Below, one piece after another: positions 1 through 64,000 of a stretch of 64,000 nt of DNA. Location of the stretch: the NCBI GenBank assembly GCA_016458225.1, contig JAEMGR010000009.1, positions 62,001-126,000 on the forward strand, written 5' to 3'. Source of the DNA: Myxococcaceae bacterium JPH2. GTDB lineage: Bacteria; Myxococcota; Myxococcia; Myxococcales; Myxococcaceae. Position 1 is the stretch's first letter. Every line of letters starts with the position of its first letter. The notes under the pieces were generated by a model. That model had not been told where the DNA came from. It worked only from the letters and a program-made list of their open reading frames with translations, and ran no database searches. Made by a program: the position numbers and the translations under genes.

Positions 1-665
1 GGACCGACAGCGGCCTTGTCTCCCGCGTCGCCCAGGCCCCGGACCGCGGCGGCGGCGAGGATGACCTGGCTGTCGCGCACGAGCGGCAGGAGGCGATTGA
101 CGGCCTCGGCGCGTCCACTCTTGCCCAGCTCTTCAGCCGCGCCCACGCGCTCGGGCAGCGCGCCCTCGGTCAGGGCAAGGAGGTTGCGATCCCAGAGGCC
201 CTTGGACTCGGCGGCGACGACCTCGGCCATCGCGCCTGGAACGTTCGCGCTCTTGAGGGCCTGGACGATGACCTGCCGCGTGGCCCGGCCGCGCCGACCG
301 TACTGAAGCTTGAGGTAGCCCTTGGCCTTGTCGTTCTTGACCTTGGCGAGCGCCATGGCGGCGCGACCCTGGACATCCTCGTCGGGGTCCTCCAGCAGCT
401 CGCCGAGCAGATCGACGACGCGAGGATCCTGACTCTCTCCCAGCGCGACAGCGGCCTCGCCGCGCACGATGGCGGCGAGGTCCTTGGCCGCGCGGGTGAA
501 GAGGACGAGGTCATCCGCGTTGCCTTGGGTGGCCAGCTTCTTCACCGCCGCGGCGCGAATCTCCGGGCGAGGGCTCTGGATATCAGCCAGGAGCTGGTCC
601 CGGCTGCCGTTGCACCCGAGGACCAGTGCCATTGCGAGAATGAGGGGGCGCGCGCCGGTTCGCAT
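1..665 (-). CDS. HEAT-repeat lipoprotein (3' end missing)
   Basis: The reading frame is open from an ATG at 665 to the left window edge, so about 221 residues are visible and the C-terminus lies outside. The N-terminus is a short lipoprotein signal (residues 1-18) with a lipobox ending LVLGC, so it is probably anchored in the outer or inner membrane by Cys18. The rest consists of Ala/Leu-rich helical repeats of about 30 residues, with phrases such as EIRAAAVKKLA, IVRGEAAVALGES and DVQGRAAMALAKV, typical of HEAT or PBS-lyase-like repeats. These form scaffolds for protein binding; no catalytic motif is visible. A GGAG lies 5 nt before the ATG. It follows the RluB-like gene on the same strand after a 94-nt gap that holds a hairpin and a possible promoter. 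Confidence 0.85.
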   Translation of the reverse strand, partial: MRTGARPLILAMALVLGCNGSRDQLLADIQSPRPEIRAAAVKKLATQGNADDLVLFTRAAKDLAAIVRGEAAVALGESQDPRVVDLLGELLEDPDEDVQGRAAMALAKVKNDKAKGYLKLQYGRRGRATRQVIVQALKSANVPGAMAEVVAAESKGLWDRNLLALTEGALPERVGAAEELGKSGRAEAVNRLLPLVRDSQVILAAAAVRGLGDAGDKAAVG

Positions 666-704
666 CGATCTCCGAGGAGGCAGACGGTGGAGTATGCGGC
701 CGGG

Positions 705-710
705 GTTATA
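705..710 (-). promoter_or_regulatory. possible -10 box for the HEAT lipoprotein
   Basis: On the minus strand this reads TATAAC, 40 nt upstream of the ATG at 665 and in one of the few AT-rich spots of the region. No good -35 element is visible, so this is only a candidate. Confidence 0.3.
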
Positions 711-723
711 TCAACGCGCCCCC

Positions 724-746
724 GAGCCGCCCACTGGGGGCGGCTC
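724..746 (-). terminator. hairpin after the RluB-like gene
   Basis: The 9-bp arms GAGCCGCCC and GGGCGGCTC enclose a short loop just downstream of the RluB-like stop codon at 760. No T-run follows on the minus strand, so it may act as a weak or Rho-assisted terminator or as a mRNA-stabilising hairpin. Confidence 0.4.
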
Positions 747-759
747 TTCCCTACCCGAC

Positions 760-3700
760 TCAGGAGGGACGGCGAGGCCCACGCGACGGCGGACGGCCGG
801 CACCCCCACGAGGAGGCTTGGACCCGAAGTCGTCCGACGCGCCCCGACGTGAGCCCGCCTTCACGACGCGCTCCTGCGGACGTCCAGAGGCGTCATACGG
901 CGCCCACGAACGCCCCTCGGAGCCACCAGAGCGAGGTCCACGCCCACGCGGCGCGCGATCCTCACCGGCGGGCTTCCACTCGCGCCGCTCCGGACGACCC
1001 GCGGGCTTGCCGGCCCCGAAGCCACCCCGAGCCCCACCCGGGGAGCGAGGGGCGCGACCACCCCCCTCGTCACCCCCGAAGCGCTCCCGAGAAGCCCCCG
1101 CCGGCTTGCCCGCGCCGAAGCGCGACCCGCCACGAGCGCCGCCCTCGGAACCGCCGAAGCGCCCCCGAGGAGCCCCGGCCGGCTTGCCCGCGCCGAAGCG
1201 CGAACCGCCACGAGCACCGCCCTCGGAAGCACCGAAGCGCGAACCCCCACGCGCGCCACCTTCATCGCCGCCGAAGCGCCCGCGAGGAGCCCCCGCCGGC
1301 TTGCCCGCGCCGAAGCGCGACCCGCCACGAGCGCCGCCCTCGGAACCGCCGAAGCGCCCCCGAGGAGCCCCGGCCGGCTTGCCCGCGCCGAAGCGCGAAC
1401 CGCCACGAGCACCGCCCTCGGAAGCACCGAAGCGCGAACCACCACGGGCGCCACCTTCATCGCCGCCGAAGCGCCCGCGAGGAGCACCCGCCGGCTTGCC
1501 CGCGCCGAAGCGCGAACCGCCACGAGCGCCGCCCTCGGAACCACCGAAGCGCGAGCCGCCACGAGCACCGCCGTCGGAAGCACCGAAGCGCGACCCACCA
1601 CGGGCGCCCCCTTCATCGCCGCCGAAGCGCCCGCGAGGAGCCCCCGCCGGCGTGCCCGCGCCGAAGCGAGAGCCGCCACGGGCCCCCCCCTCGTCACCAC
1701 CGAAGCGCCCCCGAGGAGCACCCGCCGGCTTGCCCGCGCCGAAGCGCGAACCGCCACGAGCGCCACCCTCGGAGCCACCGAAGCGCGAACCACCACGGGC
1801 GCCCCCCTCATCGCCGCCGAAGCGGCCACGAGGAGCACCCGCCGGCTTGCCCGCGCCGAAGCGAGAGCCGCCACGAGCACCACCTTCGGAACCACCGAAG
1901 CGAGAGCCGCCACGGGCCCCCCCCTCGTCACCACCGAAGCGCCCCCGAGGAGCACCCGCCGGCTTGCCCGCGCCGACGCGCGAACCACCACGAGCGCCAC
2001 CCTCGGCAGCACCGAAGCGAGAGCCGCCGCGGGCTCCGCCCTCGTCACCGCCGAAGCGCCCCCGAGGAGCACCCGCCGGCTTGCCCGCGCCGACGCGCGA
2101 ACCACCACGAGCGCCACCCTCGGCAGCACCGAAGCGAGAGCCGCCGCGGGCTCCGCCCTCGTCACCGCCGAAGCGCCCCCGAGGAGCACCCGCCGGCTTG
2201 CCCGCGCCGAAGCGCGAACCGCCACGAGCACCGCCCTCGGAAGCACCGAAGCGAGAGCCGCCACGGGCCCCACCCTCGTCACCACCGAAGCGGCCCCGAG
2301 GAGCACCCGCCGGCTTGCCCGCGCCGAAGCGCGAACCGCCACGAGCGCCACCCTCGGAACCACCGAAGCGCGAACCACCACGGGCGCCCCCCTCATCGCC
2401 GCCGAAGCGGCCACGAGGAGCACCCGCCGGCTTGCCCGCGCCGAAGCGAGAGCCGCCACGAGCACCACCTTCGGAACCACCGAAGCGAGAGCCGCCACGG
2501 GCCCCCCCCTCGTCACCACCGAAGCGCCCCCGAGGAGCACCCGCCGGCTTGCCCGCGCCGAAGCGCGAACCGCCACGAGCACCGCCCTCGGAAGCACCGA
2601 AGCGAGAGCCGCCACGGGCCCCACCCTCGTCACCACCGAAGCGGCCCCGAGGAGCACCCGCCGGCTTGCCCGCGCCGAAGCGCGAACCGCCACGAGCGCC
2701 ACCCTCGGAAGCACCGAAGCGAGAGCCGCCACGGGCTCCGCCCTCGTCACCACCGAAGCGCCCCCGAGGAGCACCCGCCGGCTTGCCCGCGCCGAAGCGC
2801 GAACCGCCACGAGCGCCACCTTCGTCACCGCCGAAGCGCGAGCCGCCGCGAGCCCCGCCCTCGTCACCGCCGAAACGACCGCGAGGCGCCCCAGCCGGCT
2901 TGCCCGCACCGAAGCGAGAAGCGCCGCGCGCTCCGCCCTCGGATCCACCGAAGCGAGAACCACCGCGAGCCCCACCTTCATCACCACCGAAACGGCCGCG
3001 CGGGGCACCCGCCGGCTTGCCCGCGCCGAAGCGAGAAGCGCCGCGCGCTCCGCCCTCATCACCGCCGAAGCGGCCCCGAGGTGCACCGGCCGGCTTGCCC
3101 GCACCGAAGCGAGAAGCGCCGCGCGCTCCGCCCTCGGATCCACCGAAGCGAGAACCACCGCGAGCCCCACCTTCATCACCACCGAAACGGCCGCGCGGGG
3201 CACCCGCCGGCTTGCCCGCGCCGAAGCGAGAAGCGCCGCGCGCTCCGCCCTCATCACCGCCGAAGCGGCCCCGAGGTGCACCGGCCGGCTTGCCCGCACC
3301 GAAGCGAGAAGCGCCGCGCGCTCCGCCCTCGGATCCACCGAAGCGAGAACCACCGCGAGCCCCACCTTCATCACCACCGAAACGGCCGCGCGGGGCACCC
3401 GCCGGCTTGCCCGCGCCGAAGCGAGAAGCGCCGCGCGCTCCGCCCTCATCACCGCCGAAGCGGCCCCGAGGTGCACCGGCCGGCTTGCCCGCACCGAAGC
3501 GAGAAGCGCCGCGCGCTCCGCCCTCGGATCCACCGAAGCGGCCGCCACGAGCCCCACCCTCGTCACCGCCGAAACGGCCCCGAGGAGCACCCGCCGACTT
3601 GCCCGCACCGCCACGAGCCTCGCCCGCCGGCTTCCACTCACGCCGCTCGGGACGACCCTCGTCGGACGACGGAGCCTCGGCCGCGTCGTCATCTTCCTTC

Positions 3701-4716
3701 CAGCCACGACGCGCGGGCCGCTCACCCGCCTCGGCATCGCGCGAACGCGACGCGAACCGCGCCGGGCGCGTGCCGCCATCCATCACCGGCTTCCGCTCGC
3801 TGCGCTCCGACCGCTCGCCACCCGCGGACTTTCGGGCGCGCGGCGCGCTCGTCTCGGCGGCCTTGCGCTTGGGCGCGGGAGCCTCGTCATCCATCGACAG
3901 CTCCTCGTCATCCTCCATGCCCTCGAAGCCCGGCGCCGAGCGCCCATGGCGCCGAGGCGGCAGCTTCAGCGAAACGTCCGGCGGAGTGACCGTTCCATCC
4001 GCGACGCCCTGGAGGAACTTCACTTCCTGCGCCGACAGCGGGCGCAGCGCACCGGGGCGCAGCCCCTCCACCTGGATGCCCGCGTAGGCCGGGCGGAACA
4101 GGCGAACGACAGGGTGCCCCACCGCCGCGCACAGGCGCTTGATGAGGTGCGGCCGCCCCTCGGCGACCACCAGCTTGAGCCACGTGTTGCGCTCGGCCCG
4201 CTCGAAGACATCCACGGACACCGGCGTGGCCATGCCGTCCTCGAGCCGCACGCCGCCGCGCAGCTTGTCGAGCGTGGCCGCGTCCGGGACGCCCTTCACC
4301 TTCGCCAGGTACGTGCGAGGCACCTGGAAGCTGGGGTGCGTGAGCTTGTGCGCCAGCGCGCCGTCATCCGTGAAGAGCAGCGCTCCCTCGGCGTCGTAGT
4401 CCAGACGCCCCACCGGGAACAGCCGCTTGCCCGTCTCCTCGACGTAGCCGGCCACCGTGGGACGGCCCTGCGGATCCGACAGCGTCGTCACGACGCCCAC
4501 GGGCTTGTACAGCAGGAAGTAGGAAGTCTCCTCAGGCGGCGTGGCGAGCTTGCCATCCACCGCGACCAGGTCCGTTCCGGGCTCCACCCGGCTGCCCAGC
4601 TCCGTCACCGTCTTGTTGTTCACCGTCACCCGGCCAGCGGTGATGAGTTCTTCTGCGTGCCGGCGCGAAGCCACTCCCGCGCGAGCCAGATACTTCTGCA
4701 AACGTTCCGCCGCCAT
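760..4716 (-). CDS. rluB: RluB/RsuA-family pseudouridine synthase with giant Gly/Arg/Phe-rich repeat tail
   Basis: This is predicted to convert a uridine of 23S rRNA to pseudouridine. Residues 1-48 form an S4 RNA-binding domain (starting MAAERLQKYLARAGVASRR). The catalytic domain follows, with the family motif GRLDYDAEGALLFTDDG; Asp106 is the expected nucleophile. Enzyme homology ends near residue 240. Usual RluB proteins have about 250-350 residues, whereas this one has 1,318. Residues about 370-1215 are a low-complexity tract of 13-residue blocks such as GGARGGSRFGGSE and PAGAPRGRFGGDE, making about 24 units of 26, 39 or 52 residues. A PERREWKPAGE motif flanks both ends of the tract. The start at 4716 is chosen for its AAGGGG 5 nt upstream; a GTG at 4746 would overlap scpB. 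It is the last gene of the trpS-scpA-scpB cluster. The tail resembles RGG/FG boxes that bind RNA, but its role is inference. Assignment to RluB rather than RluE/RsuA is by domain layout only. Confidence 0.88.
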   Translation of the reverse strand: MAAERLQKYLARAGVASRRHAEELITAGRVTVNNKTVTELGSRVEPGTDLVAVDGKLATPPEETSYFLLYKPVGVVTTLSDPQGRPTVAGYVEETGKRLFPVGRLDYDAEGALLFTDDGALAHKLTHPSFQVPRTYLAKVKGVPDAATLDKLRGGVRLEDGMATPVSVDVFERAERNTWLKLVVAEGRPHLIKRLCAAVGHPVVRLFRPAYAGIQVEGLRPGALRPLSAQEVKFLQGVADGTVTPPDVSLKLPPRRHGRSAPGFEGMEDDEELSMDDEAPAPKRKAAETSAPRARKSAGGERSERSERKPVMDGGTRPARFASRSRDAEAGERPARRGWKEDDDAAEAPSSDEGRPERREWKPAGEARGGAGKSAGAPRGRFGGDEGGARGGRFGGSEGGARGASRFGAGKPAGAPRGRFGGDEGGARGASRFGAGKPAGAPRGRFGGDEGGARGGSRFGGSEGGARGASRFGAGKPAGAPRGRFGGDEGGARGASRFGAGKPAGAPRGRFGGDEGGARGGSRFGGSEGGARGASRFGAGKPAGAPRGRFGGDEGGARGASRFGAGKPAGAPRGRFGGDEGGARGGSRFGGSEGGARGASRFGAGKPAGAPRGRFGGDEGGARGGSRFGGDEGGARGGSRFGAGKPAGAPRGRFGGDEGGARGGSRFGASEGGARGGSRFGAGKPAGAPRGRFGGDEGGARGGSRFGASEGGARGGSRFGAGKPAGAPRGRFGGDEGGARGGSRFGGSEGGARGGSRFGAGKPAGAPRGRFGGDEGGARGGSRFGGSEGGARGGSRFGAGKPAGAPRGRFGGDEGGARGGSRFGASEGGARGGSRFGAGKPAGAPRGRFGGDEGGARGGSRFGAAEGGARGGSRVGAGKPAGAPRGRFGGDEGGARGGSRFGAAEGGARGGSRVGAGKPAGAPRGRFGGDEGGARGGSRFGGSEGGARGGSRFGAGKPAGAPRGRFGGDEGGARGGSRFGGSEGGARGGSRFGAGKPAGAPRGRFGGDEGGARGGSRFGAGTPAGAPRGRFGGDEGGARGGSRFGASDGGARGGSRFGGSEGGARGGSRFGAGKPAGAPRGRFGGDEGGARGGSRFGASEGGARGGSRFGAGKPAGAPRGRFGGSEGGARGGSRFGAGKPAGAPRGRFGGDEGGARGGSRFGASEGGARGGSRFGAGKPAGAPRGRFGGSEGGARGGSRFGAGKPAGASRERFGGDEGGGRAPRSPGGARGGFGAGKPAGRPERREWKPAGEDRAPRGRGPRSGGSEGRSWAPYDASGRPQERVVKAGSRRGASDDFGSKPPRGGAGRPPSRGPRRPS
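1075..3610 (-). repeat. 39-bp-based coding tandem repeat in the RluB-like gene
   Basis: The marker ccggcttgcc recurs at 1101, 1179, 1296, 1374 and 1491, so the spacing alternates between 78 and 117 bp, both multiples of 39 bp (13 codons). From about 2894 to 3540 the sequence has a perfect 195-bp period (5 x 39). A longer duplicated block is offset by 585 bp (15 x 39), for example 1811 against 2396. Because the period is a multiple of three and lacks stops, several other frames also stay open through the tract; they are by-products. Confidence 0.95.
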
Positions 4717-4742
4717 ACTTCCCCTTCTTCCATTGCTGCCCG

Positions 4743-5732
4743 TCACTCGGGCTTGGGCCCCTCGGTGCCGCCCGTCTCGGGCGGTGGGGGCGCGTCTAGG
4801 ACACTGGAGCTCACCTTCTGAGTCCGCTCCGCTGCGGCCATGGCTTCCTCCAGTTCCTCGAGCGCGGCCTCGCTGGCCGCCGCGCTCTTCTCCATCCGCT
4901 TCGTGAAGCCTGGATCCGCCAGGACTTCCACTGTACCCGCAGCCACCGGAACCGGCTGCGTCTCCTTCTCGACGATCTCTCGGTGCTCCTGCGTGAGCTC
5001 ATGGAACTCACGCAGCGTCGGGAGCGCCGACAGGTCCTTCAGCGCGAAGAACTCCAGGAATTCGCGCGTCGTGCCGTACAAAATGGGCCGCCCCACTTCC
5101 TCGCGCTTGCCGAGGATCTTCACCAGCTTGCGGTCCATGAGGGCCTTCAGCACGGCGCCGCAATCCACGCCACGTATTTCCTCCAACTCGGGGCGAGTGA
5201 CGGGCTGGCGGTAGGCGATGATGGCCAGGGTCTCGACCGCGGCGCGGGTGAGCCGCTGCGGTTTGACCCGCAGGTAGCGGCGCACATACTCGGCCGAGTG
5301 GGGGTCCGTCCGGAACTGCCACCCGCCTGCCACCTCGTACAGCACGATGCCGCTGATGCCGTCGCGGTGGATGCCGGAGAGCTGGTTGAGCGCCTCGGCG
5401 ATGAGCTCCCGGGTGATGCCCGTCGCCTGGTACAGCTCGTCCACGGACAGGGGGCGCTCGGCCACGAAGAGCACGCTCTCGATGACCGTCCGGACGCGAT
5501 CCCCGGACAGCCCCCGGCTCTTCGAGACCATCTTCTCGAACGAGGTCTGGAGGTCTGGGGCGGAGTCCTCCGAGTCCTCTTCGATGGCCGCGGCCTCCAC
5601 CTCGTCCAGGTCGCTGTCCGCGGGGCCAGGGCCGGTGACGGCGGCGATCTCCTCCTCGGAGAACTGCCCCGGGCCTCCGGGGGTACCAGGCGCGGGCATC
5701 TCGTCGTCGGGACCGTTGCTACCGGTAGTCAC
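4743..5732 (-). CDS. scpB: segregation and condensation protein B
   Basis: ScpB pairs with ScpA and SMC to form the bacterial condensin that organises and segregates the chromosome. The central part has the two winged-helix domains of the family, including VRTVIESVLFVAERPLSVDEL, ETLAIIAYRQPVTRPELEEI and GRPILYGTTREFLEFFALKDL. Acidic, disordered extensions are present at both ends, making it 329 residues against about 190-280 usual. The GTG at 5732 is chosen because GGAGG lies 9 nt upstream; it overlaps the last 14 nt of scpA, so translation is probably coupled. The function is secure from the family motifs and the adjacent scpA. Confidence 0.93.
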   Translation of the reverse strand: MTTGSNGPDDEMPAPGTPGGPGQFSEEEIAAVTGPGPADSDLDEVEAAAIEEDSEDSAPDLQTSFEKMVSKSRGLSGDRVRTVIESVLFVAERPLSVDELYQATGITRELIAEALNQLSGIHRDGISGIVLYEVAGGWQFRTDPHSAEYVRRYLRVKPQRLTRAAVETLAIIAYRQPVTRPELEEIRGVDCGAVLKALMDRKLVKILGKREEVGRPILYGTTREFLEFFALKDLSALPTLREFHELTQEHREIVEKETQPVPVAAGTVEVLADPGFTKRMEKSAAASEAALEELEEAMAAAERTQKVSSSVLDAPPPPETGGTEGPKPE

Positions 5733-6585
5733 TCTCGTCGACCTCCGTGGGGACCAGCCGCTCCAGGGCATCCCCATTGGGCATCAGCAGGATGGGGCCC
5801 AATGGCTCCTCCTGGTACACCTTGATGAGGCGTCGTTTCACCATTTCCAGGATGCCGATGAAGGTGATGATCACCTCCTGCCGGCTGGTCTGCTCGGAGA
5901 ACAGGCTCTCGAACGTCGCCTGCTCGCTCTTCCGCAGGTGCTCCGCCACCCGGAGGATGGCCTCGGACAGGCTGACCCGCTCGAGCACCACCTCGTGCTG
6001 CACCTTGGGGGTCAGCCGCTCGAGCACCCGGTCCAGCGCCTCGATGAGCTTGAGGACCGAGAACTCCTGGAGGCCCACCTCCTCCTCGGGGATGGGCACC
6101 GCCTCCACCGGGACGCTCCGGGCGAAGACGTCACGGCCGAGCAGGTCCTGCATGGACAGGTGCTCGGCCGCATCCTTGTACTTCTGATACTCCAGCAGGC
6201 GGCGGACCAGCTCGGCGCGCGGATCCTGCGCCTCCTCCACCGCCGCCAGCGCCTCGGCCCCCTCGGGCACCGCCGCCGCATCCTGACGCGGCAAGAGCAT
6301 GCGGCTCTTGAGGTGCGCCAGGGTGGCCGCCATCACCAGGAACTCCCCGGCAATGTCCAGATTGACCTCCCGCATCCGCTCCAAGTACTCGAGATACTTC
6401 TCGGTAATGAGCGCCAGGGGGATGTCGAAGATGTCGACCCGGTGCTCCTTGATCAGGTGGAGCAACAGGTCGAGCGGGCCCTCGAAGTTGGGCAGCGCGA
6501 CCCGGAAGGCATCTCCGGGAGTGCGCGGCCCATCCCCGTCACGCGGGAAGTCATCGGGCGGCGGCGCGTGGCGACCTTCACTCAC
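5719..6585 (-). CDS. scpA: segregation and condensation protein A
   Basis: ScpA is the kleisin subunit that bridges SMC heads in the SMC-ScpAB condensin. The N-terminal kleisin motif FEGPLDLLLHLIKEHRVDIFDIPLALI is complete, and the C-terminal winged helix (around EVIITFIGILEMVKR and EPLGPILL) is present. Two starts are possible. A GTG at 6585 has AAGGA 9 nt upstream and is preferred. A GTG at 6681 has AGGAGG only 1 nt before it, too close for normal initiation, and would add an Arg/Pro-rich leader without family similarity. It lies downstream of trpS and overlaps scpB by 14 nt. Confidence 0.92.
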   Translation of the reverse strand: MSEGRHAPPPDDFPRDGDGPRTPGDAFRVALPNFEGPLDLLLHLIKEHRVDIFDIPLALITEKYLEYLERMREVNLDIAGEFLVMAATLAHLKSRMLLPRQDAAAVPEGAEALAAVEEAQDPRAELVRRLLEYQKYKDAAEHLSMQDLLGRDVFARSVPVEAVPIPEEEVGLQEFSVLKLIEALDRVLERLTPKVQHEVVLERVSLSEAILRVAEHLRKSEQATFESLFSEQTSRQEVIITFIGILEMVKRRLIKVYQEEPLGPILLMPNGDALERLVPTEVDESDYR

Positions 6586-6735
6586 CGGACGATGTCCTTC
6601 GCTGCGGGTTCGAGGTGGATTCGGGTCGTCATCGCGCACAAGCCCGAAAAACCGGCCTCTGGCGCGAGCCGGGGGGGACACACCTCCTTAACAGTGCCTC
6701 CCAGGGGGGTCAAAGAAACTGACAGGAACAAACGT

Positions 6736-7749
6736 TCAGGGGATTCCCACTGCCCGTCGCACCTGCGTCATGAGGCGACTGGCTTCGTGGCGGGCGCGGT
6801 TGGCGCCGTCCTGGAGGATGCGCTCGACCTCGGCGGGGTCGGCCACCAGCTCGGCGTAGCGCTTGCGGGCCGGGCCGAAGACGGTGTGGTAGGCCTCCAG
6901 GAGCTTCTTCTTGTAGTCGCCGTAGCCCTTGCCGCCCGCCTTCCAGGTGGCGTCCACCTCGGCGAACTCGGACTCGGGCAGCATCAGCTTGAGCAAGTCG
7001 TAGAGCGGGCTGTCCTGGGTGGGCTTGGGCGCGTCCACCGCGGTCGAGTCCGTCTTGATGGACATGATCCGCTTCTTGATCTCCTTCTCGTCCCCGAACA
7101 GCTCGATGGTGTTGCCGTACGATTTGGACATCTTCTGTCCGTCGACGCCCGGCACGGTGGCGGTGGACTCCTGCACGCGGGCCGCCGGCAGCTTGAGCAG
7201 GCCGGGCGCGTGTCCGCGCTCCTTGCCATCGGGGTCCGCCGGGTCGTAGCCGGGGACGTACTGGGTATTGAACTTCACGGCCCAGTCGCGGGCGAACTCG
7301 ATGTGCTGGATCTGATCCTTGCCCACCGGCACCACGTCCGTGCTGTAGAGCAGGATGTCCGCCGCCATGAGGACCGGATAGGCGAACAGGCCGAAGTCCG
7401 GGCTGAAGCCCTTGGCCACCTTGTCCTTGTAGCTGTGGGCGCGCTCCAGGTGCGCATGGGGCACCACGGTCCCAAGGATCCAGTTGAGCTCGAGGACCTC
7501 CTTCACGTCACTCTGGCGGAAGAGCACGGCCTTCTTCGGGTCCAGCCCCAGGGACAGGTAGGCCAGGGCGGCCTCGCGGGTCAGGTCCAGCGCGAGCTTG
7601 GGATCGCGCACTGTGTTGAGCGCGTGGAGGTTGGCGATGAAGAAGTACGCCTCGCCCTCCTCCTGGAGCTGCACGAACTGGCGGATGGCCCCGTAGTAGT
7701 TGCCGATATGCAGCCGTCCGGACGACTGCACGCCTGAGAGAATCCGCAT
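6736..7749 (-). CDS. trpS: tryptophanyl-tRNA synthetase
   Basis: This class I aminoacyl-tRNA synthetase charges tRNA-Trp with tryptophan in the cytoplasm. The HIGH-type motif is seen as GRLHIGNYYG (His14) and the KMSKS loop as KMSKS at residues 206-210. The length of 337 residues is normal for bacterial TrpRS. The ATG at 7749 is used because it starts directly at the conserved MRILSGVQSSG; no clear Shine-Dalgarno sequence precedes it, and the upstream in-frame extension lacks similarity. It is the first gene of a minus-strand cluster with scpA, scpB and the RluB-like gene. No T-box or Trp-rich leader peptide was noticed upstream. Confidence 0.96.
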   Translation of the reverse strand: MRILSGVQSSGRLHIGNYYGAIRQFVQLQEEGEAYFFIANLHALNTVRDPKLALDLTREAALAYLSLGLDPKKAVLFRQSDVKEVLELNWILGTVVPHAHLERAHSYKDKVAKGFSPDFGLFAYPVLMAADILLYSTDVVPVGKDQIQHIEFARDWAVKFNTQYVPGYDPADPDGKERGHAPGLLKLPAARVQESTATVPGVDGQKMSKSYGNTIELFGDEKEIKKRIMSIKTDSTAVDAPKPTQDSPLYDLLKLMLPESEFAEVDATWKAGGKGYGDYKKKLLEAYHTVFGPARKRYAELVADPAEVERILQDGANRARHEASRLMTQVRRAVGIP

Positions 7750-7930
7750 GGCGATACCAATAGTGAGGTGACGGGTGGACGACGAGGCTGGTTCGCACAC
7801 CCGCCGCCCCCCTGCAACCTTCCGGTCACCCTGCCCGAGCGGCCCGCGCGTCCCCAGGGCGAGCACGACCCGGGCTGGAATTTGGTGGCGAGACCGAAAA
7901 ACACCTGCAATTTCGGACACTTGAGACACC

Positions 7931-7952
7931 TCAGGGTTAGGAGTTACCCTGA
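7931..7952. promoter_or_regulatory. inverted repeat between trpS and the DUF4388 gene
   Basis: The 7-bp arms TCAGGGT and ACCCTGA are separated by 8 bp in the 245-bp divergent region between trpS and the DUF4388 gene, 43 bp before the DUF4388 start. Its place suggests an operator or a transcript hairpin. No regulator is adjacent. Confidence 0.35.
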
Positions 7953-7994
7953 CACCTCTCCCATCGACCAACCCACCTCAGAAGGAGTCCGCGG

Positions 7995-9179
7995 ATGGAA
8001 CCATTCACGGGAAGCCTGTCGAGCTACCGGCTGCAGATGGTGATGCCACCGCTGTTCACGGCCGAGAAGCTGGAGGGGACGCTCCGGGTCGAGCGAGGGG
8101 CCGTCCGCCGCCAGTTCTTCATCAAGGACGGCTTCCTGGTGGGCGAGAGTTCGACGGATCCACGCGAGCACCTGGCGCAGGTGCTGGTCCACCTGCGAAT
8201 CCTGGATGCGCCGCGCGCGGCGGCGGCGTTCGAGGCAGCCGAGAGCGCGGGCATGCCCTACGGCACGTTCCTGGTGCAGCGCTGCTTCGTGGAGCTGCCT
8301 CGGCTGCTGGAGGCCATGGAGCACAAGGCCCGCGAGGCCCTCTTCGACTGCTACGACTGGGAGTCGGGCGAGGTGGAGTTCACGCCAGGGCTCCCGCTGT
8401 CGGCGCGAGCCATCGGGCTGCGCCTGCCGCTGGCCACGCTGCACCGGGACGCCGTCTCACGCCTGCGCGAGTGGGGCGTGTTCCGGGAGATCTTCCCCCG
8501 GCTGGACGTGACGTTCCGCGTGTTCCGCGAGTTCGCCGTCGAGACGTTCTCCGAGGAGGAGGACGTGCTGTTGGATCTGGCCGCGGGAGGCGCGACGCTG
8601 GGCGAGCTGCTGGCCAGCGCCCGCGAGGCCCCGCTGTTCGCGGCACGCTGGGTCCTGCACTTGTACCGGCGAGGCGCGCTGGCGCCACAGCGTCCCAAGG
8701 GGCCGCGCGTGGGTGAGTCCGCCGAGTTCGCCGAGCTGCTTGGACTGGTGCGCGCGTTCCTGTCGTCGGGGAAGTTCGACCACGCCGTGGCGCTCGCCGC
8801 GCAGATCCTGGAGCGCGGGCCGGTGCCCGAGGCCCATGCCCTGTATCGCGAGGCGGAGATCCGACTGACGCTGGCCTTGAGCGACGAGCTGTTCGCCTTG
8901 GACGGGCGTCTGGTGTTCGAGCCCATCCCTCGCCCGACCCCGTCCGAGCTGACGGCGGATGATCTGTATCTCTACTCCAAGCTGCGAGGCAGCCGGAGCA
9001 TCCGGCAAGCGCTGCGCACCGCCGCGATGGGCGAGTTGGCGGCATCGCGCTCGGTGCATCGACTCATGGCCTGCGGGCTCATCCACGTCGCACCGCTCTC
9101 CGGTGAGGCCAGCCGAGGCGCCCCGCGGCGCACGACGACCGAGCCCTTTGGAATCCCGTTGGCGAAGTCGGGAACATAA
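7995..9179 (+). CDS. DUF4388 domain protein
   Basis: Residues 1-110 match the DUF4388 pattern (start MEPFTGSLSSYRLQMVMPPL, then a GTLRVERG turn followed by KDGFLVGESS), a domain frequent in myxobacteria and often tied to regulatory or gliding-related proteins. The remaining 280 residues are alpha-helical and include a stretch around residues 250-290 that resembles TPR-like helices (FDHAVALAAQILERGPVPEAHALY). No signal peptide or membrane span is present, so it is cytoplasmic. An AAGGAG lies 8 nt before the ATG. It stands alone, divergent from trpS and convergent with the xerD-like gene, and ends before a bidirectional terminator. Its precise role is unknown. Confidence 0.85.
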   Translation: MEPFTGSLSSYRLQMVMPPLFTAEKLEGTLRVERGAVRRQFFIKDGFLVGESSTDPREHLAQVLVHLRILDAPRAAAAFEAAESAGMPYGTFLVQRCFVELPRLLEAMEHKAREALFDCYDWESGEVEFTPGLPLSARAIGLRLPLATLHRDAVSRLREWGVFREIFPRLDVTFRVFREFAVETFSEEEDVLLDLAAGGATLGELLASAREAPLFAARWVLHLYRRGALAPQRPKGPRVGESAEFAELLGLVRAFLSSGKFDHAVALAAQILERGPVPEAHALYREAEIRLTLALSDELFALDGRLVFEPIPRPTPSELTADDLYLYSKLRGSRSIRQALRTAAMGELAASRSVHRLMACGLIHVAPLSGEASRGAPRRTTTEPFGIPLAKSGT

Positions 9180-9249
9180 AGACAGACAACAAAGACAGAC
9201 ATCACCATCCGCCCCTGCCAACAAACACAATCACAGACAAAAGACAGGC

Positions 9250-9264
9250 CGACCCGACGGGTCG
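9250..9264. terminator. bidirectional intrinsic terminator
   Basis: The hairpin CGACCC-GAC-GGGTCG has 6-bp arms. On the minus strand it is followed by a stretch containing TCTTTTGTC and on the plus strand by AATTTATTTAT, so it can end both the xerD-like and the DUF4388 transcripts. The three repeats would then lie in the xerD 3' untranslated region. Confidence 0.65.
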
Positions 9265-9344
9265 CGCGAATTTATTTATCTGTGACTGATGTTTGACATT
9301 GATTGTGCCGTGGGCCGCCCCGCTCAAGATCGTCGAAGAAATCA

Positions 9345-9582
9345 CTGAACATCCAGCCATGTAGGCATGGCACCTCCTGCACGTTCCAGATTTCGGGCCC
9401 ATGGGCGAGAGTTCCTGCCGGCGGGCAACCTCACCTCGCGGAGAAATGCCTGAACATCCGACCATGTAGGCATGAGCATTCCAATCAGCGGCAAGAGGGC
9501 GAGTCGACGACGCGCAGGGCGCGCTCAAACACCGACCTGCCTCCTCACGCGACCTCACTGAACATCCAGCCATGTAGGCGTG
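9345..9582 (-). repeat. three 25-bp direct repeats downstream of xerD
   Basis: Copies lie at 9345-9369, 9450-9474 and 9558-9582. They read ctgaacatcc, then agccatgtagg or gaccatgtagg, then catg or cgtg. Copies 1 and 3 differ at one base; copy 2 differs by a swapped dinucleotide. Copy-to-copy spacing is 105 and 108 bp, both multiples of three. The intervening 80-83 bp are unrelated, so this is not a simple tandem repeat. Confidence 0.9.
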
Positions 9583-9603
9583 ACTGTTCCGACGCGGTCC
9601 GAC

Positions 9604-10539
9604 TCAGCTCCCTGCCCTGCTGCGCTTGCGCGGCGGCTTCGGCGTGAAGGCATCGCTGCGCGGGTGGAACTCGTCGTACACGCTGCGCAACCGAGCGCTG
9701 TTCACGTGGGTGTAGATCTGCGTGGTCGCAAGGTCCGCGTGGCCGAGCATCTGCTGCACAGCCCGGAGGTCCGCTCCGCGCTCCACGAGGTGGGTGGCGA
9801 ACGAGTGGCGCAGCTTGTGCGGTGACAGGGGCTTCCGGATGCCCACCTTGAGCGCGTAGCGCTTCAACAGCTTCCAGAACCCCTGTCGCGTGAAGCCGCT
9901 GCCACGAGGCGTGACGAACAGCGCGTCCGCGACCCGCTTTCCCAGCAGCGCCGGGCGCGACGCGGCCAGGTACTCCTGGACCTTCTCGATGGCCACGCGG
10001 CCCAGGGGCACGATGCGCTCCTTGGAGCCCTTGCCCTTGGCCACCAGATAGCCCGCGGTGAGCTGGACCGCATTGAGCTCCAGGCCACACAGCTCGCTCA
10101 CGCGCAGCCCGGTGGCGTAGAGGACCTCGATCATCGCCTTGTCCCGCAGCCCGGTCGCCGTCCGCTCGTCGGGGGCGGACAGGAGCAGCTCCACCTCCTC
10201 CACGGTGAGGAAGGACGGCAGCTTCCGAGGCGAGCGCGGCGTGTCCACGTCCTCGGTCGGGTCCTTCTCGGCCAGCCGCTCGGCGACGAGGAAGCGATGG
10301 AAGACGCGCAGCGCGGCCAGATGGCGCGCCTGACTCCTGCGGCCCAGCCCCCGTCGGCCCAGCGTCACCAGGTGCGCGAGGACATCCTCCTGCGTGGCGC
10401 GAGTCGCGTCGGCGACGCCGCGCGAGCGCAGGTCCTCGAAGTAGACCGTGAGGTCCGCCGCGTAGGCGTCCACCGTCTTCCCCGACAGGCCCCGCTCCGC
10501 GCGGATGAAGGCGATGAACGCATCGAGCAGCCCTTCCAT
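9604..10539 (-). CDS. xerD: XerC/XerD-type tyrosine recombinase
   Basis: This protein is predicted to resolve chromosome dimers at dif by site-specific recombination, with a partner of the same family. Residues 1-90 form the SAM-like core-binding domain; residues about 105-290 form the catalytic domain. All catalytic residues are visible: Arg146 (ATGLRVSEL), Lys170 (GKGSKERIVPL), His241 and Arg244 (HKLRHSFATHL), His267 (LGHADL) and the Tyr276 nucleophile (IYTHV). The length of 311 residues is typical of chromosomal Xer proteins and shorter than most phage integrases. The choice of XerD over XerC is by general likeness only. Three 25-bp repeats lie directly after its stop codon. Confidence 0.9.
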   Translation of the reverse strand: MEGLLDAFIAFIRAERGLSGKTVDAYAADLTVYFEDLRSRGVADATRATQEDVLAHLVTLGRRGLGRRSQARHLAALRVFHRFLVAERLAEKDPTEDVDTPRSPRKLPSFLTVEEVELLLSAPDERTATGLRDKAMIEVLYATGLRVSELCGLELNAVQLTAGYLVAKGKGSKERIVPLGRVAIEKVQEYLAASRPALLGKRVADALFVTPRGSGFTRQGFWKLLKRYALKVGIRKPLSPHKLRHSFATHLVERGADLRAVQQMLGHADLATTQIYTHVNSARLRSVYDEFHPRSDAFTPKPPRKRSRAGS

Positions 10540-10611
10540 GCCGCGCAGGCTACCGGAGGCGGCGGTCAGGGCAACCCGTCAGTTTCGGCCCTCGAAAGGG
10601 CCTCGCGAGGC

Positions 10612-11589
10612 TCAGCGAGGCTCGGCGGGACTCGCGGCGTGGGCGCGCTCCAGCGCCTCCACCACCCAGGGCCACCCCACCAGGATGTTGCCAGGAGAGC
10701 GCAGGCAGGCGTCCGCCACGGCCAGCACCTCCTCCGGACGCGACCGCACGGCCAGCGCCAGGTGCCGGCCCAGGAACGGGTGCGGCAGGTAGCTGAGGTT
10801 GTGGTGGCGCACCGGCGCCCATTGCAGCGTGGGACGCCCGGTCCACCGCTCGACGGCGTACGCCAGAGCCTGCGCCAGGACCTCCAGCGCATACAGTGGG
10901 AGCCGGAAGGCGCAGGTCAGGAATGTCACCAACGCGCTCGCGGCCACCGCGCCCGCGAACGACACCGACGAAGCCCCGCTCCACACGAGCATCGGCACCA
11001 GGCTCGTGGCGATGGCCGCCACCTGGACGCGGCGCACGGACGGCCCGCGCCCCGTCATCAGCCCGCCGATGCTGCCCGACGCGAGCCCCGAGACGACCCC
11101 CAGGCACACGCCCACGGCCACCCCAGCGGCCCCACCCAGCTCCGGCCCGAACGCGCCACCCGCCTTGGCGTGGAGCCCGATCAACATGGACAGGCTCGCG
11201 AGCGAGCCGAGCAGCACGCCCGACGCCAGCCCCGACACCAGGGCGATCAACAACCCCACCGTGGAGCAGAACACCGCCGAGGCGATCCACCCGCCCGCCA
11301 GCGGAACCCCCGCCGCGCGCAGCATCAGCCCCGAGAAGGCCGTCATGCCCGGCGACATCACCACGAGCAGCAACAAGAGCCGGCGGACATAGGCACCCGC
11401 GGCGCGGCCTCCCTCGGACTGCTCACGCCAGAGCTGGCCGATGCGACCTCCGGGAACTCGGATTCCAGCGGACCTCAGCCGGTAATGCAGATCCACCGGG
11501 CGCAACAACAACAGCACCAGCAAGGCAAACGCACCGGGCACCCGCTCTGGCACGTCGGCTTGCCGTGACTGACTTCCCCCCTGATCCAA
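10612..11589 (-). CDS. polytopic membrane protein of unknown function
   Basis: This 325-residue protein has about six hydrophobic segments between residues 20 and 225, with Gly/Ala/Ser-rich helices such as AVFCSTVGLLIALVSGLASG and GVAVGVCLGVVSGLASGSIG that look like glycine-zipper packing. The C-terminal 100 residues are soluble, with a conserved-looking HHNLSYLPHPFLGRHLALA. The start is a TTG at 11589 preceded by GGGGGGA; an internal GTG 12 codons later is the main alternative. It sits between the Sua5-like and the xerD-like genes on the same strand. No family was recognised. Confidence 0.65.
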   Translation of the reverse strand: MDQGGSQSRQADVPERVPGAFALLVLLLLRPVDLHYRLRSAGIRVPGGRIGQLWREQSEGGRAAGAYVRRLLLLLVVMSPGMTAFSGLMLRAAGVPLAGGWIASAVFCSTVGLLIALVSGLASGVLLGSLASLSMLIGLHAKAGGAFGPELGGAAGVAVGVCLGVVSGLASGSIGGLMTGRGPSVRRVQVAAIATSLVPMLVWSGASSVSFAGAVAASALVTFLTCAFRLPLYALEVLAQALAYAVERWTGRPTLQWAPVRHHNLSYLPHPFLGRHLALAVRSRPEEVLAVADACLRSPGNILVGWPWVVEALERAHAASPAEPR

Positions 11590-11612
11590 GCATCCCCCCC
11601 TAAGGTTTGGGT

Positions 11613-12224
11613 TCAGGACTCCAGACTACCCTTGCCTTGCCGGAGGATTTCAAGTGCATCGCCCATGAGTGAAATCACCGTGGACGGCTCGTTCAATGTC
11701 ACGCCACCGTCCAGGATGAGATCGAGCCCATGGCCAAGGGATGTCTTGATGTCACGCGCGACCGTGAGGGGCTCACCCTCCGTGTTGGTGGCGGACGTCG
11801 TGACGAGCGGGCGCCCCAAGGCCTTGGCCAGCTCGCGCGGCAGAGTGAGATCCGGCACACGGATGCCCACCTGCTTCTGCTTCGTCATCATGATTTCTGG
11901 CACCAACCGTGTGGCTTCCAGCACGAACGTGAAGGCTCCCGGTGTGAGTCCTTTCATCGTCCGGTACGCGAAGTTGCTCACATGGGCATAGCGCGCCACG
12001 TCCGAGAGATCCGGACACAGAATGGACAAGGGTTTCTTCTTGTCGCGCCCCTTGAGTTGGTAAAGCCGCTCGATGCCCTTCTTCGAGGTCAAATCACACC
12101 CCAGGGCGTAATACGTGTCGGTGGGATAGGCGAGCAGTCCGCCCTTCTCCAACACTTCCACGGCCCGGGCCACATGGCGTGGCGAGGGATGCTTCAGGTC
12201 CACCTCGAGGATGGGTGCGGACAT
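11613..12224 (-). CDS. Sua5/YciO/YrdC-family protein
   Basis: This 203-residue protein has the YrdC fold that makes threonylcarbamoyl-AMP for the t6A modification of ANN-decoding tRNAs in Sua5/TsaC proteins. The nucleotide and substrate motifs are present: LLAYPTDTYYALGCD, KGRDKKKPLSIL, GIRVPD and PLVTTSATNTEGEP. The KPL and short C-terminus fit the YciO branch, whose exact activity is less certain than that of TsaC. The ATG at 12224 is preferred because conserved sequence begins there; its nearest GGAGG lies 12 nt upstream. It follows the antiporter genes after a 46-nt gap. Confidence 0.87.
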   Translation of the reverse strand: MSAPILEVDLKHPSPRHVARAVEVLEKGGLLAYPTDTYYALGCDLTSKKGIERLYQLKGRDKKKPLSILCPDLSDVARYAHVSNFAYRTMKGLTPGAFTFVLEATRLVPEIMMTKQKQVGIRVPDLTLPRELAKALGRPLVTTSATNTEGEPLTVARDIKTSLGHGLDLILDGGVTLNEPSTVISLMGDALEILRQGKGSLES

Positions 12225-12270
12225 GGCGTGACAGGGCCTCCGAGCGTCGATGACGCGGCGCCCTGAAAGC

Positions 12271-13569
12271 CTATGCGCTTTCCGTTCCCTCGTCCGCGCG
12301 GATCTCTCCACTGGCGGACAGCGCACGACGCGTGAGCACCGGGCCCACCAGCTCGTGTGCGGTAATCATCGCGACGATGAGCACCTCGACCTGGGGACCG
12401 AACGACGGGAACGTCTTGGTCACCAGTGCCGCCAGGCCAAACGTCACGCCCGCCTGGGAAATGAGGCCCATCCACAGGTAGCGCTTGAGGCGCGCGTCAT
12501 CCGCGGGCGCGAAGCGGCGACACGCCAGCCAGATGGCCAGCGCGCGCAAGCCCACGAGCAACACGGCCGCCGGCCCCACTGTCACCAGCGAGTCCAGCTT
12601 CAGCCCCGCGCCCGCCGCGGCGAAGAACAGCGCGAACACCGGCAGGCCCGCGCGCTGGATGGCCTGATGGATGCGCGCGCCCTCGCGCTCGTCCAGGTTG
12701 GCGATGATCGCCCCGGCCGCCAGCGAGATGAGCAGCGGAGACAGGTGCAGCCGCGCGCCCCCTTCCGCGGACGCGAACGAGAGGCCCACCAGGAACAGCG
12801 GCAGCTCGCGGTTGACGCCACGCATGTACAACAGCATCGCGATGGCGAGCAGCGCGCCCACGCCCACCGAGCCGAACAGCTCCCAGCCCACGCCGCCCAG
12901 GAGCGCGCCGAGGTCCAACCCACCGCCAAAGCTGGCCCGCGTCAGTCCCGCCGCCAGCGCGAAGGCCACCATGACGAACAGGTCGCCGATGATGACGAGC
13001 GCCATGAGGAACTCGGTGAAGGAGCCGCGCGCGGAGGTCTCCTGGACGATGGCGATGGTGACCGTGGGCGAGAACGACACGACCACCGTGGCCACCAACG
13101 CGCTGACCGCCATGGCCTGCGGCATCGTCATGGGCGTGAGGAAAGGCAGCACGGGCTTGAGGGCCACCATCGTCGCGAAGCAGACGCAGAACGTGATGCC
13201 GCACACCGTGGCGCAGAGGATGGCCACGCGCGCGCCCACGCGCCGCAGCAATCCCATGTGCAGCTCGGTGCCTGCCACCAGCGCGATGAGGCTCACCGCC
13301 AGCCCCTTCACCAGCTCCAAGCCCTTCACGCCCGCGCCCGGGATGAACCCCAGCGCATACGGCCCCACGGCTACGCCCACCAGCAGGTAGCCCGTGAGGC
13401 GCGGCAGGCCGAGCCCCTTGGCCACCTTGCCCGCGAACAGGCCGCACAGGAGCAGCGCCCCCGCGGCGAGCAGCACCGGCGTCCCCGCGTCGGCGCGCAG
13501 CCCCCGCGCCTGCGTGATTCCCGCGAGCAGCACCATCAACAGGCCCAGCCGGAAGACGGACCCCGTCAT
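12271..13569 (-). CDS. cation/proton antiporter, CPA2-like (second of a pair)
   Basis: This 432-residue inner-membrane protein has about 12 hydrophobic segments and the Na+/H+ exchanger fold. Typical phrases are RLTGYLLVGVAVGPYALGF near the N-terminus, the ALVATVVVSFSPTVTIAIVQE segment in place of the usual Asp-Asp core, and GLPVFALFFAAAGAGLKLD. It would exchange Na+ or K+ for protons. Its ATG overlaps the stop of the preceding antiporter gene as ATGA, so the two are translationally coupled. No TrkA-N regulatory domain is attached. The ion specificity cannot be told from the sequence. Confidence 0.85.
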   Translation of the reverse strand: MTGSVFRLGLLMVLLAGITQARGLRADAGTPVLLAAGALLLCGLFAGKVAKGLGLPRLTGYLLVGVAVGPYALGFIPGAGVKGLELVKGLAVSLIALVAGTELHMGLLRRVGARVAILCATVCGITFCVCFATMVALKPVLPFLTPMTMPQAMAVSALVATVVVSFSPTVTIAIVQETSARGSFTEFLMALVIIGDLFVMVAFALAAGLTRASFGGGLDLGALLGGVGWELFGSVGVGALLAIAMLLYMRGVNRELPLFLVGLSFASAEGGARLHLSPLLISLAAGAIIANLDEREGARIHQAIQRAGLPVFALFFAAAGAGLKLDSLVTVGPAAVLLVGLRALAIWLACRRFAPADDARLKRYLWMGLISQAGVTFGLAALVTKTFPSFGPQVEVLIVAMITAHELVGPVLTRRALSASGEIRADEGTESA

Positions 13570-14798
13570 GCCGCCACCCCTTCCCCACCCGCGCCCGGAG
13601 ACGCGGGAGCGCCCTTCACCGCGCGAGGCGGCGCCACCTGCCGGAAGGCGCGATGCGCGAGCATCTCGTTGACCACCGCGCCCACCGCCACCACGTCGAA
13701 GACGCGTTGGGACAGCGTTCCAGGGACCAGCAAGGAGAAGTCAGCGACGAGGCACAGCGCCAAACCGCCCTGAGAGATGAGCGCGTTGCCCAGCTTCGGC
13801 GGCAGATCCAACAGCCCCACCGTAAGGCGCTGCGCCAGCTTGCCGCCCAGCATCTTCCCCATGAACCGCAGCACCACGAACGCGGGCAGGAGCGCCCAGG
13901 CCTGCCAGTCCCGTGCGTGCAGCTGACACCCGACCAGGAACACCAACACCAGATACGAGGGCCGCTCCACCCGCCCCAGCGCGCGAGACACGCGGTCCAC
14001 CGCGCGGCCCCCTACCAGCGCGAGCGTGGCGCCACACGCCACCCCCGCCAGCAGCGGCGATACGCGCAGGTACGCCGCCGCGCCGCCCACCAGCGCCACC
14101 ATGCCCAGCGTCACCGTGGTCAGCTCAGCCGGGTCCTTCAGCGAGTACGTGAGGAACGCCAGCAGCGCGCCGCACAGCACGCCGAGGAGCAACGCCAGCC
14201 CCACCAGCGCCACGCCCTCCGGCACGCTAGAGGCCGCGCCCAGCACCAACGCCAGCGCCAGCACGCCCAGGCCCACGGCATCGTCCATCATCGTGAGCAG
14301 CGCCACGCCCAGGCCGCGCGCGCGCTCCAGGCGCCCGCTGCGGTGGCCCAGCACCGCGAAGTGCCCGGAGGAGAGGCTCGCCGCCGCGCCGAGCAGCGCC
14401 GCCGCGCCCACCGCCGCCTGCGACGGGAAGTCCATCCACAGCAGCAGCGGCACCGACAGCGGCACCGCCACGAAGAAGAAGGCCGTGCCCGCATGCGCGA
14501 GCGCCGCCGCGTACACGGGCCGAGGCAACAGCCGCAGCACGCGGGGCTCCAGGTTGAGACCGAGGATGACCCCCGCGGTGCCCAGTCCCAGCGCCACCAG
14601 CGGGCGCAAGGACTCGAGGTTCACCGGCGTGAGGACCGCTACGCCAGACGGCCCCAGGAGCGTGCCGAAGACGAGGAACAGCAGTCCGCTGGCGGCGAGC
14701 TGCGCGAGCGCAGGGTGGCGCCCGGGATCAAGCAGCGCGCGGCTCGAAGCGAGCAGCGACAGCGCCGCGATGGCGAGGAAGACGAGCAGCGCTTGCAC
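13566..14798 (-). CDS. cation/proton antiporter, CPA2-like (first of a pair)
   Basis: This 410-residue polytopic protein is a second, diverged exchanger with about 12 membrane segments. Recognisable parts are LLFLVFGTLLGPSGVAVLTP, the core segment LGVALLTMMDDAVGLGVLALAL, whose adjacent Asp-Asp pair is the expected ion-binding site, and GNALISQGGLALCLVADF. It lies between the PII-like gene and its partner antiporter, overlapping the latter by 4 nt. In this pair only the present gene has the Asp-Asp pair, which suggests division of labour or a heteromer; that is inference. Confidence 0.84.
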   Translation of the reverse strand: MQALLVFLAIAALSLLASSRALLDPGRHPALAQLAASGLLFLVFGTLLGPSGVAVLTPVNLESLRPLVALGLGTAGVILGLNLEPRVLRLLPRPVYAAALAHAGTAFFFVAVPLSVPLLLWMDFPSQAAVGAAALLGAAASLSSGHFAVLGHRSGRLERARGLGVALLTMMDDAVGLGVLALALVLGAASSVPEGVALVGLALLLGVLCGALLAFLTYSLKDPAELTTVTLGMVALVGGAAAYLRVSPLLAGVACGATLALVGGRAVDRVSRALGRVERPSYLVLVFLVGCQLHARDWQAWALLPAFVVLRFMGKMLGGKLAQRLTVGLLDLPPKLGNALISQGGLALCLVADFSLLVPGTLSQRVFDVVAVGAVVNEMLAHRAFRQVAPPRAVKGAPASPGAGGEGVAA

Positions 14799-14829
14799 GC
14801 AACGTGCTTACAACGGACCGCCACGTCCG

Positions 14830-15168
14830 TCACGAACGACGGTGGGTGGGTGCCGCGAGTACCGGCAGGGCAACCAGCCGGCCCATGGGGGGATCGTCCG
14901 CATCCATCTCCAACTGGACGCGTTGGATCATCCGCTCCATCTCCTCCTGCGGCAACGCGGGCACCACGCTCACCAGCAGCACCCGGTCCTCATCCGCGCC
15001 GAGCGCCAGGCTGCGCAGCCCCGCGAAGATGGGCACCTCCGCGGACAGCGCCGCCGCGGCACTGCGAGCACGCACCACCAGCGGCTCCGGGATACCGAAC
15101 TCCCGGAGCCGACGGATGGCCCGTTCAGTCGTCTCCACTGCCTCGAGGAACGTGATGACCAGGTACAC
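14830..15168 (-). CDS. small PII-like (ferredoxin-fold) protein
   Basis: This 112-residue soluble protein has the beta-alpha-beta-beta-alpha-beta order of PII-like proteins: MYLVITFLEA (strand), TTERAIRRLREFGIP (helix), PLVVRARS (strand), DRVLLVSVVP (strand), EEMERMIQRVQLEMD (helix), GRLVALPVL (strand). The classical PII T-loop is not evident. The start is a GTG with AGAGGA 6 nt upstream. It precedes the paired antiporters by 31 nt on the same strand, so it probably regulates them, perhaps by sensing a nucleotide. The fold assignment is a pattern judgement, not a database match. Confidence 0.7.
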   Translation of the reverse strand: MYLVITFLEAVETTERAIRRLREFGIPEPLVVRARSAAAALSAEVPIFAGLRSLALGADEDRVLLVSVVPALPQEEMERMIQRVQLEMDADDPPMGRLVALPVLAAPTHRRS

Positions 15169-15209
15169 GCGGTCCTCTTACCGCAAAGTCCGCGCGCCGT
15201 GTCGCCCCG

Positions 15210-15656
15210 TCACTCGTTGCCGCTGGGGCCAGTCGACTCCGGAGGAGCCGCTGGGGTCGCGCTTTCCTGCGACGCGGGCGCCGCCGCGCCTTCCTGTGCG
15301 GCCATCGCGGCGCGAGCCGCGCGCTTGCCCTCTTCGATGAGCTTCTTCACCTTCTGCCCACCCTTGCGGCCAATCTCCTCGTAGAAGTTCGGCCCTCGCG
15401 TCGCCTTCACGCGATCGCCGCCCTTCTTGCCGATCTCCTCGTAGAACTTCGCGCCGCGCTCGGCCTTCACGGTCTCGCCGCCCTTGCGGCCGATCTCCTC
15501 GTAGAAGGAGCGACCGCGCTCGGCCTTCACCGTCGCGCCGCCCTTGCGGCCGATGGTCTCGTAGAACTCACGACCTCGTTCGTTGCGGACCGTCTCGCCA
15601 CCCTTTCGGCCCGCTTCGGCCACCGTCATGCTGCCCTTGTTGTCCTTGTCCGACAT
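15210..15656 (-). CDS. KGG-repeat stress protein (GsiB-like hydrophilin)
   Basis: This 148-residue, highly charged protein contains five imperfect 20-residue repeats of the form (F/Y)YEEIGRKGGETVKAERG at residues about 14-105, the KGG motif (PF10685) found in Bacillus GsiB. These glycine-rich hydrophilic proteins are linked to desiccation and general stress protection. A basic helix (VKKLIEEGKRAARAAMAA) and an Ala/Pro-rich acidic tail follow. The ATG at 15656 has AGGAG 7 nt upstream. An in-frame extension upstream to 16025 has no similarity. Its divergent neighbour is the DedA-like gene; downstream on its own strand are the PII-like and antiporter genes. Confidence 0.9.
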   Translation of the reverse strand: MSDKDNKGSMTVAEAGRKGGETVRNERGREFYETIGRKGGATVKAERGRSFYEEIGRKGGETVKAERGAKFYEEIGKKGGDRVKATRGPNFYEEIGRKGGQKVKKLIEEGKRAARAAMAAQEGAAAPASQESATPAAPPESTGPSGNE

Positions 15657-15963
15657 GTCGCCATCTCCTCTCGTTGCTGCCGTCCCCGGCCTCGCCTCGG
15701 CGCCCCTTGCCTGAAACCTTGGGACGGAAGCGCCCCGATGCAAGCAAGCTCCGTACACCGCCAGCCGTTCACGCCGGCCCCGCCACTCCGAAATCCCAAT
15801 GATTCCGGCGGGTTTCCCACGCGAACCGAGCATCCGTGCCAGCCGGAGGCCCGTCCGCCAGGACGCTGCATTGTCGAGAACACGCCCCACCGCATTGCCG
15901 ATTCCCCAACCCACCCTCAGGTTGTCTCCACACTGCGGGGGGCGCGTGGGGAGGCTCTGCGTG
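15657..15963. other. 307-bp divergent gap, KGG gene / DedA-like gene
   Basis: Both flanking genes have good ribosome-binding sites at the ends of this gap. No convincing -35/-10 pair was seen. A minus-strand TGGCACGGATG resembles the -24 half of a sigma-54 promoter but its -12 GC is missing. Confidence 0.5.
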
Positions 15964-16677
15964 ATGCGAGGCAGAGGACAGGCAACGACATGGGTTCGCG
16001 TTCTGGCCCCGATGGTCATTTCCATCGGGGGAATGGTGATGCTCCGGCTGCTGGGGCCGGACTTCGTCGATCAGCGACGCCTCCACGAGCTGCTCCTGCC
16101 CCTGGGTGCCGCAGCGCCATGGGCATACATCGCGTTCCTGGCGGTGCGCCCGCTCACGCTGCTGCCAGGGCAGGTCCTGACCGCGGTGGGCGGCATGATG
16201 TTTGGAACGCTCGCCGCGACCCTCTATTCACTAACGGGCAGCTTCCTGTCCGCCACGCTGCTCTTCATGCTGGCTCGTAAGCTGGGCACGGGGCCGATGA
16301 AGCGCTTGGCCGGCGGGAAGTATCCAGCGCTGATGCGCGTGGCCCGACGCCATGACTTTCATTTCAGCCTGCTCGCCTGCATCAACCCCTTGTGTCCCAC
16401 CGACGTGACGCTCATCGCGAGCGCGGCGAGCGGCGCGCGCTTCTGGCCCACGGTGGGCGGGATGATGCTGGGCACGCTGCCGGGCACGTTCCTCACCGCG
16501 CAGTTCGGCAGTGGACTGGCACAAGGGCGCGCCGTGATGACCGGCGTGTCCGCGGCGGGGCTCGTGCTGTCACTGTGTCTGGGCACCGTCTTCGGCCGGC
16601 GCATCTACAAGGAATTCAACGAGGCCCCCGAGGTCGAGCGCACCGAGGGCAAGGTGCCGCTGACCTCCACGCCCTGA
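15964..16677 (+). CDS. DedA/TVP38/TMEM64-family membrane protein
   Basis: This is a 237-residue inner-membrane protein with 5-6 hydrophobic segments. The VTT/SNARE-associated motif is seen around residues 60-90 (PLTLLPGQVLTAVGGMMFGT, followed by the Gly-rich segment SLTGSFLSATLLFMLARKLG) and at ACINPLCPTDVTLIASAASG. Members of the family act in lipid flipping and membrane homeostasis. The ATG at 15964 is preceded by GGGGAGG at 9 nt; a GTG three bases earlier is equally possible. It is divergent from the KGG-repeat gene and may stand alone. Confidence 0.85.
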   Translation: MRGRGQATTWVRVLAPMVISIGGMVMLRLLGPDFVDQRRLHELLLPLGAAAPWAYIAFLAVRPLTLLPGQVLTAVGGMMFGTLAATLYSLTGSFLSATLLFMLARKLGTGPMKRLAGGKYPALMRVARRHDFHFSLLACINPLCPTDVTLIASAASGARFWPTVGGMMLGTLPGTFLTAQFGSGLAQGRAVMTGVSAAGLVLSLCLGTVFGRRIYKEFNEAPEVERTEGKVPLTSTP

Positions 16678-16950
16678 GGAAGCCCGCGTCGCGACGCCAG
16701 GGCGGGTGACACATCGTGGGCCGCGAGGTGTTTCCCCTTGCGGACGGAGTGAGTCGCGTCGCCGCGCGCCTCGGGGCGGCGATGAAGTGCGGGTGGAAAG
16801 GTGCATCCGGCGGGCGAGCCAGATATATGGCGCGCGGGTCCGGACAGCGCCTCGTCCGGACCGGCGGGAAGGCAGTCACCGTCCATCAAGCACATGCGGC
16901 GCGCGAACGCGCGAGGCCTTCTCACAGGCCCGGCCGCGACGGATGGAAGG

Positions 16951-17499
16951 ATGGACCGGGTGGCTTCGACTCTCAGGACGACATGGACCGGACTCGCGGC
17001 GGCGCTCCTCCTCGCCTGCCCCTTCGTCGCGAGCGCCGCGGCCCCCACCACGCCCAGCTCCGTGTTCTTCATCTCCCGCAGCGAGAACCGCAACCAGGTC
17101 CACTACGGCCTCCGCCTGGGCGAGGGCTGCCGCCCCATTGGCGCCAGCCCCGTCTACGCGTACTGGCGCATGTTGGAGCGCGGCGAGTCCGAGGTGGAGG
17201 ACCTGCTGAGCGTCGAGGGGCCCGTGTACGGCGTCGCCGACACGCAGGCGGTGGAGAGCACGACCGAGGGCTGGCGCGTCCAGTTCCGGCTGCGCGCCTT
17301 CGCGGATCGCCCCATCGAGTTCTCCGTCACGGCGGTCAACGGGCAGTGCGCCGTGCAGGCCTGGACGAACATGTCCGGCAAGCGCGCGCAGCTCGAGCAC
17401 ATCTTCGTGAAGACGTCCTGGCCCTTCTCCATCGACTTCGTGCGACTGGATGGCGTGGGCCCGGACGGTCAGCCGATGCGCGAACTCATCCGCGGCTGA
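16951..17499 (+). CDS. DUF4833-like secreted protein
   Basis: This 182-residue protein begins with a signal peptide (hydrophobic core GLAAALLLACPFVASAAA, probable cleavage after ASA), so it should be periplasmic or secreted. The mature part is recognised as DUF4833-like by VFFISRSENRNQVHYGLRL and PVYAYWRMLERGE, followed by a beta-rich domain. Function unknown. The start at 16951 is chosen because the signal peptide begins there and GGATGGAAGG precedes it; an upstream ATG at 16894 is the alternative. It is convergent with the Nudix gene after only 4 nt, with a hairpin over both stops. Confidence 0.8.
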   Translation: MDRVASTLRTTWTGLAAALLLACPFVASAAAPTTPSSVFFISRSENRNQVHYGLRLGEGCRPIGASPVYAYWRMLERGESEVEDLLSVEGPVYGVADTQAVESTTEGWRVQFRLRAFADRPIEFSVTAVNGQCAVQAWTNMSGKRAQLEHIFVKTSWPFSIDFVRLDGVGPDGQPMRELIRG

Positions 17500-17514
17500 A
17501 GCCTCACAGCCGCG
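17491..17514. terminator. bidirectional hairpin between convergent genes
   Basis: The 8-bp arms CGCGGCTG and CAGCCGCG flank an 8-nt loop. The hairpin spans the stop codons of both the DUF4833 gene (17497-17499) and the Nudix gene (17504-17506). No T-run follows on either side. Confidence 0.5.
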
Positions 17515-17992
17515 TGAAGCTCCAGCTCATCGCGCGGCCCTCGGCGTAGGGCATCACCCCGTGGAAGGGACGCGGATCCGCGTCGAACACGAGCGGGATG
17601 AAGTGCCGGTCCCCATCCCAGAGGTTCAACGTCAGGATGTCCGCGACGGGCACCCAGGACAGCGTGCCCTCGGGGTTGCGCTCCAGGGGCGTTCCCTCGA
17701 AGGCGTCCACGCGGAAGACGAACCCGAGCCAGTCCTCGCCCTTCTTCCCGAACCCAGGCCAGCTCACCGTGCCCCGCAGCGACATGCGCGTGCACTCGAT
17801 GCCGGCCTCCTCGCGCAGCTCCCGGCGCATGCACACCGCCACGTCCTCGGTGCGCTCCAGCTTGCCGCCCAGGCCGTTGTACTTGCCGAAGTGCGCGTCG
17901 TCCGGCCGCGCGTTGCGGTGGATGAGCAGCACCCGCTGGCCATCCGGAGACAGCACGTAGCCCAGCGTCGCGATGATGGGGGTGTAGGCCAT
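17504..17992 (-). CDS. Nudix hydrolase, MutT/8-oxo-dGTPase-like
   Basis: This 162-residue protein hydrolyses nucleoside diphosphate derivatives. The Nudix box is complete: GGKLERTED then RRELREEAGI, matching Gx5Ex7REUxEExGU. Flanking features (ATLGYVLS at the start, KYNGLGGK before the box, GVMPYAEGRAMSW near the end) resemble 8-oxo-dGTP diphosphatases of the NUDT1 type, which cleanse oxidised nucleotides. The ATG at 17992 has AGAGGA 6 nt upstream. It is divergent from the GxSxG hydrolase gene. Confidence 0.9.
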   Translation of the reverse strand: MAYTPIIATLGYVLSPDGQRVLLIHRNARPDDAHFGKYNGLGGKLERTEDVAVCMRRELREEAGIECTRMSLRGTVSWPGFGKKGEDWLGFVFRVDAFEGTPLERNPEGTLSWVPVADILTLNLWDGDRHFIPLVFDADPRPFHGVMPYAEGRAMSWSFTRL

Positions 17993-18141
17993 GGGATTCC
18001 TCTTGGGGGAGTGGACCTCGCGCATCGTGACGCACTGCATCAGCGCGAGAACGACGGCGGACTCTAGCGGACTCGCAACTTCTGTCGGGACAGGAAGACA
18101 ATGGTGTGACGCCCACCTCCCCCGTGGGTCGCGAGGGTTCC

Positions 18142-19101
18142 ATGAGCACGATTGATCGCAACCGAGGCCTGACCACTCCGGCGACTCCCGCGGCGCGCCA
18201 GCCCGCGCCCGCGAAGACGCTGAGCAACCCCCTCGGTTCGATCATCGATGCGGCGAAGGACGGCCTGAAGGACATCCCCCGCTTCGTGAAGATGGGCAAG
18301 GACGTCTTCGAGGCCTCCACGGTGAAGGAGCTGCGCCGCATCTTCGGCTCGGATGCCAAGCCGGACCGGATGACGGACGGCAAGTTCGTGGGCGCCCAGG
18401 GGCAGACGTTCCCGCCGAACACCGCGCTCAAGGACATGCCGGCCGTCACGCCGCGCAACAACCCGAACGCGTCCGAGACGCTCATCTACGTCAACGGCAT
18501 CATGACGCCGCTGCAGGGCCAGCTCGGTGAGATGCAGGCGCTGGCGGACAAGTCCGGCGCGCGCGTCATTGGCATCCACAACGCCACGCAAGGGCTGGTG
18601 ACGGACCTGGCCCAGTGCGTGACGGACAAGCTGGACAAGGGCAAGAACCCGGCCGTCGATACGCTGGCGGACACCGTCTACAACGAGCTGAAGGCCGGCC
18701 GGGACGTCCACCTGGTGGGCTACAGCCAGGGTGGCCTCATCACCGCGCGCGCCCTGGGTGATGTCCAGCGCCGGCTGCGCATCGAGGATGGCCTGTCCGC
18801 CGCGGATGCGGAGAAGGCCATGAGCCACATCAACGTGGAGACCTTCGGCGCCGCGTCCACGCATTACCCGGACGGCCCCAACTACGTGCACTACGTCAAC
18901 AACGCGGATGCCGTCCCCACGCTCACGGGCCTGGGAGGCAGCATTGATCCGCTCGCCTTCGCCAAGGACGCGGGCAAGGGCGCGGTGGTGCACCGCTTCA
19001 CCGACGGCAACCTCAACCTCATCAGCAACCACATGCTGGACACGGCCTACCTGCCCCACCGCGTCCCGTTCGATCAGGCCCGCGCGGGCCGCTTCGAGTA
19101 G
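18142..19101 (+). CDS. alpha/beta hydrolase or lipase-like protein
   Basis: This 319-residue protein has the serine hydrolase nucleophile elbow GYSQG with Ser195 (VHLVGYSQGGLITARAL), preceded by TLIYVNGIMTP, which resembles the oxyanion strand. Asp near 256 (VNNADAVP) and His297 (ISNHMLD) are candidates for the rest of the triad. The N-terminal 110 residues are basic and helical, without signal peptide or membrane span, so export, if any, would use another route. A GAGGG precedes the ATG at 18142. The substrate is unknown; lipase, esterase or an effector-type phospholipase are all possible. Confidence 0.75.
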   Translation: MSTIDRNRGLTTPATPAARQPAPAKTLSNPLGSIIDAAKDGLKDIPRFVKMGKDVFEASTVKELRRIFGSDAKPDRMTDGKFVGAQGQTFPPNTALKDMPAVTPRNNPNASETLIYVNGIMTPLQGQLGEMQALADKSGARVIGIHNATQGLVTDLAQCVTDKLDKGKNPAVDTLADTVYNELKAGRDVHLVGYSQGGLITARALGDVQRRLRIEDGLSAADAEKAMSHINVETFGAASTHYPDGPNYVHYVNNADAVPTLTGLGGSIDPLAFAKDAGKGAVVHRFTDGNLNLISNHMLDTAYLPHRVPFDQARAGRFE

Positions 19102-19114
19102 TCCCGCGGGCACC

Positions 19115-19144
19115 GCGCCCGGCGCCATCCTGGGCCCCGGGCGC
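19115..19144. terminator. hairpin between convergent genes
   Basis: The 8-bp arms GCGCCCGG and CCGGGCGC enclose a loop between the hydrolase stop (19101) and the lipoprotein stop (19158). It could end both transcripts, but no T-run is present. Confidence 0.45.
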
Positions 19145-19157
19145 GCTCCCTCCAGCA

Positions 19158-19901
19158 CTACGGCTTGCAGTAATCGGCCTTGTCGAACACGCCCGACACG
19201 GTGATCTGCGAGCCCGAGCGCACCACGAACTCGCTGGCGCCCACGTGCGTGCTGGCGTTGCACCAGTCATACGTGTAGCCCAGGCCCGTCCACGGATACT
19301 GGGTCTTCAGCCAGAAGCCATAGCTGTTGGCGTAGTTGGCGTTGATCCAGTTCTTGTGCTCGGCCGTCGCGCTCGGCGGGAAGGTCAGGCCGCACGTCGT
19401 GTCGTCGATCTCCGAGTCCGGGCACGGACGGAACATGTCCGACGGCTTCACCCATGCCTCGACGAAGAAGCGCGGATTGCTCTGCGCGGTGAAGGGCGGC
19501 AGGCCCAGCACCTGGTTCATCCGCTCGGACACGTTGTCCGCCGCCACCGTCCGGCAGATCTCCTGGAGCTGCGGCGCCGCCGTCATCCACACCTCGCGGG
19601 TGAGCGACATGTCGCCGGGCTTGTACCCCGTGTAGTCCGTCCAGATGACCATCCGCACCGCGGTCTTCGTCTCGTTCCACACGAGCTTCGTGTTGGACGG
19701 GGCAATGGCCCACAGCCCGTTGACCACGTCGTCCTGGGTGGGCTCCGCGGCATCGTGGACGCCGTTCGTATAGGCCTGCGCGTCACACACCAGCGGCTGC
19801 GGCTCCGGCGGCTTCGGCTCGTCCTCGCCACATCCGGTCAACGCCAGCGACGCCACCACTCCGGCCAGCGCATACGCACGGCCCAGGTTCTTCATGCTCA
19901 T
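19158..19901 (-). CDS. lipoprotein of unknown function
   Basis: This 247-residue protein has a lipoprotein signal with lipobox LALTGC near residue 24, so it is membrane-anchored and faces the periplasm or surface. The mature part starts with a Glu/Pro linker and contains two Cys pairs (ICRTV, PCPDSE, TTCGLTF, YDWCNAS), suggesting disulphides. Phrases such as KLVWNETKTAVRMVIWTDYTGY and DMSLTREVWMTAAPQLQEIC are not recognised. The ATG at 19901 has AGGA 8 nt upstream. It follows the TPR gene on the same strand after 88 nt. Confidence 0.75.
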   Translation of the reverse strand: MSMKNLGRAYALAGVVASLALTGCGEDEPKPPEPQPLVCDAQAYTNGVHDAAEPTQDDVVNGLWAIAPSNTKLVWNETKTAVRMVIWTDYTGYKPGDMSLTREVWMTAAPQLQEICRTVAADNVSERMNQVLGLPPFTAQSNPRFFVEAWVKPSDMFRPCPDSEIDDTTCGLTFPPSATAEHKNWINANYANSYGFWLKTQYPWTGLGYTYDWCNASTHVGASEFVVRSGSQITVSGVFDKADYCKP

Positions 19902-19989
19902 GACTTCTGTCCTGTGTCTCGGTGATGCCGTGTCAATCACAGCATCGAACTAGCGAGTTCAGGAATAGCAGAAACACGAGCTGTACAGG

Positions 19990-21438
19990 TCATTTCGGTG
20001 GACGGAAGACGTACTGGAAAACAGGCTCGGCCTTCGCGGGCAGATACTGGGCATCCAGGAACGCGAAGTAGGCGTGCGCGGCGAGCAGCGGATCCTTCAG
20101 CGTGTCGTAGACGATGGCCACCTGGGTGGCGTGGCCCGCATCGTCCACGCGGACGGTGACCTTGAGGATGCCCTTGAGGTCAGGTGCCTCTTTCAGGCGC
20201 TCGGTGTAGAGCGCGACCAGCCCCAACGACACGCGCGAGTAGACGCGATCCTCCGCGCCACTCGCGGGCGTGGGCGGCAGGTGGAAGCGCTTGGTGAGGG
20301 CTGCGGCCTCGGCTTCTGCTTCGGGGACGCGGCGCTCGGTGGCGGAGAGCGCGGCGCGGTAGGCCACGAGGGCCTCGCGCAGCCGCTCCTGCTTCTGGAG
20401 GAACCGCGCCCGGCGCACCTGGATGTCCGCGCGCGCGGGGGTTCGCTCGGAGGCATTGAGCAGCCACTGCTCCGCGCCCGCGGCGTCGCCTCGTGCCTCG
20501 GCCAGGTCAGCCAGGCGCAGGAACGGCTCGGCATCGGTGGGGGCGACCTCCGCGAGGCGCACGAGGACCTTCTCCTCCTCGGCGCTCCGGCCCAGCTCCG
20601 CGTCCAGTCGCGCCAGCGCGCCGAGCGCCTCGGGGGCCGCGCCGCCCAGGGCGACGTACCGCTCGAACGAGGCCACTGCCTTCTCGCGGTCGCCCACGGC
20701 CTGCCATGCATCCGCCTGCCGTCGGTGGGCCTCCTTGTCGCCAGGCCGCAGCGACACGAGCGCATCACCCGCCTGCGCCGCCGCGCGAGGGTCCTGCGTC
20801 TCACGCCCCAAACGCGCGAGGGCTTCGAGCGCCTCGGGCTGATCCGGCCACGCCTCCACCGCGCGCGCCAGCTCGGCCTTCGCATCCGCCGCGCGCCCGG
20901 ACTGCCCCGCCAGCAGCAGGCCCAACGCCGCGCGGACCTGCGGCGCGTCCAGCTTCTCCAGCGAGGCGCGGTAGCGCGCCTCGGCGTCACGGCTCTTTCC
21001 CTCGGCTTGCAGCAACACGGCCTGGCCCCAGAGCGCGGGCACGGAGTCCGGCGCCAGGCGCTGCACGGCGTCCATCGGCTCGTGCGCCTCGCGGAGCAGG
21101 CCCCACTTCACGTAGATGAGCCCCATGCCCAGGAACGACCAGGGGTTCTCCGGGTACAACGTCGAGACAGCCTTCAGCTCGTTCCAGCAGGCATCCGAGG
21201 GAAACGACAACCAGGCCTTGTAGATGCGCGGCATGGGGTCCGTGGGGCGCGCACGGACCTGATCATCCAGCTCCAATCCCAGCAAGGTGGACTTGCCGCG
21301 CACGCGCCGCGTCTCCACCGTTCGCAGCATCGCCATGACGTCCGCCACGGGCGGCGGGGGCGTCCTCGCGGCTGCGGCGGGGAGCGCCAGCAGCAGGAAG
21401 AGGAGCGCCGAAAGGCGAGAGAACGAACGGGGCATCAT
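19990..21438 (-). CDS. secreted TPR-repeat protein
   Basis: This 482-residue protein starts with a signal peptide (LSALLFLLLALPAAAA). Residues about 70-370 consist of TPR-type helical pairs (for example DAEARYRASLEKLDAPQVRAALGLLL and REKAVASFERYVALGGAAPEAL), a protein-interaction scaffold. The C-terminal 70 residues (LKGILKVTVRVDDAGHATQVAIV) resemble the TonB/AgmX-type C-terminal domain seen in several myxobacterial TPR proteins. It is encoded just downstream of the ABC transporter operon (62 nt after), so it may serve that system or the following lipoprotein. Confidence 0.8.
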   Translation of the reverse strand: MMPRSFSRLSALLFLLLALPAAAARTPPPPVADVMAMLRTVETRRVRGKSTLLGLELDDQVRARPTDPMPRIYKAWLSFPSDACWNELKAVSTLYPENPWSFLGMGLIYVKWGLLREAHEPMDAVQRLAPDSVPALWGQAVLLQAEGKSRDAEARYRASLEKLDAPQVRAALGLLLAGQSGRAADAKAELARAVEAWPDQPEALEALARLGRETQDPRAAAQAGDALVSLRPGDKEAHRRQADAWQAVGDREKAVASFERYVALGGAAPEALGALARLDAELGRSAEEEKVLVRLAEVAPTDAEPFLRLADLAEARGDAAGAEQWLLNASERTPARADIQVRRARFLQKQERLREALVAYRAALSATERRVPEAEAEAAALTKRFHLPPTPASGAEDRVYSRVSLGLVALYTERLKEAPDLKGILKVTVRVDDAGHATQVAIVYDTLKDPLLAAHAYFAFLDAQYLPAKAEPVFQYVFRPPK

Positions 21439-21499
21439 GGCGACCGCGCGGACGATAGCAGGCGCCCTTTCCCCGCGCCCCCAACTGCTCGGGTCATCC

Positions 21500-23386
21500 T
21501 CACTTCACCCGCACCAACGTCCAGGGCTCATAGAGGATGAGCGACTCGGGCCCTTGGATGCCGAGTTGATACCAGATACGACCCTCTGAGACGTCGGTTG
21601 CCTCGCGCCAGTGCGGACCCTCACCGGCATACGGCCCGTCCAGTTCGTAGGACTCGGCGCGCTCTGTCCGCCGGAAGCGGCAGACTACACGCCAGCCGGA
21701 CGGCAACGACTTGTCGAGGCGAGCGCGAACGGCCACTCGACCGTCTTGACGTTCCACCACACCGCGCGGGCGTGGCAATGACTCCAAGAACGCACGCTGC
21801 TCGGTCACCTGCGCGTCCAGTCCGGCGAACATGTCGTCGAACACCTGGGACAAGTCGATGCCGGCGGTCTGGAACGCGTCCTGCCACGCGAGCGCGCCGT
21901 CGAGCCCCTCGGGGGCATCCTTGCGCCCGATCGCGGCGAGCACGCGGGCCGGCGCGCCATCTCCGTATCTCCGCACGAGCGCGTCCACGAAGGCCCGTCC
22001 CAGTGGATACACCCAGTCCGCATCCCGGTCCGCCGCGAGGCGCTCCGGCTCCAGCAACTCCTCGACCTTCACCTCGCGCCGCGCCCGCGCCGCCGCGGCG
22101 ATGAGTTGATAATCCGACGTCCGCGACGGCGAGAAGAAGCGCGTCTCCACGTAGGTGGCCAGCCCCTCGCTGAGCAACTTCATGCGAGACAGCTTGGGCA
22201 CCGAGGCCACGCCCACCAACCGATGGGCGAGGACGTGCGTCGTCTCGTGACCGAGCACCGCGCGCGCTCGCTCCGCGTCGGACGCACCCGCGAGATCCAT
22301 CCGCAGGGTGTTCCAGTAGGCCGTGCCGCCCGTGTGCACCGCGCTGCCGCCGAGGTCCGCATGGATGAGGGCGCCAGGTTCCTCACCGAGGAACTGGCGC
22401 ACCTGCTCATGCACACCATCCGCCGCATCGAGCAACGGGCCGGCGCGCGTGCGCAGCTCGGCGGGATACGTGAAGCGGTAGTAGCGCGTGGCCGCCTGCG
22501 CGACCGCGCTCACGGGGAAGCGGACGCGGGGACTCTCGTCCGGGGCAGCTCCACCCTCCGCCCCTCCCGCATTGGGGCCGAGCAGCCGCGCGAGCACCGC
22601 GATGAACAGTCCGAGTGTGGCCAGGGTCACCACGCCGCTCATCCACGAGTTCTGCAACCAGCGCAGCAGCGCGCCCAACCGCCGCTGCCCCAGGCCGAGG
22701 AACTGCGCGAGCGCGATGAACAGCAGCACGCCCGAGCCCCCGAGTTGGACAGCCATGGCCTCCAGGGGCCACGGCCAGCGCGTCCCCTCGAACTCCGGCG
22801 AGGTGAGCTGGAGCGGGTTGAGCGCGGCGAGCCACGGCACGCGATCCTGCCAGAGGCTCAGCGCCATCATCAGCACCGCCAGCGCGGTCCACGACAGTCG
22901 CCGCAGCGGCGCGAGCGCCAAGGCCAGCGACAGCACCGCGAGCGCCTGGATGATGCGCAGCACCGAGCCAACCAGCAGCAGATCCACGTGCAGGCCCGCG
23001 TCGAGCGAGGTGCGCGACAGCCCGTGCTCCACGAGCGTCCAGGCCGTGAGTCCCAGCGGATACAGCAACACCAGACCCAACGCGACGCCCAGCTTCACGG
23101 TGAACAACATCCCGCGCGAGGTGGGCAGCGCGTCGAGGAACTCCAGCGTGCGATCATCCTGCTCACGCACGAGCAGACCCGTCCCCAGCGCGAAGGCGAG
23201 GACGAAGGTCATGGTGGACAGGTCCCCGCCCACCTTGAAGCGCTCGACGAACGTCTCCGCGTAGGGGCTGAACCCCAGCGGCTCTGTCCACAGCGAGGTG
23301 ATGACCTCCACGGCCAGGAAGAACAACGAGAGCCAGAGGAACGGGCGTTGGTCTCTCAGCTCCTTCGCGATGAGCGGGCGGATCAT
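21500..23386 (-). CDS. ABC-2 permease fused to a gluzincin-type peptidase domain (HExxH intact)
   Basis: This 628-residue protein begins with an ABC-2 permease of six or so membrane segments (residues 1-270; KELRDQRPFLWLSLFFLAVE, VREQDDRTLEFLDALPTSRG). A soluble C-terminal region (290-628) carries the zinc-peptidase motif HETTH at residues 380-384 and a downstream Glu407 in LLSEGLATYVE, the layout of peptidase MA/M1-like enzymes. The ATG at 23386 overlaps the preceding permease stop as ATGA. It would form the transmembrane part of an ABC exporter with the ATPase at 25233. The site of the peptidase domain (periplasmic or cytoplasmic) depends on the number of spans and is not certain. Confidence 0.82.
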   Translation of the reverse strand: MIRPLIAKELRDQRPFLWLSLFFLAVEVITSLWTEPLGFSPYAETFVERFKVGGDLSTMTFVLAFALGTGLLVREQDDRTLEFLDALPTSRGMLFTVKLGVALGLVLLYPLGLTAWTLVEHGLSRTSLDAGLHVDLLLVGSVLRIIQALAVLSLALALAPLRRLSWTALAVLMMALSLWQDRVPWLAALNPLQLTSPEFEGTRWPWPLEAMAVQLGGSGVLLFIALAQFLGLGQRRLGALLRWLQNSWMSGVVTLATLGLFIAVLARLLGPNAGGAEGGAAPDESPRVRFPVSAVAQAATRYYRFTYPAELRTRAGPLLDAADGVHEQVRQFLGEEPGALIHADLGGSAVHTGGTAYWNTLRMDLAGASDAERARAVLGHETTHVLAHRLVGVASVPKLSRMKLLSEGLATYVETRFFSPSRTSDYQLIAAAARARREVKVEELLEPERLAADRDADWVYPLGRAFVDALVRRYGDGAPARVLAAIGRKDAPEGLDGALAWQDAFQTAGIDLSQVFDDMFAGLDAQVTEQRAFLESLPRPRGVVERQDGRVAVRARLDKSLPSGWRVVCRFRRTERAESYELDGPYAGEGPHWREATDVSEGRIWYQLGIQGPESLILYEPWTLVRVK

Positions 23387-25236
23387 TGAATCTCCCTCCG
23401 CTCCGCGAGCAGCCGCACCGGACACCCCAGCTCCGGCATCTCCCGCTGCATCACGAACAACCAGCGCTCTCCCCGCGCGAGGGCCTGGGGAAGGATGACC
23501 GCTTCATCCGCGCCCACCGCGTCCTGTCGCGACAGCGCGTACGGCGCCACCTCGGCGGTGAACGGACCGAGATTCTGGGACAGCAGCGCATACCGTCCGA
23601 CCGCGGTGCTCCCCTCCCCTCGCAGCCGGTGCTCCAATCGGAACGTCTCCTGCGACTCCGCCACCAGCGTCAGGGAGGGATGCAGGCGCGCCAGGGCTTC
23701 GAGCAAGGCGGGGTGCGCGGCCCGATCCGCGCTCGCGGCGGCGCGCCAGCGCGTGAACAGCTCGGCCTCGGAGCCGAGGCCCTGCGCGCGCAGCAAGGCC
23801 TCCAACCGAGGCTCGCTCAACCGCCCCGCGACGCCCGTCCCCGGAGGCCAGGCCAGCAGCTGTCTCGCCATCGCCTGGAAGGCCTCTTCGCGCAGCTGAC
23901 TTCGCAGCACGGTGATGCCTCGCGCGGCCAGTGCTCCGGCAAGGCACGGGCCCAGGCGCTCGCGCGTCGTGAGCCAGGCGCGTGGATCAAACTCGTCTCG
24001 CGAGGCCACGGCGACGCGCGGAGACAGGCGGGCATCCTCCTGCTCGCGGCGCGCCCACCATGCCGTGAAGCCGTCCAGCCACCACCGCCGGTCCTCGCGC
24101 AACACCTGTCCCTTGCTCGTCCAGATCAGCACCTGCTGGAAGAGGAAGGCCTCGAAGTCACGCACGTCGAACGCGGGGTCCGCGAGGTTGGCGCGCACGA
24201 CGACCCCGTCCGCGTTCTCCAACTCCGCGCGCTGGTACACGTCCGCGTCCAGCTCGCGGATGGGCATCACCGCCACCGCGGGCAGCTTCGCCAGTCCCAG
24301 ATAGCTGGCCAGCGCGCCCAGGTCGTTCGCGATGCGCGTGGCGAGCCGGGCCGCGTCCTCATGCGAGAAACCCACGCCCGAAGACACCTGGACAGGTGAG
24401 CCCACGGCCAGGGCCTGCTCCGCGTCGTGCAACGTGAACGGCTGACGCTGCTTGGCCGCGTCCATCACCGAGATGACGACCAGCATCCCGACGCTGACGC
24501 ACGCGATGAAGACCTTCTCGCGGTGACTCATCCGCTGGGAGAGCAGCTCGGCGAGCGTCCCATCGCGGTGCAACACGAGGGCGAAGCACAGCGCGACCAG
24601 GCTCAGGATGGCGACCCAGCAGATCGCCAACGCGCCCCAGGGGAAGTGCTGGCGCTCGAACGCGAAGTCACTGCCCAGGAGCACCGTGGGCCCGAACCGC
24701 GAGAGGTCGAAGTCCGTGAGGCGATCCGCCGCGAACAGCGCGATGACGAGCATCAGGTACAGCGGATTGCGATAGCGACCAATCAGCCCCGCGAGCGCGA
24801 AGAACATCCAGCCCAGCAGCACGGGCGTGGCCGCGCGCAGGCTCAGGATGAGCAGGAACCGCGAGGACAAGTCCTCGTGATGGCGCGCGCGACCCCACAG
24901 CGCCAATCCCGTCAACGCGAGCGGCAACAACAACACCCCACCGCCCAGCAGGAGCTTGGTGGCGAGGATGCTCGCGCGGGAGAGCGGGAGCGACTCCAAG
25001 AAGAGCTGCGTGCGCTGGCCGTACTCGCGCGTCACCAGCCGGTGCGCCACGAACAAGGCCGCCGCGGTGGACAGCATCACCGCCGGTATCTTGAGCACCT
25101 CCATCAAGGTGCCGTGCGTCGCGTAGCGCGCCTCGTTGAGCACCAGCAGCACGCCCAACACACCGAACAGCACGTTGAGGAGGATGAGCGCGCCGCGGTG
25201 CTCGCGCCACTCCTTGCGCAACAACGCGGCGCTCAT
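23383..25236 (-). CDS. ABC-2 permease fused to a degenerate peptidase-like domain
   Basis: This 617-residue protein has the same plan as its neighbour: about six membrane segments (residues 15-260; REYGQRTQLFLESLPLSRAS is the permease hallmark) and a soluble C-terminal region (280-617). Where the neighbour has HETTHVL and LLSEGLA, this one has LFQQVLI (residues 365-371) and WWLDGFTAWW (385-394), so both zinc-binding histidines and the Glu are lost. It overlaps the ATPase gene and the next permease by 4 nt each. It probably works as the non-catalytic half of a heterodimeric transporter. Confidence 0.8.
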   Translation of the reverse strand: MSAALLRKEWREHRGALILLNVLFGVLGVLLVLNEARYATHGTLMEVLKIPAVMLSTAAALFVAHRLVTREYGQRTQLFLESLPLSRASILATKLLLGGGVLLLPLALTGLALWGRARHHEDLSSRFLLILSLRAATPVLLGWMFFALAGLIGRYRNPLYLMLVIALFAADRLTDFDLSRFGPTVLLGSDFAFERQHFPWGALAICWVAILSLVALCFALVLHRDGTLAELLSQRMSHREKVFIACVSVGMLVVISVMDAAKQRQPFTLHDAEQALAVGSPVQVSSGVGFSHEDAARLATRIANDLGALASYLGLAKLPAVAVMPIRELDADVYQRAELENADGVVVRANLADPAFDVRDFEAFLFQQVLIWTSKGQVLREDRRWWLDGFTAWWARREQEDARLSPRVAVASRDEFDPRAWLTTRERLGPCLAGALAARGITVLRSQLREEAFQAMARQLLAWPPGTGVAGRLSEPRLEALLRAQGLGSEAELFTRWRAAASADRAAHPALLEALARLHPSLTLVAESQETFRLEHRLRGEGSTAVGRYALLSQNLGPFTAEVAPYALSRQDAVGADEAVILPQALARGERWLFVMQREMPELGCPVRLLAERREIQ

Positions 25237-26186
25237 GCCTCGTCCGACCGCCGCGCGTACGCGAGGAAGATGTCCTCCAGCGAGAGCGCCTCGATGGCCT
25301 CGCGCGGGAACGGGCTCGTGTCCCAGGACTCGGGCGCACCCGAGTAGACCCAGGCTCGGCGGCCCTCGCTCGCGCGCTCCTTGCGCACCAGCTCCAGACC
25401 GGGAGGCACCGCCTCGGGCCCGGGCTCGTCCAGGCGCACCCGACGCACGGACTGGCGCAGCCGCTCCAGGCTCCCCTGATAGCGCAGGCGCCCCTCGTGG
25501 AGGATGCCGATGCGATGCGCCACCTCCTCCACCTCGCCCACGAGGTGCGAGGAGAACAGCGCCGTCTGGCCCTCGCTCCGGACCTGCTCGCGGAGGATGT
25601 CGAGGAACTCGCGCCGCGCGACCGGATCCAATCCGGCGGTGGGCTCATCCAGGATGAGCAGCGGCGGGCGATGCGCCAGGGCCAGCGCCAAACCCAACTT
25701 CATGCGCGTGCCGCCGGAGAGCTGCGCGGACTTGCGATCCACCGGGACGTCCAGCACGCGCAACAGCCGCGTGAAGTGGGCCGCGTCCCAATCCGAATAG
25801 AAGCCGGCGACGAACTCCCCGAGCTGCTTCGCCGACATCCACGGATAGAACACCTGCTCCTGGGACACGTAGCCGAGCCGTCGCTTCTGGGCCGCGCGGA
25901 CGCGGCGCACGCGCTCGCCCATCAGCTCGATCTCACCGGCGTCCGGACGCAGGATGCCCATCAGCATCCGCAGCGTCGTCGTCTTCCCGGCGCCGTTGCG
26001 CCCGAGGAAGCCGTAGACCTCACCGCGGCGCAGCTCCAGGTCCACGCCGTTGACCGCGCGCACGGCATCGAACGCGCGCACGAGGCCGAACGTGCGAAGC
26101 ACCACCTCGGGCTCCGCGAGAGGGGCCCCTGAAGCCGGCACGTCCGTCGCCTCCCCCGTGGCGACAGCGGCATTCTCATCAATCAT
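25233..26186 (-). CDS. ABC transporter ATPase
   Basis: This 317-residue cytoplasmic ATPase powers the two ABC-2 permeases encoded right after it. The motifs are Walker A GRNGAGKTT, Q-loop YVSQEQVFYP, signature LSGGTRMKL (in place of LSGGQ), Walker B LLILDEPTAGLD and switch SSHLVGEVEEVA. The C-terminal extension (residues about 235-317) is typical of ABC-2 type exporter ATPases. It ends in a 4-nt ATGA overlap with the first permease gene. The start has an AGGA 11 nt upstream. The substrate is unknown. Confidence 0.9.
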   Translation of the reverse strand: MIDENAAVATGEATDVPASGAPLAEPEVVLRTFGLVRAFDAVRAVNGVDLELRRGEVYGFLGRNGAGKTTTLRMLMGILRPDAGEIELMGERVRRVRAAQKRRLGYVSQEQVFYPWMSAKQLGEFVAGFYSDWDAAHFTRLLRVLDVPVDRKSAQLSGGTRMKLGLALALAHRPPLLILDEPTAGLDPVARREFLDILREQVRSEGQTALFSSHLVGEVEEVAHRIGILHEGRLRYQGSLERLRQSVRRVRLDEPGPEAVPPGLELVRKERASEGRRAWVYSGAPESWDTSPFPREAIEALSLEDIFLAYARRSDEA

Positions 26187-26249
26187 GTGAAGGCGATTCC
26201 TGCTGTGCGAAGGTGACGGCGTGGGCTCGGGCCTCGCGGGCCCGGAGGC

Positions 26250-26600
26250 TCACTGGCCCAGGTCGTCGATGAGCACGGGCTGGAGCCGGGCGAGCGCATC
26301 CGGCGACACGTCCAGGAACGCCAGCCCCACCTCGTAGCGGGCCACCGAGTCCTTGGGGAGCTTCAACGTCCACACCACGCGCGCGGTACACTCGAGGCTC
26401 CCACCGTCCGGCAGGAACAGCTCGACGTCCAGGCGACTGCCTTCGGCGTGGTATTCGTCGGAGTAGATGCGGGCGCCACTGAGGCTGACGTCCAGCACCT
26501 TTCGCTTCTCTCCGAACTGGACCCGCGCCGGACGCGCATACAACGGGGCCTGGAGGCGAGGGAACGAACGACGGTCGATCGGGCCGGTCTCGGTAGGCAC
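26250..26600 (-). CDS. PilZ domain protein (c-di-GMP receptor)
   Basis: This 116-residue protein is a single PilZ domain. The c-di-GMP-binding motifs RRSFPR (RxxxR) at residues 10-15 and DVSLSGARI (D/NxSxxG) at 37-45 are both intact, so it should bind c-di-GMP and act as a small adaptor for motility, exopolysaccharide or development. The start is a GTG at 26600 with a TACAAT 8 nt upstream, which suggests a leaderless transcript. It lies between the ABC ATPase and the CPBP gene on the same strand. Confidence 0.88.
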   Translation of the reverse strand: MPTETGPIDRRSFPRLQAPLYARPARVQFGEKRKVLDVSLSGARIYSDEYHAEGSRLDVELFLPDGGSLECTARVVWTLKLPKDSVARYEVGLAFLDVSPDALARLQPVLIDDLGQ

Positions 26601-26608
26601 GGCACACG

Positions 26609-26614
26609 ATTGTA
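26609..26614 (-). promoter_or_regulatory. candidate -10 box for the PilZ gene
   Basis: On the minus strand this is TACAAT, ending 8 nt before the PilZ GTG. Transcription starting about 7 nt later would begin at or near the start codon, giving a leaderless mRNA. No -35 match was seen. Confidence 0.35.
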
Positions 26615-26635
26615 AACCAGACAGCCATGCCCAGC

Positions 26636-27460
26636 CTACTCACCGGGGTCCCGGGGCACGGACGACCCCGTGGATGCCGCAGTGCTCCATGGCGGCAGGA
26701 GCACCACCCACCCCAACGCCACCAGCCCCGTCACGGCGGACAGCACGGGCATCCACCCGCCCACCGGGGTGACATCCACCACCAGGTCCATCCCTCCATT
26801 CGCGAGGTTCCAGCCCCAGTGCAGTCCCACCGCGCCCCACAGAGAGCCCGTGCGCGCGGCGGCCGCCGCGAAGGCCAGTCCGAGGGAGAAGAGCATCAGC
26901 CACTCCATCGGCCCCTTCCCCAAGCGATAGACGTGGGTCAGCACGAAGCACGCGGCGGAGAACAACACGTAGCCCACGCCTCGCCCGGCCACGGGCCACG
27001 CGCGCAGCCAGAAGCCTCGCGCGACGATGTCCTCCGCCAGCGACGGCACGAACGTCGTCACCAGGAGCCCGAGCGCCGCGACCGCCACGGTGCTCGCCTG
27101 GGGCGGACTCGCCAGGGGCTGGATGCGCACCCAGCCGAGCGCAGCCCCGACGAACAGGGACAGCGGCTTGAGCACGAGCATCCCCGCCAGCGCGGGCAGC
27201 AGCGCACGCGGTCGCCACTCCAGCGCGTAGGCGTGAAAGCCGTTGCGATAGCCCAGCCCGCGCCCCACGCCCCACGCCACCGCATGGAAGGACACCATCA
27301 GCACGGCGGCCAGCGTTGCGTTGCCGAGCAGCCGGCCGCCAAGCCCCTCGGGTGCCTCGTAGGCGGCGAAGAGGACGAGGAACGCCAGGGCGACCCACGC
27401 GCGGTGAGGGGACACCGCCACGGGGAGCGCGGGAGCTGCGGGGACGGGGCGGATCGACAT
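26636..27460 (-). CDS. CPBP-family intramembrane protease-like protein
   Basis: This 274-residue polytopic membrane protein has 7-8 hydrophobic segments. Three motifs of the CPBP (Abi, CAAX protease-like) family are present: EDIVARGFW in place of EExxxR, FVLTHVYRL (FxxxH) and HWGWNLANG (HxxxN). The second Glu of the first motif is Asp, so activity is not certain. The family includes prenyl-protein processing enzymes and phage-defence or bacteriocin-immunity proteins. No partner gene here tells its substrate. It is read in the same direction as the urease operon but lies beyond that operon's terminator-like hairpin. Confidence 0.8.
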   Translation of the reverse strand: MSIRPVPAAPALPVAVSPHRAWVALAFLVLFAAYEAPEGLGGRLLGNATLAAVLMVSFHAVAWGVGRGLGYRNGFHAYALEWRPRALLPALAGMLVLKPLSLFVGAALGWVRIQPLASPPQASTVAVAALGLLVTTFVPSLAEDIVARGFWLRAWPVAGRGVGYVLFSAACFVLTHVYRLGKGPMEWLMLFSLGLAFAAAAARTGSLWGAVGLHWGWNLANGGMDLVVDVTPVGGWMPVLSAVTGLVALGWVVLLPPWSTAASTGSSVPRDPGE

Positions 27461-27488
27461 GGTGCGGGCTTGATCCGCCTACGAACCT

Positions 27489-27519
27489 CAACGCGGGCGC
27501 TTGCGCAAGCGCGGCGTTG
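27489..27519 (-). terminator. long hairpin at the end of the urease operon
   Basis: Arms CAACGC/GCGTTG and the perfect palindrome GCGCTTGC-GCAAGCGC form one long stem with a small bulge, directly after the stop of the last gene of the operon (27521). The T-run is weak, but the stem is the strongest near any gene end in the region. Confidence 0.6.
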
Positions 27520-27520
27520 C

Positions 27521-28108
27521 TCAGGGTCCCACGGTCACCGCCGAGCCGATGAAGGGCACGACGCTCGTGAACCGGGACGTCGGAGGCATCACGCCCGTGG
27601 GCCCGGCCTCGCCCCACTGGGTGATGCCGTGCGGCAGCAGCCGCTTCAGGTCGTGGATGCGGCCCTGGAACTCGAACTCCGTGCTCCACACGAGCTTCGC
27701 GGTGAAGACATTGAGGGACAGCGCGCGCTTGCGCTCCTCCGTGAAGTCCGCGCCCAGCACCACGCTCGCCCGACGGAACGTCGCGATGCGCGTCCCCTCG
27801 GAGAACGAGTCCGGGCGAGCGAAGGACGCGCCGGGTCGCTGCCGGAGAAACAGCGAGAACTCACCCACCGGATCCACGCTCAGGGCGAGATCGCCGTTGG
27901 TGAATGACACGGAGCGGAACGGCTCCGCGCGGAACGTGAGCAGCGCGGTGGACTCGCTCGGAGGTGCCCCAGGCGGTGCGTCGAACAGCGGCCCGTCCAG
28001 CCCCTGGAGGTGGATGAAGTAGCCCAGGTCTTCCAGCCAGCCCTCGAAGGACTTGTAGAAGCGCCCCGTCACATACCACGCGACCTGCCCTGTGCTGAGA
28101 GGCGTCAT
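27521..28108 (-). CDS. unknown protein coupled to ureG
   Basis: This 195-residue soluble protein matches no family that I recognise. It has no signal peptide, membrane span, Cys cluster or His-rich tract. It seems beta-rich (for example [25 protein letters not shown] and [22 protein letters not shown]). Its ATG at 28108 overlaps the stop of ureG as ATGA, so both are made from one message in a coupled way, and a strong hairpin follows its stop. The position suggests a role in urease maturation or use, but that is inference. Confidence 0.75.
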
Positions 28109-28836
28109 GCCACGGCCCTCCCACCATGGCGCCGCCACGCCTCGAGCAGATGCGTGATGACCGCGTCCAGCCCCACGCCTCGCGTCACCTGGGTGAAGAC
28201 GAAGGGCCCGGTGCCCCGCATCTTGCGCGCATCGCGCTCCATGACACCCAGGTCCGCGCCCACGTGCGGCGCCAGGTCCGTCTTGTTGATGATGAGGAGA
28301 TCCGACTGGGTGATGCCAGGACCGCCCTTGCGCGGCACCTTGTCTCCACCCGCCACGTCAATGACATACACGGTGTAGTCCGCCAGCTCGCGGCTGTACT
28401 GCGCCGCGAGGTTGTCGCCCCCGCTCTCGACGATGAGCAACTCCGGCTTCAGCTCCTCCATGAGCTGCTCCAGCGCCAGCAGGTTGTGGCTGATGTCCTC
28501 GCGAATGGCCGCGTGCGGACAGCCGCCGGTCTCCACCGCGCGGATGCGCTCGGGTGACAGCGCCTGATTGCGGACGAGGAACTCCGCGTCCTCCTTCGTG
28601 AAGATGTCATTCGTCACCACGCCCAGGCGGATCCGCTCGCGCAGGGCCCGGCACAGCGCCAGCACGAGCGCCGTCTTGCCGCTGCCCACGGGGCCGCCAA
28701 TGCCAATCGTGAACGCGCGCGTGGAGAAGTCGCGCCGGCGGGTTGGCTCGCGCTCCTCGTAGTGCCCAGGGTGCTCCCATTCCTCATGCTCGTGGTCGGT
28801 GTCGTCATGGCCATGGCCACGGTGGTCGTCGTGCAT
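28105..28836 (-). CDS. ureG: urease accessory GTPase UreG
   Basis: UreG delivers Ni2+ to the urease active site in a GTP-dependent complex with UreF and UreD. All motifs are present: P-loop GPVGSGKT (residues 48-55), the nickel-binding CPH in [27 protein letters not shown], and [13 protein letters not shown]. The N-terminal 25 residues hold eight His, a nickel-storage tail like those seen in some bacteria without UreE. The ATG at 28836 has GAGG 5 nt upstream. It follows ureF after 11 nt. Confidence 0.96.
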
Positions 28837-28847
28837 GTCGCCTCACC

Positions 28848-29510
28848 TCAGGACAGGAAGAGCCTCGAATAGAGTCGGTCGTGCGTCGAGCCGAGCAGGT
28901 CCAACACCGGCGAAGGCTGCGCCAGCGACGCCACGCCCAGGTCCGCGCATTGCGCCAACACCGCGTCGAGTCGTGGCGCACTCTCATGCTGGAGCTGGTG
29001 CGACTCGTGCGTGCCGATGATGCCCAGCCGCACGCCCGCGGACAGCGCGCCTCGCAGCGTCAATGAGAGGAAGAGGCGCCGCGTGTCATCCGCATCCACC
29101 TCCAACACCCGCAGCACCGCGCCGAACAGCGGCGCATGGTGGCATCGCAGTCCCTGGGCTCGCGCGGCCTCGCGCAGCGGCGCGACGGTCTCCGGGAAGA
29201 TGCGGGCACAGGTGTCCAGGAACGCGCGGCCCTGCGTGCGGCTCGCGCGATGGGCCATGTGGTTGGAGAGGAAGCTGTCCGCGCGCGCGTCCAGGCGCGG
29301 CAGCGCGGTGGGGTCCGCGTGCGCCTCGTTCACCAAGGGGAGGCCTCCCAGGCCGGCCTGCCACAGCAGCTCGCGCACGAAGCGCCGCATGCCGTCGGCG
29401 CCGCGCACCTCGCCCTGCTGGACCGCTGCCTCCAGTCCACCGGAGTGCGCGAAGCCCCCCGTGGGAAAGCCGGAGTCCGCGAGCTGCAACACGCGCCAGG
29501 AAGTGCCCAA
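28848..29510 (-). CDS. ureF: urease accessory protein UreF
   Basis: UreF acts as the GTPase-regulating partner in the UreDFG nickel-insertion complex. This 220-residue all-helical protein starts with the family signature WRVLQLADSGFPTGGFAHSG and has the C-terminal RLFLSLTLRGALSAGVRLGIIG. The start is a TTG at 29510 with AGAGG 9 nt upstream; no ATG is available nearby in frame. It lies between ureC (12-nt gap) and ureG. Confidence 0.93.
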   Translation of the reverse strand: MGTSWRVLQLADSGFPTGGFAHSGGLEAAVQQGEVRGADGMRRFVRELLWQAGLGGLPLVNEAHADPTALPRLDARADSFLSNHMAHRASRTQGRAFLDTCARIFPETVAPLREAARAQGLRCHHAPLFGAVLRVLEVDADDTRRLFLSLTLRGALSAGVRLGIIGTHESHQLQHESAPRLDAVLAQCADLGVASLAQPSPVLDLLGSTHDRLYSRLFLS

Positions 29511-29522
29511 GGCCCGTGCCTC

Positions 29523-31238
29523 TCAGAACAACGAGTAGCGCTGCGTGAGCGGAAGGCGCACGGCCGGCTCGCAGCGCAGCAGCTCGCCGTCGGCGCGGAC
29601 CTCGTAGGTCTCTGGGTCCACCGTCAGGTGAGGCAGCGCATCGTTGAGCCGCATGTCGCGCTTGGTCAGGCCCCGGCAGCGCCGCACCGCGGACAGGTGC
29701 TTGGTCAACCCGAGTTCGTCCAATCGCCCCTCGGACAGCGCGCGCGCCGACACGAAGGCCACGCTGGTGGCGCCCACCGCGCGTCCGCGCGCGCCGAACA
29801 TCGGACGCATGAGGTACGGCTGCGGCGTGGGGATGGATGCGTTCGCGTCTCCCATCTGCGCCCACGCGGTGAGCCCGCCCTTGAGCACCAGCTCCGGACG
29901 GATGCCGAAGAACGCGGGACGCCACAGGACCAGGTCCGCCAGCTTCCCCACCTCCACCGAGCCCACGTCATGCGACAGCCCGTGGGCGATGGCGGGGTTG
30001 ATGGTGTACTTGGCCACGTAGCGACGAATGCGCAGGTTGTCGTTGTCGCCTCGCTCTTCACCCAGGCGCCCGCGCTGCTCGCGCATCTTGTGCGCCGTCT
30101 GCCAGGTGCGGCAGATGACCTCGCCCACGCGCCCCATCGCCTGACTGTCCGAGGACATCATGCTGATGGCCCCCAGGTCGTGGAGGATGTCCTCCGCGGC
30201 GATCGTCTCGCCCCGGATGCGGCTCTCCGCGAACGCCACGTCCTCGGGAATCTCCGTATCCAGGTGGTGACACACCATGAGCATGTCGAGGTGCTCATCC
30301 AGCGTGTTCACCGTGTACGGCCGCGTGGGGTTCGTCGAGCTGGGCAGCACGTGCTCCACGCCGCACACGCGGATGATGTCCGGCGCGTGTCCGCCGCCCG
30401 CGCCCTCCGAGTGGTACGTGTGGATGGTGCGCCCACGGAAGGCCGCGAGCGAATCGTCCACGTAGCCCGACTCGTTGAGCGTGTCCGTGTGGATGGTGAC
30501 CTGGATGTCCTCGCCCTCGGCCACGCTCAGGCACGTGTCGATGGCGGCGGGAGTGGTGCCCCAATCCTCGTGAAGCTTCAGGCCGATGGCGCCCGCGCGG
30601 ATCTGCTCCAGCAGGCCCTGCGGCAGCGACGTGTTCCCCTTCCCCGTCAGCCCGATGTTGAGCGGCAGCGAGTCCGTGGACTGGAGCATCCGGCGCAGGT
30701 TCCACGCGCCCGGCGTGCACGTGGTCGCCTTGCTGCCCGTCGCGGGCCCCGTGCCTCCGCCCACCCAGGTGGTGATGCCGCTGGCGAGCGCCTCGTCCGC
30801 CTGCTGCGGGCAGATGAAATGGATGTGCGTGTCCAACCCGCCGGCCGTGACGATGAGGCCTTCCGCGGAGATGGCCTCGGTGGTGACCCCCACCACCATG
30901 CCCGGCGTCACGCCCGCCATGACATCCGGGTTGCCCGCCTTGCCAATGGCGCTGATCCGCCCCGCCTTGATGCCGATGTCCGCCTTGTAGATGCCGGTCC
31001 AGTCCAGGATGAGCGCGTTGGTGATGACGCAATCGAGCGCATCCGCGTCGCCCGTCCCCGCGCGCTGCCCCATGCCCTCGCGCAGGACCTTGCCTCCACC
31101 GAACTTGCACTCGTCTCCGTAGACGGTGGCGTCGCGCTCCACCTCGGCCCACAGGCCGGTGTCGCCCAGCCGCACGCGGTCGCCCGTGGTGGGCCCGAAC
31201 ATGTCCGCGTAGTGACGGCGATCGATTCCCCGGCTCAT
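29523..31238 (-). CDS. ureC: urease alpha subunit
   Basis: This is the catalytic subunit that hydrolyses urea to ammonia and carbamate with a di-nickel centre. At 571 residues it is full length. The metal ligands are intact: His138 and His140 ([14 protein letters not shown]), Lys221 (GLKLHEDWG, the residue that becomes carbamylated), His250 ([11 protein letters not shown]), His276 ([14 protein letters not shown]) and Asp364 ([11 protein letters not shown]). Cys323-His324 of the mobile flap (MVCHHLD) are also present. The ATG at 31238 overlaps the ureAB stop as ATGA, so the subunits are translationally coupled. Confidence 0.97.
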
Positions 31239-32005
31239 GACTGCTCCTCCTCGTGACCGAAGCCGCGCGAGCGCACCTGGGCCATGGCGCGCTCCAGCCC
31301 CTCGGGCGTCACCTCTCCGCTCCCCAACGCGTTGCCACCCTGCACGATGCGCGCGCCCGCGATGGGTACCAGCCGCACCGTCTTGCGCTCCCCTGGCTCG
31401 AAGCGCACCGCGGTGCCCGCGGGGATGTCCAAGCGGTGTCCGTAGGCCCGCGCCCGGTCGAACACCAGCGCACGGTTCGTCTCGAAGAAGGGGTAGTGAC
31501 TGCCCACTTGAATGGGACGATCTCCTCGGTGCGTGACGACGAGCGACACCTGCTCGCGGCCCGCGTTCAGGACAATCTCTCCCGGCGCCGTGCGCACCTC
31601 TCCGGGGGGACCTTCCGCGGAGGCCACGGGCCACGGGAAGCGCTCGCGCGCAGGCACTGGAAGGAAGCTGCCATGAAGCGCCAGCTCGAGGTCACCGTGG
31701 TCCGCCTCCACCGGGTGGTGCACGGTCACCAGCTTCGAGCCATCCGCGAACGTGCCCTCCACCTGCACCTCGACCAGCATCTCCGGCACGCCGTCCATCA
31801 CCTGCGCGCGCCCCAGCAGGCCCCGCCCCAGGTTCATCAACTCGGCCACGCTCTTCCCGTCACGGATGAACTCCAGCAACTGAGTGGCAATGAGCGCGAC
31901 GGCCTCCGGGTAGCTCAGCCTCAGGCCGCGCGCGAGCCGCTTCTGCGCGAGGAAGCCCGCTTGATGCAGCAACAGCTTGTCGACGTCTCGTGGGGACAGG
32001 TGCAT
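31235..32005 (-). CDS. ureAB: fused urease gamma and beta subunits
   Basis: This 256-residue protein joins the usual UreA (gamma, residues 1-100; starts [20 protein letters not shown], with [20 protein letters not shown]) and UreB (beta, residues about 135-240; [45 protein letters not shown]) in one chain. The same fusion is known in Helicobacter and some others. A linker of about 30 residues separates the parts. A GGGAG lies about 9 nt upstream of the ATG. It overlaps ureC and comes 84 nt after ureD. Confidence 0.95.
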
Positions 32006-32089
32006 GAGCCCAACTCCCGAACGGCGCGCAGCGATGTGCCAGCGGCGCGCTACCCTAGTTCCGCGTCCGTGCGGCCACCAGCACGACGC

Positions 32090-32944
32090 TCACACCCGCC
32101 GCGCCCAGGGGTCGTCCCCCAGCCCCTCCGGCAGGAAGTCCAGCCACGTGCGCACGGCGCCCTGAAGCGCCTCCACGGACACCGCCGCCGCGCGCAACAG
32201 CAGGCCCGACTCCCCCAGCGGGCTCGCCGAACGAACGAGGTTCGAGCGAGGCGTCACGCGCTCCGAGGCGAAGTCACGCGACAGCCGTGCTCTCGCGCCT
32301 TCCGTCGCGGGCCCCACCAGCACCACCGTCGCGAGCGCCTCGAAGCGCCCCATCCGCTCCGCGACCGGGCCGTGCGCGGGGTCCAATAGCCAACACTCAT
32401 CCAGGAGCGCTCGGTCCTCCACGAAGACGCGCACCGTGGAGGACTGGCGCGCGAAGGCCCACCGTTCCCCCCGCGCGCTGCGGCCCGAGGTGAAGACTTC
32501 CGTCAGCGCGAGCGACGCGGTTCGCGCCAGCCGCACGTCCGTGAGCTGGGCGTAGCGCGCGCCCTCGAAGCACGCGGTGGGGTCGGGAGTGAGCGCCAGC
32601 AAGGCCCCCTCCTCCACCCGAGCTCGCACCTCGCTCCCGCAACCCGACGGCGAGCGATACACGCGATTGGCGCCCTGACTGGCCAGGAGCGCCGAGGCAC
32701 CGGGCCCGACCTCCAACTCCAGGCGCAGAACGTCCCCATCCACCAGCCCACCGCCCAGCGTGCTGCTGTAGACCCACGCGGCATGGCCATGGTTGCGAGG
32801 CGTGAGCAGTCTCAGCGGACTGTGCGCGAGCGCGGTGCGCACGATGGTGCGCTCGCCACAGCGCTCGAAGCCCAGGCGCGCCATGCCCGCGCGTCCCGTC
32901 GCGCGCGGCGGTCCCGACTCCACGTCTTCGATTCGCCTCGCCAT
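32090..32944 (-). CDS. ureD: urease accessory protein UreD
   Basis: UreD (UreH) is the scaffold that binds apo-urease and guides nickel through UreF and UreG. This 284-residue protein has family features RLLTPRNHGHAAWVYSSTLGGGLVDGD, ASQGANRVYRSP and LDPAHGPVAERMG. The ATG at 32944 has GAGGT 7 nt upstream; an in-frame extension to 32989 has no likeness to UreD. It comes first in the urease cluster, 19 nt after the LysR gene, so that gene may be co-transcribed. Confidence 0.9.
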   Translation of the reverse strand: MARRIEDVESGPPRATGRAGMARLGFERCGERTIVRTALAHSPLRLLTPRNHGHAAWVYSSTLGGGLVDGDVLRLELEVGPGASALLASQGANRVYRSPSGCGSEVRARVEEGALLALTPDPTACFEGARYAQLTDVRLARTASLALTEVFTSGRSARGERWAFARQSSTVRVFVEDRALLDECWLLDPAHGPVAERMGRFEALATVVLVGPATEGARARLSRDFASERVTPRSNLVRSASPLGESGLLLRAAAVSVEALQGAVRTWLDFLPEGLGDDPWARRV

Positions 32945-32963
32945 CCAAGCACCTCGCAGGGAG

Positions 32964-33896
32964 TCAGCTTGCGTCGGCCTCTCTTGCATCCCACGGCAGC
33001 TCGGCGCCGCGCTCGGCCAACAGCGAGAGGAAGGCGCGCACCTTGAGCGGAAGCTGGCGGCTGCTCGGGTAGACCGCGAACACCGGGATGCCCGGCGGCG
33101 TCACGTCCTCCAGCACCGGCGCGAGCTGCCCCGCCCGCACGTCCTCCGCCACGAGCGACGCGGGCAAACGCACCACGCCCAGGCCCGCCCGCGCGGCGAT
33201 CTGCCCCGCACGCACGCTGGCCACGCGCAGCCGTCCCGTGACGGGCACGGTCCGAGCCCCCTTGCCCTCCCCAAAGAACCACACCTCTTCGGTCCCAGGC
33301 TCCGCCAGAACGACACACGCGTGGCGCCGCAGCTCATCCGGCTGGCGCGGCGTGCCTTGCCGGCGCAAGTACGCGGGGCTGGCGTAGTACCCGGTGCGCA
33401 GGCGACCCAAGCGCCTTGCCACGAGCGATGAATCCGCGAGCGGCCCCGTGCGCAGCGCTAGGTCATATTCCTCGGCGATGAGATCCACGTGCGCCTGGGC
33501 CAGCGACACCTCCACACGCATCTGCGGCTGACGCACCAGGAACTCCGCGATGAGCGGGGTCAACAACTCACCCAAGAGCGACAGCGTCGCCAACCGCAGC
33601 GTCCCTCGCGCCGAGCCGCGCGCCTCGCTCACCGCCCGGTTCACCTCTTGCGCCTCGGCGACGAGCCGCGCGCATTGCAGGTGGTACTCGCGCCCCGCCT
33701 CCGTGAGCCGCAGCCGGCGCGTGTTGCGCTCCACCAGCCGGATGCCCAACCGCTCCTCCAGCGCCGCGAGCCGCCGGCTCACCGTCGACTTGCGCAACCC
33801 CAGGCGCTCGGCCGCGGCCGTGATTCCACCCGTGGCCACCACCTCCGAGAACAGCAACATGTCATCCAACAAGGGCGGTCGCGCGGCCACGCACAC
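32964..33896 (-). CDS. LysR-type transcriptional regulator
   Basis: This 310-residue protein has a winged helix-turn-helix at the N-terminus (GGITAAAERLGLRKSTVSRRLAALEERLG) and a periplasmic-binding-like effector domain (residues about 90-300) of the kind found in aromatic or metabolic regulators. It lies right before ureD on the same strand and divergent from a lipoprotein gene, the usual LysR target position. Control of either urease or the lipoprotein is inference. The start is a GTG at 33896; a later TTG before LDDMLLF is also possible. Confidence 0.88.
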   Translation of the reverse strand: MCVAARPPLLDDMLLFSEVVATGGITAAAERLGLRKSTVSRRLAALEERLGIRLVERNTRRLRLTEAGREYHLQCARLVAEAQEVNRAVSEARGSARGTLRLATLSLLGELLTPLIAEFLVRQPQMRVEVSLAQAHVDLIAEEYDLALRTGPLADSSLVARRLGRLRTGYYASPAYLRRQGTPRQPDELRRHACVVLAEPGTEEVWFFGEGKGARTVPVTGRLRVASVRAGQIAARAGLGVVRLPASLVAEDVRAGQLAPVLEDVTPPGIPVFAVYPSSRQLPLKVRAFLSLLAERGAELPWDAREADAS

Positions 33897-34003
33897 ACAC
33901 TACGCACCCCGTCCTTCCCGTGCGAGCACCTCCGACGTGACACTCTCGTTTCACCATCGGCACCGCTATTACAGCGAATGTGCACGATACTGACCTCTCC
34001 TAG

Positions 34004-34029
34004 AGTTCACACCTGGAGTTCACACCTGG
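34004..34029 (+). repeat. 13-bp tandem duplication carrying the ribosome-binding site
   Basis: Agttcacacctgg occurs twice in direct tandem (34004-34016, 34017-34029). Both copies are followed by AG, making CTGGAG, and the second lies 10 nt before the lipoprotein ATG at 34041. The duplication is a recent slip or a duplicated regulatory site in the LysR/lipoprotein gap. Confidence 0.7.
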
Positions 34030-34040
34030 AGTCCCCGCAC

Positions 34041-35414
34041 ATGAAACATCTCGCCCTCGCTTCACTCCTCGCCCTCGCCGCGCCGGCCTGCTCCGGCACG
34101 GATGCGCCGACGCCCCCTCCCCCCGCCCAGGAGACGGGCACGAGCACGGGCGCGGTGACGGTGCCCACCCGGCTGTACGCGGAGCTGGGCGCCCACAACC
34201 TGAGCTTCGAGACGCTCGGCACGTTCGAGCAGCGCGACGGCGTTCGCGCGCTCGTGCTGCGCGCCACGGCCAACCGCTATGTGAACAGCGTCCTCAGCTT
34301 CGTCCCGGATGACGCCTTCGGCGATGCGCACGTCATCAGCGAGCGCCGCTTCGAGATCGTCCTGCACGAGGGCCACGAGCTCAACAGCGTGCTGTCCGGC
34401 CTGCCGCTGTTCATCCTCATCAACACCTTCACGGGCACGCCCACGCAGTACACCGCGCGCATCGAGGTCGCGCCCCAGTTCTATGACTTCCGGGGCGACG
34501 ACTCCATCTGGGTGGACTCCACCGTCACGCCCTACTACGTGCGCAACGGCACCAACGACATCGACTACCGCGGCAGCGCCGGTGTGCTCGCGGACGGCCT
34601 GACGGTCACCGCTCCGGACGGGGCGCCCGCGGTCAGCCGCGTGGACGCGGACACCTTCCAGCTCGACTGGTCCTACACGGCGCTGCACCAGGCCATCGAC
34701 CCGCACACCGTGCCGCTCACCTTCACCGCCGCGCTGCCGGGCGGCGCGACGGCGTCCAAGACGGCGCGGCTGGTCGCGCGCGTGGTGAGCCTGGCGCTGA
34801 CCACGGGCGATGCCTACGACGTGTGGCCGGAGCCGGGCTGCCAGCAGCCCGTCTATGACTGTGTCCACGCGCAGCCCGCGGGCACCGTGGACTTCTCGGC
34901 CTGTGGCAAGTACCGCCAGGTCACCAGCTGCCTCTACGTGAGCGCCTGCCAGGTGAACCCGCTGCCGCCGCTGACGCTGTCGCCCATCGACGGCTCGTCG
35001 CTGGAGCCGGCGCGCACGGCGTGGAACGCGGGCTCGAACAACGGCGCGTGGCACTCGCTCAACGCCATGACGACCTACAGCACCCCGAGCTGCTTCGCGG
35101 ATCCGACGCCCATCCAGACCATCATGGCGAAGCTGGCCGAGAACCAGGGCCAGCCCCCGATCGAGGACGGCACCTTCACCAACCGCGCGGGCCTGAGCCA
35201 GAGCGTCTTCTTCACGCAGAACTACTACGGCGATGGCGCCGCGCTGCTCGCCGCGCTGGATGCCTTCGGGGGCGGCGGCGAGGTGCAGGCGTGGATCTCC
35301 ACGCAGCCGGAGTCGTGCCAGAACTGCCACCAGTTCGGCGCGTGGGCCGTCCTGTACTACCCGGCGAGCCACAAGGTCATCGTGCTGTCCGGGCACTACG
35401 GCTACGACTCGTGA
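34041..35414 (+). CDS. probable outer-membrane lipoprotein of unknown function
   Basis: This 457-residue protein starts with a lipoprotein-like signal (LALASLLALAAPACSG), although Pro at -2 of the lipobox is not standard. A Pro/Thr linker follows, then a beta-rich mature domain with many Asn/Asp/Thr and several Cys (GCQQPVYDCVHA, DFSACGKYRQVTSCLYVSAC, CFADP, ESCQNCHQF). QNCHQF resembles half of a haem-binding CxxCH but has only NCH after one Cys (CQNCH matches CxxCH), so a haem is possible. The ATG at 34041 follows the duplicated CTGGAG. It is divergent from the LysR gene, whose regulation it may share, and convergent with the hybrid kinase. Confidence 0.75.
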   Translation: MKHLALASLLALAAPACSGTDAPTPPPPAQETGTSTGAVTVPTRLYAELGAHNLSFETLGTFEQRDGVRALVLRATANRYVNSVLSFVPDDAFGDAHVISERRFEIVLHEGHELNSVLSGLPLFILINTFTGTPTQYTARIEVAPQFYDFRGDDSIWVDSTVTPYYVRNGTNDIDYRGSAGVLADGLTVTAPDGAPAVSRVDADTFQLDWSYTALHQAIDPHTVPLTFTAALPGGATASKTARLVARVVSLALTTGDAYDVWPEPGCQQPVYDCVHAQPAGTVDFSACGKYRQVTSCLYVSACQVNPLPPLTLSPIDGSSLEPARTAWNAGSNNGAWHSLNAMTTYSTPSCFADPTPIQTIMAKLAENQGQPPIEDGTFTNRAGLSQSVFFTQNYYGDGAALLAALDAFGGGGEVQAWISTQPESCQNCHQFGAWAVLYYPASHKVIVLSGHYGYDS

Positions 35415-35424
35415 GCCTCGCGAC

Positions 35425-35429
<5 letters not shown>
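35410..35429. terminator. hairpin formed by facing stop codons
   Basis: The 6-bp arms CGTGAG and CTCACG contain the lipoprotein stop (TGA, 35412-35414) and the complement of the kinase stop (TCA, 35425-35427), which pair with each other. No T-run is present. Confidence 0.45.
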
Positions 35430-37113
<1,684 letters not shown>

Positions 37114-37131
37114 GGTGCGAGAATCCCCGTG

Positions 37132-38391
37132 CTAGCCAGGCAAGACGCACACCACGGCCGTGCAGTTGTGGAAGCCGTTGAACTGGCCCGGCGCGCGGAC
37201 AATCTGCCCGTGGGTGTTGCACCCCACGTACTCCGCCTTGCCGAGCTGCGCGGCCAAGGCGCCCAGCTCCTGCCCGAACGCCTCGCCCATCCGCAGGCGG
37301 GACGCGACGCAATCGAAGAACAGCGCCACCTGGGCCGGATGTCCGCGCAGGGCACTCAGCGCCTGTCGCGTGGCCCACGTCGTCGCCTCGACGGCCGCGT
37401 CCACCGTCGTGCGCATCAGATGCACCTTCGAGCCCACGGGCACCTCGGACGCGCAGACGATGGAGCCGTCCGGCCGCGCCGCGAGCGGCACCCGCAAGAG
37501 GGATTGGCCGGTCGCGGTCTCGATGCCCAGCAGGTTGTGCAGGAAGAATCGGTCGGGGCCCGTGAGGAGGAAGCGCTGGCCCGTCTCCTCCGCGTGCTGC
37601 TCGAACACCTGGAGCGCGGGCAGGCCGTTGAGGCTGATGAGCCGCCGCCCTTCCGCGGCCGTCACACGCATCAGGCGCGAGGCCACTTCCCACCCGTGAC
37701 CTACCCCCACGCCCACGGGCGCATGCGAGAGCATCTCCAGCCCCACCACCGCATCCGTGAGCACCTCGGCGCCAAAGAAGACCGAGGTCTGCTGGAAGCG
37801 CGCGTCGTCTCCCGCGGCGCCCCCGAAGAACTGGTAGCTGCCCGAGGTGGCCAGGGTGAGCTGACTCACCAGGTCGTCCGTCTCGCCCGACAATGCGTCC
37901 GTGAAGAGCAGCGCCGTGCGATGTGCGTACGAGCCCTGGGCCAGCCCGCGGAAGGACGACACCAGCTCTCGCGCCGCGCCCGCGCGATTCCCCGCGAGGC
38001 CTCGACCGATTCCCGCGTGGAAGGCCATCACCGAGGAGCGCAGCGCCAGTGCGCACACCCGACCTGAACCTCGCATCCCCGAGGCAAACTCGCCGGCGGA
38101 CGAGGCGCCGATGAGCGCACTCGGCGAGAGCGCGTCATGCAGGGCGCGCAACAAGGCGGGTTGCTCATACGCGGGCGAGGCGAAGACGACGAGCGCGTCC
38201 GGGGCCCCTCCTGGCAGGGCCTGCTCCAACCGTTCGCACAGCTCGCGCGCCGCCTCGGCGGCACCCAACGCGTTCGAGTGAACGACGGCGGATTCAGTCA
38301 CGGGAGCACCCGTCGGCTGCGGATCGTGGAGCACGGTCTCGGCTGGGGCCGCATCGGAGCGCCAGTCGGCGCCCCCTCGTCCATACGCCAT
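37132..38391 (-). CDS. FIST-domain sensory protein
   Basis: This 419-residue soluble protein has FIST_N (about residues 35-230; DALVVFASPAYEQPALLRAL, IGASSAGEFASG, FFGGAAGDDARFQ) and FIST_C (about 240-400; GQIVRAPGQFNGFHNCTAVV) domains. FIST domains are proposed sensors of small ligands such as amino acids and are often linked to signal transduction proteins. Here the next gene, 18 nt away, is a hybrid histidine kinase. The start is uncertain; the ATG at 38391 lacks a clear ribosome-binding site. Confidence 0.85.
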   Translation of the reverse strand: MAYGRGGADWRSDAAPAETVLHDPQPTGAPVTESAVVHSNALGAAEAARELCERLEQALPGGAPDALVVFASPAYEQPALLRALHDALSPSALIGASSAGEFASGMRGSGRVCALALRSSVMAFHAGIGRGLAGNRAGAARELVSSFRGLAQGSYAHRTALLFTDALSGETDDLVSQLTLATSGSYQFFGGAAGDDARFQQTSVFFGAEVLTDAVVGLEMLSHAPVGVGVGHGWEVASRLMRVTAAEGRRLISLNGLPALQVFEQHAEETGQRFLLTGPDRFFLHNLLGIETATGQSLLRVPLAARPDGSIVCASEVPVGSKVHLMRTTVDAAVEATTWATRQALSALRGHPAQVALFFDCVASRLRMGEAFGQELGALAAQLGKAEYVGCNTHGQIVRAPGQFNGFHNCTAVVCVLPG

Positions 38392-38471
38392 GGAGGGGCT
38401 TGCCAACTAGTCTGGTTATCAGCGCCTGTCCGGTTCAGTGCACTCCCACGTCCCCCGAGTGCCCTGGCTCG

Positions 38472-40250
38472 TCAGTCCACCTTGGCCACGCGGCTGCGGT
38501 CGCCGAGGAACTCCTCGACACCGTGGGCAATGGACTGCGCCACGGCCTCCTGGTAGCCGTCCGACGCGAGGCGCTCCTCCTCCTCCGCGTTGGAGATGAA
38601 GGCGGTCTCCACCAGGATGGCCGGCATCTTCGCGCCGAGCAGCACGTAGAAGAGGGCCTCCTTGTGGCCCAGGTCCTTGATGCCGCCGTACTTGGGCGAG
38701 AGGTTGGACACGAGGCTCTTCTGCACCTGCATGGCCAGCCGCGAGGACTCCTCGGTGTTCGCCTTGGTCGCCAGGTCCGCGAGGATGAACTGGAGGTCGC
38801 CGATGCCCTTCTCCGAGGACGCGTTCTCGCGCGCGGCCAACCGGATGGAGTAGCGGTCCGCCGAGGTGTTGAGCGTGTACGTCTCGATGCCGCGCAGCTT
38901 GCGGCTCACCGCCGAGTTGCAGTGCACCGAGATGAAGAGATCGCCGTGCTGCTCATTGGCGAACTTCGCGCGGTCCTCCAGGCGGATGAAGCGATCGTCC
39001 TCGCGCGTCAGGAGGACCTCCAGCCCGCGCTCGCGCAGCTCCGCCGCCAGCTTCTTCGAGATGGACAGCGCCACGTCCTTCTCGCGCGTGCCCCCCTTGC
39101 CCATGGAGCCGGGGTCGTGACCGCCATGGCCCGGGTCGATGACGACACGGCGGACCTTCAGCCCCAGCTGCTCGGCCAGGGTCAGCTCGGCGCTCTTGGA
39201 CTGACGGGCCACGGCCTTGAGGCGGGCCTGGGCCACGCGCTCATCCACCGGCGCCGTCACGGGGCGCGGCGGCTCGGACTCGAACACGGGCTCCTTGCGC
39301 GCCTCGGACCTGGACGCGACCGCGCGACCCGACGGCGTCTCACGGGCGGGCTCGGGCTTGGTGGCGGACTCCGCCTTGGCGATGGACTCGGGCTTCGTGG
39401 GCTCGGGCTTCGACGCAGGCTCGGCCTTGGCGACGGCCGGCTCGGACTTCGCGACGGGCTCGCTGGCGGGCCTGGTGTCCTTGGCCGAGGCCACGGCCGG
39501 AGCGGACGGCTCGCGCGACGGATGCATGTCCTTCGCGGGCGCGCTGGAGGCCTCCTTCACGCCCTCGGTGGACGGATCCAGGCGGGGAATCATGGGCGAC
39601 GGCTCGCGCGCCAGCTTCGTCACGGCCTCCACCAGCGCGGAGCGCTCGGCGACAGGGGCCTCGGCCACGGTGATGTCCGGGGTGGTGCGGGCCGCGGGCG
39701 TGGACTTCGGGCTGGACTTCGTGGGCGCCGGCTTGGGCGGGGGCGGCAGCGTGGCGAGCAGCTCGCGCAGCTCCTTGGCCTGATCGCTCTTGGGGTTGGT
39801 GGAGAGCGCCTCGGTCAGCACGCGGCGCGCGGCCTCCGGCTTGTCCAGCCGGTTCAGGTCGATGCGCGCGAGCGCCAGCGCCGCGTCGTCCGCGAGCCGG
39901 TGCTTCGGGTGCGCCTCCAAGAGCTTCGTGTAGTCCGCGATGGCCGACTGGAGGTCGCCCTCGACGAAGGAGATGCGGCTCAGCTCCTGGAGCAGCTCGG
40001 CGGCGGTGAAGAGCGCGTCCGGCGCGCGGTCGCTCTTGGGGTAGCGCGCGGCCACGGCCTCGAAGCGGGCCGTCACGTTGAGCCAGTGGTGGCGCAGCTT
40101 CCGCCGCGCGGCATCGTCCTTCAGCGAGTAGTAGGCCCGACGCGCCTGCTGGTACGCGGCCTCGGCCTCGTCGCGCTTGCTGGCCCCGGATGCGCGCGGG
40201 GCGAGCAACAGCAACACGGGCAGGACGAGGTGGGACAGGCGCACGGACAT
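38472..40250 (-). CDS. N-acetylmuramoyl-L-alanine amidase with TPR-like N-terminus
   Basis: This 592-residue protein cleaves the amide bond between muramic acid and the peptide in peptidoglycan. A signal peptide (LSHLVLPVLLLLAPRASG) is followed by TPR-like helices (residues 25-165), a long Lys/Pro/Glu/Ala-rich linker (170-360) and an Amidase_3 domain (375-580). The zinc ligands are visible as VVIDPGHGGHDPG, GTREKDVAL and SVHCNS, and the catalytic Glu in LVETAFISN. The layout resembles AmiC-type cell-separation amidases. It is read from its own promoter region after a terminator hairpin. Confidence 0.93.
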   Translation of the reverse strand: MSVRLSHLVLPVLLLLAPRASGASKRDEAEAAYQQARRAYYSLKDDAARRKLRHHWLNVTARFEAVAARYPKSDRAPDALFTAAELLQELSRISFVEGDLQSAIADYTKLLEAHPKHRLADDAALALARIDLNRLDKPEAARRVLTEALSTNPKSDQAKELRELLATLPPPPKPAPTKSSPKSTPAARTTPDITVAEAPVAERSALVEAVTKLAREPSPMIPRLDPSTEGVKEASSAPAKDMHPSREPSAPAVASAKDTRPASEPVAKSEPAVAKAEPASKPEPTKPESIAKAESATKPEPARETPSGRAVASRSEARKEPVFESEPPRPVTAPVDERVAQARLKAVARQSKSAELTLAEQLGLKVRRVVIDPGHGGHDPGSMGKGGTREKDVALSISKKLAAELRERGLEVLLTREDDRFIRLEDRAKFANEQHGDLFISVHCNSAVSRKLRGIETYTLNTSADRYSIRLAARENASSEKGIGDLQFILADLATKANTEESSRLAMQVQKSLVSNLSPKYGGIKDLGHKEALFYVLLGAKMPAILVETAFISNAEEEERLASDGYQEAVAQSIAHGVEEFLGDRSRVAKVD

Positions 40251-40315
40251 GAGGTCCTCCGGACCATGGAGCTACATGCGTGTGTCACACGGCCCCCACA
40301 CCCCGGCAAATTTTC

Positions 40316-40333
40316 GGCCCCCGCGATGGGGCC
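40316..40333 (-). terminator. terminator hairpin after the DUF3592 gene
   Basis: The 6-bp arms GGCCCC and GGGGCC lie directly after the DUF3592 stop (40335). On the minus strand they are followed by GAAAATTTG, a modest AT-rich tail. It separates the mutS-DUF3592 unit from the amidase gene. Confidence 0.5.
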
Positions 40334-40334
40334 C

Positions 40335-41105
40335 TCAGTGCGCCCCCACCCACCCCAACGTGCGCGCCAGGTCCTCGTCGATGACGCGGCACCACCCGGG
40401 CTGTCGAGGCACCACCGCCGCCAGGACCTTCTCCCCGTTGCGCACCGGCGCGCGGCCCGGCCGAGCCCGAGCGCGGACATCGTGTTTCACGTCTTGCCGG
40501 AAATAGTGCGCGGGGAAGACGACCTCGGCGCGCGTGCGAGGCAGGGGCTCCTCCACGGTGAGCCACACCAGGGCGCCCAGCCGCAGCGGCTCCACCTCCG
40601 CGCGCCACAAGCGCCGCAGCTCCCACCCGAGGACGCCCGCCGCCAGGAGCGCGCCCACGGCCAGGCCCCAGGGCAGCCACCCCACCCGTGACGCCAGGGC
40701 CCGGGCGAACCGCGCCTCGCGAGGGCGATCCGGCTGGCGTGGGTCCACCAACAGCATCACCCGAGCGCCCGGCCCCATCTCCGCGGCGGAGGCCGCGAAG
40801 GTCCGCACGCCGGTGATGGCGTGCTCCATCCGCGCGTAGGTGTAGAGGACATCCAGGGTGCCCTCCGCGCCCTCGCGCTCGGCCGGGGGCGGAGAGTGGC
40901 TGCGAGCCACCCGGGCCTCCACCTCCTCGGCCCGCGCGGCGAAGGCCTGCTCCTCCACGAAGTAGCGACCGGCCCAGCCCACTCCGGCCGCCACCCCGCC
41001 CATGAGGACCAGGCCCACCACGACGCCGCGCACCAGCCGCCCCACGGCGCCGGGGACCTGGGTCAGACGCACGCGCCGAGGGGCATGGGGAATCGCGAGT
41101 CGCAT
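40335..41105 (-). CDS. DUF3592-like membrane protein
   Basis: This 256-residue protein has two membrane segments (about residues 25-47 and 140-165) with a soluble domain between them. The pattern VEARVARSHS, then TLDVLYTYARM and GARVMLLVDPRQPDRPREAR fits DUF3592 proteins. A cytoplasmic tail of about 80 residues follows. Function unknown. It lies 15 nt downstream of mutS on the same strand and ends at a hairpin, so it is probably co-transcribed with mutS without a clear functional link. Confidence 0.75.
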   Translation of the reverse strand: MRLAIPHAPRRVRLTQVPGAVGRLVRGVVVGLVLMGGVAAGVGWAGRYFVEEQAFAARAEEVEARVARSHSPPPAEREGAEGTLDVLYTYARMEHAITGVRTFAASAAEMGPGARVMLLVDPRQPDRPREARFARALASRVGWLPWGLAVGALLAAGVLGWELRRLWRAEVEPLRLGALVWLTVEEPLPRTRAEVVFPAHYFRQDVKHDVRARARPGRAPVRNGEKVLAAVVPRQPGWCRVIDEDLARTLGWVGAH

Positions 41106-41120
41106 GGGCGACCGGGGAGA

Positions 41121-43904
41121 CTACCCCAGGTCGCGCTGGAGCTTCGCGAGCAGGTTGAGCGCATCCAGCGGCGTCATCCGCTCGATGGCCGCCGCCTGGA
41201 GCGCCTCCACGACCTTCTGGTGCAGGGGGTTTGGAGCGGGAGCGGCCGCCATGGGCGCGGGCTCCGCGCCGAACAGCCCGAGCTGCCCGGTGGACACCCC
41301 GGCCGCTGGCGCCGCACGTCGCGCGGGGGGCTGACGAACCGCCACGCGGGGACGGCCCGCCTCGTCCAGCTCTCCCGACTCCAGGTTCTGGAGCAGCTCC
41401 CGGGCGCGCGTCACCACCTCGGGAGGAAGGCCGGCGAGCTTCGCCACCTCGATGCCGTAGGAGCGGCTGGCTCCGCCCGCGATGAGCTTGCGCAGGAAGA
41501 TGACCTTGCCGCCCTGCTCCTTCACCGCGACGCAGAGGTTCTTCACCCGAGGCCGCTCGCGCGCCAGGTCCACCAGCTCGTGGTAGTGCGTGGCGAACAG
41601 CGTGCGCGCGCCCACCTTGTCGTGCAGGTGCTCCGCCACCGCCCACGCGATGGAGAGCCCGTCGAACGTGGACGTGCCGCGGCCAATCTCATCCAGGATG
41701 ATGAGGCTGCGACGGGTGGCGTGGTGGAGGATGTGGCTCGTCTCGGTCATCTCCACCATGAAGGTGGACTGACCACGCGCCAGATTGTCCGCCGCGCCCA
41801 CGCGCGTGAAGATGCGGTCGCACAGCCCGATGCGCGCCGCCTTCGCGGGCACGAACGAGCCGGCCTGTGCCATCAGCGCGGTGAGCGCCACCTGCCGCAT
41901 CACCGTGCTCTTGCCCGCCATGTTGGGGCCGGTGATGACGAGCAGCTGCGCGTCCTGCGGATCCAACCGGATGTCATTGGGAACGAAGGACTCCCCCGCC
42001 CCCAGCATGCGCTCCACCACGGGGTGACGTCCGCCGGTGATGACCATCCCCTCGGACGTGTCCACCTCCGGGCGGGCATAGCCGTACTCCGCCGCGCAGC
42101 GCGCGAACGACAGCAGCGCGTCCGCCGTGGCCACCGCCTCGGCCGCCGAGCGGATCCGCGGCGCCGCGGCCACCACCTGGGCACGCAGCTCCTCGAAGAG
42201 CTGGAGCTCCAGCACGCCCCGCCGCTCCTCGGCGGTGAGCACCTGCTCCTCGTACTCCTTCAGTTCCGGGGTGACGAAGCGCTCGGAGCCCACCGTCGTC
42301 TGCTTGCGGATGTAGTCCTTGGGCACGAGGTGCAGGTTCGACTTGGTGACCTCCAGGTAGTAGCCGAACACCCTGTTGAACCGCACCTTGAGTGAGCTGA
42401 TGCCGGTGCGCTCCCGCTCGCGCTGCTCGATCTGCAGCAGCACGTCCTTGCCGGAGGTGGACAGGGCGACCAGCTTGTCCAGCTCGGCGTGGAAGCCGGG
42501 CCGGATGAGGCCACCGTCCTTCAGCGTCACGGGCGGCTCGTCCGCCACCGCGCGCGCGAGCAGCGACGCCAGCTCGGGCAGCGCGCCCAGCGGCCCCGCC
42601 AGGGACTGGAGCAGCCCGGACTGGCAGCGCGCCAACGCGGTCCCCAGCCGAGGCAGCTGAAGCAACGACAGGCCCAGCGCCCGCAGGTCGCGCGCGTTGC
42701 CCGCGCCCAGCGACAGACGGCCGCACAGCCGCTCCAGGTCGCCCACTTCCTTGAGGATGCCGGTGAGCTCCTCGCGCCACACGCCGCGCTGGGACAGCTC
42801 CTCCACGGAGTCCAATCGCGCGTGGATCTCCGGCAGCGAGGACAGCGGCGCCGCCAGCCACCGGGCCAGCTTGCGCGCCCCGAGCCCCGTCGCGGTCCTG
42901 TCCAACACGCCCAGCAGCGAGCCGCGCCGCCCTCCGTCCCGCAGGCTCTTGAGCACCTCCAGGTTGCCCCGCGAGGACTCGTCCATGAGGAGCTGACCCG
43001 AGCGCTCCACGCGGCTCAGCCGATCCACGTGCGCGGCCGGAGTCTTCTGGGTGTCCTTCAGGTAGCGCAGCGCGGCGCCCGCGGCCCCCATGGCCAGAGG
43101 CGCGCCGTCCAACCCGAAGGCGGCCAGCGACTGCACCGCGAAGTGCGCGCGCAGGAAGGCGGAGGCGCGCGTGGGCTCGAACGACGCGGCCTCGCCCTCC
43201 GCCACCGCGGGCATCCGCGACAGCCGCTGGCAGACCTGCGTCACCTCGGGGGCCTCGCGCTTGCCTTCCGGCACCAGCAGCTCGCGCGGATCCACGCGCG
43301 ACAGCCCCTCCACCACCTCGGACAGCGTCGCCGCTTCCAGGGAGAGGAACTCGCCCGTGGAGGCTTCCAGCAGCGCGGCCCCGAAGCCCTGCTCGTTCCA
43401 GCAGAGCGCGGCCAGGAAGTTGCTCGCCTGGGGCTCGAGCACCTCCTCGTCCAGCACCATGCCGGGGGTGATGACGCGGGTCACTTCGCGCCGGACGATG
43501 CCCGGCCCGGTGCCCGGTGCCTCCACCTGCTCGCAGATGGCCACCTTGAGGCCGTGCTCCACCAGCCGCGCGATGTAGCGGCGCGCCGAGTGGTACGGCA
43601 CCCCGCACATGGGCACCTTGTCCGAGCCCTTGGCCCGGGCGGTCAGGGTGATCTGGAGCAGTTCCGAGGCGCGGATCGCGTCCTCGAAGAACATCTCGTA
43701 GAAGTCCCCGAGCCGGAAGAAGAGCACGGTGTCGGGGTGGAGCGCCTTCAGCTCCAGGTACTGGCGCATCATCGGGGTGAGCGAGGCGATTTCCCTCGCG
43801 CCCGCGGGCTGCTCGCCCGACGGGTTTCCGACGTCCGAGGTCTCCTCCTCGGAGGGCTCCACCGCTGGTGCCTTCGCTGTCTTCGCCTGCTGCGTCACGG
43901 CCAT
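41121..43904 (-). CDS. mutS: DNA mismatch repair protein MutS
   Basis: MutS recognises mismatches and starts methyl-independent or MutL-dependent repair. The 927-residue chain has the mismatch-binding domain (MMRQYLELKALHPDTVLFFRLGDFYEMF, where the Phe-x-Glu of FYEMF contacts the mismatch), core and clamp domains, and the ATPase domain with Walker A GPNMAGKST, STFMVEMTE, LDEIGRGTSTFDG and the FATHYHEL switch. It is longer than the usual 850-880 because of an acidic N-terminal leader. The ATG at 43904 is chosen for position; the upstream 12 codons lack similarity. It is divergent from nhaA. Confidence 0.96.
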   Translation of the reverse strand: MAVTQQAKTAKAPAVEPSEEETSDVGNPSGEQPAGAREIASLTPMMRQYLELKALHPDTVLFFRLGDFYEMFFEDAIRASELLQITLTARAKGSDKVPMCGVPYHSARRYIARLVEHGLKVAICEQVEAPGTGPGIVRREVTRVITPGMVLDEEVLEPQASNFLAALCWNEQGFGAALLEASTGEFLSLEAATLSEVVEGLSRVDPRELLVPEGKREAPEVTQVCQRLSRMPAVAEGEAASFEPTRASAFLRAHFAVQSLAAFGLDGAPLAMGAAGAALRYLKDTQKTPAAHVDRLSRVERSGQLLMDESSRGNLEVLKSLRDGGRRGSLLGVLDRTATGLGARKLARWLAAPLSSLPEIHARLDSVEELSQRGVWREELTGILKEVGDLERLCGRLSLGAGNARDLRALGLSLLQLPRLGTALARCQSGLLQSLAGPLGALPELASLLARAVADEPPVTLKDGGLIRPGFHAELDKLVALSTSGKDVLLQIEQRERERTGISSLKVRFNRVFGYYLEVTKSNLHLVPKDYIRKQTTVGSERFVTPELKEYEEQVLTAEERRGVLELQLFEELRAQVVAAAPRIRSAAEAVATADALLSFARCAAEYGYARPEVDTSEGMVITGGRHPVVERMLGAGESFVPNDIRLDPQDAQLLVITGPNMAGKSTVMRQVALTALMAQAGSFVPAKAARIGLCDRIFTRVGAADNLARGQSTFMVEMTETSHILHHATRRSLIILDEIGRGTSTFDGLSIAWAVAEHLHDKVGARTLFATHYHELVDLARERPRVKNLCVAVKEQGGKVIFLRKLIAGGASRSYGIEVAKLAGLPPEVVTRARELLQNLESGELDEAGRPRVAVRQPPARRAAPAAGVSTGQLGLFGAEPAPMAAAPAPNPLHQKVVEALQAAAIERMTPLDALNLLAKLQRDLG

Positions 43905-44054
43905 CCCCGCCCTTCTCGCATGCCCCCACCCGTGGATCAACGAACGCGAGCCCTACCCGCCGCGTTCCCATACCACCGCCTCCCGACATTTCGCCGCGAG
44001 CCTCACCGAAAACGATTCCCCGGGCGCCGCGCACTCGGCAGGCTGGGCGGCGCG

Positions 44055-45422
44055 ATGGCGACGCCCCCCACGACTCCCGCTCCTGCGCCACGACCCCCGC
44101 CCCCCGTGCCGGCGTTGTTCCGGGTGGCGCTCGCTCCCTTGCAGGCCTTCTTCCGGCTGGAGGCGAGCAGCGGCATCCTGCTGGCCCTGTGTGCGCTGGC
44201 CGCGCTGGTCTGGGCCAACTCCCCGTGGGCGGACACGTACACGGCCGTCTTCGATGCGCCCCTCTCCCTGTCGATCGCCGGTGCCGAGGGCCACTTCACC
44301 TTCCGCGAGTTCATCAACGACGGGTTGATGACGGTGTTCTTCTTCCTCGTGGGGATGGAGATCAAACGCGAGCTGTCCTCAGGTGAGCTGCGCACGTTCT
44401 CGCGCGCGGTGCTGCCGCTCATCGCCGCGATGGGCGGAATGATCGTCCCCGCGCTCGTCTACCTCGCCTTCAACGCGGGCACGCCGGCCCAGAGCGGCTG
44501 GGCCATCCCCATGGCCACGGACATCGCGTTCGCCATCGGCTGCCTCACGCTGGTGAAGCAGCGCGTGGGCCACGGCCTCGTGGTGTTCCTCACCGCGCTG
44601 GCCATCTTCGATGACATCGGCGGCATCCTCGTCATCGCCCTCTTCTACGGCACGGGCCTGCACGCCGCGTGGCTGCTCGCGGCGGCGGGCGTGGTGCTCG
44701 TGCTGCTGGCCTTCAACGCCTTCTCCGTCCGCTGGGGCGTGGCCTACGCGCTGGCGGGCGCGGCGCTCTGGTACTGCATGCACCATGGAGGCATCCACGC
44801 GACGCTCTCGGGCGTGGTGCTGGGCCTGTGCATCCCCGCGCGCCCCACGCGACGCGGGCGCGACGTGCTGGAGGAGCTGCAGGCCTACCTCCGCGCGTGC
44901 GTGAGCGAGCCCGAGGACGAGACGCGCCGGGGCGCCCAGATCCTCCACATCGAGGAGGCGCTGGAGGACATCGAGCCGCCGCTCAACCGCTTCGAGCACC
45001 TGTGGCACCGCTGGGTGGCGTTCGGCATCGTGCCGCTGTTCGCCCTGGCCAACTCGGGCATCAGCCTGGCGGGCATGGGCCGTGAGGAGCTGCTGTCTCC
45101 GCTCACCCTCGGCGTGTTCTTCGGGCTCTTCGTGGGCAAGCAGGTGGGCATCTTCACGTTCACCTGGGTCGCGCTGAAGCTGGGGGTGTCCAGCGCGCCG
45201 GGCAACGCGAGCGCGGGGCAGATCCACGGCGTCTCGGTGGTGGCGGGAATCGGGTTCACGGTGGCCCTGTTCGTCGCGGGCCTCGCCTTCCCCACGCAGC
45301 CCGTGCTCTTGACCGAGGCGAAGCTGGGCATCCTCCTGGGCTCGCTCCTGTCCGGCGTGGTGGGCTACGTTCTCTTGCGCTTCGTGACGAAGCCCTCCCG
45401 CGCCGTGGCGTCTTCCGAATGA
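44055..45422 (+). CDS. nhaA: Na+/H+ antiporter NhaA
   Basis: NhaA exchanges one Na+ for two H+ across the inner membrane and protects against sodium and alkaline stress. This 455-residue protein has 12 membrane segments, the ion-binding Asp-Asp in IFDDIGGILVIALFYG, and ATDIAFAIG with the pH-sensing region. The Pro-rich N-terminal 20 residues are an extension over the usual length. The ATG at 44055 is used because the coding pattern and conserved sequence begin there. Its stop overlaps the UbiB-like gene by 4 nt. Confidence 0.95.
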   Translation: MATPPTTPAPAPRPPPPVPALFRVALAPLQAFFRLEASSGILLALCALAALVWANSPWADTYTAVFDAPLSLSIAGAEGHFTFREFINDGLMTVFFFLVGMEIKRELSSGELRTFSRAVLPLIAAMGGMIVPALVYLAFNAGTPAQSGWAIPMATDIAFAIGCLTLVKQRVGHGLVVFLTALAIFDDIGGILVIALFYGTGLHAAWLLAAAGVVLVLLAFNAFSVRWGVAYALAGAALWYCMHHGGIHATLSGVVLGLCIPARPTRRGRDVLEELQAYLRACVSEPEDETRRGAQILHIEEALEDIEPPLNRFEHLWHRWVAFGIVPLFALANSGISLAGMGREELLSPLTLGVFFGLFVGKQVGIFTFTWVALKLGVSSAPGNASAGQIHGVSVVAGIGFTVALFVAGLAFPTQPVLLTEAKLGILLGSLLSGVVGYVLLRFVTKPSRAVASSE

Positions 45423-47104
45423 TCCTCCAGGACCTCAACCGCGTCCGTCAGATTACCGTCATCGCCGCGCGCCACGGCTTCGGCGAGGTGGCGGAGCGCG
45501 CCGGGCTGTGGCGGATGCTCGGCCGCAAGGAGAAGGTGGAGGTGTCGCCGGAGGCGCAGCGCGCGTCCACGGCCCGGCGCTTCCGCATGCTGCTGGCGGA
45601 CCTGGGCCCCACCTTCATCAAGCTGGGGCAGGTCCTCTCCACGCGCGCGGACCTGCTGCCCGCCGAGTACGTGGAGGAGCTGGCCACGCTCCAGGACCAC
45701 GTCGAGCCCATCCCGCTCGCCGAGGTGCACGCGCAGATTCGCGGCTCGCTGGGCAAGGACGCCGCGGAGCTGTTCGCGCAGATCGATCCCACCCCGCTGG
45801 CCGCGGCCTCCATCGCGCAGGTGCACCGCGCGGTGACGCTCGAGGGCGAGGAGGTGGTGGTGAAGGTGCAGCGGCCGGGCATCGCCGCGCAGATCGACTC
45901 GGACCTGGGCGTGCTGCGCTCGCTGGCGAGGCTGCTCGAGGCCGTGGTGGAGGAGACGGGCATCTACACGCCCAGCGGCATCGTGGACGAGTTCGACCGC
46001 GCCATCCACGAGGAGCTGGACTTCGTCAACGAGGCCACCAACATCCGCGCGTTCCTGGAGAACCACCGCGAGCGGCCGTACCTGAAGATTCCGCGCGTGT
46101 ACTCGGAGCTGTCCAGCCGCACGGTGCTCACGCTGGAGTTCATCCGCGGCGTGAAGGTCAACCCGTCCCAGCTCTCCGAGCCGGTGCGCAAGCAGCTCGC
46201 GCAGAACATCGTGGAGGCCAGCTTCCGGCAGCTCTTCGACGACGGGCTGTTCCATGGCGATCCCCACCCCGGGAACATCCTGCTCATGGAGGACCACCGG
46301 CTCGCGCTGCTCGACTTCGGCGTGGTGGGCCGGCTCACGCGCCCCATGCAGGAGACGCTCGTCATGCTGTGCCTCGCGGTGGCGCTGAAGGACAGCGACT
46401 CGGTGGCGCGCATCCTCTACCGGGTGGGCGTCCCCGACGCGCGGGCCAACCTGGTGGGCTTCCGCAACGACATCGAGGGCATCCTCGGCCAGCACCTGCC
46501 CACCACGCTGGGTCAGGTGGACGCGCGCACGCTCCTGCGCGACCTGCTGGATCTGGCCGTCAAGTATCGCATCCGCATCCCCAAGGAGTACGCGCTGCTC
46601 TCGCGCGCCTCCATCTCCACCGAGGGCATGCTGCGCGGCCTCTACCCGGAGCTGAACATCCTGGAGGTCGCGCTCCCCTACGCCAAGGAGCTGCTCGCCG
46701 GCCGGTACGACCCGACGCAGCTCCAGGGCGGGCTGATGCGCACGCTCCTGCGCTTCCAGTCGCTGGCGCAGGACCTGCCCACGCAGCTGTCGCAGATCCT
46801 CCTGGACCTGGAGTCCGGCAAGTTCAGCGTCAACGTGCGCGCCGAGCAGTTCGACAAGCTCAACGAGAACCTGCGCAGCGCGGCCGTCATCGCCTTCCTC
46901 GGCCTGTGCGCCTGTGGCTTCATCGTCGGAGCCTTCATCGCCTTCGCGCCCCGCCCGCCCATGTACGGCAATGTCCCCGTGCTCGGCGTGGTGGGCATCG
47001 CCTTCGCGGCGGCGCTCTTTGGCGCGGCCATCACCTGGTACCTGTTTGGCGGGCGACTGGGGAAGGTCAGCGTCAGCCGGTGGCTCACCAAGAAGCACCG
47101 GTAG
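45419..47104 (+). CDS. ABC1/UbiB-family atypical kinase
   Basis: This 561-residue protein belongs to the UbiB/ADCK atypical kinase-like family, which supports ubiquinone or other lipid metabolism. The motifs are present: KLGQ in FIKLGQVLSTRADLLP (KxGQ), the Ala-rich loop PLAAASIAQVH, VVVKVQRPG, HGDPHPGNILL and LLDFGVVG. Two C-terminal hydrophobic segments anchor it in the membrane. It overlaps nhaA by 4 nt and is thus co-translated, without an evident functional link. Direct protein phosphorylation is unlikely in this family. Confidence 0.9.
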   Translation: MILQDLNRVRQITVIAARHGFGEVAERAGLWRMLGRKEKVEVSPEAQRASTARRFRMLLADLGPTFIKLGQVLSTRADLLPAEYVEELATLQDHVEPIPLAEVHAQIRGSLGKDAAELFAQIDPTPLAAASIAQVHRAVTLEGEEVVVKVQRPGIAAQIDSDLGVLRSLARLLEAVVEETGIYTPSGIVDEFDRAIHEELDFVNEATNIRAFLENHRERPYLKIPRVYSELSSRTVLTLEFIRGVKVNPSQLSEPVRKQLAQNIVEASFRQLFDDGLFHGDPHPGNILLMEDHRLALLDFGVVGRLTRPMQETLVMLCLAVALKDSDSVARILYRVGVPDARANLVGFRNDIEGILGQHLPTTLGQVDARTLLRDLLDLAVKYRIRIPKEYALLSRASISTEGMLRGLYPELNILEVALPYAKELLAGRYDPTQLQGGLMRTLLRFQSLAQDLPTQLSQILLDLESGKFSVNVRAEQFDKLNENLRSAAVIAFLGLCACGFIVGAFIAFAPRPPMYGNVPVLGVVGIAFAAALFGAAITWYLFGGRLGKVSVSRWLTKKHR

Positions 47105-47112
47105 TCAACGCC

Positions 47113-47140
47113 CCACCCGAAGCGCGGCGGACCCGGGTGG
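47113..47140 (+). terminator. hairpin after the UbiB-like gene
   Basis: The 7-bp arms CCACCCG and CGGGTGG flank a 14-nt loop, 8 nt after the UbiB-like stop codon (47104). There is no T-run, so it is a candidate only. Confidence 0.4.
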
Positions 47141-47238
47141 CTTCGCGTGCGCGTGACACATGCGTCCCGTGCGTGTTGGGGGCTGCGTCGCGCAGGGCGC
47201 CGGGCTAGGCTGAAGCCCCGTTTCCCTTCCCTTCCAAG

Positions 47239-47703
47239 ATGGCCGACTTGTTCGCGAACGCTCCTGCCCGCCGTCCGTCCCATACTCCGCTGGCGACCGT
47301 GCTGCTCGCCCTGGGGTTCTCCTTCACCGCTGGCTGTGCCGGCGCCCTCGATGACCCCGAGCGCTTCACCGGGGAGAGCACCGGGTGCCCCAGCGGAACC
47401 ACCGCGCAAAGCATCATCCAGAGCCAGTGCCTGAGCTGTCACTCGACAGCGTCGAAGCTGGGAGACCTGGACCTGGAGGCCGCGGGCCTTCCCGGGCGCT
47501 TGTTCACCACGACGACCACGAGCTGCGGCCAGCAGCGCCCCCTCGCGGACTCGAGCAATCCGGCCGGCTCGTACTTCCTCCAGAAGCTGGGCGCGGAGCC
47601 GTCGTGCGGCGTGCGCATGCCCCAGGGAGGCCAGGCGCTCAGCTCCGCGCAGGTGGCCTGCCTCTCCGCGTGGCTGACCGCTGGCAAGGCCGGTGCGCCA
47701 TGA
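47239..47703 (+). CDS. lipoprotein with a c-type haem motif
   Basis: This 154-residue protein has a lipoprotein signal with lipobox TAGC near residue 32. The mature part has the haem-binding CxxCH as CLSCH in IIQSQCLSCHST (residues 64-68), like the small cytochrome-like domains of Planctomycetes and myxobacteria, and further Cys near SCGQQ and SCGVRMPQ (a Met that could be an axial ligand). It is probably an outer-membrane electron carrier or a redox sensor. Its stop overlaps the ATG of the next gene. Confidence 0.75.
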   Translation: MADLFANAPARRPSHTPLATVLLALGFSFTAGCAGALDDPERFTGESTGCPSGTTAQSIIQSQCLSCHSTASKLGDLDLEAAGLPGRLFTTTTTSCGQQRPLADSSNPAGSYFLQKLGAEPSCGVRMPQGGQALSSAQVACLSAWLTAGKAGAP

Positions 47704-49292
47704 GCGGGCTGCGCATGGTGCGTTCGTGGCGCTCAGGCCGAGCGCTCCTCTCGGTGTCCGCGCTCGGTGTGGCGCTGGTGCTCGCGCCCACGTCGGAGGC
47801 CGCGCCCACCGCCCGCAAGGGCGGCCGCCCCGCCGCGAGCGCGACGAAGAAGGCCGGTGCGACCAAGAAGACCGCGAAGTCCAGGTCCGCGACGGGCAAG
47901 AAGTCCGAGCAGCTCCGAGTGGCCGTGCTCGCCTCCGGACCGCTGGCGGCCGAGGCGCGCACCGCCGTGGAGGCCGAGCTGGCCCGGCGCGCCGCGCGCT
48001 ACACGCTGGTGCCCGAGTCGCAGGTGCGAGCGGCCGCGTCCCGGCACGGTGAGGATCCGACCCAAGCCGATGGCGCCGCGGATGTCGCGCGCGAGCTGAG
48101 GCTCGCCGCGATCATCGTGGTGGACACGTCGGGCCCCGCGGGCAAGCAGCAGCTGCGCCTCTCCGTGCGCAATGGCAATGACGGCAAGGCGCTCGCATCG
48201 CCCGCCGCCGCGCGCGTTCCTTCGGCGCGTATTGTTCCCGCCTCCGTGAAGCGGCAGTGGCCCGCCGTAGAGCGAGGGCTCGGCAAGGCGCGCGCGCCGG
48301 CTCCGACAGAAGCGCCCCCGGACGCCACGCCGCTGGAGCCCGCGACGCAGCTGACGGACCAGCCCGCCACGGCGACGCGGCCCACCCCCCCTCCGCCTCC
48401 GGCCGAGCCTCCCCCGGCGCCTCCGCCCTCGGACACGCGCAAGCCCGTGTCGAAGCCGGCCGTCGTGGCCACCCAGCCCGAGAAGCCGGCGACTCCCGAC
48501 GACGAGGCGACGCCCATCCCGCAGGTCTCGGCGGAGCGTCCGCGCATCGTCGAGGGCGCGGTGGGCCTGCGACTCCTCGGACGCACACTGCGATATCGCG
48601 ACGACGTCTTTCAAACCCTGCGGCCGTACACGCTGGGCAAGGACGTGGCGGGCTACGCGCTGCCCGGGGCGCCGCAGGTGGCGGGAACCCTCACCGTCTA
48701 CCCCGCCGCGGCGTTCTCGCATGGGCCCATCACCCGACTGGGTCTCACGGGCGGACTGGAGCGGTCGCTCGTGCTGCACTCCACGGGCGCCACGGGCGCG
48801 ACGCGCTATCCCACGGTGGCCAGCGAATGGCGCGTGGGCCTTCGCTATGTGCTGCCGCTCGACTCGGCCGGGCGCAGCGCGGTGGACTTCTCCGGCACCT
48901 ATGGCCAGCACGCCTTCCGCATCGATCCGGCCGAGGACGGCTCGCGTCCGGTGGACGTGCCCAACGTGGCCTACGACGAGGTCGGCCTGGACGTGGGCCT
49001 GCGGATGGAGGTGACTCGCAAGGTGGAGGTGGGCGCGCGCGTGGGCTACCTCCTGCCCTTCGGCGCGGGCGAGCTGTCGTCCGACGAGTGGTTCCCCCAC
49101 ACGTCCATGGGCGGCATCACCGCGAGCCTCGGGCTGGCGTACCGCCTGACGCAGAACCTGGACGTGCGCCTGTCCACCGAGCTGAAGCGCTACTTCTTCA
49201 AGTTCAAGCCCGAGGTGGGCGACTCGCGCGTCGCGGGTGGCGCGGTGGACCAGTACCCCGGACTGGCCCTCCAGGTCGGCTTCCGCCTGTAG
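47700..49292 (+). CDS. probable outer-membrane beta-barrel protein
   Basis: This 530-residue protein starts with a signal peptide (LLSVSALGVALVLAPTSEAA) and a Lys/Ala/Thr-rich segment. Residues 65-170 form an alpha/beta domain (LRVAVLASGPLAAEART, AAIIVVDTSG) like a FlgO or TolB-type fold. A Pro-rich linker (residues 195-270) precedes a C-terminal domain of alternating strands (EWRVGLRYVLPL, VGLDVGLRMEV) that ends LALQVGFRL, typical of outer-membrane barrels. It overlaps the haem lipoprotein gene by ATGA. Function unknown. Confidence 0.72.
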   Translation: MSGLRMVRSWRSGRALLSVSALGVALVLAPTSEAAPTARKGGRPAASATKKAGATKKTAKSRSATGKKSEQLRVAVLASGPLAAEARTAVEAELARRAARYTLVPESQVRAAASRHGEDPTQADGAADVARELRLAAIIVVDTSGPAGKQQLRLSVRNGNDGKALASPAAARVPSARIVPASVKRQWPAVERGLGKARAPAPTEAPPDATPLEPATQLTDQPATATRPTPPPPPAEPPPAPPPSDTRKPVSKPAVVATQPEKPATPDDEATPIPQVSAERPRIVEGAVGLRLLGRTLRYRDDVFQTLRPYTLGKDVAGYALPGAPQVAGTLTVYPAAAFSHGPITRLGLTGGLERSLVLHSTGATGATRYPTVASEWRVGLRYVLPLDSAGRSAVDFSGTYGQHAFRIDPAEDGSRPVDVPNVAYDEVGLDVGLRMEVTRKVEVGARVGYLLPFGAGELSSDEWFPHTSMGGITASLGLAYRLTQNLDVRLSTELKRYFFKFKPEVGDSRVAGGAVDQYPGLALQVGFRL

Positions 49293-49316
49293 GCCCCTCG
49301 CTACACGGGCCGGCGG
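49283..49316. terminator. hairpin between convergent genes
   Basis: Arms CCGCC/GGCGG and GGCCC/GGGCC form one stem with an internal loop, covering the TAG stop at 49290-49292 and the complement CTA of the DUF2267 stop at 49301-49303. Confidence 0.45.
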
Positions 49317-49765
49317 AAGAGGTCCGCGAGGTCGGCGGGGAGCTGTGAGGCCACCGCCGCCACCTCGTCCTCGGGGATGCGGTCGCGCACCGCCGTGAAG
49401 ACGGCGGTGAGGACGCGGAACGCCTGGTCCACCGGGATGCGCAGGTGGTCCGCCACGTCGCCGATGAACTCGGCGCGGTGCATGCGCTTGGCGTGAGACG
49501 GGCCGCGGTGGATTTCACACGCGCCCAGCAGCTGCCCGATTCCGCCCGGCAACGCGCGCATCAGCTTCACGTCCTCGCCATCGGACAGGCGCCGCGCGAG
49601 CGTGCACAGCACGGCGCTGGCCGCGTCGCGCGCATCCAAGCCGTTGACCCGCAGCTCCTGACTGTTCTGCAGCTCGTCGAGGAAGGGCTGAAGCTCCGCG
49701 GATTCGTCGCGCTCCTTCACGGGCACCGTGTCGGGATCGCGGGGAACGTCGGGGTGCTGCGCCAT
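49301..49765 (-). CDS. DUF2267 protein
   Basis: This 154-residue soluble protein has the DUF2267 pattern: RDAASAVLCTLARRLSDGEDVKLMRALPGGI and AEFIGDVADHLRIPVDQAFRVLTAVFTAVRDRIP. Members are small helical proteins of unknown role, often near stress genes. The ATG at 49765 has a perfect AGGAGG 7 nt upstream. It is convergent with the barrel protein gene and separated by 114 nt from the RND pump gene that lies on the same strand. Confidence 0.86.
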   Translation of the reverse strand: MAQHPDVPRDPDTVPVKERDESAELQPFLDELQNSQELRVNGLDARDAASAVLCTLARRLSDGEDVKLMRALPGGIGQLLGACEIHRGPSHAKRMHRAEFIGDVADHLRIPVDQAFRVLTAVFTAVRDRIPEDEVAAVASQLPADLADLFRRPV

Positions 49766-49879
49766 GGAGAGCCTCCTGGCCCGCGTCGGGCCGTCCACCG
49801 CCAGTCACGGTGCGCACGGCCCTTCCCCCTGGCACGCAACGGCGGGCGACGGGACAAGCCCCTCGCCCGCCCGGGCGCC

Positions 49880-52800
49880 CTACCCGTGCGGCGCCGGGTG
49901 CGCGGCCTCGGCCGGAGCGGGCTCCACATCCGCCTTGCCACCGCCGAGCCGCGTCTTGATGCGGTCCGCCACCACATAGAAGGCGGGCACCACCAGGAGG
50001 CTGAGCACGGTGGAGACGGACAAGCCGCCGAGCACCGCGATGGACATGGGCGCGCGCGTCTCGCTTCCCGCGCCCAGCGACAGCGCGGCCGGCACCGCCG
50101 CCATCATCGTGGCCATGGACGTCATGAGGATGGGCCGCAGGCGCACCGGGCCGGCGCGCAGCATGGCCTGCTCGGCGTCCGCGCCCAGCTCGCGCTGCTG
50201 GAGCGCGTAGTCCACCAGGATGATGGAGTTCTTCTTCACGATGCCCATCAGCAGCAGCAGACCAATCATGCTGAAGATGTTCAGCGTGCTCCCGGTGCCC
50301 AACAGCGCGAAGGACGCGCCCGCCACCGACAGCGGCAAGATGGTGAGCACCGTGACGGGGTGCAGGAACGAGTTGAACTGCGCGCCCAGCACCATGTACG
50401 CGACGCCAATCCCCAGGAAGAGCGCGAAGACGAGGCTGCTCATCGACTCGCGGAACGCCACGCTGGCGCCGCCGACCACCACGCGCGTGCCACCGGGAAG
50501 GTCCTTGGCCAGCCGCTCCACCGTGGCGAGCGCCTCCTCCTGATTCGAGCTGGGCGCCACGTTGGCGAAGATGCTGATGGCGCGCTCGCGGTCCCGCCGG
50601 GTGATGGCCTGGAGCGCGGGGCGCTCCTCCTGCGCCACGAGCGTGGACAGGGGCACCAGCGTGCCGCTCGCGGTGCGCAGCTTCAACAGCGACAGGTCCT
50701 CCGGACGCGACCGCTGTCCGGACATCAGCCGCAGGCGCACGTCGATGCGGCGCCCACCGGTGCTGTACTTGCCCACGCGCACACCGCCCACCAGGGCGTT
50801 GATGGTGGAGGCCACCGACTGCATCGGCACGCCCAGGTCCGCCGCGCGCGCCCGGTCCGGGGTGATGCGCAGCTCGGGCATGCCCAGCTGGTAGTCGGTG
50901 TCCACGTCCACCACCTTGCCGCTGGCCTGGAGCTTCTCGCGCATCTCCTGGCTGGCTTCCACCAGCCGCTCCCAATCCGAGCCGCGCACGCTGAACTCCA
51001 CGGGGAAGCCACGCTGCGCGGTGAAGCCGCTCTGCGACAGGTCCTGCACCACGGCGCGCAGGCCGGGGAAGGCGTTGAGGCCCTTGCGCAGCACCTGCTG
51101 GAACTCGGCCTGCGTCATGCGCTGCTTCGCGGGCACCAGCGTGAGCATCAGCATGCCGGTGTTCACGCCCGAGCCACCCATGCCGCCCACCACGGCGAAC
51201 ACGCGGTCCACCTCGGGGCGGTGCATGACGAACTCCTCGGCCTGCTTGAAGAGCTGGTTCGTCTCATCCAGGCTGCTGCCCACCGCCGTCTGCAGGCGGA
51301 TCACCAGGCGCCCCTGGTCCTGCGACGGGACGAACTCTCCCGGCAGCGCGCGGAACGCGAACACGCTCGCGAGCAGCATGAGCGACGCGCTGCCCAGCAC
51401 GCGCCACGGACGCTTCAGGCCCCACGCCAGCACGCGCGCGTACAGGTGCTCCAGGCGGGTGAAGGCGCGGTCCACCGCGAGCCCCACCCGACCGCGGCCC
51501 TCGCGGGTGGTGCGCAGAAGCTGCGCGCAGCGCGCCGGCGCCAGGGTGATGGCCTCCACGTAGGAGAGCAGCACCGCCACGCACAGCGTGACGCCGAACT
51601 GGAGGAAGAAGCGGCCGATGATGCCCTTCATGAAGATGACGGGCAGGAAGATGGCCACCACGGCCACCGTGGCGGCCAGCGCGGCGAAGGTGATCTCCGC
51701 GGTGCCCTCGCGCGCGGCGCGCACCCGCTCCTTCCCCTCCTCCGAGTGCCGGAAGATGTTCTCCAGCACCATGATGGCGTCGTCCACCACGATGCCCACC
51801 GCCAGCGCCAATCCCAGGAGCGTGAAGGTGTTGAGGGTGAAGCCGAGGAAGTAGATGACCGCCACCGTGCCCAACAGCGACATGGGGATGGCGAGCACCA
51901 CGTTGAGCGTGCTGGACAGCGAGCCGAGGAACACCCAGCACACGAGCGCGGTGAGCAGACACGCCAGCATCAGCTCGAACTCGATCTCGTGGACGCTCTC
52001 CTCGATGAACTGCGACGAGTCGAAGTTGATGCCGATGGTCATCCCGGCGGGCGCTTCCTTCTGGATGCGCGCCAGCTCGGTGCGCACGCCCTGGGCCACG
52101 GCCACCGCGTTGGCGCCGCGCTGCTTCTTGATGCCCAGGCCCTGCGCGGGCTCGCCGTTGACGCGGGCCATGCGGCGCACGTCCTCGAAGCCGTCCTCCA
52201 CCAGCGCCACGTCGCTCAGGTAGACGGGCTGGCCGCTCTGCTCGCGCAGCACGATGTGGCGCAGCGTCTCCAGGTCCAACGCCTCGCCCAGCACCCGGAC
52301 GTTGACCTCGCGGCCCTGCGTCTCGATGCGACCCGCGGGCAGCTCCACGTGCTCGCGCTGGAGCGCGCTGATGACGTCCTCCACCGTGAGGCCGTGCGCG
52401 TCCAGCTTCTGCGCGTCCACCCAGATGCGCACGTTGCGCTCCAAGAGGCCGCCGAGCTGCACCTCGCCCACGCCAGGCACCGTCTGCAGCTGCTCCTTCA
52501 CGCGGTAGCGGGCGAAGTCACCCACCACCTGCTGCGCGAAGGGACCGGACACGCCCAGCCACATGATGGGCTGATCCTCCGGGTTCGTCTTGGAGACGAC
52601 GGGCGGATCAATGTCCCGGGGCAGCGCGCGCTGCGCCTGGCTCACCTTGGTCTGCACGTCCTGGAGCGCCAGGTCCACGTTGCGCGACAGGTCCAGCTCC
52701 ACCGTGATGCTGGCGCCGCCCTGGCGCGCGGTGGAGGTGATGCTCTTGACGCCCTCGACCTGCGTCACCGCCTCCTCGATGGGCTCGATGACGTCGCTCT

Positions 52801-52978
52801 CCACCGCCTCCGGGTTGGCGCCTTCCCACGTCACCCCGATGTTGATGGTGGGGAAGTCCACGTCCGGAAACTGGCTGATGCCGATGCGCTGCGCGGCCAC
52901 CAGTCCGAAGACGATGGTCGCCGCCATGATCATCCAGGCGAGGACGGGCTTCTTGATGCAGACCTCGGTGATGTTCAT
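49880..52978 (-). CDS. RND efflux transporter (inner-membrane pump)
   Basis: This 1,032-residue protein is a full-length resistance-nodulation-division pump that uses the proton gradient to expel drugs or other small molecules. The 12 membrane segments, two large periplasmic loops and the proton-relay Asp-Asp in GIVVDDAIMVLENIF are present, with GISQFPDVDFPTINIGVTW near the N-terminus and KKNSIILVDYALQQ in segment 10. It belongs to the HAE1-like group. The start overlaps the membrane-fusion gene as ATGA. It is the last gene of the tolC-like/fusion/pump operon. Confidence 0.95.
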   Translation of the reverse strand: MNITEVCIKKPVLAWMIMAATIVFGLVAAQRIGISQFPDVDFPTINIGVTWEGANPEAVESDVIEPIEEAVTQVEGVKSITSTARQGGASITVELDLSRNVDLALQDVQTKVSQAQRALPRDIDPPVVSKTNPEDQPIMWLGVSGPFAQQVVGDFARYRVKEQLQTVPGVGEVQLGGLLERNVRIWVDAQKLDAHGLTVEDVISALQREHVELPAGRIETQGREVNVRVLGEALDLETLRHIVLREQSGQPVYLSDVALVEDGFEDVRRMARVNGEPAQGLGIKKQRGANAVAVAQGVRTELARIQKEAPAGMTIGINFDSSQFIEESVHEIEFELMLACLLTALVCWVFLGSLSSTLNVVLAIPMSLLGTVAVIYFLGFTLNTFTLLGLALAVGIVVDDAIMVLENIFRHSEEGKERVRAAREGTAEITFAALAATVAVVAIFLPVIFMKGIIGRFFLQFGVTLCVAVLLSYVEAITLAPARCAQLLRTTREGRGRVGLAVDRAFTRLEHLYARVLAWGLKRPWRVLGSASLMLLASVFAFRALPGEFVPSQDQGRLVIRLQTAVGSSLDETNQLFKQAEEFVMHRPEVDRVFAVVGGMGGSGVNTGMLMLTLVPAKQRMTQAEFQQVLRKGLNAFPGLRAVVQDLSQSGFTAQRGFPVEFSVRGSDWERLVEASQEMREKLQASGKVVDVDTDYQLGMPELRITPDRARAADLGVPMQSVASTINALVGGVRVGKYSTGGRRIDVRLRLMSGQRSRPEDLSLLKLRTASGTLVPLSTLVAQEERPALQAITRRDRERAISIFANVAPSSNQEEALATVERLAKDLPGGTRVVVGGASVAFRESMSSLVFALFLGIGVAYMVLGAQFNSFLHPVTVLTILPLSVAGASFALLGTGSTLNIFSMIGLLLLMGIVKKNSIILVDYALQQRELGADAEQAMLRAGPVRLRPILMTSMATMMAAVPAALSLGAGSETRAPMSIAVLGGLSVSTVLSLLVVPAFYVVADRIKTRLGGGKADVEPAPAEAAHPAPHG

Positions 52979-54186
52979 GGGCGAGCGCCCCCGGCGACAT
53001 CCGCGCCTGCGGGCGTCTGCTGTCGCGGCTCCCCCGTGAAGGCGGGGCCGGTGCCCTGGGTGACGCGCACCGACGCGCCGTCGCGCAGCGCCTCGGCACC
53101 GCGGACCACGAGCTGCTCTCCGGTCTTCAGTCCATCGCGCACCTCCACGCGGCCGTCCGCCGTGCGCATGCCCAGGTCGAGCACGCGCTCACGCGCCTTG
53201 TCGCCCACCACCACGAAGGCGAGGAAGCCGCGCTCGCTGGGGCGGATGGCGGTCTGCGGCACCACGGGGCTGCCGCCGCGCGTCTCCACCGGGACGTTGA
53301 CCGTGGCGAAGGCGCCGGGACGCAGCCGGGCCGCGTCCGCGCCGGACACCTCGGCCGTGACCGCCACCATGCGGCTCTGATCATCCGCGCTCGCCGACAC
53401 GTGGGTGATCTTCCCCGTGTACGCGCCGCCATCCGAGCGCACCGTGAAGCGCGCCGTCATGCCCGGCTGGATGCGCGCCACGTCCGCCTCGGGGACGTTG
53501 AAGCGCAAGAGCAGCGGCTCCCGGCGCAGCAGCGTGGCCATCACCGCGCCGGGCTGGAGGTACTGACCCGTCTGCACCGTGCGCGTCTGGAGCACGCCGT
53601 CCATGGGCGCCTTCACGTACGCATCGCGCTGGTTGAGCTGCGCCTGCTCCAGCGAGGCCTTCGCCGCAGCCACCTCCGCCTGCGCCGTGGCCGCGCGGGC
53701 GTTGTAGGTCTGGAGCTCCTCGGCGGGCAGCAGGCCCGGACGCTCCGTGTTCACCGCCGAGCGACGCTGCGCGCCCGCCTGCGCATCCGCCAGCGAGGCC
53801 TGTGCCTTCTGGAGCGCGGCCTCGGCCGCCCGCACCGCGATGGCGTAGCGGTTGGGCTCGATCTCCGCGAGCACCTCGCCGCGCTTCACCGCCTGCCCCT
53901 CCATGAACAGCACGCGCTCCACGGCGCCCGGCACGCGCGCGGTGATCTGCACGCGCTCGAAGGCGTCCACCGAGCCCACCGCGCTGACGACGTACTCCAC
54001 GTCGCGCGCCTCGACTGGGGCCACCTCGACGGGGAACTGGAGCGGACCGCGACCGCCTCCCGGTCCCCCCTTGCCCGCGGCCGGCGGGGCTCCGGGCGCG
54101 CCCGCCTCGTCCTTCTTGCAACCAGCGCCCGTGGCCAGCACAGCCACCGACAGGACCACGATTCCAGCGCGTCGCATTGCCTTCAC
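52975..54186 (-). CDS. RND membrane-fusion (periplasmic adaptor) lipoprotein
   Basis: This 403-residue adaptor links the pump to the outer-membrane channel. It has a lipoprotein signal (VVLSVAVLATGAGC), a barrel-sandwich hybrid domain (EYVVSAVGSVDAFERVQITARVPGAVERVLF), a coiled coil (residues about 110-180) and beta-barrel domains (PMDGVLQTRTVQTGQYLQPG). It resembles AcrA/MexA-type HlyD proteins. The GTG at 54186 overlaps the tolC-like stop as GTGA; an ATG at 54177 is the alternative. It overlaps the pump gene by 4 nt. Confidence 0.92.
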   Translation of the reverse strand: MKAMRRAGIVVLSVAVLATGAGCKKDEAGAPGAPPAAGKGGPGGGRGPLQFPVEVAPVEARDVEYVVSAVGSVDAFERVQITARVPGAVERVLFMEGQAVKRGEVLAEIEPNRYAIAVRAAEAALQKAQASLADAQAGAQRRSAVNTERPGLLPAEELQTYNARAATAQAEVAAAKASLEQAQLNQRDAYVKAPMDGVLQTRTVQTGQYLQPGAVMATLLRREPLLLRFNVPEADVARIQPGMTARFTVRSDGGAYTGKITHVSASADDQSRMVAVTAEVSGADAARLRPGAFATVNVPVETRGGSPVVPQTAIRPSERGFLAFVVVGDKARERVLDLGMRTADGRVEVRDGLKTGEQLVVRGAEALRDGASVRVTQGTGPAFTGEPRQQTPAGADVAGGARP

Positions 54187-55517
54187 GGTTCCTTCCCCAG
54201 CGGATCGAGTCCCACGGCCGCGCGCAGCCCCAGCAGCGCGACGCCCAGTCCATACCGGCTGCTCGCCAGCGTCACCTCGGCCTCGAAGAGCCGGAGCGAG
54301 GCGTCCGCCACCGCGAGCGCGGTGGACAACCCCTGGCGATAGAGGACGCCGGTCTCCTCGGCGTTCTTGCGCGCGGCCCGAGCCGCCTGTTCGCTCTGCG
54401 CCAGCGCGGCCCGAGCCGTCTCCAGTGCCACGCGCGCCCGCTCGATGTCCACATCCACGCGGCGGGTGCGCGCCTGCTCGTCCAGCTCGGCGGCCCGCGT
54501 GTTGGCCACGCGCTCACGTCGCTCGGCGTAGCGCTCGCCACCGTCGAACAGGTTCCAGGTGAGATCCACCGAGAGGAAGCCGTCCCCGACGCGGCCCGTG
54601 AGCCCCGCTTCGTTGGTCAGCTTGTACTGCGCGGTGGCCCCCAGCGTGGGCAGCAGGCGCGCCAGCGGCTCGCGGGCATTGGCCTCCAGCGAGCGCACGC
54701 GCAGCCGCGCGGCCAGGATGTCCAGCCGCTTGTCCGCCGCGCCCTGCGTCAGAACATCCAGCGCGGGCGACGGGCGAGCGGCGTCCGACAACAGCACCTC
54801 GGGCGGCGCGAGCGCGTCACCCACGCGCTCCACCAGCAGATAGCCCAGCTCCAGGTTGCTCGTCTGCGCGGTGCCCAGCGCCGAGGCCCGGCCCGACTCC
54901 GCCGTGGCCACTTCCAGCTCGGCGCGCGTCACGTCGTTGGAGCTGGAGAGCCCCGCCTTGGCGCGAGCCTGGGCGTCCTCCAGCCCCTGGCGCGCGAAGG
55001 CGAGCCGCTGCTCCGCGGCGCTCGCCACCTGCTGATTCTCCAGGCTGATGAGGAACGCGTTGGCGGCCTCGAACTGCACCTGCCGGCGAGCCTCGCGGGC
55101 GTCCAGCCGAGCGGCCTGCCCCTCCAGCTTCGCCGCGGTGTAGAGGGGAAAGCCGCGCGCGTCGAACAGGGTGACGCGCCCGGTGAAGTTGGCGCCGAGC
55201 GCGTCGTACTTCTGGAGCACCACCGTCTGCCCGCCCACCTCCCGCGTCGACTGGTGCAGGCGGCGCGTGTACGTGCCGGTCGCCGTCAGTTCGGGGAAGA
55301 AGAAGGCGCGGGCGCGGGCCACGCGGGCATCCGCAGCCTGCGCGCGCTGGTCCGCGGACAGGACGCTCTCGTTGCGCTCCGCGGCCAGGGCCACCGCTCG
55401 CTCGAGCGTCAGCGGCGCCTCGGCGGCCGGGGCTTGGGCGCGGGCTCCGGCTGGAATCAGGGTGAGCCAGGCACACAAGGGCGCGGCGAGGAGGGGGCGG
55501 CGGACGTCGGTGAGCAT
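54183..55517 (-). CDS. TolC-family outer-membrane efflux protein
   Basis: This 444-residue outer-membrane channel is the exit duct for the RND pump. It has a signal peptide (LLAAPLCAWLTLIPAGARA) and the repeated structure of outer-membrane efflux proteins: LTLERAVALAAERNESVLSADQ then DQRAQAADARVARARAFFFPELTATGTY, and a second half around LNLFDGGERYAERRERV and ARVALETARAALAQSEQAARAAR. The ATG at 55517 is chosen as the start of the signal peptide; the upstream extension of the frame has no similarity. No ribosome-binding site is clear. It starts the operon and is divergent from the MopE-like gene. Confidence 0.9.
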   Translation of the reverse strand: MLTDVRRPLLAAPLCAWLTLIPAGARAQAPAAEAPLTLERAVALAAERNESVLSADQRAQAADARVARARAFFFPELTATGTYTRRLHQSTREVGGQTVVLQKYDALGANFTGRVTLFDARGFPLYTAAKLEGQAARLDAREARRQVQFEAANAFLISLENQQVASAAEQRLAFARQGLEDAQARAKAGLSSSNDVTRAELEVATAESGRASALGTAQTSNLELGYLLVERVGDALAPPEVLLSDAARPSPALDVLTQGAADKRLDILAARLRVRSLEANAREPLARLLPTLGATAQYKLTNEAGLTGRVGDGFLSVDLTWNLFDGGERYAERRERVANTRAAELDEQARTRRVDVDIERARVALETARAALAQSEQAARAARKNAEETGVLYRQGLSTALAVADASLRLFEAEVTLASSRYGLGVALLGLRAAVGLDPLGKEP

Positions 55518-55714
55518 GGGCAAGGGCGGTGTACGAGCCGGCGGTGGCGGGTCGGCGGGCCATATCACGGGCATGGCCCACGGGATTCCCAGACCGCGTT
55601 CCACCCTGGACGATGGCCGGCGGCACGGTCTAAGGGTGCGACGTGATTCTCCTCGGTAGTCGACCTCACCGCGCTTCTCCCGGGGCACGCGGCGTGCCCC
55701 AGAATGCCTCCGCG

Positions 55715-57628
55715 ATGCGTTTATTCCTGCTGGGCTTGCTGTGTGTGTCGATGACGGCGTGCAAGCGCGAGCCCAAGGACGATCCCCGCACGGGCGCCCT
55801 GCGCGTGCTCGTCTTCTACGCGACGTTCCGGCCCGCCTGCCTGACGCTGACCGCGCGTGACGTGGCCGACACGAGCCGTGAGGCTCAGACGCCCATCTCG
55901 GTGGACGCCGCGCGCCAGAGTGACACACGGACCGTGGCGGTGTTTCGCCAGCCGGGCTGGAGCCAGGACCTGCGGCTGACGGTGCAGGCCCACGAGCGCT
56001 CCTGCGTGGGGCCCGTGGTGGCCGAGCAGACGGTGACGGCGACGGTGCCGCGCGAGGGCCGCCTGGACGTGGAGATGGACCTGCGCGCCGAGGACCTCGA
56101 CGACGACGGCTTCATCTCCGAGGCGCAGGGCGGCACGGATTGCGACGACACCCGCGCGGACGTGAACCCGCAGGCCCCCGAGGTTTGCGACGGCGTGGAC
56201 AACAACTGCGCCCTGGGAGAGTCCGAGGCCGCGGGCAGTCAGCTCTGGTACGTGGATCGGGACGGAGACGGCTATGGCACCACGCCCTTCCCCGCCTGTG
56301 GCCGGCCCGCGAACACGGCGCCACGGGGCGGCGACTGCGACGACTCGAGCGCGAGCATCCACCCCGGCCAGGAGGAGACCCGCTGCGACGGCGTGGATGA
56401 GAACTGCGACGGCGCCAAGGACGAGCCCTTCCGAGTGGGACAGGCCTGCGTCACGGACCAGCAGTGCCCGGGAAGCTATGCGTGCGCGTCCAGCGGCGCG
56501 GGCGCGGCGTGCCTGGGCTCGCAGAGTCCGCAGGCGTGGTTCGTGGACGAAGACGGTGATGGCCGCGCGGGGACGAGCACCGCGCCGAGCTGCGTGTCGC
56601 CCGCCCCTGGCGCCACCCACGTGGCCGAGGACTGCGACGAGAGCTCGCGCTTCGTGGCGCAGGGCCTCTCCGAGGTCTGCGATCGGTTGGACAACGACTG
56701 TGACGGGCAGGTGGACACCGCGAGCTGCACGCTGACGTGGGCGCCCCTGACCAACGCTCCCTCCACGAGCACGCGCTGGAACGCCGTGGCGGCCTACGCC
56801 CCGGGCAAGGCATGGTTCGCGGGCGAGGACCAGCAGCTCCTGCACGTGGACGGCGCGGCGCGCACCGGCCTCACCTGCGCGGGCAACTGGAGGTCCGCGT
56901 GGGCGACCGCTTCGGGCCGGGTCTTCCTGGGCGCCGAGGACGGCCGCATCGCCACGCGCACGCCCACCGAGGACTGCGCGGTGGTGGCACTCCCCGGCAT
57001 GAGCGCGGGCATCAACGGCCTCGTGGGCTTTGAGACCGCGAACGGCACCACGCTCTACGCCGTGTCGAGCAGTGGCCGAGTCCTGCGCTGGGACTACCCC
57101 TCGGCCGCCGCGCCCGTGGAGGTGGCGAACCTGGGCGTCAACCTGCGCGCCATCCATGGCGCATCGGGTCCGCAGACGCTGCTGGCGGTGGGCGCATTGG
57201 ATCAGGGCGTGGACTCGCCGCAGCCCCGAGCGTTCCGCCTCGACGTGGCCACGGGCCACTGGACCTCCGAGAGCCTGGGCAACACGGGCCCGGGCTTCCT
57301 GCGCGGCGTGCACGTGGTGGACGCGCGCACGGCCTACGCGGTGGGCGACCAAGGATTGGTGCTGGAGCGCGCGGACGGAGTCTGGCGCATGCTCCCGCGC
57401 CTCGCGGACGCTGCGGGAACGCCTCGGGACGCGACGGGCGTGGTCGCCTATGGCCGACATGCCATCTATGCCGTCTCCAGCGACGGCCAGGTGCGGTTCT
57501 CCGACGGCGGAGCCACGTGGGTGACGGCCTACGATGGCGCATCGGGGCTGACCGCCGTCGACGGGCCCTCGCCGACGGAGCTCTGGGCCAGCGGACAGCA
57601 GGGGACGATCGCCCGCTTCCACCCGTAG
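55715..57628 (+). CDS. MopE-like lipoprotein with metal-binding motifs
   Basis: This 637-residue protein has a lipoprotein signal (LLGLLCVSMTAC). A beta domain (residues 20-130) is followed by three putative metal-binding motifs (PF11617, known from the copper-binding MopE): GTDCDDTRADVNPQAPEVCD, GGDCDDSSASIHPGQEE and AEDCDESSRFVAQGLSEVCD, each with Cys and acidic residues and a following NNC/ENC/NDC. The C-terminal 300 residues are beta-rich with repeats such as KAWFAGEDQQLLHV and VLERADGVWRML, like a propeller. It is probably exposed on the cell surface. A role in copper or calcium binding is inferred from the family. Confidence 0.85.
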   Translation: MRLFLLGLLCVSMTACKREPKDDPRTGALRVLVFYATFRPACLTLTARDVADTSREAQTPISVDAARQSDTRTVAVFRQPGWSQDLRLTVQAHERSCVGPVVAEQTVTATVPREGRLDVEMDLRAEDLDDDGFISEAQGGTDCDDTRADVNPQAPEVCDGVDNNCALGESEAAGSQLWYVDRDGDGYGTTPFPACGRPANTAPRGGDCDDSSASIHPGQEETRCDGVDENCDGAKDEPFRVGQACVTDQQCPGSYACASSGAGAACLGSQSPQAWFVDEDGDGRAGTSTAPSCVSPAPGATHVAEDCDESSRFVAQGLSEVCDRLDNDCDGQVDTASCTLTWAPLTNAPSTSTRWNAVAAYAPGKAWFAGEDQQLLHVDGAARTGLTCAGNWRSAWATASGRVFLGAEDGRIATRTPTEDCAVVALPGMSAGINGLVGFETANGTTLYAVSSSGRVLRWDYPSAAAPVEVANLGVNLRAIHGASGPQTLLAVGALDQGVDSPQPRAFRLDVATGHWTSESLGNTGPGFLRGVHVVDARTAYAVGDQGLVLERADGVWRMLPRLADAAGTPRDATGVVAYGRHAIYAVSSDGQVRFSDGGATWVTAYDGASGLTAVDGPSPTELWASGQQGTIARFHP

Positions 57629-57814
57629 GGTCCGCGCCGCCCGCTCCCCCAGTGCGAGCGCGCGCGCTGGCTCGGACACCTCGAGGTGCGGGCCGGAGGC
57701 GCAGCATCCATCGCGGCCACGCCCACGCGGGGCTCCGAGCACCGCCTCGCGGCCCGCTCCGTCGTGGCCCGGGGCTTCTCGCGCTGTGCACGTGACGACC
57801 CGCGGCATCTCATT

Positions 57815-57830
57815 TACGAACTTCTTCGTA
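57815..57830. promoter_or_regulatory. TetR-type operator 1
   Basis: TACGAACTTCTTCGTA is a 6-4-6 inverted repeat overlapping the left end of the -35 box. Its centre is 22 bp from that of operator 2, two helical turns apart, so both sites face the same side of the DNA. Confidence 0.75.
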
Positions 57831-57856
57831 GACATCTACGAAGCGCTTCGTATAAA
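57829..57856 (+). promoter_or_regulatory. sigma-70-type promoter under the operators
   Basis: TAGACA (57829-57834; 5 of 6 match to TTGACA), a 16-bp spacer and TATAAA (57851-57856; 5 of 6 match to TATAAT) make a plausible housekeeping promoter. The two operators overlap both boxes. The expected transcript starts near 57863, about 20 nt before the ATG at 57883. Confidence 0.6.
57837..57852. promoter_or_regulatory. TetR-type operator 2
   Basis: TACGAAGCGCTTCGTA is a fully perfect 16-bp palindrome within the promoter spacer and touching the -10 box. The half-site is the same as in operator 1. Confidence 0.75.
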
Positions 57857-58401
57857 TGCCGGACGTCACGCGAGGAGGCCCCATGCACACCCTCGTTTCC
57901 CTGCTGCTCCTAGTCCACGCCGCAGCGCCGTTGGAGGCGAGCGGCCCCCCGTCATCCCCGACACATCCCCTGGGAGTGTGGACCGCCGTGGTGGCGGGAA
58001 ACCTCGGCTCTGGCGCCCCTGGGGTGACGCTCCACCTCAACCATGACGGCCTCCCCCAGCTCACCTATTCCGTTGGGGCCAATGGGTTGTCCGACAGTTC
58101 ACCGGACACGCTCATCGTTGCCACCGTCGTCACTCGCCACCCCTCGCTCGGCTCGGTGCTGGCGATGGCCCGCGACGAGCTGACCTCCGGGCTCCACGCG
58201 AAGCTCCGGCGCCCGCTCGCACGGCTGAACCGCGCCTGGGCGGCCTTCTCCCGAGCCCCATCCGGGCGTGACTCCAAGGCGGAAATCCCGCTCGTATCCC
58301 TGGATTCACCGGGGTCGCTGAACATCCCGGGTGTCCAGGCAGGGACGCCCTTGCGAACCTCATTGCCTCCTGAGGGGAAGGAAGGTGTTACAAGCCGCGG
58401 C

Positions 58402-60198
58402 GTGACTGCCCCCAATCCCCCCCCTGATGCAGGCTTTGACGCCCTGGGCCTCAAGCCGGCCCTCGTCGAGGCGTTGACCACCCTCGGCTACGAGGAGCCC
58501 ACGCCCATCCAGCGGGCCTCCCTCCCGCCCCTCCTGGCGGGCAAGGACCTGCTGGGCATCGCCGCTACCGGGACCGGCAAGACGGCCGCCTTCTCGCTGC
58601 CGATGCTCCACCACATCACCCCCGGCCAGGCCGGGCCTCACGCCACGTCCGCGCTGGTGCTCGTGCCCACGCGCGAGCTGGCCATGCAGGTCTCCGAGGC
58701 CATCCACCGCTATGGCCAGAAGCTGGGCATCAGCGCGCTGCCGCTGTACGGCGGCCAGGAGATTGGCCGCCAGCTGCGCGTGCTCAAGCGCGGCGTGGAC
58801 GTCGTCGTCGCCACGCCGGGGCGCGCGTTGGATCACCTGCGCCGCAAGACGCTGCGGCTCGACTCGGTGCACACGGTGGTGCTCGACGAGGCGGACGAGA
58901 TGCTCGACATGGGCTTCGCGGACGACCTGGAGGCCATCCTCTCCGAGACGCCCGAGGACCGGCAGACGGCGCTGTTCTCCGCCACCCTGCCCCCGCGCAT
59001 CGCGAGCATCGCCGAGCGCCACCTGAAGAACCCGGTGCGCGTGAAGATCGCCAAGGAGAAGGTGGAGCCTGGCTCGATGCCGCGCGTGCGCCAGACGGCG
59101 TACGTCGTCCCGCGCGCCTACAAGGTGGCCACCCTGGGCCGCGTGCTGGACCTGGAGGCGCCCAGCGCCGCCATCGTGTTCTGCCGCACGCGCACGGAGG
59201 TGGACGAGCTGACCCTGTCCCTCAACGGTCGCGGCTGGCGCGCGCACGCCCTGCACGGCGGCATGACGCAGGAGCAGCGCGGCCGGGTCATCAAGCAGCT
59301 CAAGTCGCAGGGCACCGACCTGCTCATCGCCACGGACGTGGCGGCGCGCGGCCTGGACATCCCTCGGCTGTCGCACGTCGTGAACTTCGACGTGCCCAAC
59401 GCGCCGGAGGCGTACGTGCACCGCATCGGGCGCACGGGCCGCGCCGGCCGAGAGGGCGTGGCCATCACCCTGCTGGAGCCCCGCGAGCACCGGCTGCTGC
59501 GCAACATCGAGAAGCTGACCGGTCAGCGCATCGACGTGGCCACGGTGCCCACCGTCGCGGACCTCCGGGTGCGGCGCATGGACCTCTTGCGCGCGTCCAT
59601 GCGCGAGGCCCTGCTCGCCGGTGAGCTGGAGTCCTTCCGAGGCGTGATCGAGGGCCTCGCCTCCGACTTCGACGTGCTGGACGTGGCCGCCGCCGCCCTC
59701 AAGCTGCTCCAAGAGGCTCGGGACGAGGGCCACGACAGCACCGAGGACGACATCCCCGCCCTGCCGCCGCCCTCCGAGCGGCGCGAGCGCACCGAGCGCA
59801 CGGATCGCCCCGCCTTCGCCCGCGCGCAGCGTCCCCAGCGCGGCGAACGGCCGGAGTACGGCGAACGGCCCGAGCGCGGCGAGCGTCCCGAGCGCGGTGA
59901 GCGCCCCGAGCGCGGAGCCCCGCCCCGGCGCCGGGGCGGCGGTCCCCAGGACTGGGAGATCACCCGGCTGCACATCAACGCGGGGCGCAACGCGGGCATG
60001 CGGCCCGCGGACCTCGTGGGTGCCATCGCCGGCGAGTCCGGCCTGGACTCCTCGCAGATCGGCGCCATCCACATCGCGGACACCTACTCGCTCGTGGAGG
60101 TCCCCGAGCGTGAGGCGCCGCGCATCATCGCCGCGCTCAAGCAGGCCACCGTGCGCGGTCGCAAGGTGGCGGTGCGCCCGGATCGCGATCGCGCCTGA
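58402..60198 (+). CDS. DEAD-box RNA helicase with DbpA-type RNA-binding tail (DeaD/CsdA-like)
   Basis: This 598-residue protein unwinds RNA duplexes in ribosome assembly or cold adaptation. All helicase motifs are present: Q motif GYEEPTPIQ, I ATGTGKT, Ia PTRELAM, Ib TPGRALDH, II DEAD in VVLDEADEMLDMGF, III SAT, IV/V IATDVAARGLDIP and VI HRIGRTGRAG. A low-complexity tract follows with five RPERGE-type hexapeptides, then a C-terminal DbpA RNA-binding domain (about 75 residues; LHINAGRNAGMRPADLVGAI) like that of CsdA. The GTG at 58402 is the likely start of the domain, but the ATG at 57883 with AGGAGG lies in the same frame and would add 173 residues. Confidence 0.88.
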   Translation: MTAPNPPPDAGFDALGLKPALVEALTTLGYEEPTPIQRASLPPLLAGKDLLGIAATGTGKTAAFSLPMLHHITPGQAGPHATSALVLVPTRELAMQVSEAIHRYGQKLGISALPLYGGQEIGRQLRVLKRGVDVVVATPGRALDHLRRKTLRLDSVHTVVLDEADEMLDMGFADDLEAILSETPEDRQTALFSATLPPRIASIAERHLKNPVRVKIAKEKVEPGSMPRVRQTAYVVPRAYKVATLGRVLDLEAPSAAIVFCRTRTEVDELTLSLNGRGWRAHALHGGMTQEQRGRVIKQLKSQGTDLLIATDVAARGLDIPRLSHVVNFDVPNAPEAYVHRIGRTGRAGREGVAITLLEPREHRLLRNIEKLTGQRIDVATVPTVADLRVRRMDLLRASMREALLAGELESFRGVIEGLASDFDVLDVAAAALKLLQEARDEGHDSTEDDIPALPPPSERRERTERTDRPAFARAQRPQRGERPEYGERPERGERPERGERPERGAPPRRRGGGPQDWEITRLHINAGRNAGMRPADLVGAIAGESGLDSSQIGAIHIADTYSLVEVPEREAPRIIAALKQATVRGRKVAVRPDRDRA

Positions 60199-60211
60199 GC
60201 GCTCCGCTCAG
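60195..60211. terminator. hairpin formed by facing stop codons
   Basis: The 7-bp arms CTGAGCG and CGCTCAG include the helicase stop TGA (60196-60198) and the complement of the ParA stop (60208-60210), which pair exactly. Confidence 0.5.
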
Positions 60212-60969
60212 CGCAGCCCCGCGCGCCTGGCCAGCTCCTGCGCCAGCGCGCGCAGATCCTGAACTCCGGGCGCCGCGGGGCTCGTGTCGAACACGACCTC
60301 GTAGCCCAGCCCCGCCTGGTTGATGGACTCCGAACGGGGGATGCGCGTGCGCAGCACGGGGACGGTCGAGTCCTTCAGCGCCTCGTCCATCGCATCGTTG
60401 GTGGCGGTGGTCCGGCGATCCCACAGGTTGATCGCCGCCACCAGCTCGCCGCCCTGCTCGCGAATCTCGCGCCACGCCGTCTCAATCTCACCCAGCCCCT
60501 GGAGCGCGAACGCTCCGGTGGGCACGGGGGCGACCACGAGGTCCGCGTAGCTCAGCACCGCCTCGGTGAACGCGCTGATGCTCGGCGGCGTGTCCACCAG
60601 CACCACGTCCGGCGTCCAGCTCAGCGTCTTGAGCGCGCGCGGAATTGCCTGAAGGCGGTGTCCCCACTGGAACAGCTCGCGCTCTTGCGTGGCCATGCGC
60701 GGCGCTCCGGGCGCGATGAACAACCCCGGCCGCTTGGGAGACGCCACCACCACGTCATCCAGCCGGCGCGCGGGCCGAGCCCCCAGCGCATCCGCCACGC
60801 ACGGCCCCTCACGTGACTCCAGCCCCAGCACGAGCGAGGCATGGGCCTGAGGATCCAGATCCAACAGCAGCACCCGGTGCCCCGCGTCCGCCAGGGCCGC
60901 GGCCACGTGCGCGCAGAGGGTGGTCTTCCCGACCCCTCCCTTGATGGTGCAGAACGCGATCGACGGCAT
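60208..60969 (-). CDS. orphan ParA/MinD-family ATPase
   Basis: This 253-residue P-loop ATPase of the ParA type has the deviant Walker A motif KGGVGKTTL (residues 10-18), LLLDLDPQAHASL (Walker A' with the DxDPQ), and VVLVDTPPSISAFTEAV (Walker B-like). Such proteins position chromosomes, plasmids or protein clusters by dimer-monomer cycling. No ParB, parS site or other partner is next to it. An AGGA lies 7 nt before the ATG. It is convergent with the helicase gene. Confidence 0.88.
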   Translation of the reverse strand: MPSIAFCTIKGGVGKTTLCAHVAAALADAGHRVLLLDLDPQAHASLVLGLESREGPCVADALGARPARRLDDVVVASPKRPGLFIAPGAPRMATQERELFQWGHRLQAIPRALKTLSWTPDVVLVDTPPSISAFTEAVLSYADLVVAPVPTGAFALQGLGEIETAWREIREQGGELVAAINLWDRRTTATNDAMDEALKDSTVPVLRTRIPRSESINQAGLGYEVVFDTSPAAPGVQDLRALAQELARRAGLR

Positions 60970-61177
60970 GCCCCGTCCTATACCTCAAGCCCCCCACCGC
61001 CCGTTGCCCCAGACTGGCGCACCCCGCGCCATCCCGAGCGCCCCAGAATGGTGCAAGGGCCGCCGCCCCCATGCCCTCTCACCAATGATTTCCAGGGGTT
61101 GACCCTGGCACTGCCCATGCTTTTGCCCCCCGCGTCAGGCACGCCGACTACGGTCGCCGGGCGCCAGGAGATTAGTC

Positions 61178-62017
61178 ATGGAAATCCGCTTCTTCGGAGT
61201 TCGGGGCAGCATCGCGGTGTCGGGCTCGCGCATCGGGGGGAACACGGCCTGCGTGGAAGTGACGAGCCAGGGGCACCGGATCATCCTCGACGCGGGGACG
61301 GGCATCCGCGGGCTGGGCGAGGTGATGCTGCGCGAGGGCGCGCCGCAGAAGGCCACGCTGTTCTTCTCGCACCTGCATTGGGATCACGTGCAGGGCTTCC
61401 CCTTCTTCACGCCGGCGTACCTGCCCACCACCGAGCTGACGCTGTACGGCCCGGGCAGCAATGGGGCGCAGGCGCTGGAGTCCACGCTCGCGCAGCAGAT
61501 GCAGCCGCCGCAGTTCCCGGTGCCGCTGTCCACCATGCGCTCGAAGATGACCTTCGGATCCGCCGAGCATGGGCGGACGGTGGAGACGGGGCCGTTCTGC
61601 GTGACGCCGTTGGATGTGCCTCACCCGAACGGGTGCATGGCCTACCGCGTGGAGGCGGATGGACACGCGTTCGTCTACGCCACGGACGTGGAGCTGTCGC
61701 CTGGGCAGCTGGTGCCGGACATCGCGCGCGGCTTCGAGGGCGTGGACGCGCTGTGCCTGGATGCCCAGTACACGCAGGAGGAGTACGACGGGCGCAAGGG
61801 CATGCCGAAGAAGGGCTGGGGCCACTCGACGAACCTGGACGCCGCGCGGGTGGCCGCCACCGTGGGCGCCGGCCGGCTCTTGCTCTTCCATCATGATCCG
61901 TCCCACCCGGACGAGGTCGTGGAGGACATGGCCCAGCAGGCGCGCGCGTACTTCGCGCCCACCGAGCCGGCGCGCGAGGGCCAGCGACTGCTCCTGGGCC
62001 GCGCCGCGGGCGCGTGA
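61178..62017 (+). CDS. MBL-fold metallo-hydrolase
   Basis: This 279-residue protein has the metallo-beta-lactamase fold with the metal-binding motif HLHWDH (SHLHWDHVQGFPFF), the early GNTACVEVTSQGHRIILDAGTG and later metal ligands in DVPHPNGCMAYR, YATDVEL and LLFHHDPSHPDE. It resembles the phosphodiesterase/PhnP-like group that cleaves cyclic nucleotides or phosphoesters. A GGAG lies 8 nt before the ATG. Ten nucleotides separate its stop from the sigma-54 activator start, so the two are an operon. Confidence 0.9.
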   Translation: MEIRFFGVRGSIAVSGSRIGGNTACVEVTSQGHRIILDAGTGIRGLGEVMLREGAPQKATLFFSHLHWDHVQGFPFFTPAYLPTTELTLYGPGSNGAQALESTLAQQMQPPQFPVPLSTMRSKMTFGSAEHGRTVETGPFCVTPLDVPHPNGCMAYRVEADGHAFVYATDVELSPGQLVPDIARGFEGVDALCLDAQYTQEEYDGRKGMPKKGWGHSTNLDAARVAATVGAGRLLLFHHDPSHPDEVVEDMAQQARAYFAPTEPAREGQRLLLGRAAGA

Positions 62018-62027
62018 GGCGGGAACC

Positions 62028-63581
62028 ATGCGCTATGGTTCTCCGGCGGCCTTCCTCCTGCCCTCGCTGCCCTCCATGCCCCAGCCCACGGATGTGACGC
62101 AGGTCCTGCTTCCCTTCGGCGGACTCGTGGGGCGCGAGGTGGACCTCGACGCGTTCCTCCAGAACCTGGTGGATCGCGTCGCCACCACGATGCAGGCGGA
62201 CCGCGGGACGCTCTGGCTGTTGGACGCGTCACGCAACGAGCTGTTCAGCCGCGCGGCCCACCTGCCCGAGCTGGCGCAGATCCGCGTGAAGCTGGGCCAG
62301 GGTGTGGCGGGCACCGTCGCGCAAGCGGGCGAGGCCATCAACGTGCCGGATCCGCGCGGCGAGCGCCGCTTCTTCGCGGACATCGACCGGATGACGGGCT
62401 ACCGCACGACGAGCCTCCTGGCCGTGCCGCTGCTCGACGCGGACGGCGCCGTGTACGGCGTGCTCCAGGTGCTCAACCGCTTGGGCGGTGGACGCTTCAC
62501 CTCCGACGACACCGAGCGACTGACGAGCATCACCGCCCAGGTGAGCACCGCGCTGCAGCGCACCAGCCTGTACTCGGAGCTCCAGCGCGCGAAGGATCAA
62601 CCCCAGGCCCCCGTGGCCTACTTCTTCAATCACATCATCGGCGAGGCGCCGCCCCTCAAGACGCTCTACCGCCTGGTGCAGAAGGCAGCGCCCACGGACG
62701 CCACGGTGCTGCTGCGCGGAGAGAGCGGCAGCGGAAAGGAGCTGTTCGCGCGCGCGGTGCACGTCAACGGCCCGCGCCGCGATCGGCCCTTCGTGAAGGT
62801 GGACTGCGCCGCGCTGCCCGCGTCGCTCATCGAGAACGAGCTGTTCGGTCACGAGAAGGGCGCCTTCACCGGCGCGGACCACCGCATGCCCGGCAAGTTC
62901 GAGGCGGCGGATGGCGGCACGGTGTTCATCGACGAGATTGGCGAGCTGCCGCTGCCCGTGCAGGGCAAGCTCCTGCGCGTGCTTCAAGACCGCGAGTTCG
63001 AGCGCGTGGGAGGCACGCAAGCCGTCCGAGTGGACGTGCGCATCGTCGCGGCGACGCATCGCGACCTCGCGGCCATGGTCGCGGACGGACGCTTCCGCGA
63101 GGACCTCTACTACCGCATCAAGGTCGTGGAGCTGGTGCTCCCGCCCCTGCGCGAGCGCGGCGGCGAGGACATCGAGCGACTCGCGCGGCACTTCGTCGCC
63201 ACGGTGGCGCGGCGTCACCGACTGCCGCCTCCCAAGCTGAGCGCGGCGGCGCTGGATCGCCTCAAGCGCTACCGCTGGCCCGGCAACGTGCGCGAGCTGG
63301 AGAACTGCATCGAGAGCGCCGTGGTGCTCTGCGAGGGGGAGATCCTCGAGGAGCACCTGCCCCTGCCCAACCTGGACCGTGCTCCGACCAGCGCCCCCAG
63401 CCCGGCGCGAGCGAGCGAGGAGCCGGCCCTGCTGCCCCTGGCCGAGGTGGAGCGGCGCCACATCCTGCGCGCGCTGGAGGCCGTGAAGGGCAACCGCACC
63501 GCCGCCGCGAAGGCGCTGGAGATCGGCCGCAACACGCTCGCGCGCAAGCTCAAGGAGTACGGCTTGGGCGACGAAGGCTGA
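62028..63581 (+). CDS. sigma-54-dependent activator with GAF sensor domain
   Basis: This 517-residue enhancer-binding protein activates sigma-54 promoters. Residues about 28-185 form a GAF domain that would bind a small ligand. The AAA+ domain (about 205-430) has Walker A GESGSGKE, the sigma-54 contact loop GAFTGA, Walker [14 protein letters not shown] and the arginine fingers in [10 protein letters not shown] Fis-type helix-turn-helix ([24 protein letters not shown]) ends the chain. It has no receiver domain, so control is by the GAF ligand. Targets are unknown. It follows the MBL gene. Confidence 0.94.
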
Positions 63582-63594
63582 GCCCGCGACTCAG
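63578..63594. terminator. hairpin formed by facing stop codons
   Basis: The 5-bp arms CTGAG and CTCAG contain the activator stop TGA (63579-63581) and the complement of the next gene's stop (63591-63593). Short stem, so low confidence as a terminator. Confidence 0.3.
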
Positions 63595-63938
63595 TCGCCG
63601 TAAGGGTCGGCGCGCCCCGAGCGCTCCATCGCCAGCACCACCATGGCCATGGGCAGGCCGAGCATCCCCGCGCCCAGCAGGATCGCCACCTCCAGGCCCA
63701 GGTCGCCGAGGGACTTCACGGTCCAGGCCGCCAGGCCCGCCACCGTCGCGAGCCCCAGCCCATAGCGCGCGACATCATTGTGCCGGCCGAGCAGCGCCAT
63801 CCCCGCTCCTGCCACGGCAATCACGATCGGCAGCGCCCACGGGTACTTCCCCGGCACGGGCCACAGGGCCAGGGACAGCTCGAAGGCCAGCACCAGCAAC
63901 GCCACCGCCGTGAGCACGGACATGCCCGAGAGCTTCAT
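63591..63938 (-). CDS. small polytopic membrane protein
   Basis: This 115-residue protein has four hydrophobic segments (for example SVLTAVALLVLAFELSLALW and EVAILLGAGMLGLPMAMVVLA) and a short charged tail ending ERSGRADPYGD. No family is recognised. The ATG at 63938 has GGAG 4 nt upstream; a GTG at 63950 is less likely. It is convergent with the sigma-54 activator gene. 63951-64000 shows nothing further. Confidence 0.65.
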   Translation of the reverse strand: MKLSGMSVLTAVALLVLAFELSLALWPVPGKYPWALPIVIAVAGAGMALLGRHNDVARYGLGLATVAGLAAWTVKSLGDLGLEVAILLGAGMLGLPMAMVVLAMERSGRADPYGD

Positions 63939-64000
63939 GTCGCTCCGCACCAGGCTCGGCGTCCGGGCGGGCGCATCACGCGCGCCGCCCCACGAACAAC

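Follow-up and report, generated by a model that had tools for sequence, protein, structure and literature searches.

What could an ABC transporter do with a peptidase-like domain on each of its two permeases, when one of the two domains has lost its active site? This question is raised by a three-gene operon in the window, by which we mean the whole 64,000-nucleotide stretch of DNA from Myxococcaceae bacterium JPH2 analyzed here. On the minus strand, a gene for an ABC ATPase of 317 aa (25233..26186) is followed by genes for permease 1 of 617 aa (23383..25236) and permease 2 of 628 aa (21500..23386). The ATPase was assigned based on Pfam ABC_tran (E 1.5e-30) and its catalytic motifs; permease 1, which is without HExxH, based on an AlphaFold2 model and structure matches; and permease 2 based on Pfam ABC2_membrane_4 (E 4e-7), its model and its invariant catalytic residues. 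The 4-nt overlaps among the three genes described in an initial annotation are indeed present, and both junctions read ATGA: the ATPase stop overlaps the permease 1 start (25233..25236, minus strand), and the permease 1 stop overlaps the permease 2 start (23383..23386, minus strand). Both overlaps recur in related operons. The ORF list gives permease 2 a longer GTG start, which is probably incorrect.

The ATPase carries all motifs of an ABC exporter ATPase in intact form, namely Walker A (GRNGAGKT), the LSGG signature, Walker B (LLILDE) and the H-loop. Its nearest NCBIfam models are PmtA, DrrA and the lantibiotic-protection ATPases, all of them below cut-off. An anti-phage system was considered and rejected, because PADLOC returned only generic ATPase matches and none for the permeases.

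In the models, permease 1 consists of a NosY-like ABC-2 unit (residues 1-231), a seventh transmembrane helix (about 238-262), a pseudopeptidase domain (264-516) and an FN3-like beta-sandwich (about 517-615). Permease 2 is built from a NosY-like ABC-2 unit (1-233), a seventh transmembrane helix (249-269), a gluzincin peptidase domain (about 294-537) and a beta-sandwich. The Pfam ABC-2 membrane domain was found above cut-off in permease 2 and below it in permease 1. Mean pLDDT of the AlphaFold2 models, which were based on inputs of 18-19 sequences, was 80.2 for permease 2 and 81.8 for permease 1, and with pTM values of 0.56 and 0.66 it is uncertain how the domains are placed with respect to the membrane unit. 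Using VIA-align, the membrane units (residues 1 to about 232) matched NosY best (Z 17.7 for permease 2, 15.1 for permease 1), followed by matches to ABCG and other ABC-2 transporters; the ABC-2 core also resembles the exporters ABCG2 and ABCG25. As judged by these matches to NosY/ABCG or related ABC-2 proteins, both permeases have the six-helix ABC-2 permease fold of type V exporters.

The initial annotation had placed a peptidase-like domain at the C-terminus of each ABC-2 permease, and the models agree with this assignment, as both domains are predicted to fold as gluzincin peptidases. For the permease 2 domain, the best VIA-align match was the M30 lugdulysin (Z 16.0), with M1 aminopeptidases and M9 collagenase close behind. 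The permease 1 domain matched M1 and M9 kinds of structure, with aminopeptidases reaching Z up to 13.8; values near 13 are possible without kinship for mostly helical models, and the relatedness of the domains rests on the sequence evidence given below. The order of secondary-structure elements is alike in the two domains. In the modelled topology, a seventh helix follows the six-helix unit and the loops with positive charge fall on the cytoplasmic side, so both domains should face the periplasm. In permease 1, the residues C431 and C605 are conserved in about 17/19 of the C-terminal domains; they might form a disulfide in the periplasm that only the dead subunit has.

The candidate active site of permease 2 comprises HETTH at residues 380-384 together with E407 and Y460. 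The residues H380, E381, H384, E407 and Y460 are invariant in 18/18 permease 2 sequences, so that the motif is not a chance occurrence, and all these catalytic positions are kept in relatives whose identity to the window protein is only 26-38%. The gluzincin layout read by the initial annotation, HETTH with a downstream Glu, is thus confirmed with Glu407, and in the context of the modelled fold it would place the domain among the gluzincins of the MA clan. Based on these residues, the domain is probably a zinc peptidase with a bound zinc ion. In M1 enzymes a Tyr serves as transition-state residue, a role that by analogy would fall to Y460. None of the Pfam peptidase models passed the cut-off on either window permease, and a profile search of PDB sequences yielded sub-threshold M1 matches only. 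Membership in the M1 family was rejected on Pfam scores: PF01433 was not reported for the window permease 2 and was found in 1/18 family members, at an E of only 0.21. PF13485 gave a weak match in 3/18 permease 2 family members.

Permease 1 of the window has QQVLI (367-371) at the HExxH position and LDGF with Asp388 at the site of the third ligand, and thus neither HExxH nor the downstream Glu of an active gluzincin. Other permease 1 sequences read REVLI, HELLK, HSIVG, HAVMA, HHALV or QEVLS at the HExxH position. Across the family, the first His is found in 8/19 and the catalytic Glu in 9/19 sequences; the second His and the third-ligand Glu are found in none (0/19 each), with an Asp at the latter site in 17/19. 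Because position-specific relics remain, we consider the HExxH motif of permease 1 to have been eroded. The statement that all three ligands are lost therefore holds for the window protein, but not family-wide, given the surviving first His. What stands throughout is the proposed active/pseudo pair: HExxH is kept in 18/18 permease 2 sequences and lost in permease 1, where the second His and the Glu are absent from 19/19, and the intact site always lies in the second permease of the pair.

The dead domain is nevertheless maintained under selection, because its dN/dS values are low (0.15-0.35, compared with 0.12-0.29 for the active domain, in four close pairs) and because its mean column identity equals that of the active domain (49% for both). 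A decaying pseudogene domain was rejected, since every relative retains the open frame and the dN/dS values lie far below 1.

Comparison of the permease 1 and permease 2 family profiles gave an E of 1.9e-21 over the full length, and of 1.8e-5 (probability 78%) for the C-terminal domains alone. Unrelated folds for the two C-terminal domains were rejected based on this comparison and on the shared gluzincin structure matches. The initial annotation had made its reading depend on related soluble domains and a conserved HETTH, and on both points the outcome is in its favour. Its interpretation is thus supported in part: the exporter layout, the two permease/peptidase fusions, the gluzincin layout and the active/pseudo pair hold, and the suggested cutting of a substrate during export, or sensing, stays a hypothesis. 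In a tree of the membrane domains with 19 sequences each, permease 1 and permease 2 form reciprocal clades (100/99 support), with the long branches of the two most distant genomes leaving their exact place unsure. The pairing therefore predates the spread of the operon over three Myxococcota families.

The permease 2 fusion was found in 19/195 Myxococcota genomes, with a patchy distribution in the main family and further occurrences in two other families. Where the permease pair was read in other genomes, the ATPase lies directly upstream in 16/18 cases. At one locus (L051) the contig begins at permease 1. At another (L050, 3119-7011, contig C566 of genome G148), the permease 1/permease 2 pair has no adjacent ATPase, and a divergent kinase-like gene stands upstream in its place. 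The genome of the window, which is 9.0 Mb in size and belongs to a strain sharing its genus with Citreicoccus inhibens M34, has one copy of the operon. No plasmid-borne copies of permease 2 were found, and permease 1 gave one chance-level match.

In the window, the trio is flanked by a gap of about 60 bp on each side; no precursor gene is adjacent to it, and these gaps leave no space for one. Likewise, neither a conserved neighbour nor a precursor peptide was found beside the related operons that were compared. The genes near the trio, encoding CAAX/Rce1-like, PilZ and TPR proteins as well as urease, are common only to the nearest relative. Directly upstream on the same strand, the region 26250-27460 encodes a PilZ-domain protein and a CAAX/Rce1-like intramembrane protease, and elsewhere these two genes adjoin the trio only in that relative. 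Further upstream (27521-31634) lie urease structural and accessory genes, which were recognized by visual reading of the translations and have counterparts in the nearest relative.

Several known systems share parts of this arrangement. The background claim of the initial annotation that some ABC-2 permeases carry M1-type peptidases is borne out by the ABC-2/M1 fusion exporters of TC 3.A.1.145 (Myxococcus xanthus Q1D520, 1200 aa, 13 TMS), with an M1 domain reported at the C-terminal end of an ABC-2 permease of M. xanthus and numbered TC 3.A.1.145.1 (PMC3924187). In this family as in the trio, an ABC-2 export permease carries a gluzincin-type zinc-peptidase domain at its C-terminus. However, TC 3.A.1.145 is a single polypeptide with 12-13 transmembrane helices and one M1 domain, whereas the trio has two seven-helix half-permeases of 617-628 aa, each with a smaller, non-M1 domain, one active and one dead. 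The trio is thus not a member of the family as defined by one long ABC-2 permease with M1, although it may work like one. An apparent TC 3.A.1.145-type system is encoded in the same genome as the trio (L088, 4084-8445, on contig C3 near 464521), where an ABC-2 permease with about 12 transmembrane helices, fused to an M1 domain (HEAAH), lies directly beside an ATPase. The theme of a peptidase on an ABC-2 permease therefore recurs.

Among solved structures, NosY of NosDFY has the closest fold to both membrane units. NosDFY, in which NosD is a separate protein, acts in the maturation of a copper enzyme, and NosY is not known to have a seventh helix or a peptidase domain. The profile of the permease 2 C-terminal domain also reached stand-alone proteins of the Peptidase MA superfamily (PF13485-like, HExxH...NEGLAEY) in many Myxococcota genomes, which, unlike permease 2, have no permease fusion. 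One stand-alone relative of the domain (L053, 4378-6147, contig C4 of genome G013) has HETAH and HEGLA and is without a permease part; the same genome also carries the fused operon. The M16 pairs resemble the trio in having a dead paralogue beside an active metallopeptidase, but M16 enzymes have an inverted HxxEH motif, a different fold and no known transporter fusion. Such active/dead pairs occur in the mitochondrial processing peptidase and in bacterial M16B, where they derive from a two-gene operon (PMC11266112). LanFEG and PmtABCD are, like the trio, ABC-2 type exporters with a distantly similar ATPase; we know of no peptidase domains in them. In the open-licence literature, no description of two half-permeases with an active/dead pair was found, which is weak evidence of absence; what appears to be new is that a fixed active/pseudopeptidase pair, of a smaller and non-M1 type, is divided between two half-permeases.

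Taken together, we propose a heteromeric ABC-2 exporter in which paired active and dead periplasmic gluzincin domains cleave peptides in the course of export, a reading to which we assign about an even chance of being correct. The type V, NosY/ABCG-like complex would consist of two ATPase copies, one permease 1 and one permease 2, a 2:1:1 stoichiometry that we infer from the single ATPase gene and the two permease genes of the operon. Each permease would contribute a six-helix ABC-2 unit and a seventh helix that puts its gluzincin domain in the periplasm, where the predicted zinc peptidase of permease 2 would pair with its catalytically dead paralogue from permease 1. Driven by ATP, extrusion could then bring peptides, whether free or as portions of conjugates, into a periplasmic chamber, there to be cut by the active domain while its dead partner holds them in position or gives the cleft its shape. 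Peptide specificity is assumed here by analogy, from family resemblance. In favour of the exporter model, the trio is kept across relatives, whereas the genes around it recur only in the nearest one; the missing adjacent substrate or precursor gene and the pair without an adjacent ATPase count against it. In an elaboration that we regard as unlikely, the operon would encode an ATP-gated periplasmic protease, in which the ABC motor opens and closes the peptidase/pseudopeptidase pair and so couples extrusion and cleavage mechanically.

The same flow of substrate could also serve detoxification instead of maturation: antimicrobial peptides or lipopeptides would be pulled from the inner membrane, as by LanFEG and PmtABCD, and destroyed by the periplasmic peptidase. 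LanFEG is composed of one ATPase and two permeases, the layout seen here, and the nearest models of the ATPase include PmtA and lantibiotic protection; this similarity is, however, generic and below all curated cut-offs. A dedicated precursor is absent at the locus, as would be expected for such a role. A co-encoded peptide of the LanFEG type does not fit beside the trio in the window either, and no neighbour is conserved; it could be encoded elsewhere. The CAAX/Rce1-like family is often tied to bacteriocin immunity, and a member is encoded upstream in the window and in the nearest relative, but it is not kept beside other copies of the operon. On balance we judge self-protection or defence to be somewhat unlikely.

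The absence of a substrate gene at the locus would also suit a complex that pumps nothing, in which the seventh helices, set in motion by ATP hydrolysis, open or close the peptidase/pseudopeptidase pair and so switch proteolysis of an envelope substrate. FtsEX and MacB act on periplasmic partners in this way of working across the membrane, and the closest permease fold, NosY, belongs to an ABC unit with a periplasmic partner; here the peptidase would be tethered directly via the extra helix. Yet no conserved periplasmic partner was found, and the resemblance of the ABC-2 core to the true exporters ABCG2 and ABCG25 also speaks against mechanotransmission, which we consider quite improbable. Finally, both C-terminal domains might be non-enzymatic binding or sensor domains, with HExxH merely holding a structural zinc, and one of the two is in fact already dead. 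A structural zinc site would, however, need neither a general base nor the Tyr, and Glu381 and Tyr460 are invariant along with the other catalytic positions of permease 2 at 26-38% identity, which makes this explanation highly improbable.

Peptidase-fused ABC-2 transporters have been catalogued for years without a known substrate. With the live/dead pair fixed across the phylum, point mutants in one gene would allow transport to be separated from cleavage, with the dead subunit as a built-in control. The pair also brings the active/pseudo arrangement of the M16 processing peptidases into a different fold, that of the gluzincins, and into a transporter. If gated proteolysis powered by an ABC-2 transporter proves true, it would represent a new class of energy-dependent protease.

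Follow-up and report, generated by a model that had tools for sequence, protein, structure and literature searches.

The known systems nearest to the locus presented here include BlaI/BlaR1 and MecI/MecR1 of Staphylococcus and Bacillus licheniformis: as set out in the accessible part of PMC3305447, a Penicillinase_R gene is followed by the gene of an M56 membrane protease, and operator dyads lie over the promoter, with a TACA/TGTA core according to the available sections of PMC7253601. In Clostridium thermocellum, BlaI_0696 and BlaI_1845 govern small regulons through GTCTAT / GACTAT half-sites, and two inverted-repeat pairs, for four protomers, are apparently strictly required (PMC8457756, in the part available). 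BlaI of Mycobacterium tuberculosis controls genes beyond the beta-lactamase, and the accessible portion of PMC12565901 names no helicase among its targets. CopY, a related repressor family, likewise has 16-bp operators, with two palindromes upstream of the Enterococcus hirae cop operon, but it differs from the system described below in its metal-sensing C-terminal motifs and its TACANNTGTA core (PMC7253601, accessible part); the available text of PMC2658668 gives no operator sequence. A literature search, made mostly without subscription papers and so not proof of absence, turned up neither a BlaI regulon described in myxobacteria nor a BlaI operator of the TACGAA type, nor a DEAD-box helicase under BlaI control.

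The locus lies in the genome of a soil myxobacterium (8.99 Mb, 144 contigs), within a stretch of 64,000 nucleotides, called the window, that corresponds to C9:62001-126000. An earlier note on this DNA had described two perfect palindromes over a promoter, an ideal ribosome-binding site and a start codon, and had taken the whole for the control region of a TetR-regulated gene with no regulator beside it. The elements themselves are all present, and a repressor-type operator does cover the promoter:

57815..57830, + strand: operator dyad 1, TACGAA-N4-TTCGTA, from the sequence, window and genome scans, and half-sites kept in the sister species
57837..57852, + strand: operator dyad 2, TACGAA-N4-TTCGTA, centred 22 bp from dyad 1, on the same basis
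57829..57834, + strand: -35-like TAGACA, read from the sequence and compared with the pairs of other genera
57851..57856, + strand: -10-like TATAAA, overlapping dyad 2
57873..57878, + strand: AGGAGG, ribosome-binding-site-like, from the sequence and kept in the sister species
57883-57885, + strand: ATG start codon

With up to two mismatches allowed, the window contains two dyad matches against 0.13 expected, and two or more occur in 2 of 100 shuffles of it; neither dyad has a mismatch. The two promoter hexamers are separated by 16 bp. A strict consensus scan for promoters and terminators found none between 57600 and 58600; it did not list the window promoter because it demands T as the last base of the -10 hexamer. 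The pairs listed in other genera carry TTGACA or a near form (TTGATT, TTGACT) at the -35 position, while both loci of the Citreicoccus type have TAGACA, which makes the dyad perfect; with this hexamer the window promoter may be weak. The inner half-sites also form a further near-perfect palindrome at 57825-57842, TTCGTAGA-CA-TCTACGAA, which the TTGACA of the relatives breaks. The earlier note had counted loss of the palindromes in related strains against its reading, and in one related species they are not lost: in the copy of the locus in Citreicoccus inhibens M34 (G014), none of the 24 half-site bases has changed and the spacer is again 6 bp long, AGGAGG and ATG are kept as well, and the only change in the operator falls inside the second N4. 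The intergenic DNA that leads from the upstream gene to the operator cannot be aligned between the two species, and the adjoining coding DNA is 75% identical.

Sites of the form TACGAA-N4-TTCGTA with at most one mismatch number six in the whole genome, arranged as three tandem pairs whose centres are each 22 bp apart; a search with the full 38-bp pair (up to three mismatches) returned the same three, and its reversed control none:

C3:645442-645479: promoter pair of a repressor gene of the BlaI/MecI family
C9:119815-119852: pair of the window locus
C16:20048-20085: third pair

The third pair lies between a gene for a DUF5916 outer-membrane-type protein and two divergent alpha/beta hydrolase genes (L008 5349-7907 (-) and 8252-10065 (+)), and its TTGACT hexamer is oriented toward DUF5916. 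On contig C3, the repressor gene (C3:645520-645909, a 130-aa ORF; Penicillinase_R E 3.4e-27) starts 40 bp after the pair and shares its operator with the window locus. Its stop codon overlaps the start of the next gene, whose 709-aa product carries a protease domain of the M56 BlaR1 type (Peptidase_M56 E 4.3e-31) and C-terminal repeats, and a third gene encodes a signal-peptide-like repeat protein, named Rep here. The M56 protein and Rep have repeats of the LGVTPEFI..LK..G type in common (L007 8910-12101), which may act as the sensor. As in BlaI/BlaR1 and MecI/MecR1, a Penicillinase_R gene is thus coupled to an M56 gene, operator dyads lie over the promoter and a beta-lactamase-type target exists in a related genus; the half-site, however, is TACGAA/TTCGTA rather than TACA/TGTA, the targets include DUF5916 and repeat proteins, and Pfam searches up to E 1 found on the M56 protein only M56, M48 and weak unrelated matches, with no penicillin-binding (transpeptidase-like) sensor domain (compare PMC3305447, accessible part). 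Induction by beta-lactams is therefore not implied. The small regulon and the tandem arrangement resemble what the available part of PMC8457756 reports for C. thermocellum, where half-sites and targets differ. The solved sequence nearest to the C3 repressor is PDB 2g9w (E 3.3e-9), labelled a conserved hypothetical protein in the table, which we take to be the BlaI of M. tuberculosis; further PDB matches are named penicillinase repressor and MecI.

The assignment of the two dyads as a tandem operator for the C3 repressor, for which we would put the probability at about 0.88, draws on the distribution of the motif within the genome and across the family. In favour of a repressor of the TetR family, either lost or encoded at another place, it can be said that TetR operators are palindromes over promoters and that the genome has 45 TetR_N matches. 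As the earlier note had observed, no TetR gene is near: none of the 45 matches falls in C9:62001-126000, the nearest on the contig being at 308281. A TetR gene with the motif in its own promoter, which the note proposed to look for, does not exist among the three genomic places of the motif; the regulator promoter that carries it is that of the BlaI gene and its M56 partner. Since this pair forms the BlaI-M56 promoter and pairs follow BlaI across 96 genomes of the family, the TetR reading is rejected as hardly tenable. Of the two fates that the note had allowed for the regulator, action from elsewhere is supported, by the BlaI gene on another contig, and loss is not. The window also contains an RND efflux set at 49880-55928 (-), consisting of an ACR_tran pump, an HlyD-type adaptor and an OEP outer-membrane protein.

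Four Penicillinase_R genes are present in the genome. The promoter of the paralogue on C21 has related dyads of the TACGAC/TACGAT type, which raises the question of whether this repressor, or both, could use the window site; these dyads differ from the window pair in the sixth half-site base and in their spacing (23 instead of 22 bp), which makes such use improbable. Other palindromes lie upstream of the genes on C5 and C15. As the three remaining genes have different promoter motifs, the TACGAA pairs point to the C3 protein.

Across the family, the operator pair occurs in 61 of 96 genomes, belonging to 8 of 26 genera, and the reversed control gave 0 in all 96; it is absent from all 51 further genomes surveyed in the class. 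BlaI homologues (E 1e-20 or better) were found in 65 of the 96 genomes, and in all 61 pair-bearing ones a pair ends 8-40 bp before such a homologue. The strict pair is thus present in 61 of 65 BlaI-positive and in 0 of 31 BlaI-negative genomes. The four exceptions comprise two dyads with a spacer shorter by 1 bp (G001), a single perfect dyad (G051) and two genomes with only a paralogue bearing TACGAC-type dyads (G040, G067). In ten genomes the pair occurs more than once, and all 12 extra pairs precede genes of signal-peptide-like envelope proteins: three stand before DUF5916 (G000, G014, G058), five before Rep (G031, G032, G033, G035, G037), two before a protein of the serine beta-lactamase family (G006, G007) and two before the window-type ORF (G000, G014). 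In G006, G042 and G054, the DUF5916 gene follows the start of BlaI at a distance of 3 to 4 kb and has the same orientation, so that members of the set seem to carry an operator of their own where they are separated from it. This is the pattern expected of one regulon. In GTDB, an exact scan places the pair in at least 119 stretches, with Acidobacteria, Planctomycetes and Verrucomicrobia among the groups represented; a BlaI homologue lies within 250 bp downstream in 70 of the 80 loci examined, and the Citreicoccus copy of the window locus is one of the ten without.

Behind the window operator, the frame is open from ATG 57883 to 60198, with no stop codon before a DEAD-box helicase that lies in frame, and in C. 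inhibens it is likewise open into the helicase. It comprises three parts:

57883..58290, + strand: N-terminal part, with a signal-peptide-like start and then some 100 residues similar to the N-lobe of a serine beta-lactamase that is operator-linked in another genus, SxxK lost
58291..58401, + strand: stretch conserved as DNA, not as protein, between the two species, holding TGTTACAAG
58402..60198, + strand: DEAD-box RNA helicase (DEAD, Helicase_C, DbpA, DeaD_dimer), native start GTG 58402

A helicase match is present in 93 of the 96 family genomes. In other genera the helicase starts at the equivalent of GTG 58402, and where upstream sequence is readable they have no translation upstream of that start in common. 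The motif TGTTACAAG at 58386-58394, just before the GTG, is the same in C. inhibens and similar in other genera, and is possibly a leaderless-type promoter; a TGGTACAAG-like element precedes the helicase start in 10 of 10 aligned sequences. The helicase keeps its own start and a promoter-like element. Between the window and C. inhibens, codons 1-135 have a dN/dS of 0.41 (bootstrap 0.25-0.64; 0.99 and 1.89 in the two other frames), and codons 137-172 combine a dN/dS of 2.57 with 93.5% DNA identity, which marks them as conserved at the DNA level. The dS of the fragment, 0.54 against 0.10 to 0.26 in eight comparison genes, suggests relaxed constraint. No structured RNA was detected between the parts of the ORF, the fold z being -0.17 and Rfam giving nothing there. 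Elsewhere in the window, at 30791-31086 (+), Rfam matches 5_ureB_sRNA with 80.6 bits, above the gathering score, which is unexpected in a myxobacterium.

The ancestry of the N-terminal fragment, which begins with MHTLVSLLLL and thus has no lysine or arginine at its start, can be approached through the operator. When searched against the 96 genomes, the fragment matched the two congeners and then, weakly, G007 (E 1.2e-4) and G006 (E 9e-4); these E-values apply per genome and amount to about 0.01 over 96. The two matches are the best outside the genus and lie directly behind the second operator pair of these genomes, in a gene for a serine hydrolase of 457 aa; D-peptidases and class C beta-lactamases are among the solved relatives of this protein. 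With the signal peptide removed, alignment with this operator-linked beta-lactamase gave z scores of 6.6 for the window and 9.2 for C. inhibens (0 of 500 shuffles each), and in a repeat 6.3 and 9.1, against at most 2.8 for ten Rep N-termini. These scores also led to the rejection of a Rep-type repeat protein, considered because of its signal peptide, as the source of the ORF. Among 15 beta-lactamase relatives aligned with both fragments, the operator-linked protein (L101) and its copy in G032 (L103) score well with both and one further relative (L110) with one, the rest reaching at most 3.3. That copy (L103, L136; C13) is 95% identical to the operator-linked protein, and the DNA upstream of it differs and lacks the operator, which suggests transfer or promoter replacement and indicates that operator and gene are separable. 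The beta-lactamase-like region spans about 125 residues, the alignment ending near residue 123, and the C-terminal part with YxN, found as YNN at 178 in the 457-aa protein, is absent. Opposite the STTK of that protein, the window and C. inhibens both have TVVT; with SxxK lost, the piece can have no activity of the serine beta-lactamase kind.

We consider beta-lactamase ancestry of the fragment probable, on a link to one operator-linked protein family. The competing view, that the operator is BlaI's and the ORF is unrelated to beta-lactamases, being either a small secreted protein that evolves fast or a frame open by chance, finds some support in searches with the fragment itself: Pfam gave no match, a beta-lactamase profile built from 17 sequences could not tell the window copy from shuffles, and a PDB profile search returned no beta-lactamase up to E 10. 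An AlphaFold model of the fragment is poor (mean pLDDT 50.7) and places mainly strands ahead of helices. The only PDB profile matches, tweety homologues (best E 0.004), were taken as chance. Against an unrelated ORF stand the best non-genus matches, which in G006 and G007 follow the operator exactly, and the collinear alignment outside the signal peptide, well above the Rep N-termini in score, and we regard it as unlikely. Upstream of the helicase, a beta-lactamase match (E 0.01) was found in C. inhibens only among 30 helicase loci examined, the window copy falling below this cut-off.

Taken together, the best reading is an ordinary BlaI regulon, one of whose operators has outlived its beta-lactamase. 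The C3 BlaI would be encoded in an autoregulated operon with the M56 protease and the repeat protein; at the window operator, we infer that two BlaI dimers, four protomers in all, cover the promoter from -35 to -10 and block RNA polymerase, and that an envelope signal lifts the repression via the M56 protease. The gene behind the operator probably once encoded a secreted serine beta-lactamase that belonged to this regulon, and in the window genus it would have shrunk to a catalytically dead N-terminal piece, in frame into the helicase gene. Transcription would take in the fragment and, as neither a stop nor a terminator recognised by the scan intervenes, could run on into the helicase. The operator may instead be a fossil that still binds BlaI and yields no functional product, the helicase being expressed only from its own promoter; this reading, plausible if somewhat short of an even chance, accords with the loss of SxxK and of the C-terminal lobe in both species, with the conserved element that the helicase retains upstream, and with the lack of protein-level constraint between fragment and helicase. 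It sits less easily with half-sites kept in full beside an upstream stretch that has diverged, with the codon-level constraint on the fragment and with the open path to the helicase. The bolder proposal, which we hold to be quite doubtful, is that the operator has been taken over in the window genus, such that envelope stress, through M56 and BlaI, would add a second, inducible transcript; from it the helicase would be made with a degenerate, signal-peptide-like N-lobe of a beta-lactamase fused to its front, in addition to the normal helicase that its own promoter provides.

The system is of the BlaI/M56 type already known, and it is the target side that is uncommon. An operator without a neighbouring regulator can be attributed, with the probability given above, to a specific repressor, and the family gains a base-level operator, TACGAA-N4-TTCGTA with 22 bp between centres, for a BlaI/M56 system without a known penicillin sensor domain. 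The resulting three-operator regulon is open to test in a cultured relative, Citreicoccus inhibens. The locus would offer a clean case of regulatory DNA that stays intact after loss of the enzyme it probably served, and whose control a neighbouring gene could inherit.
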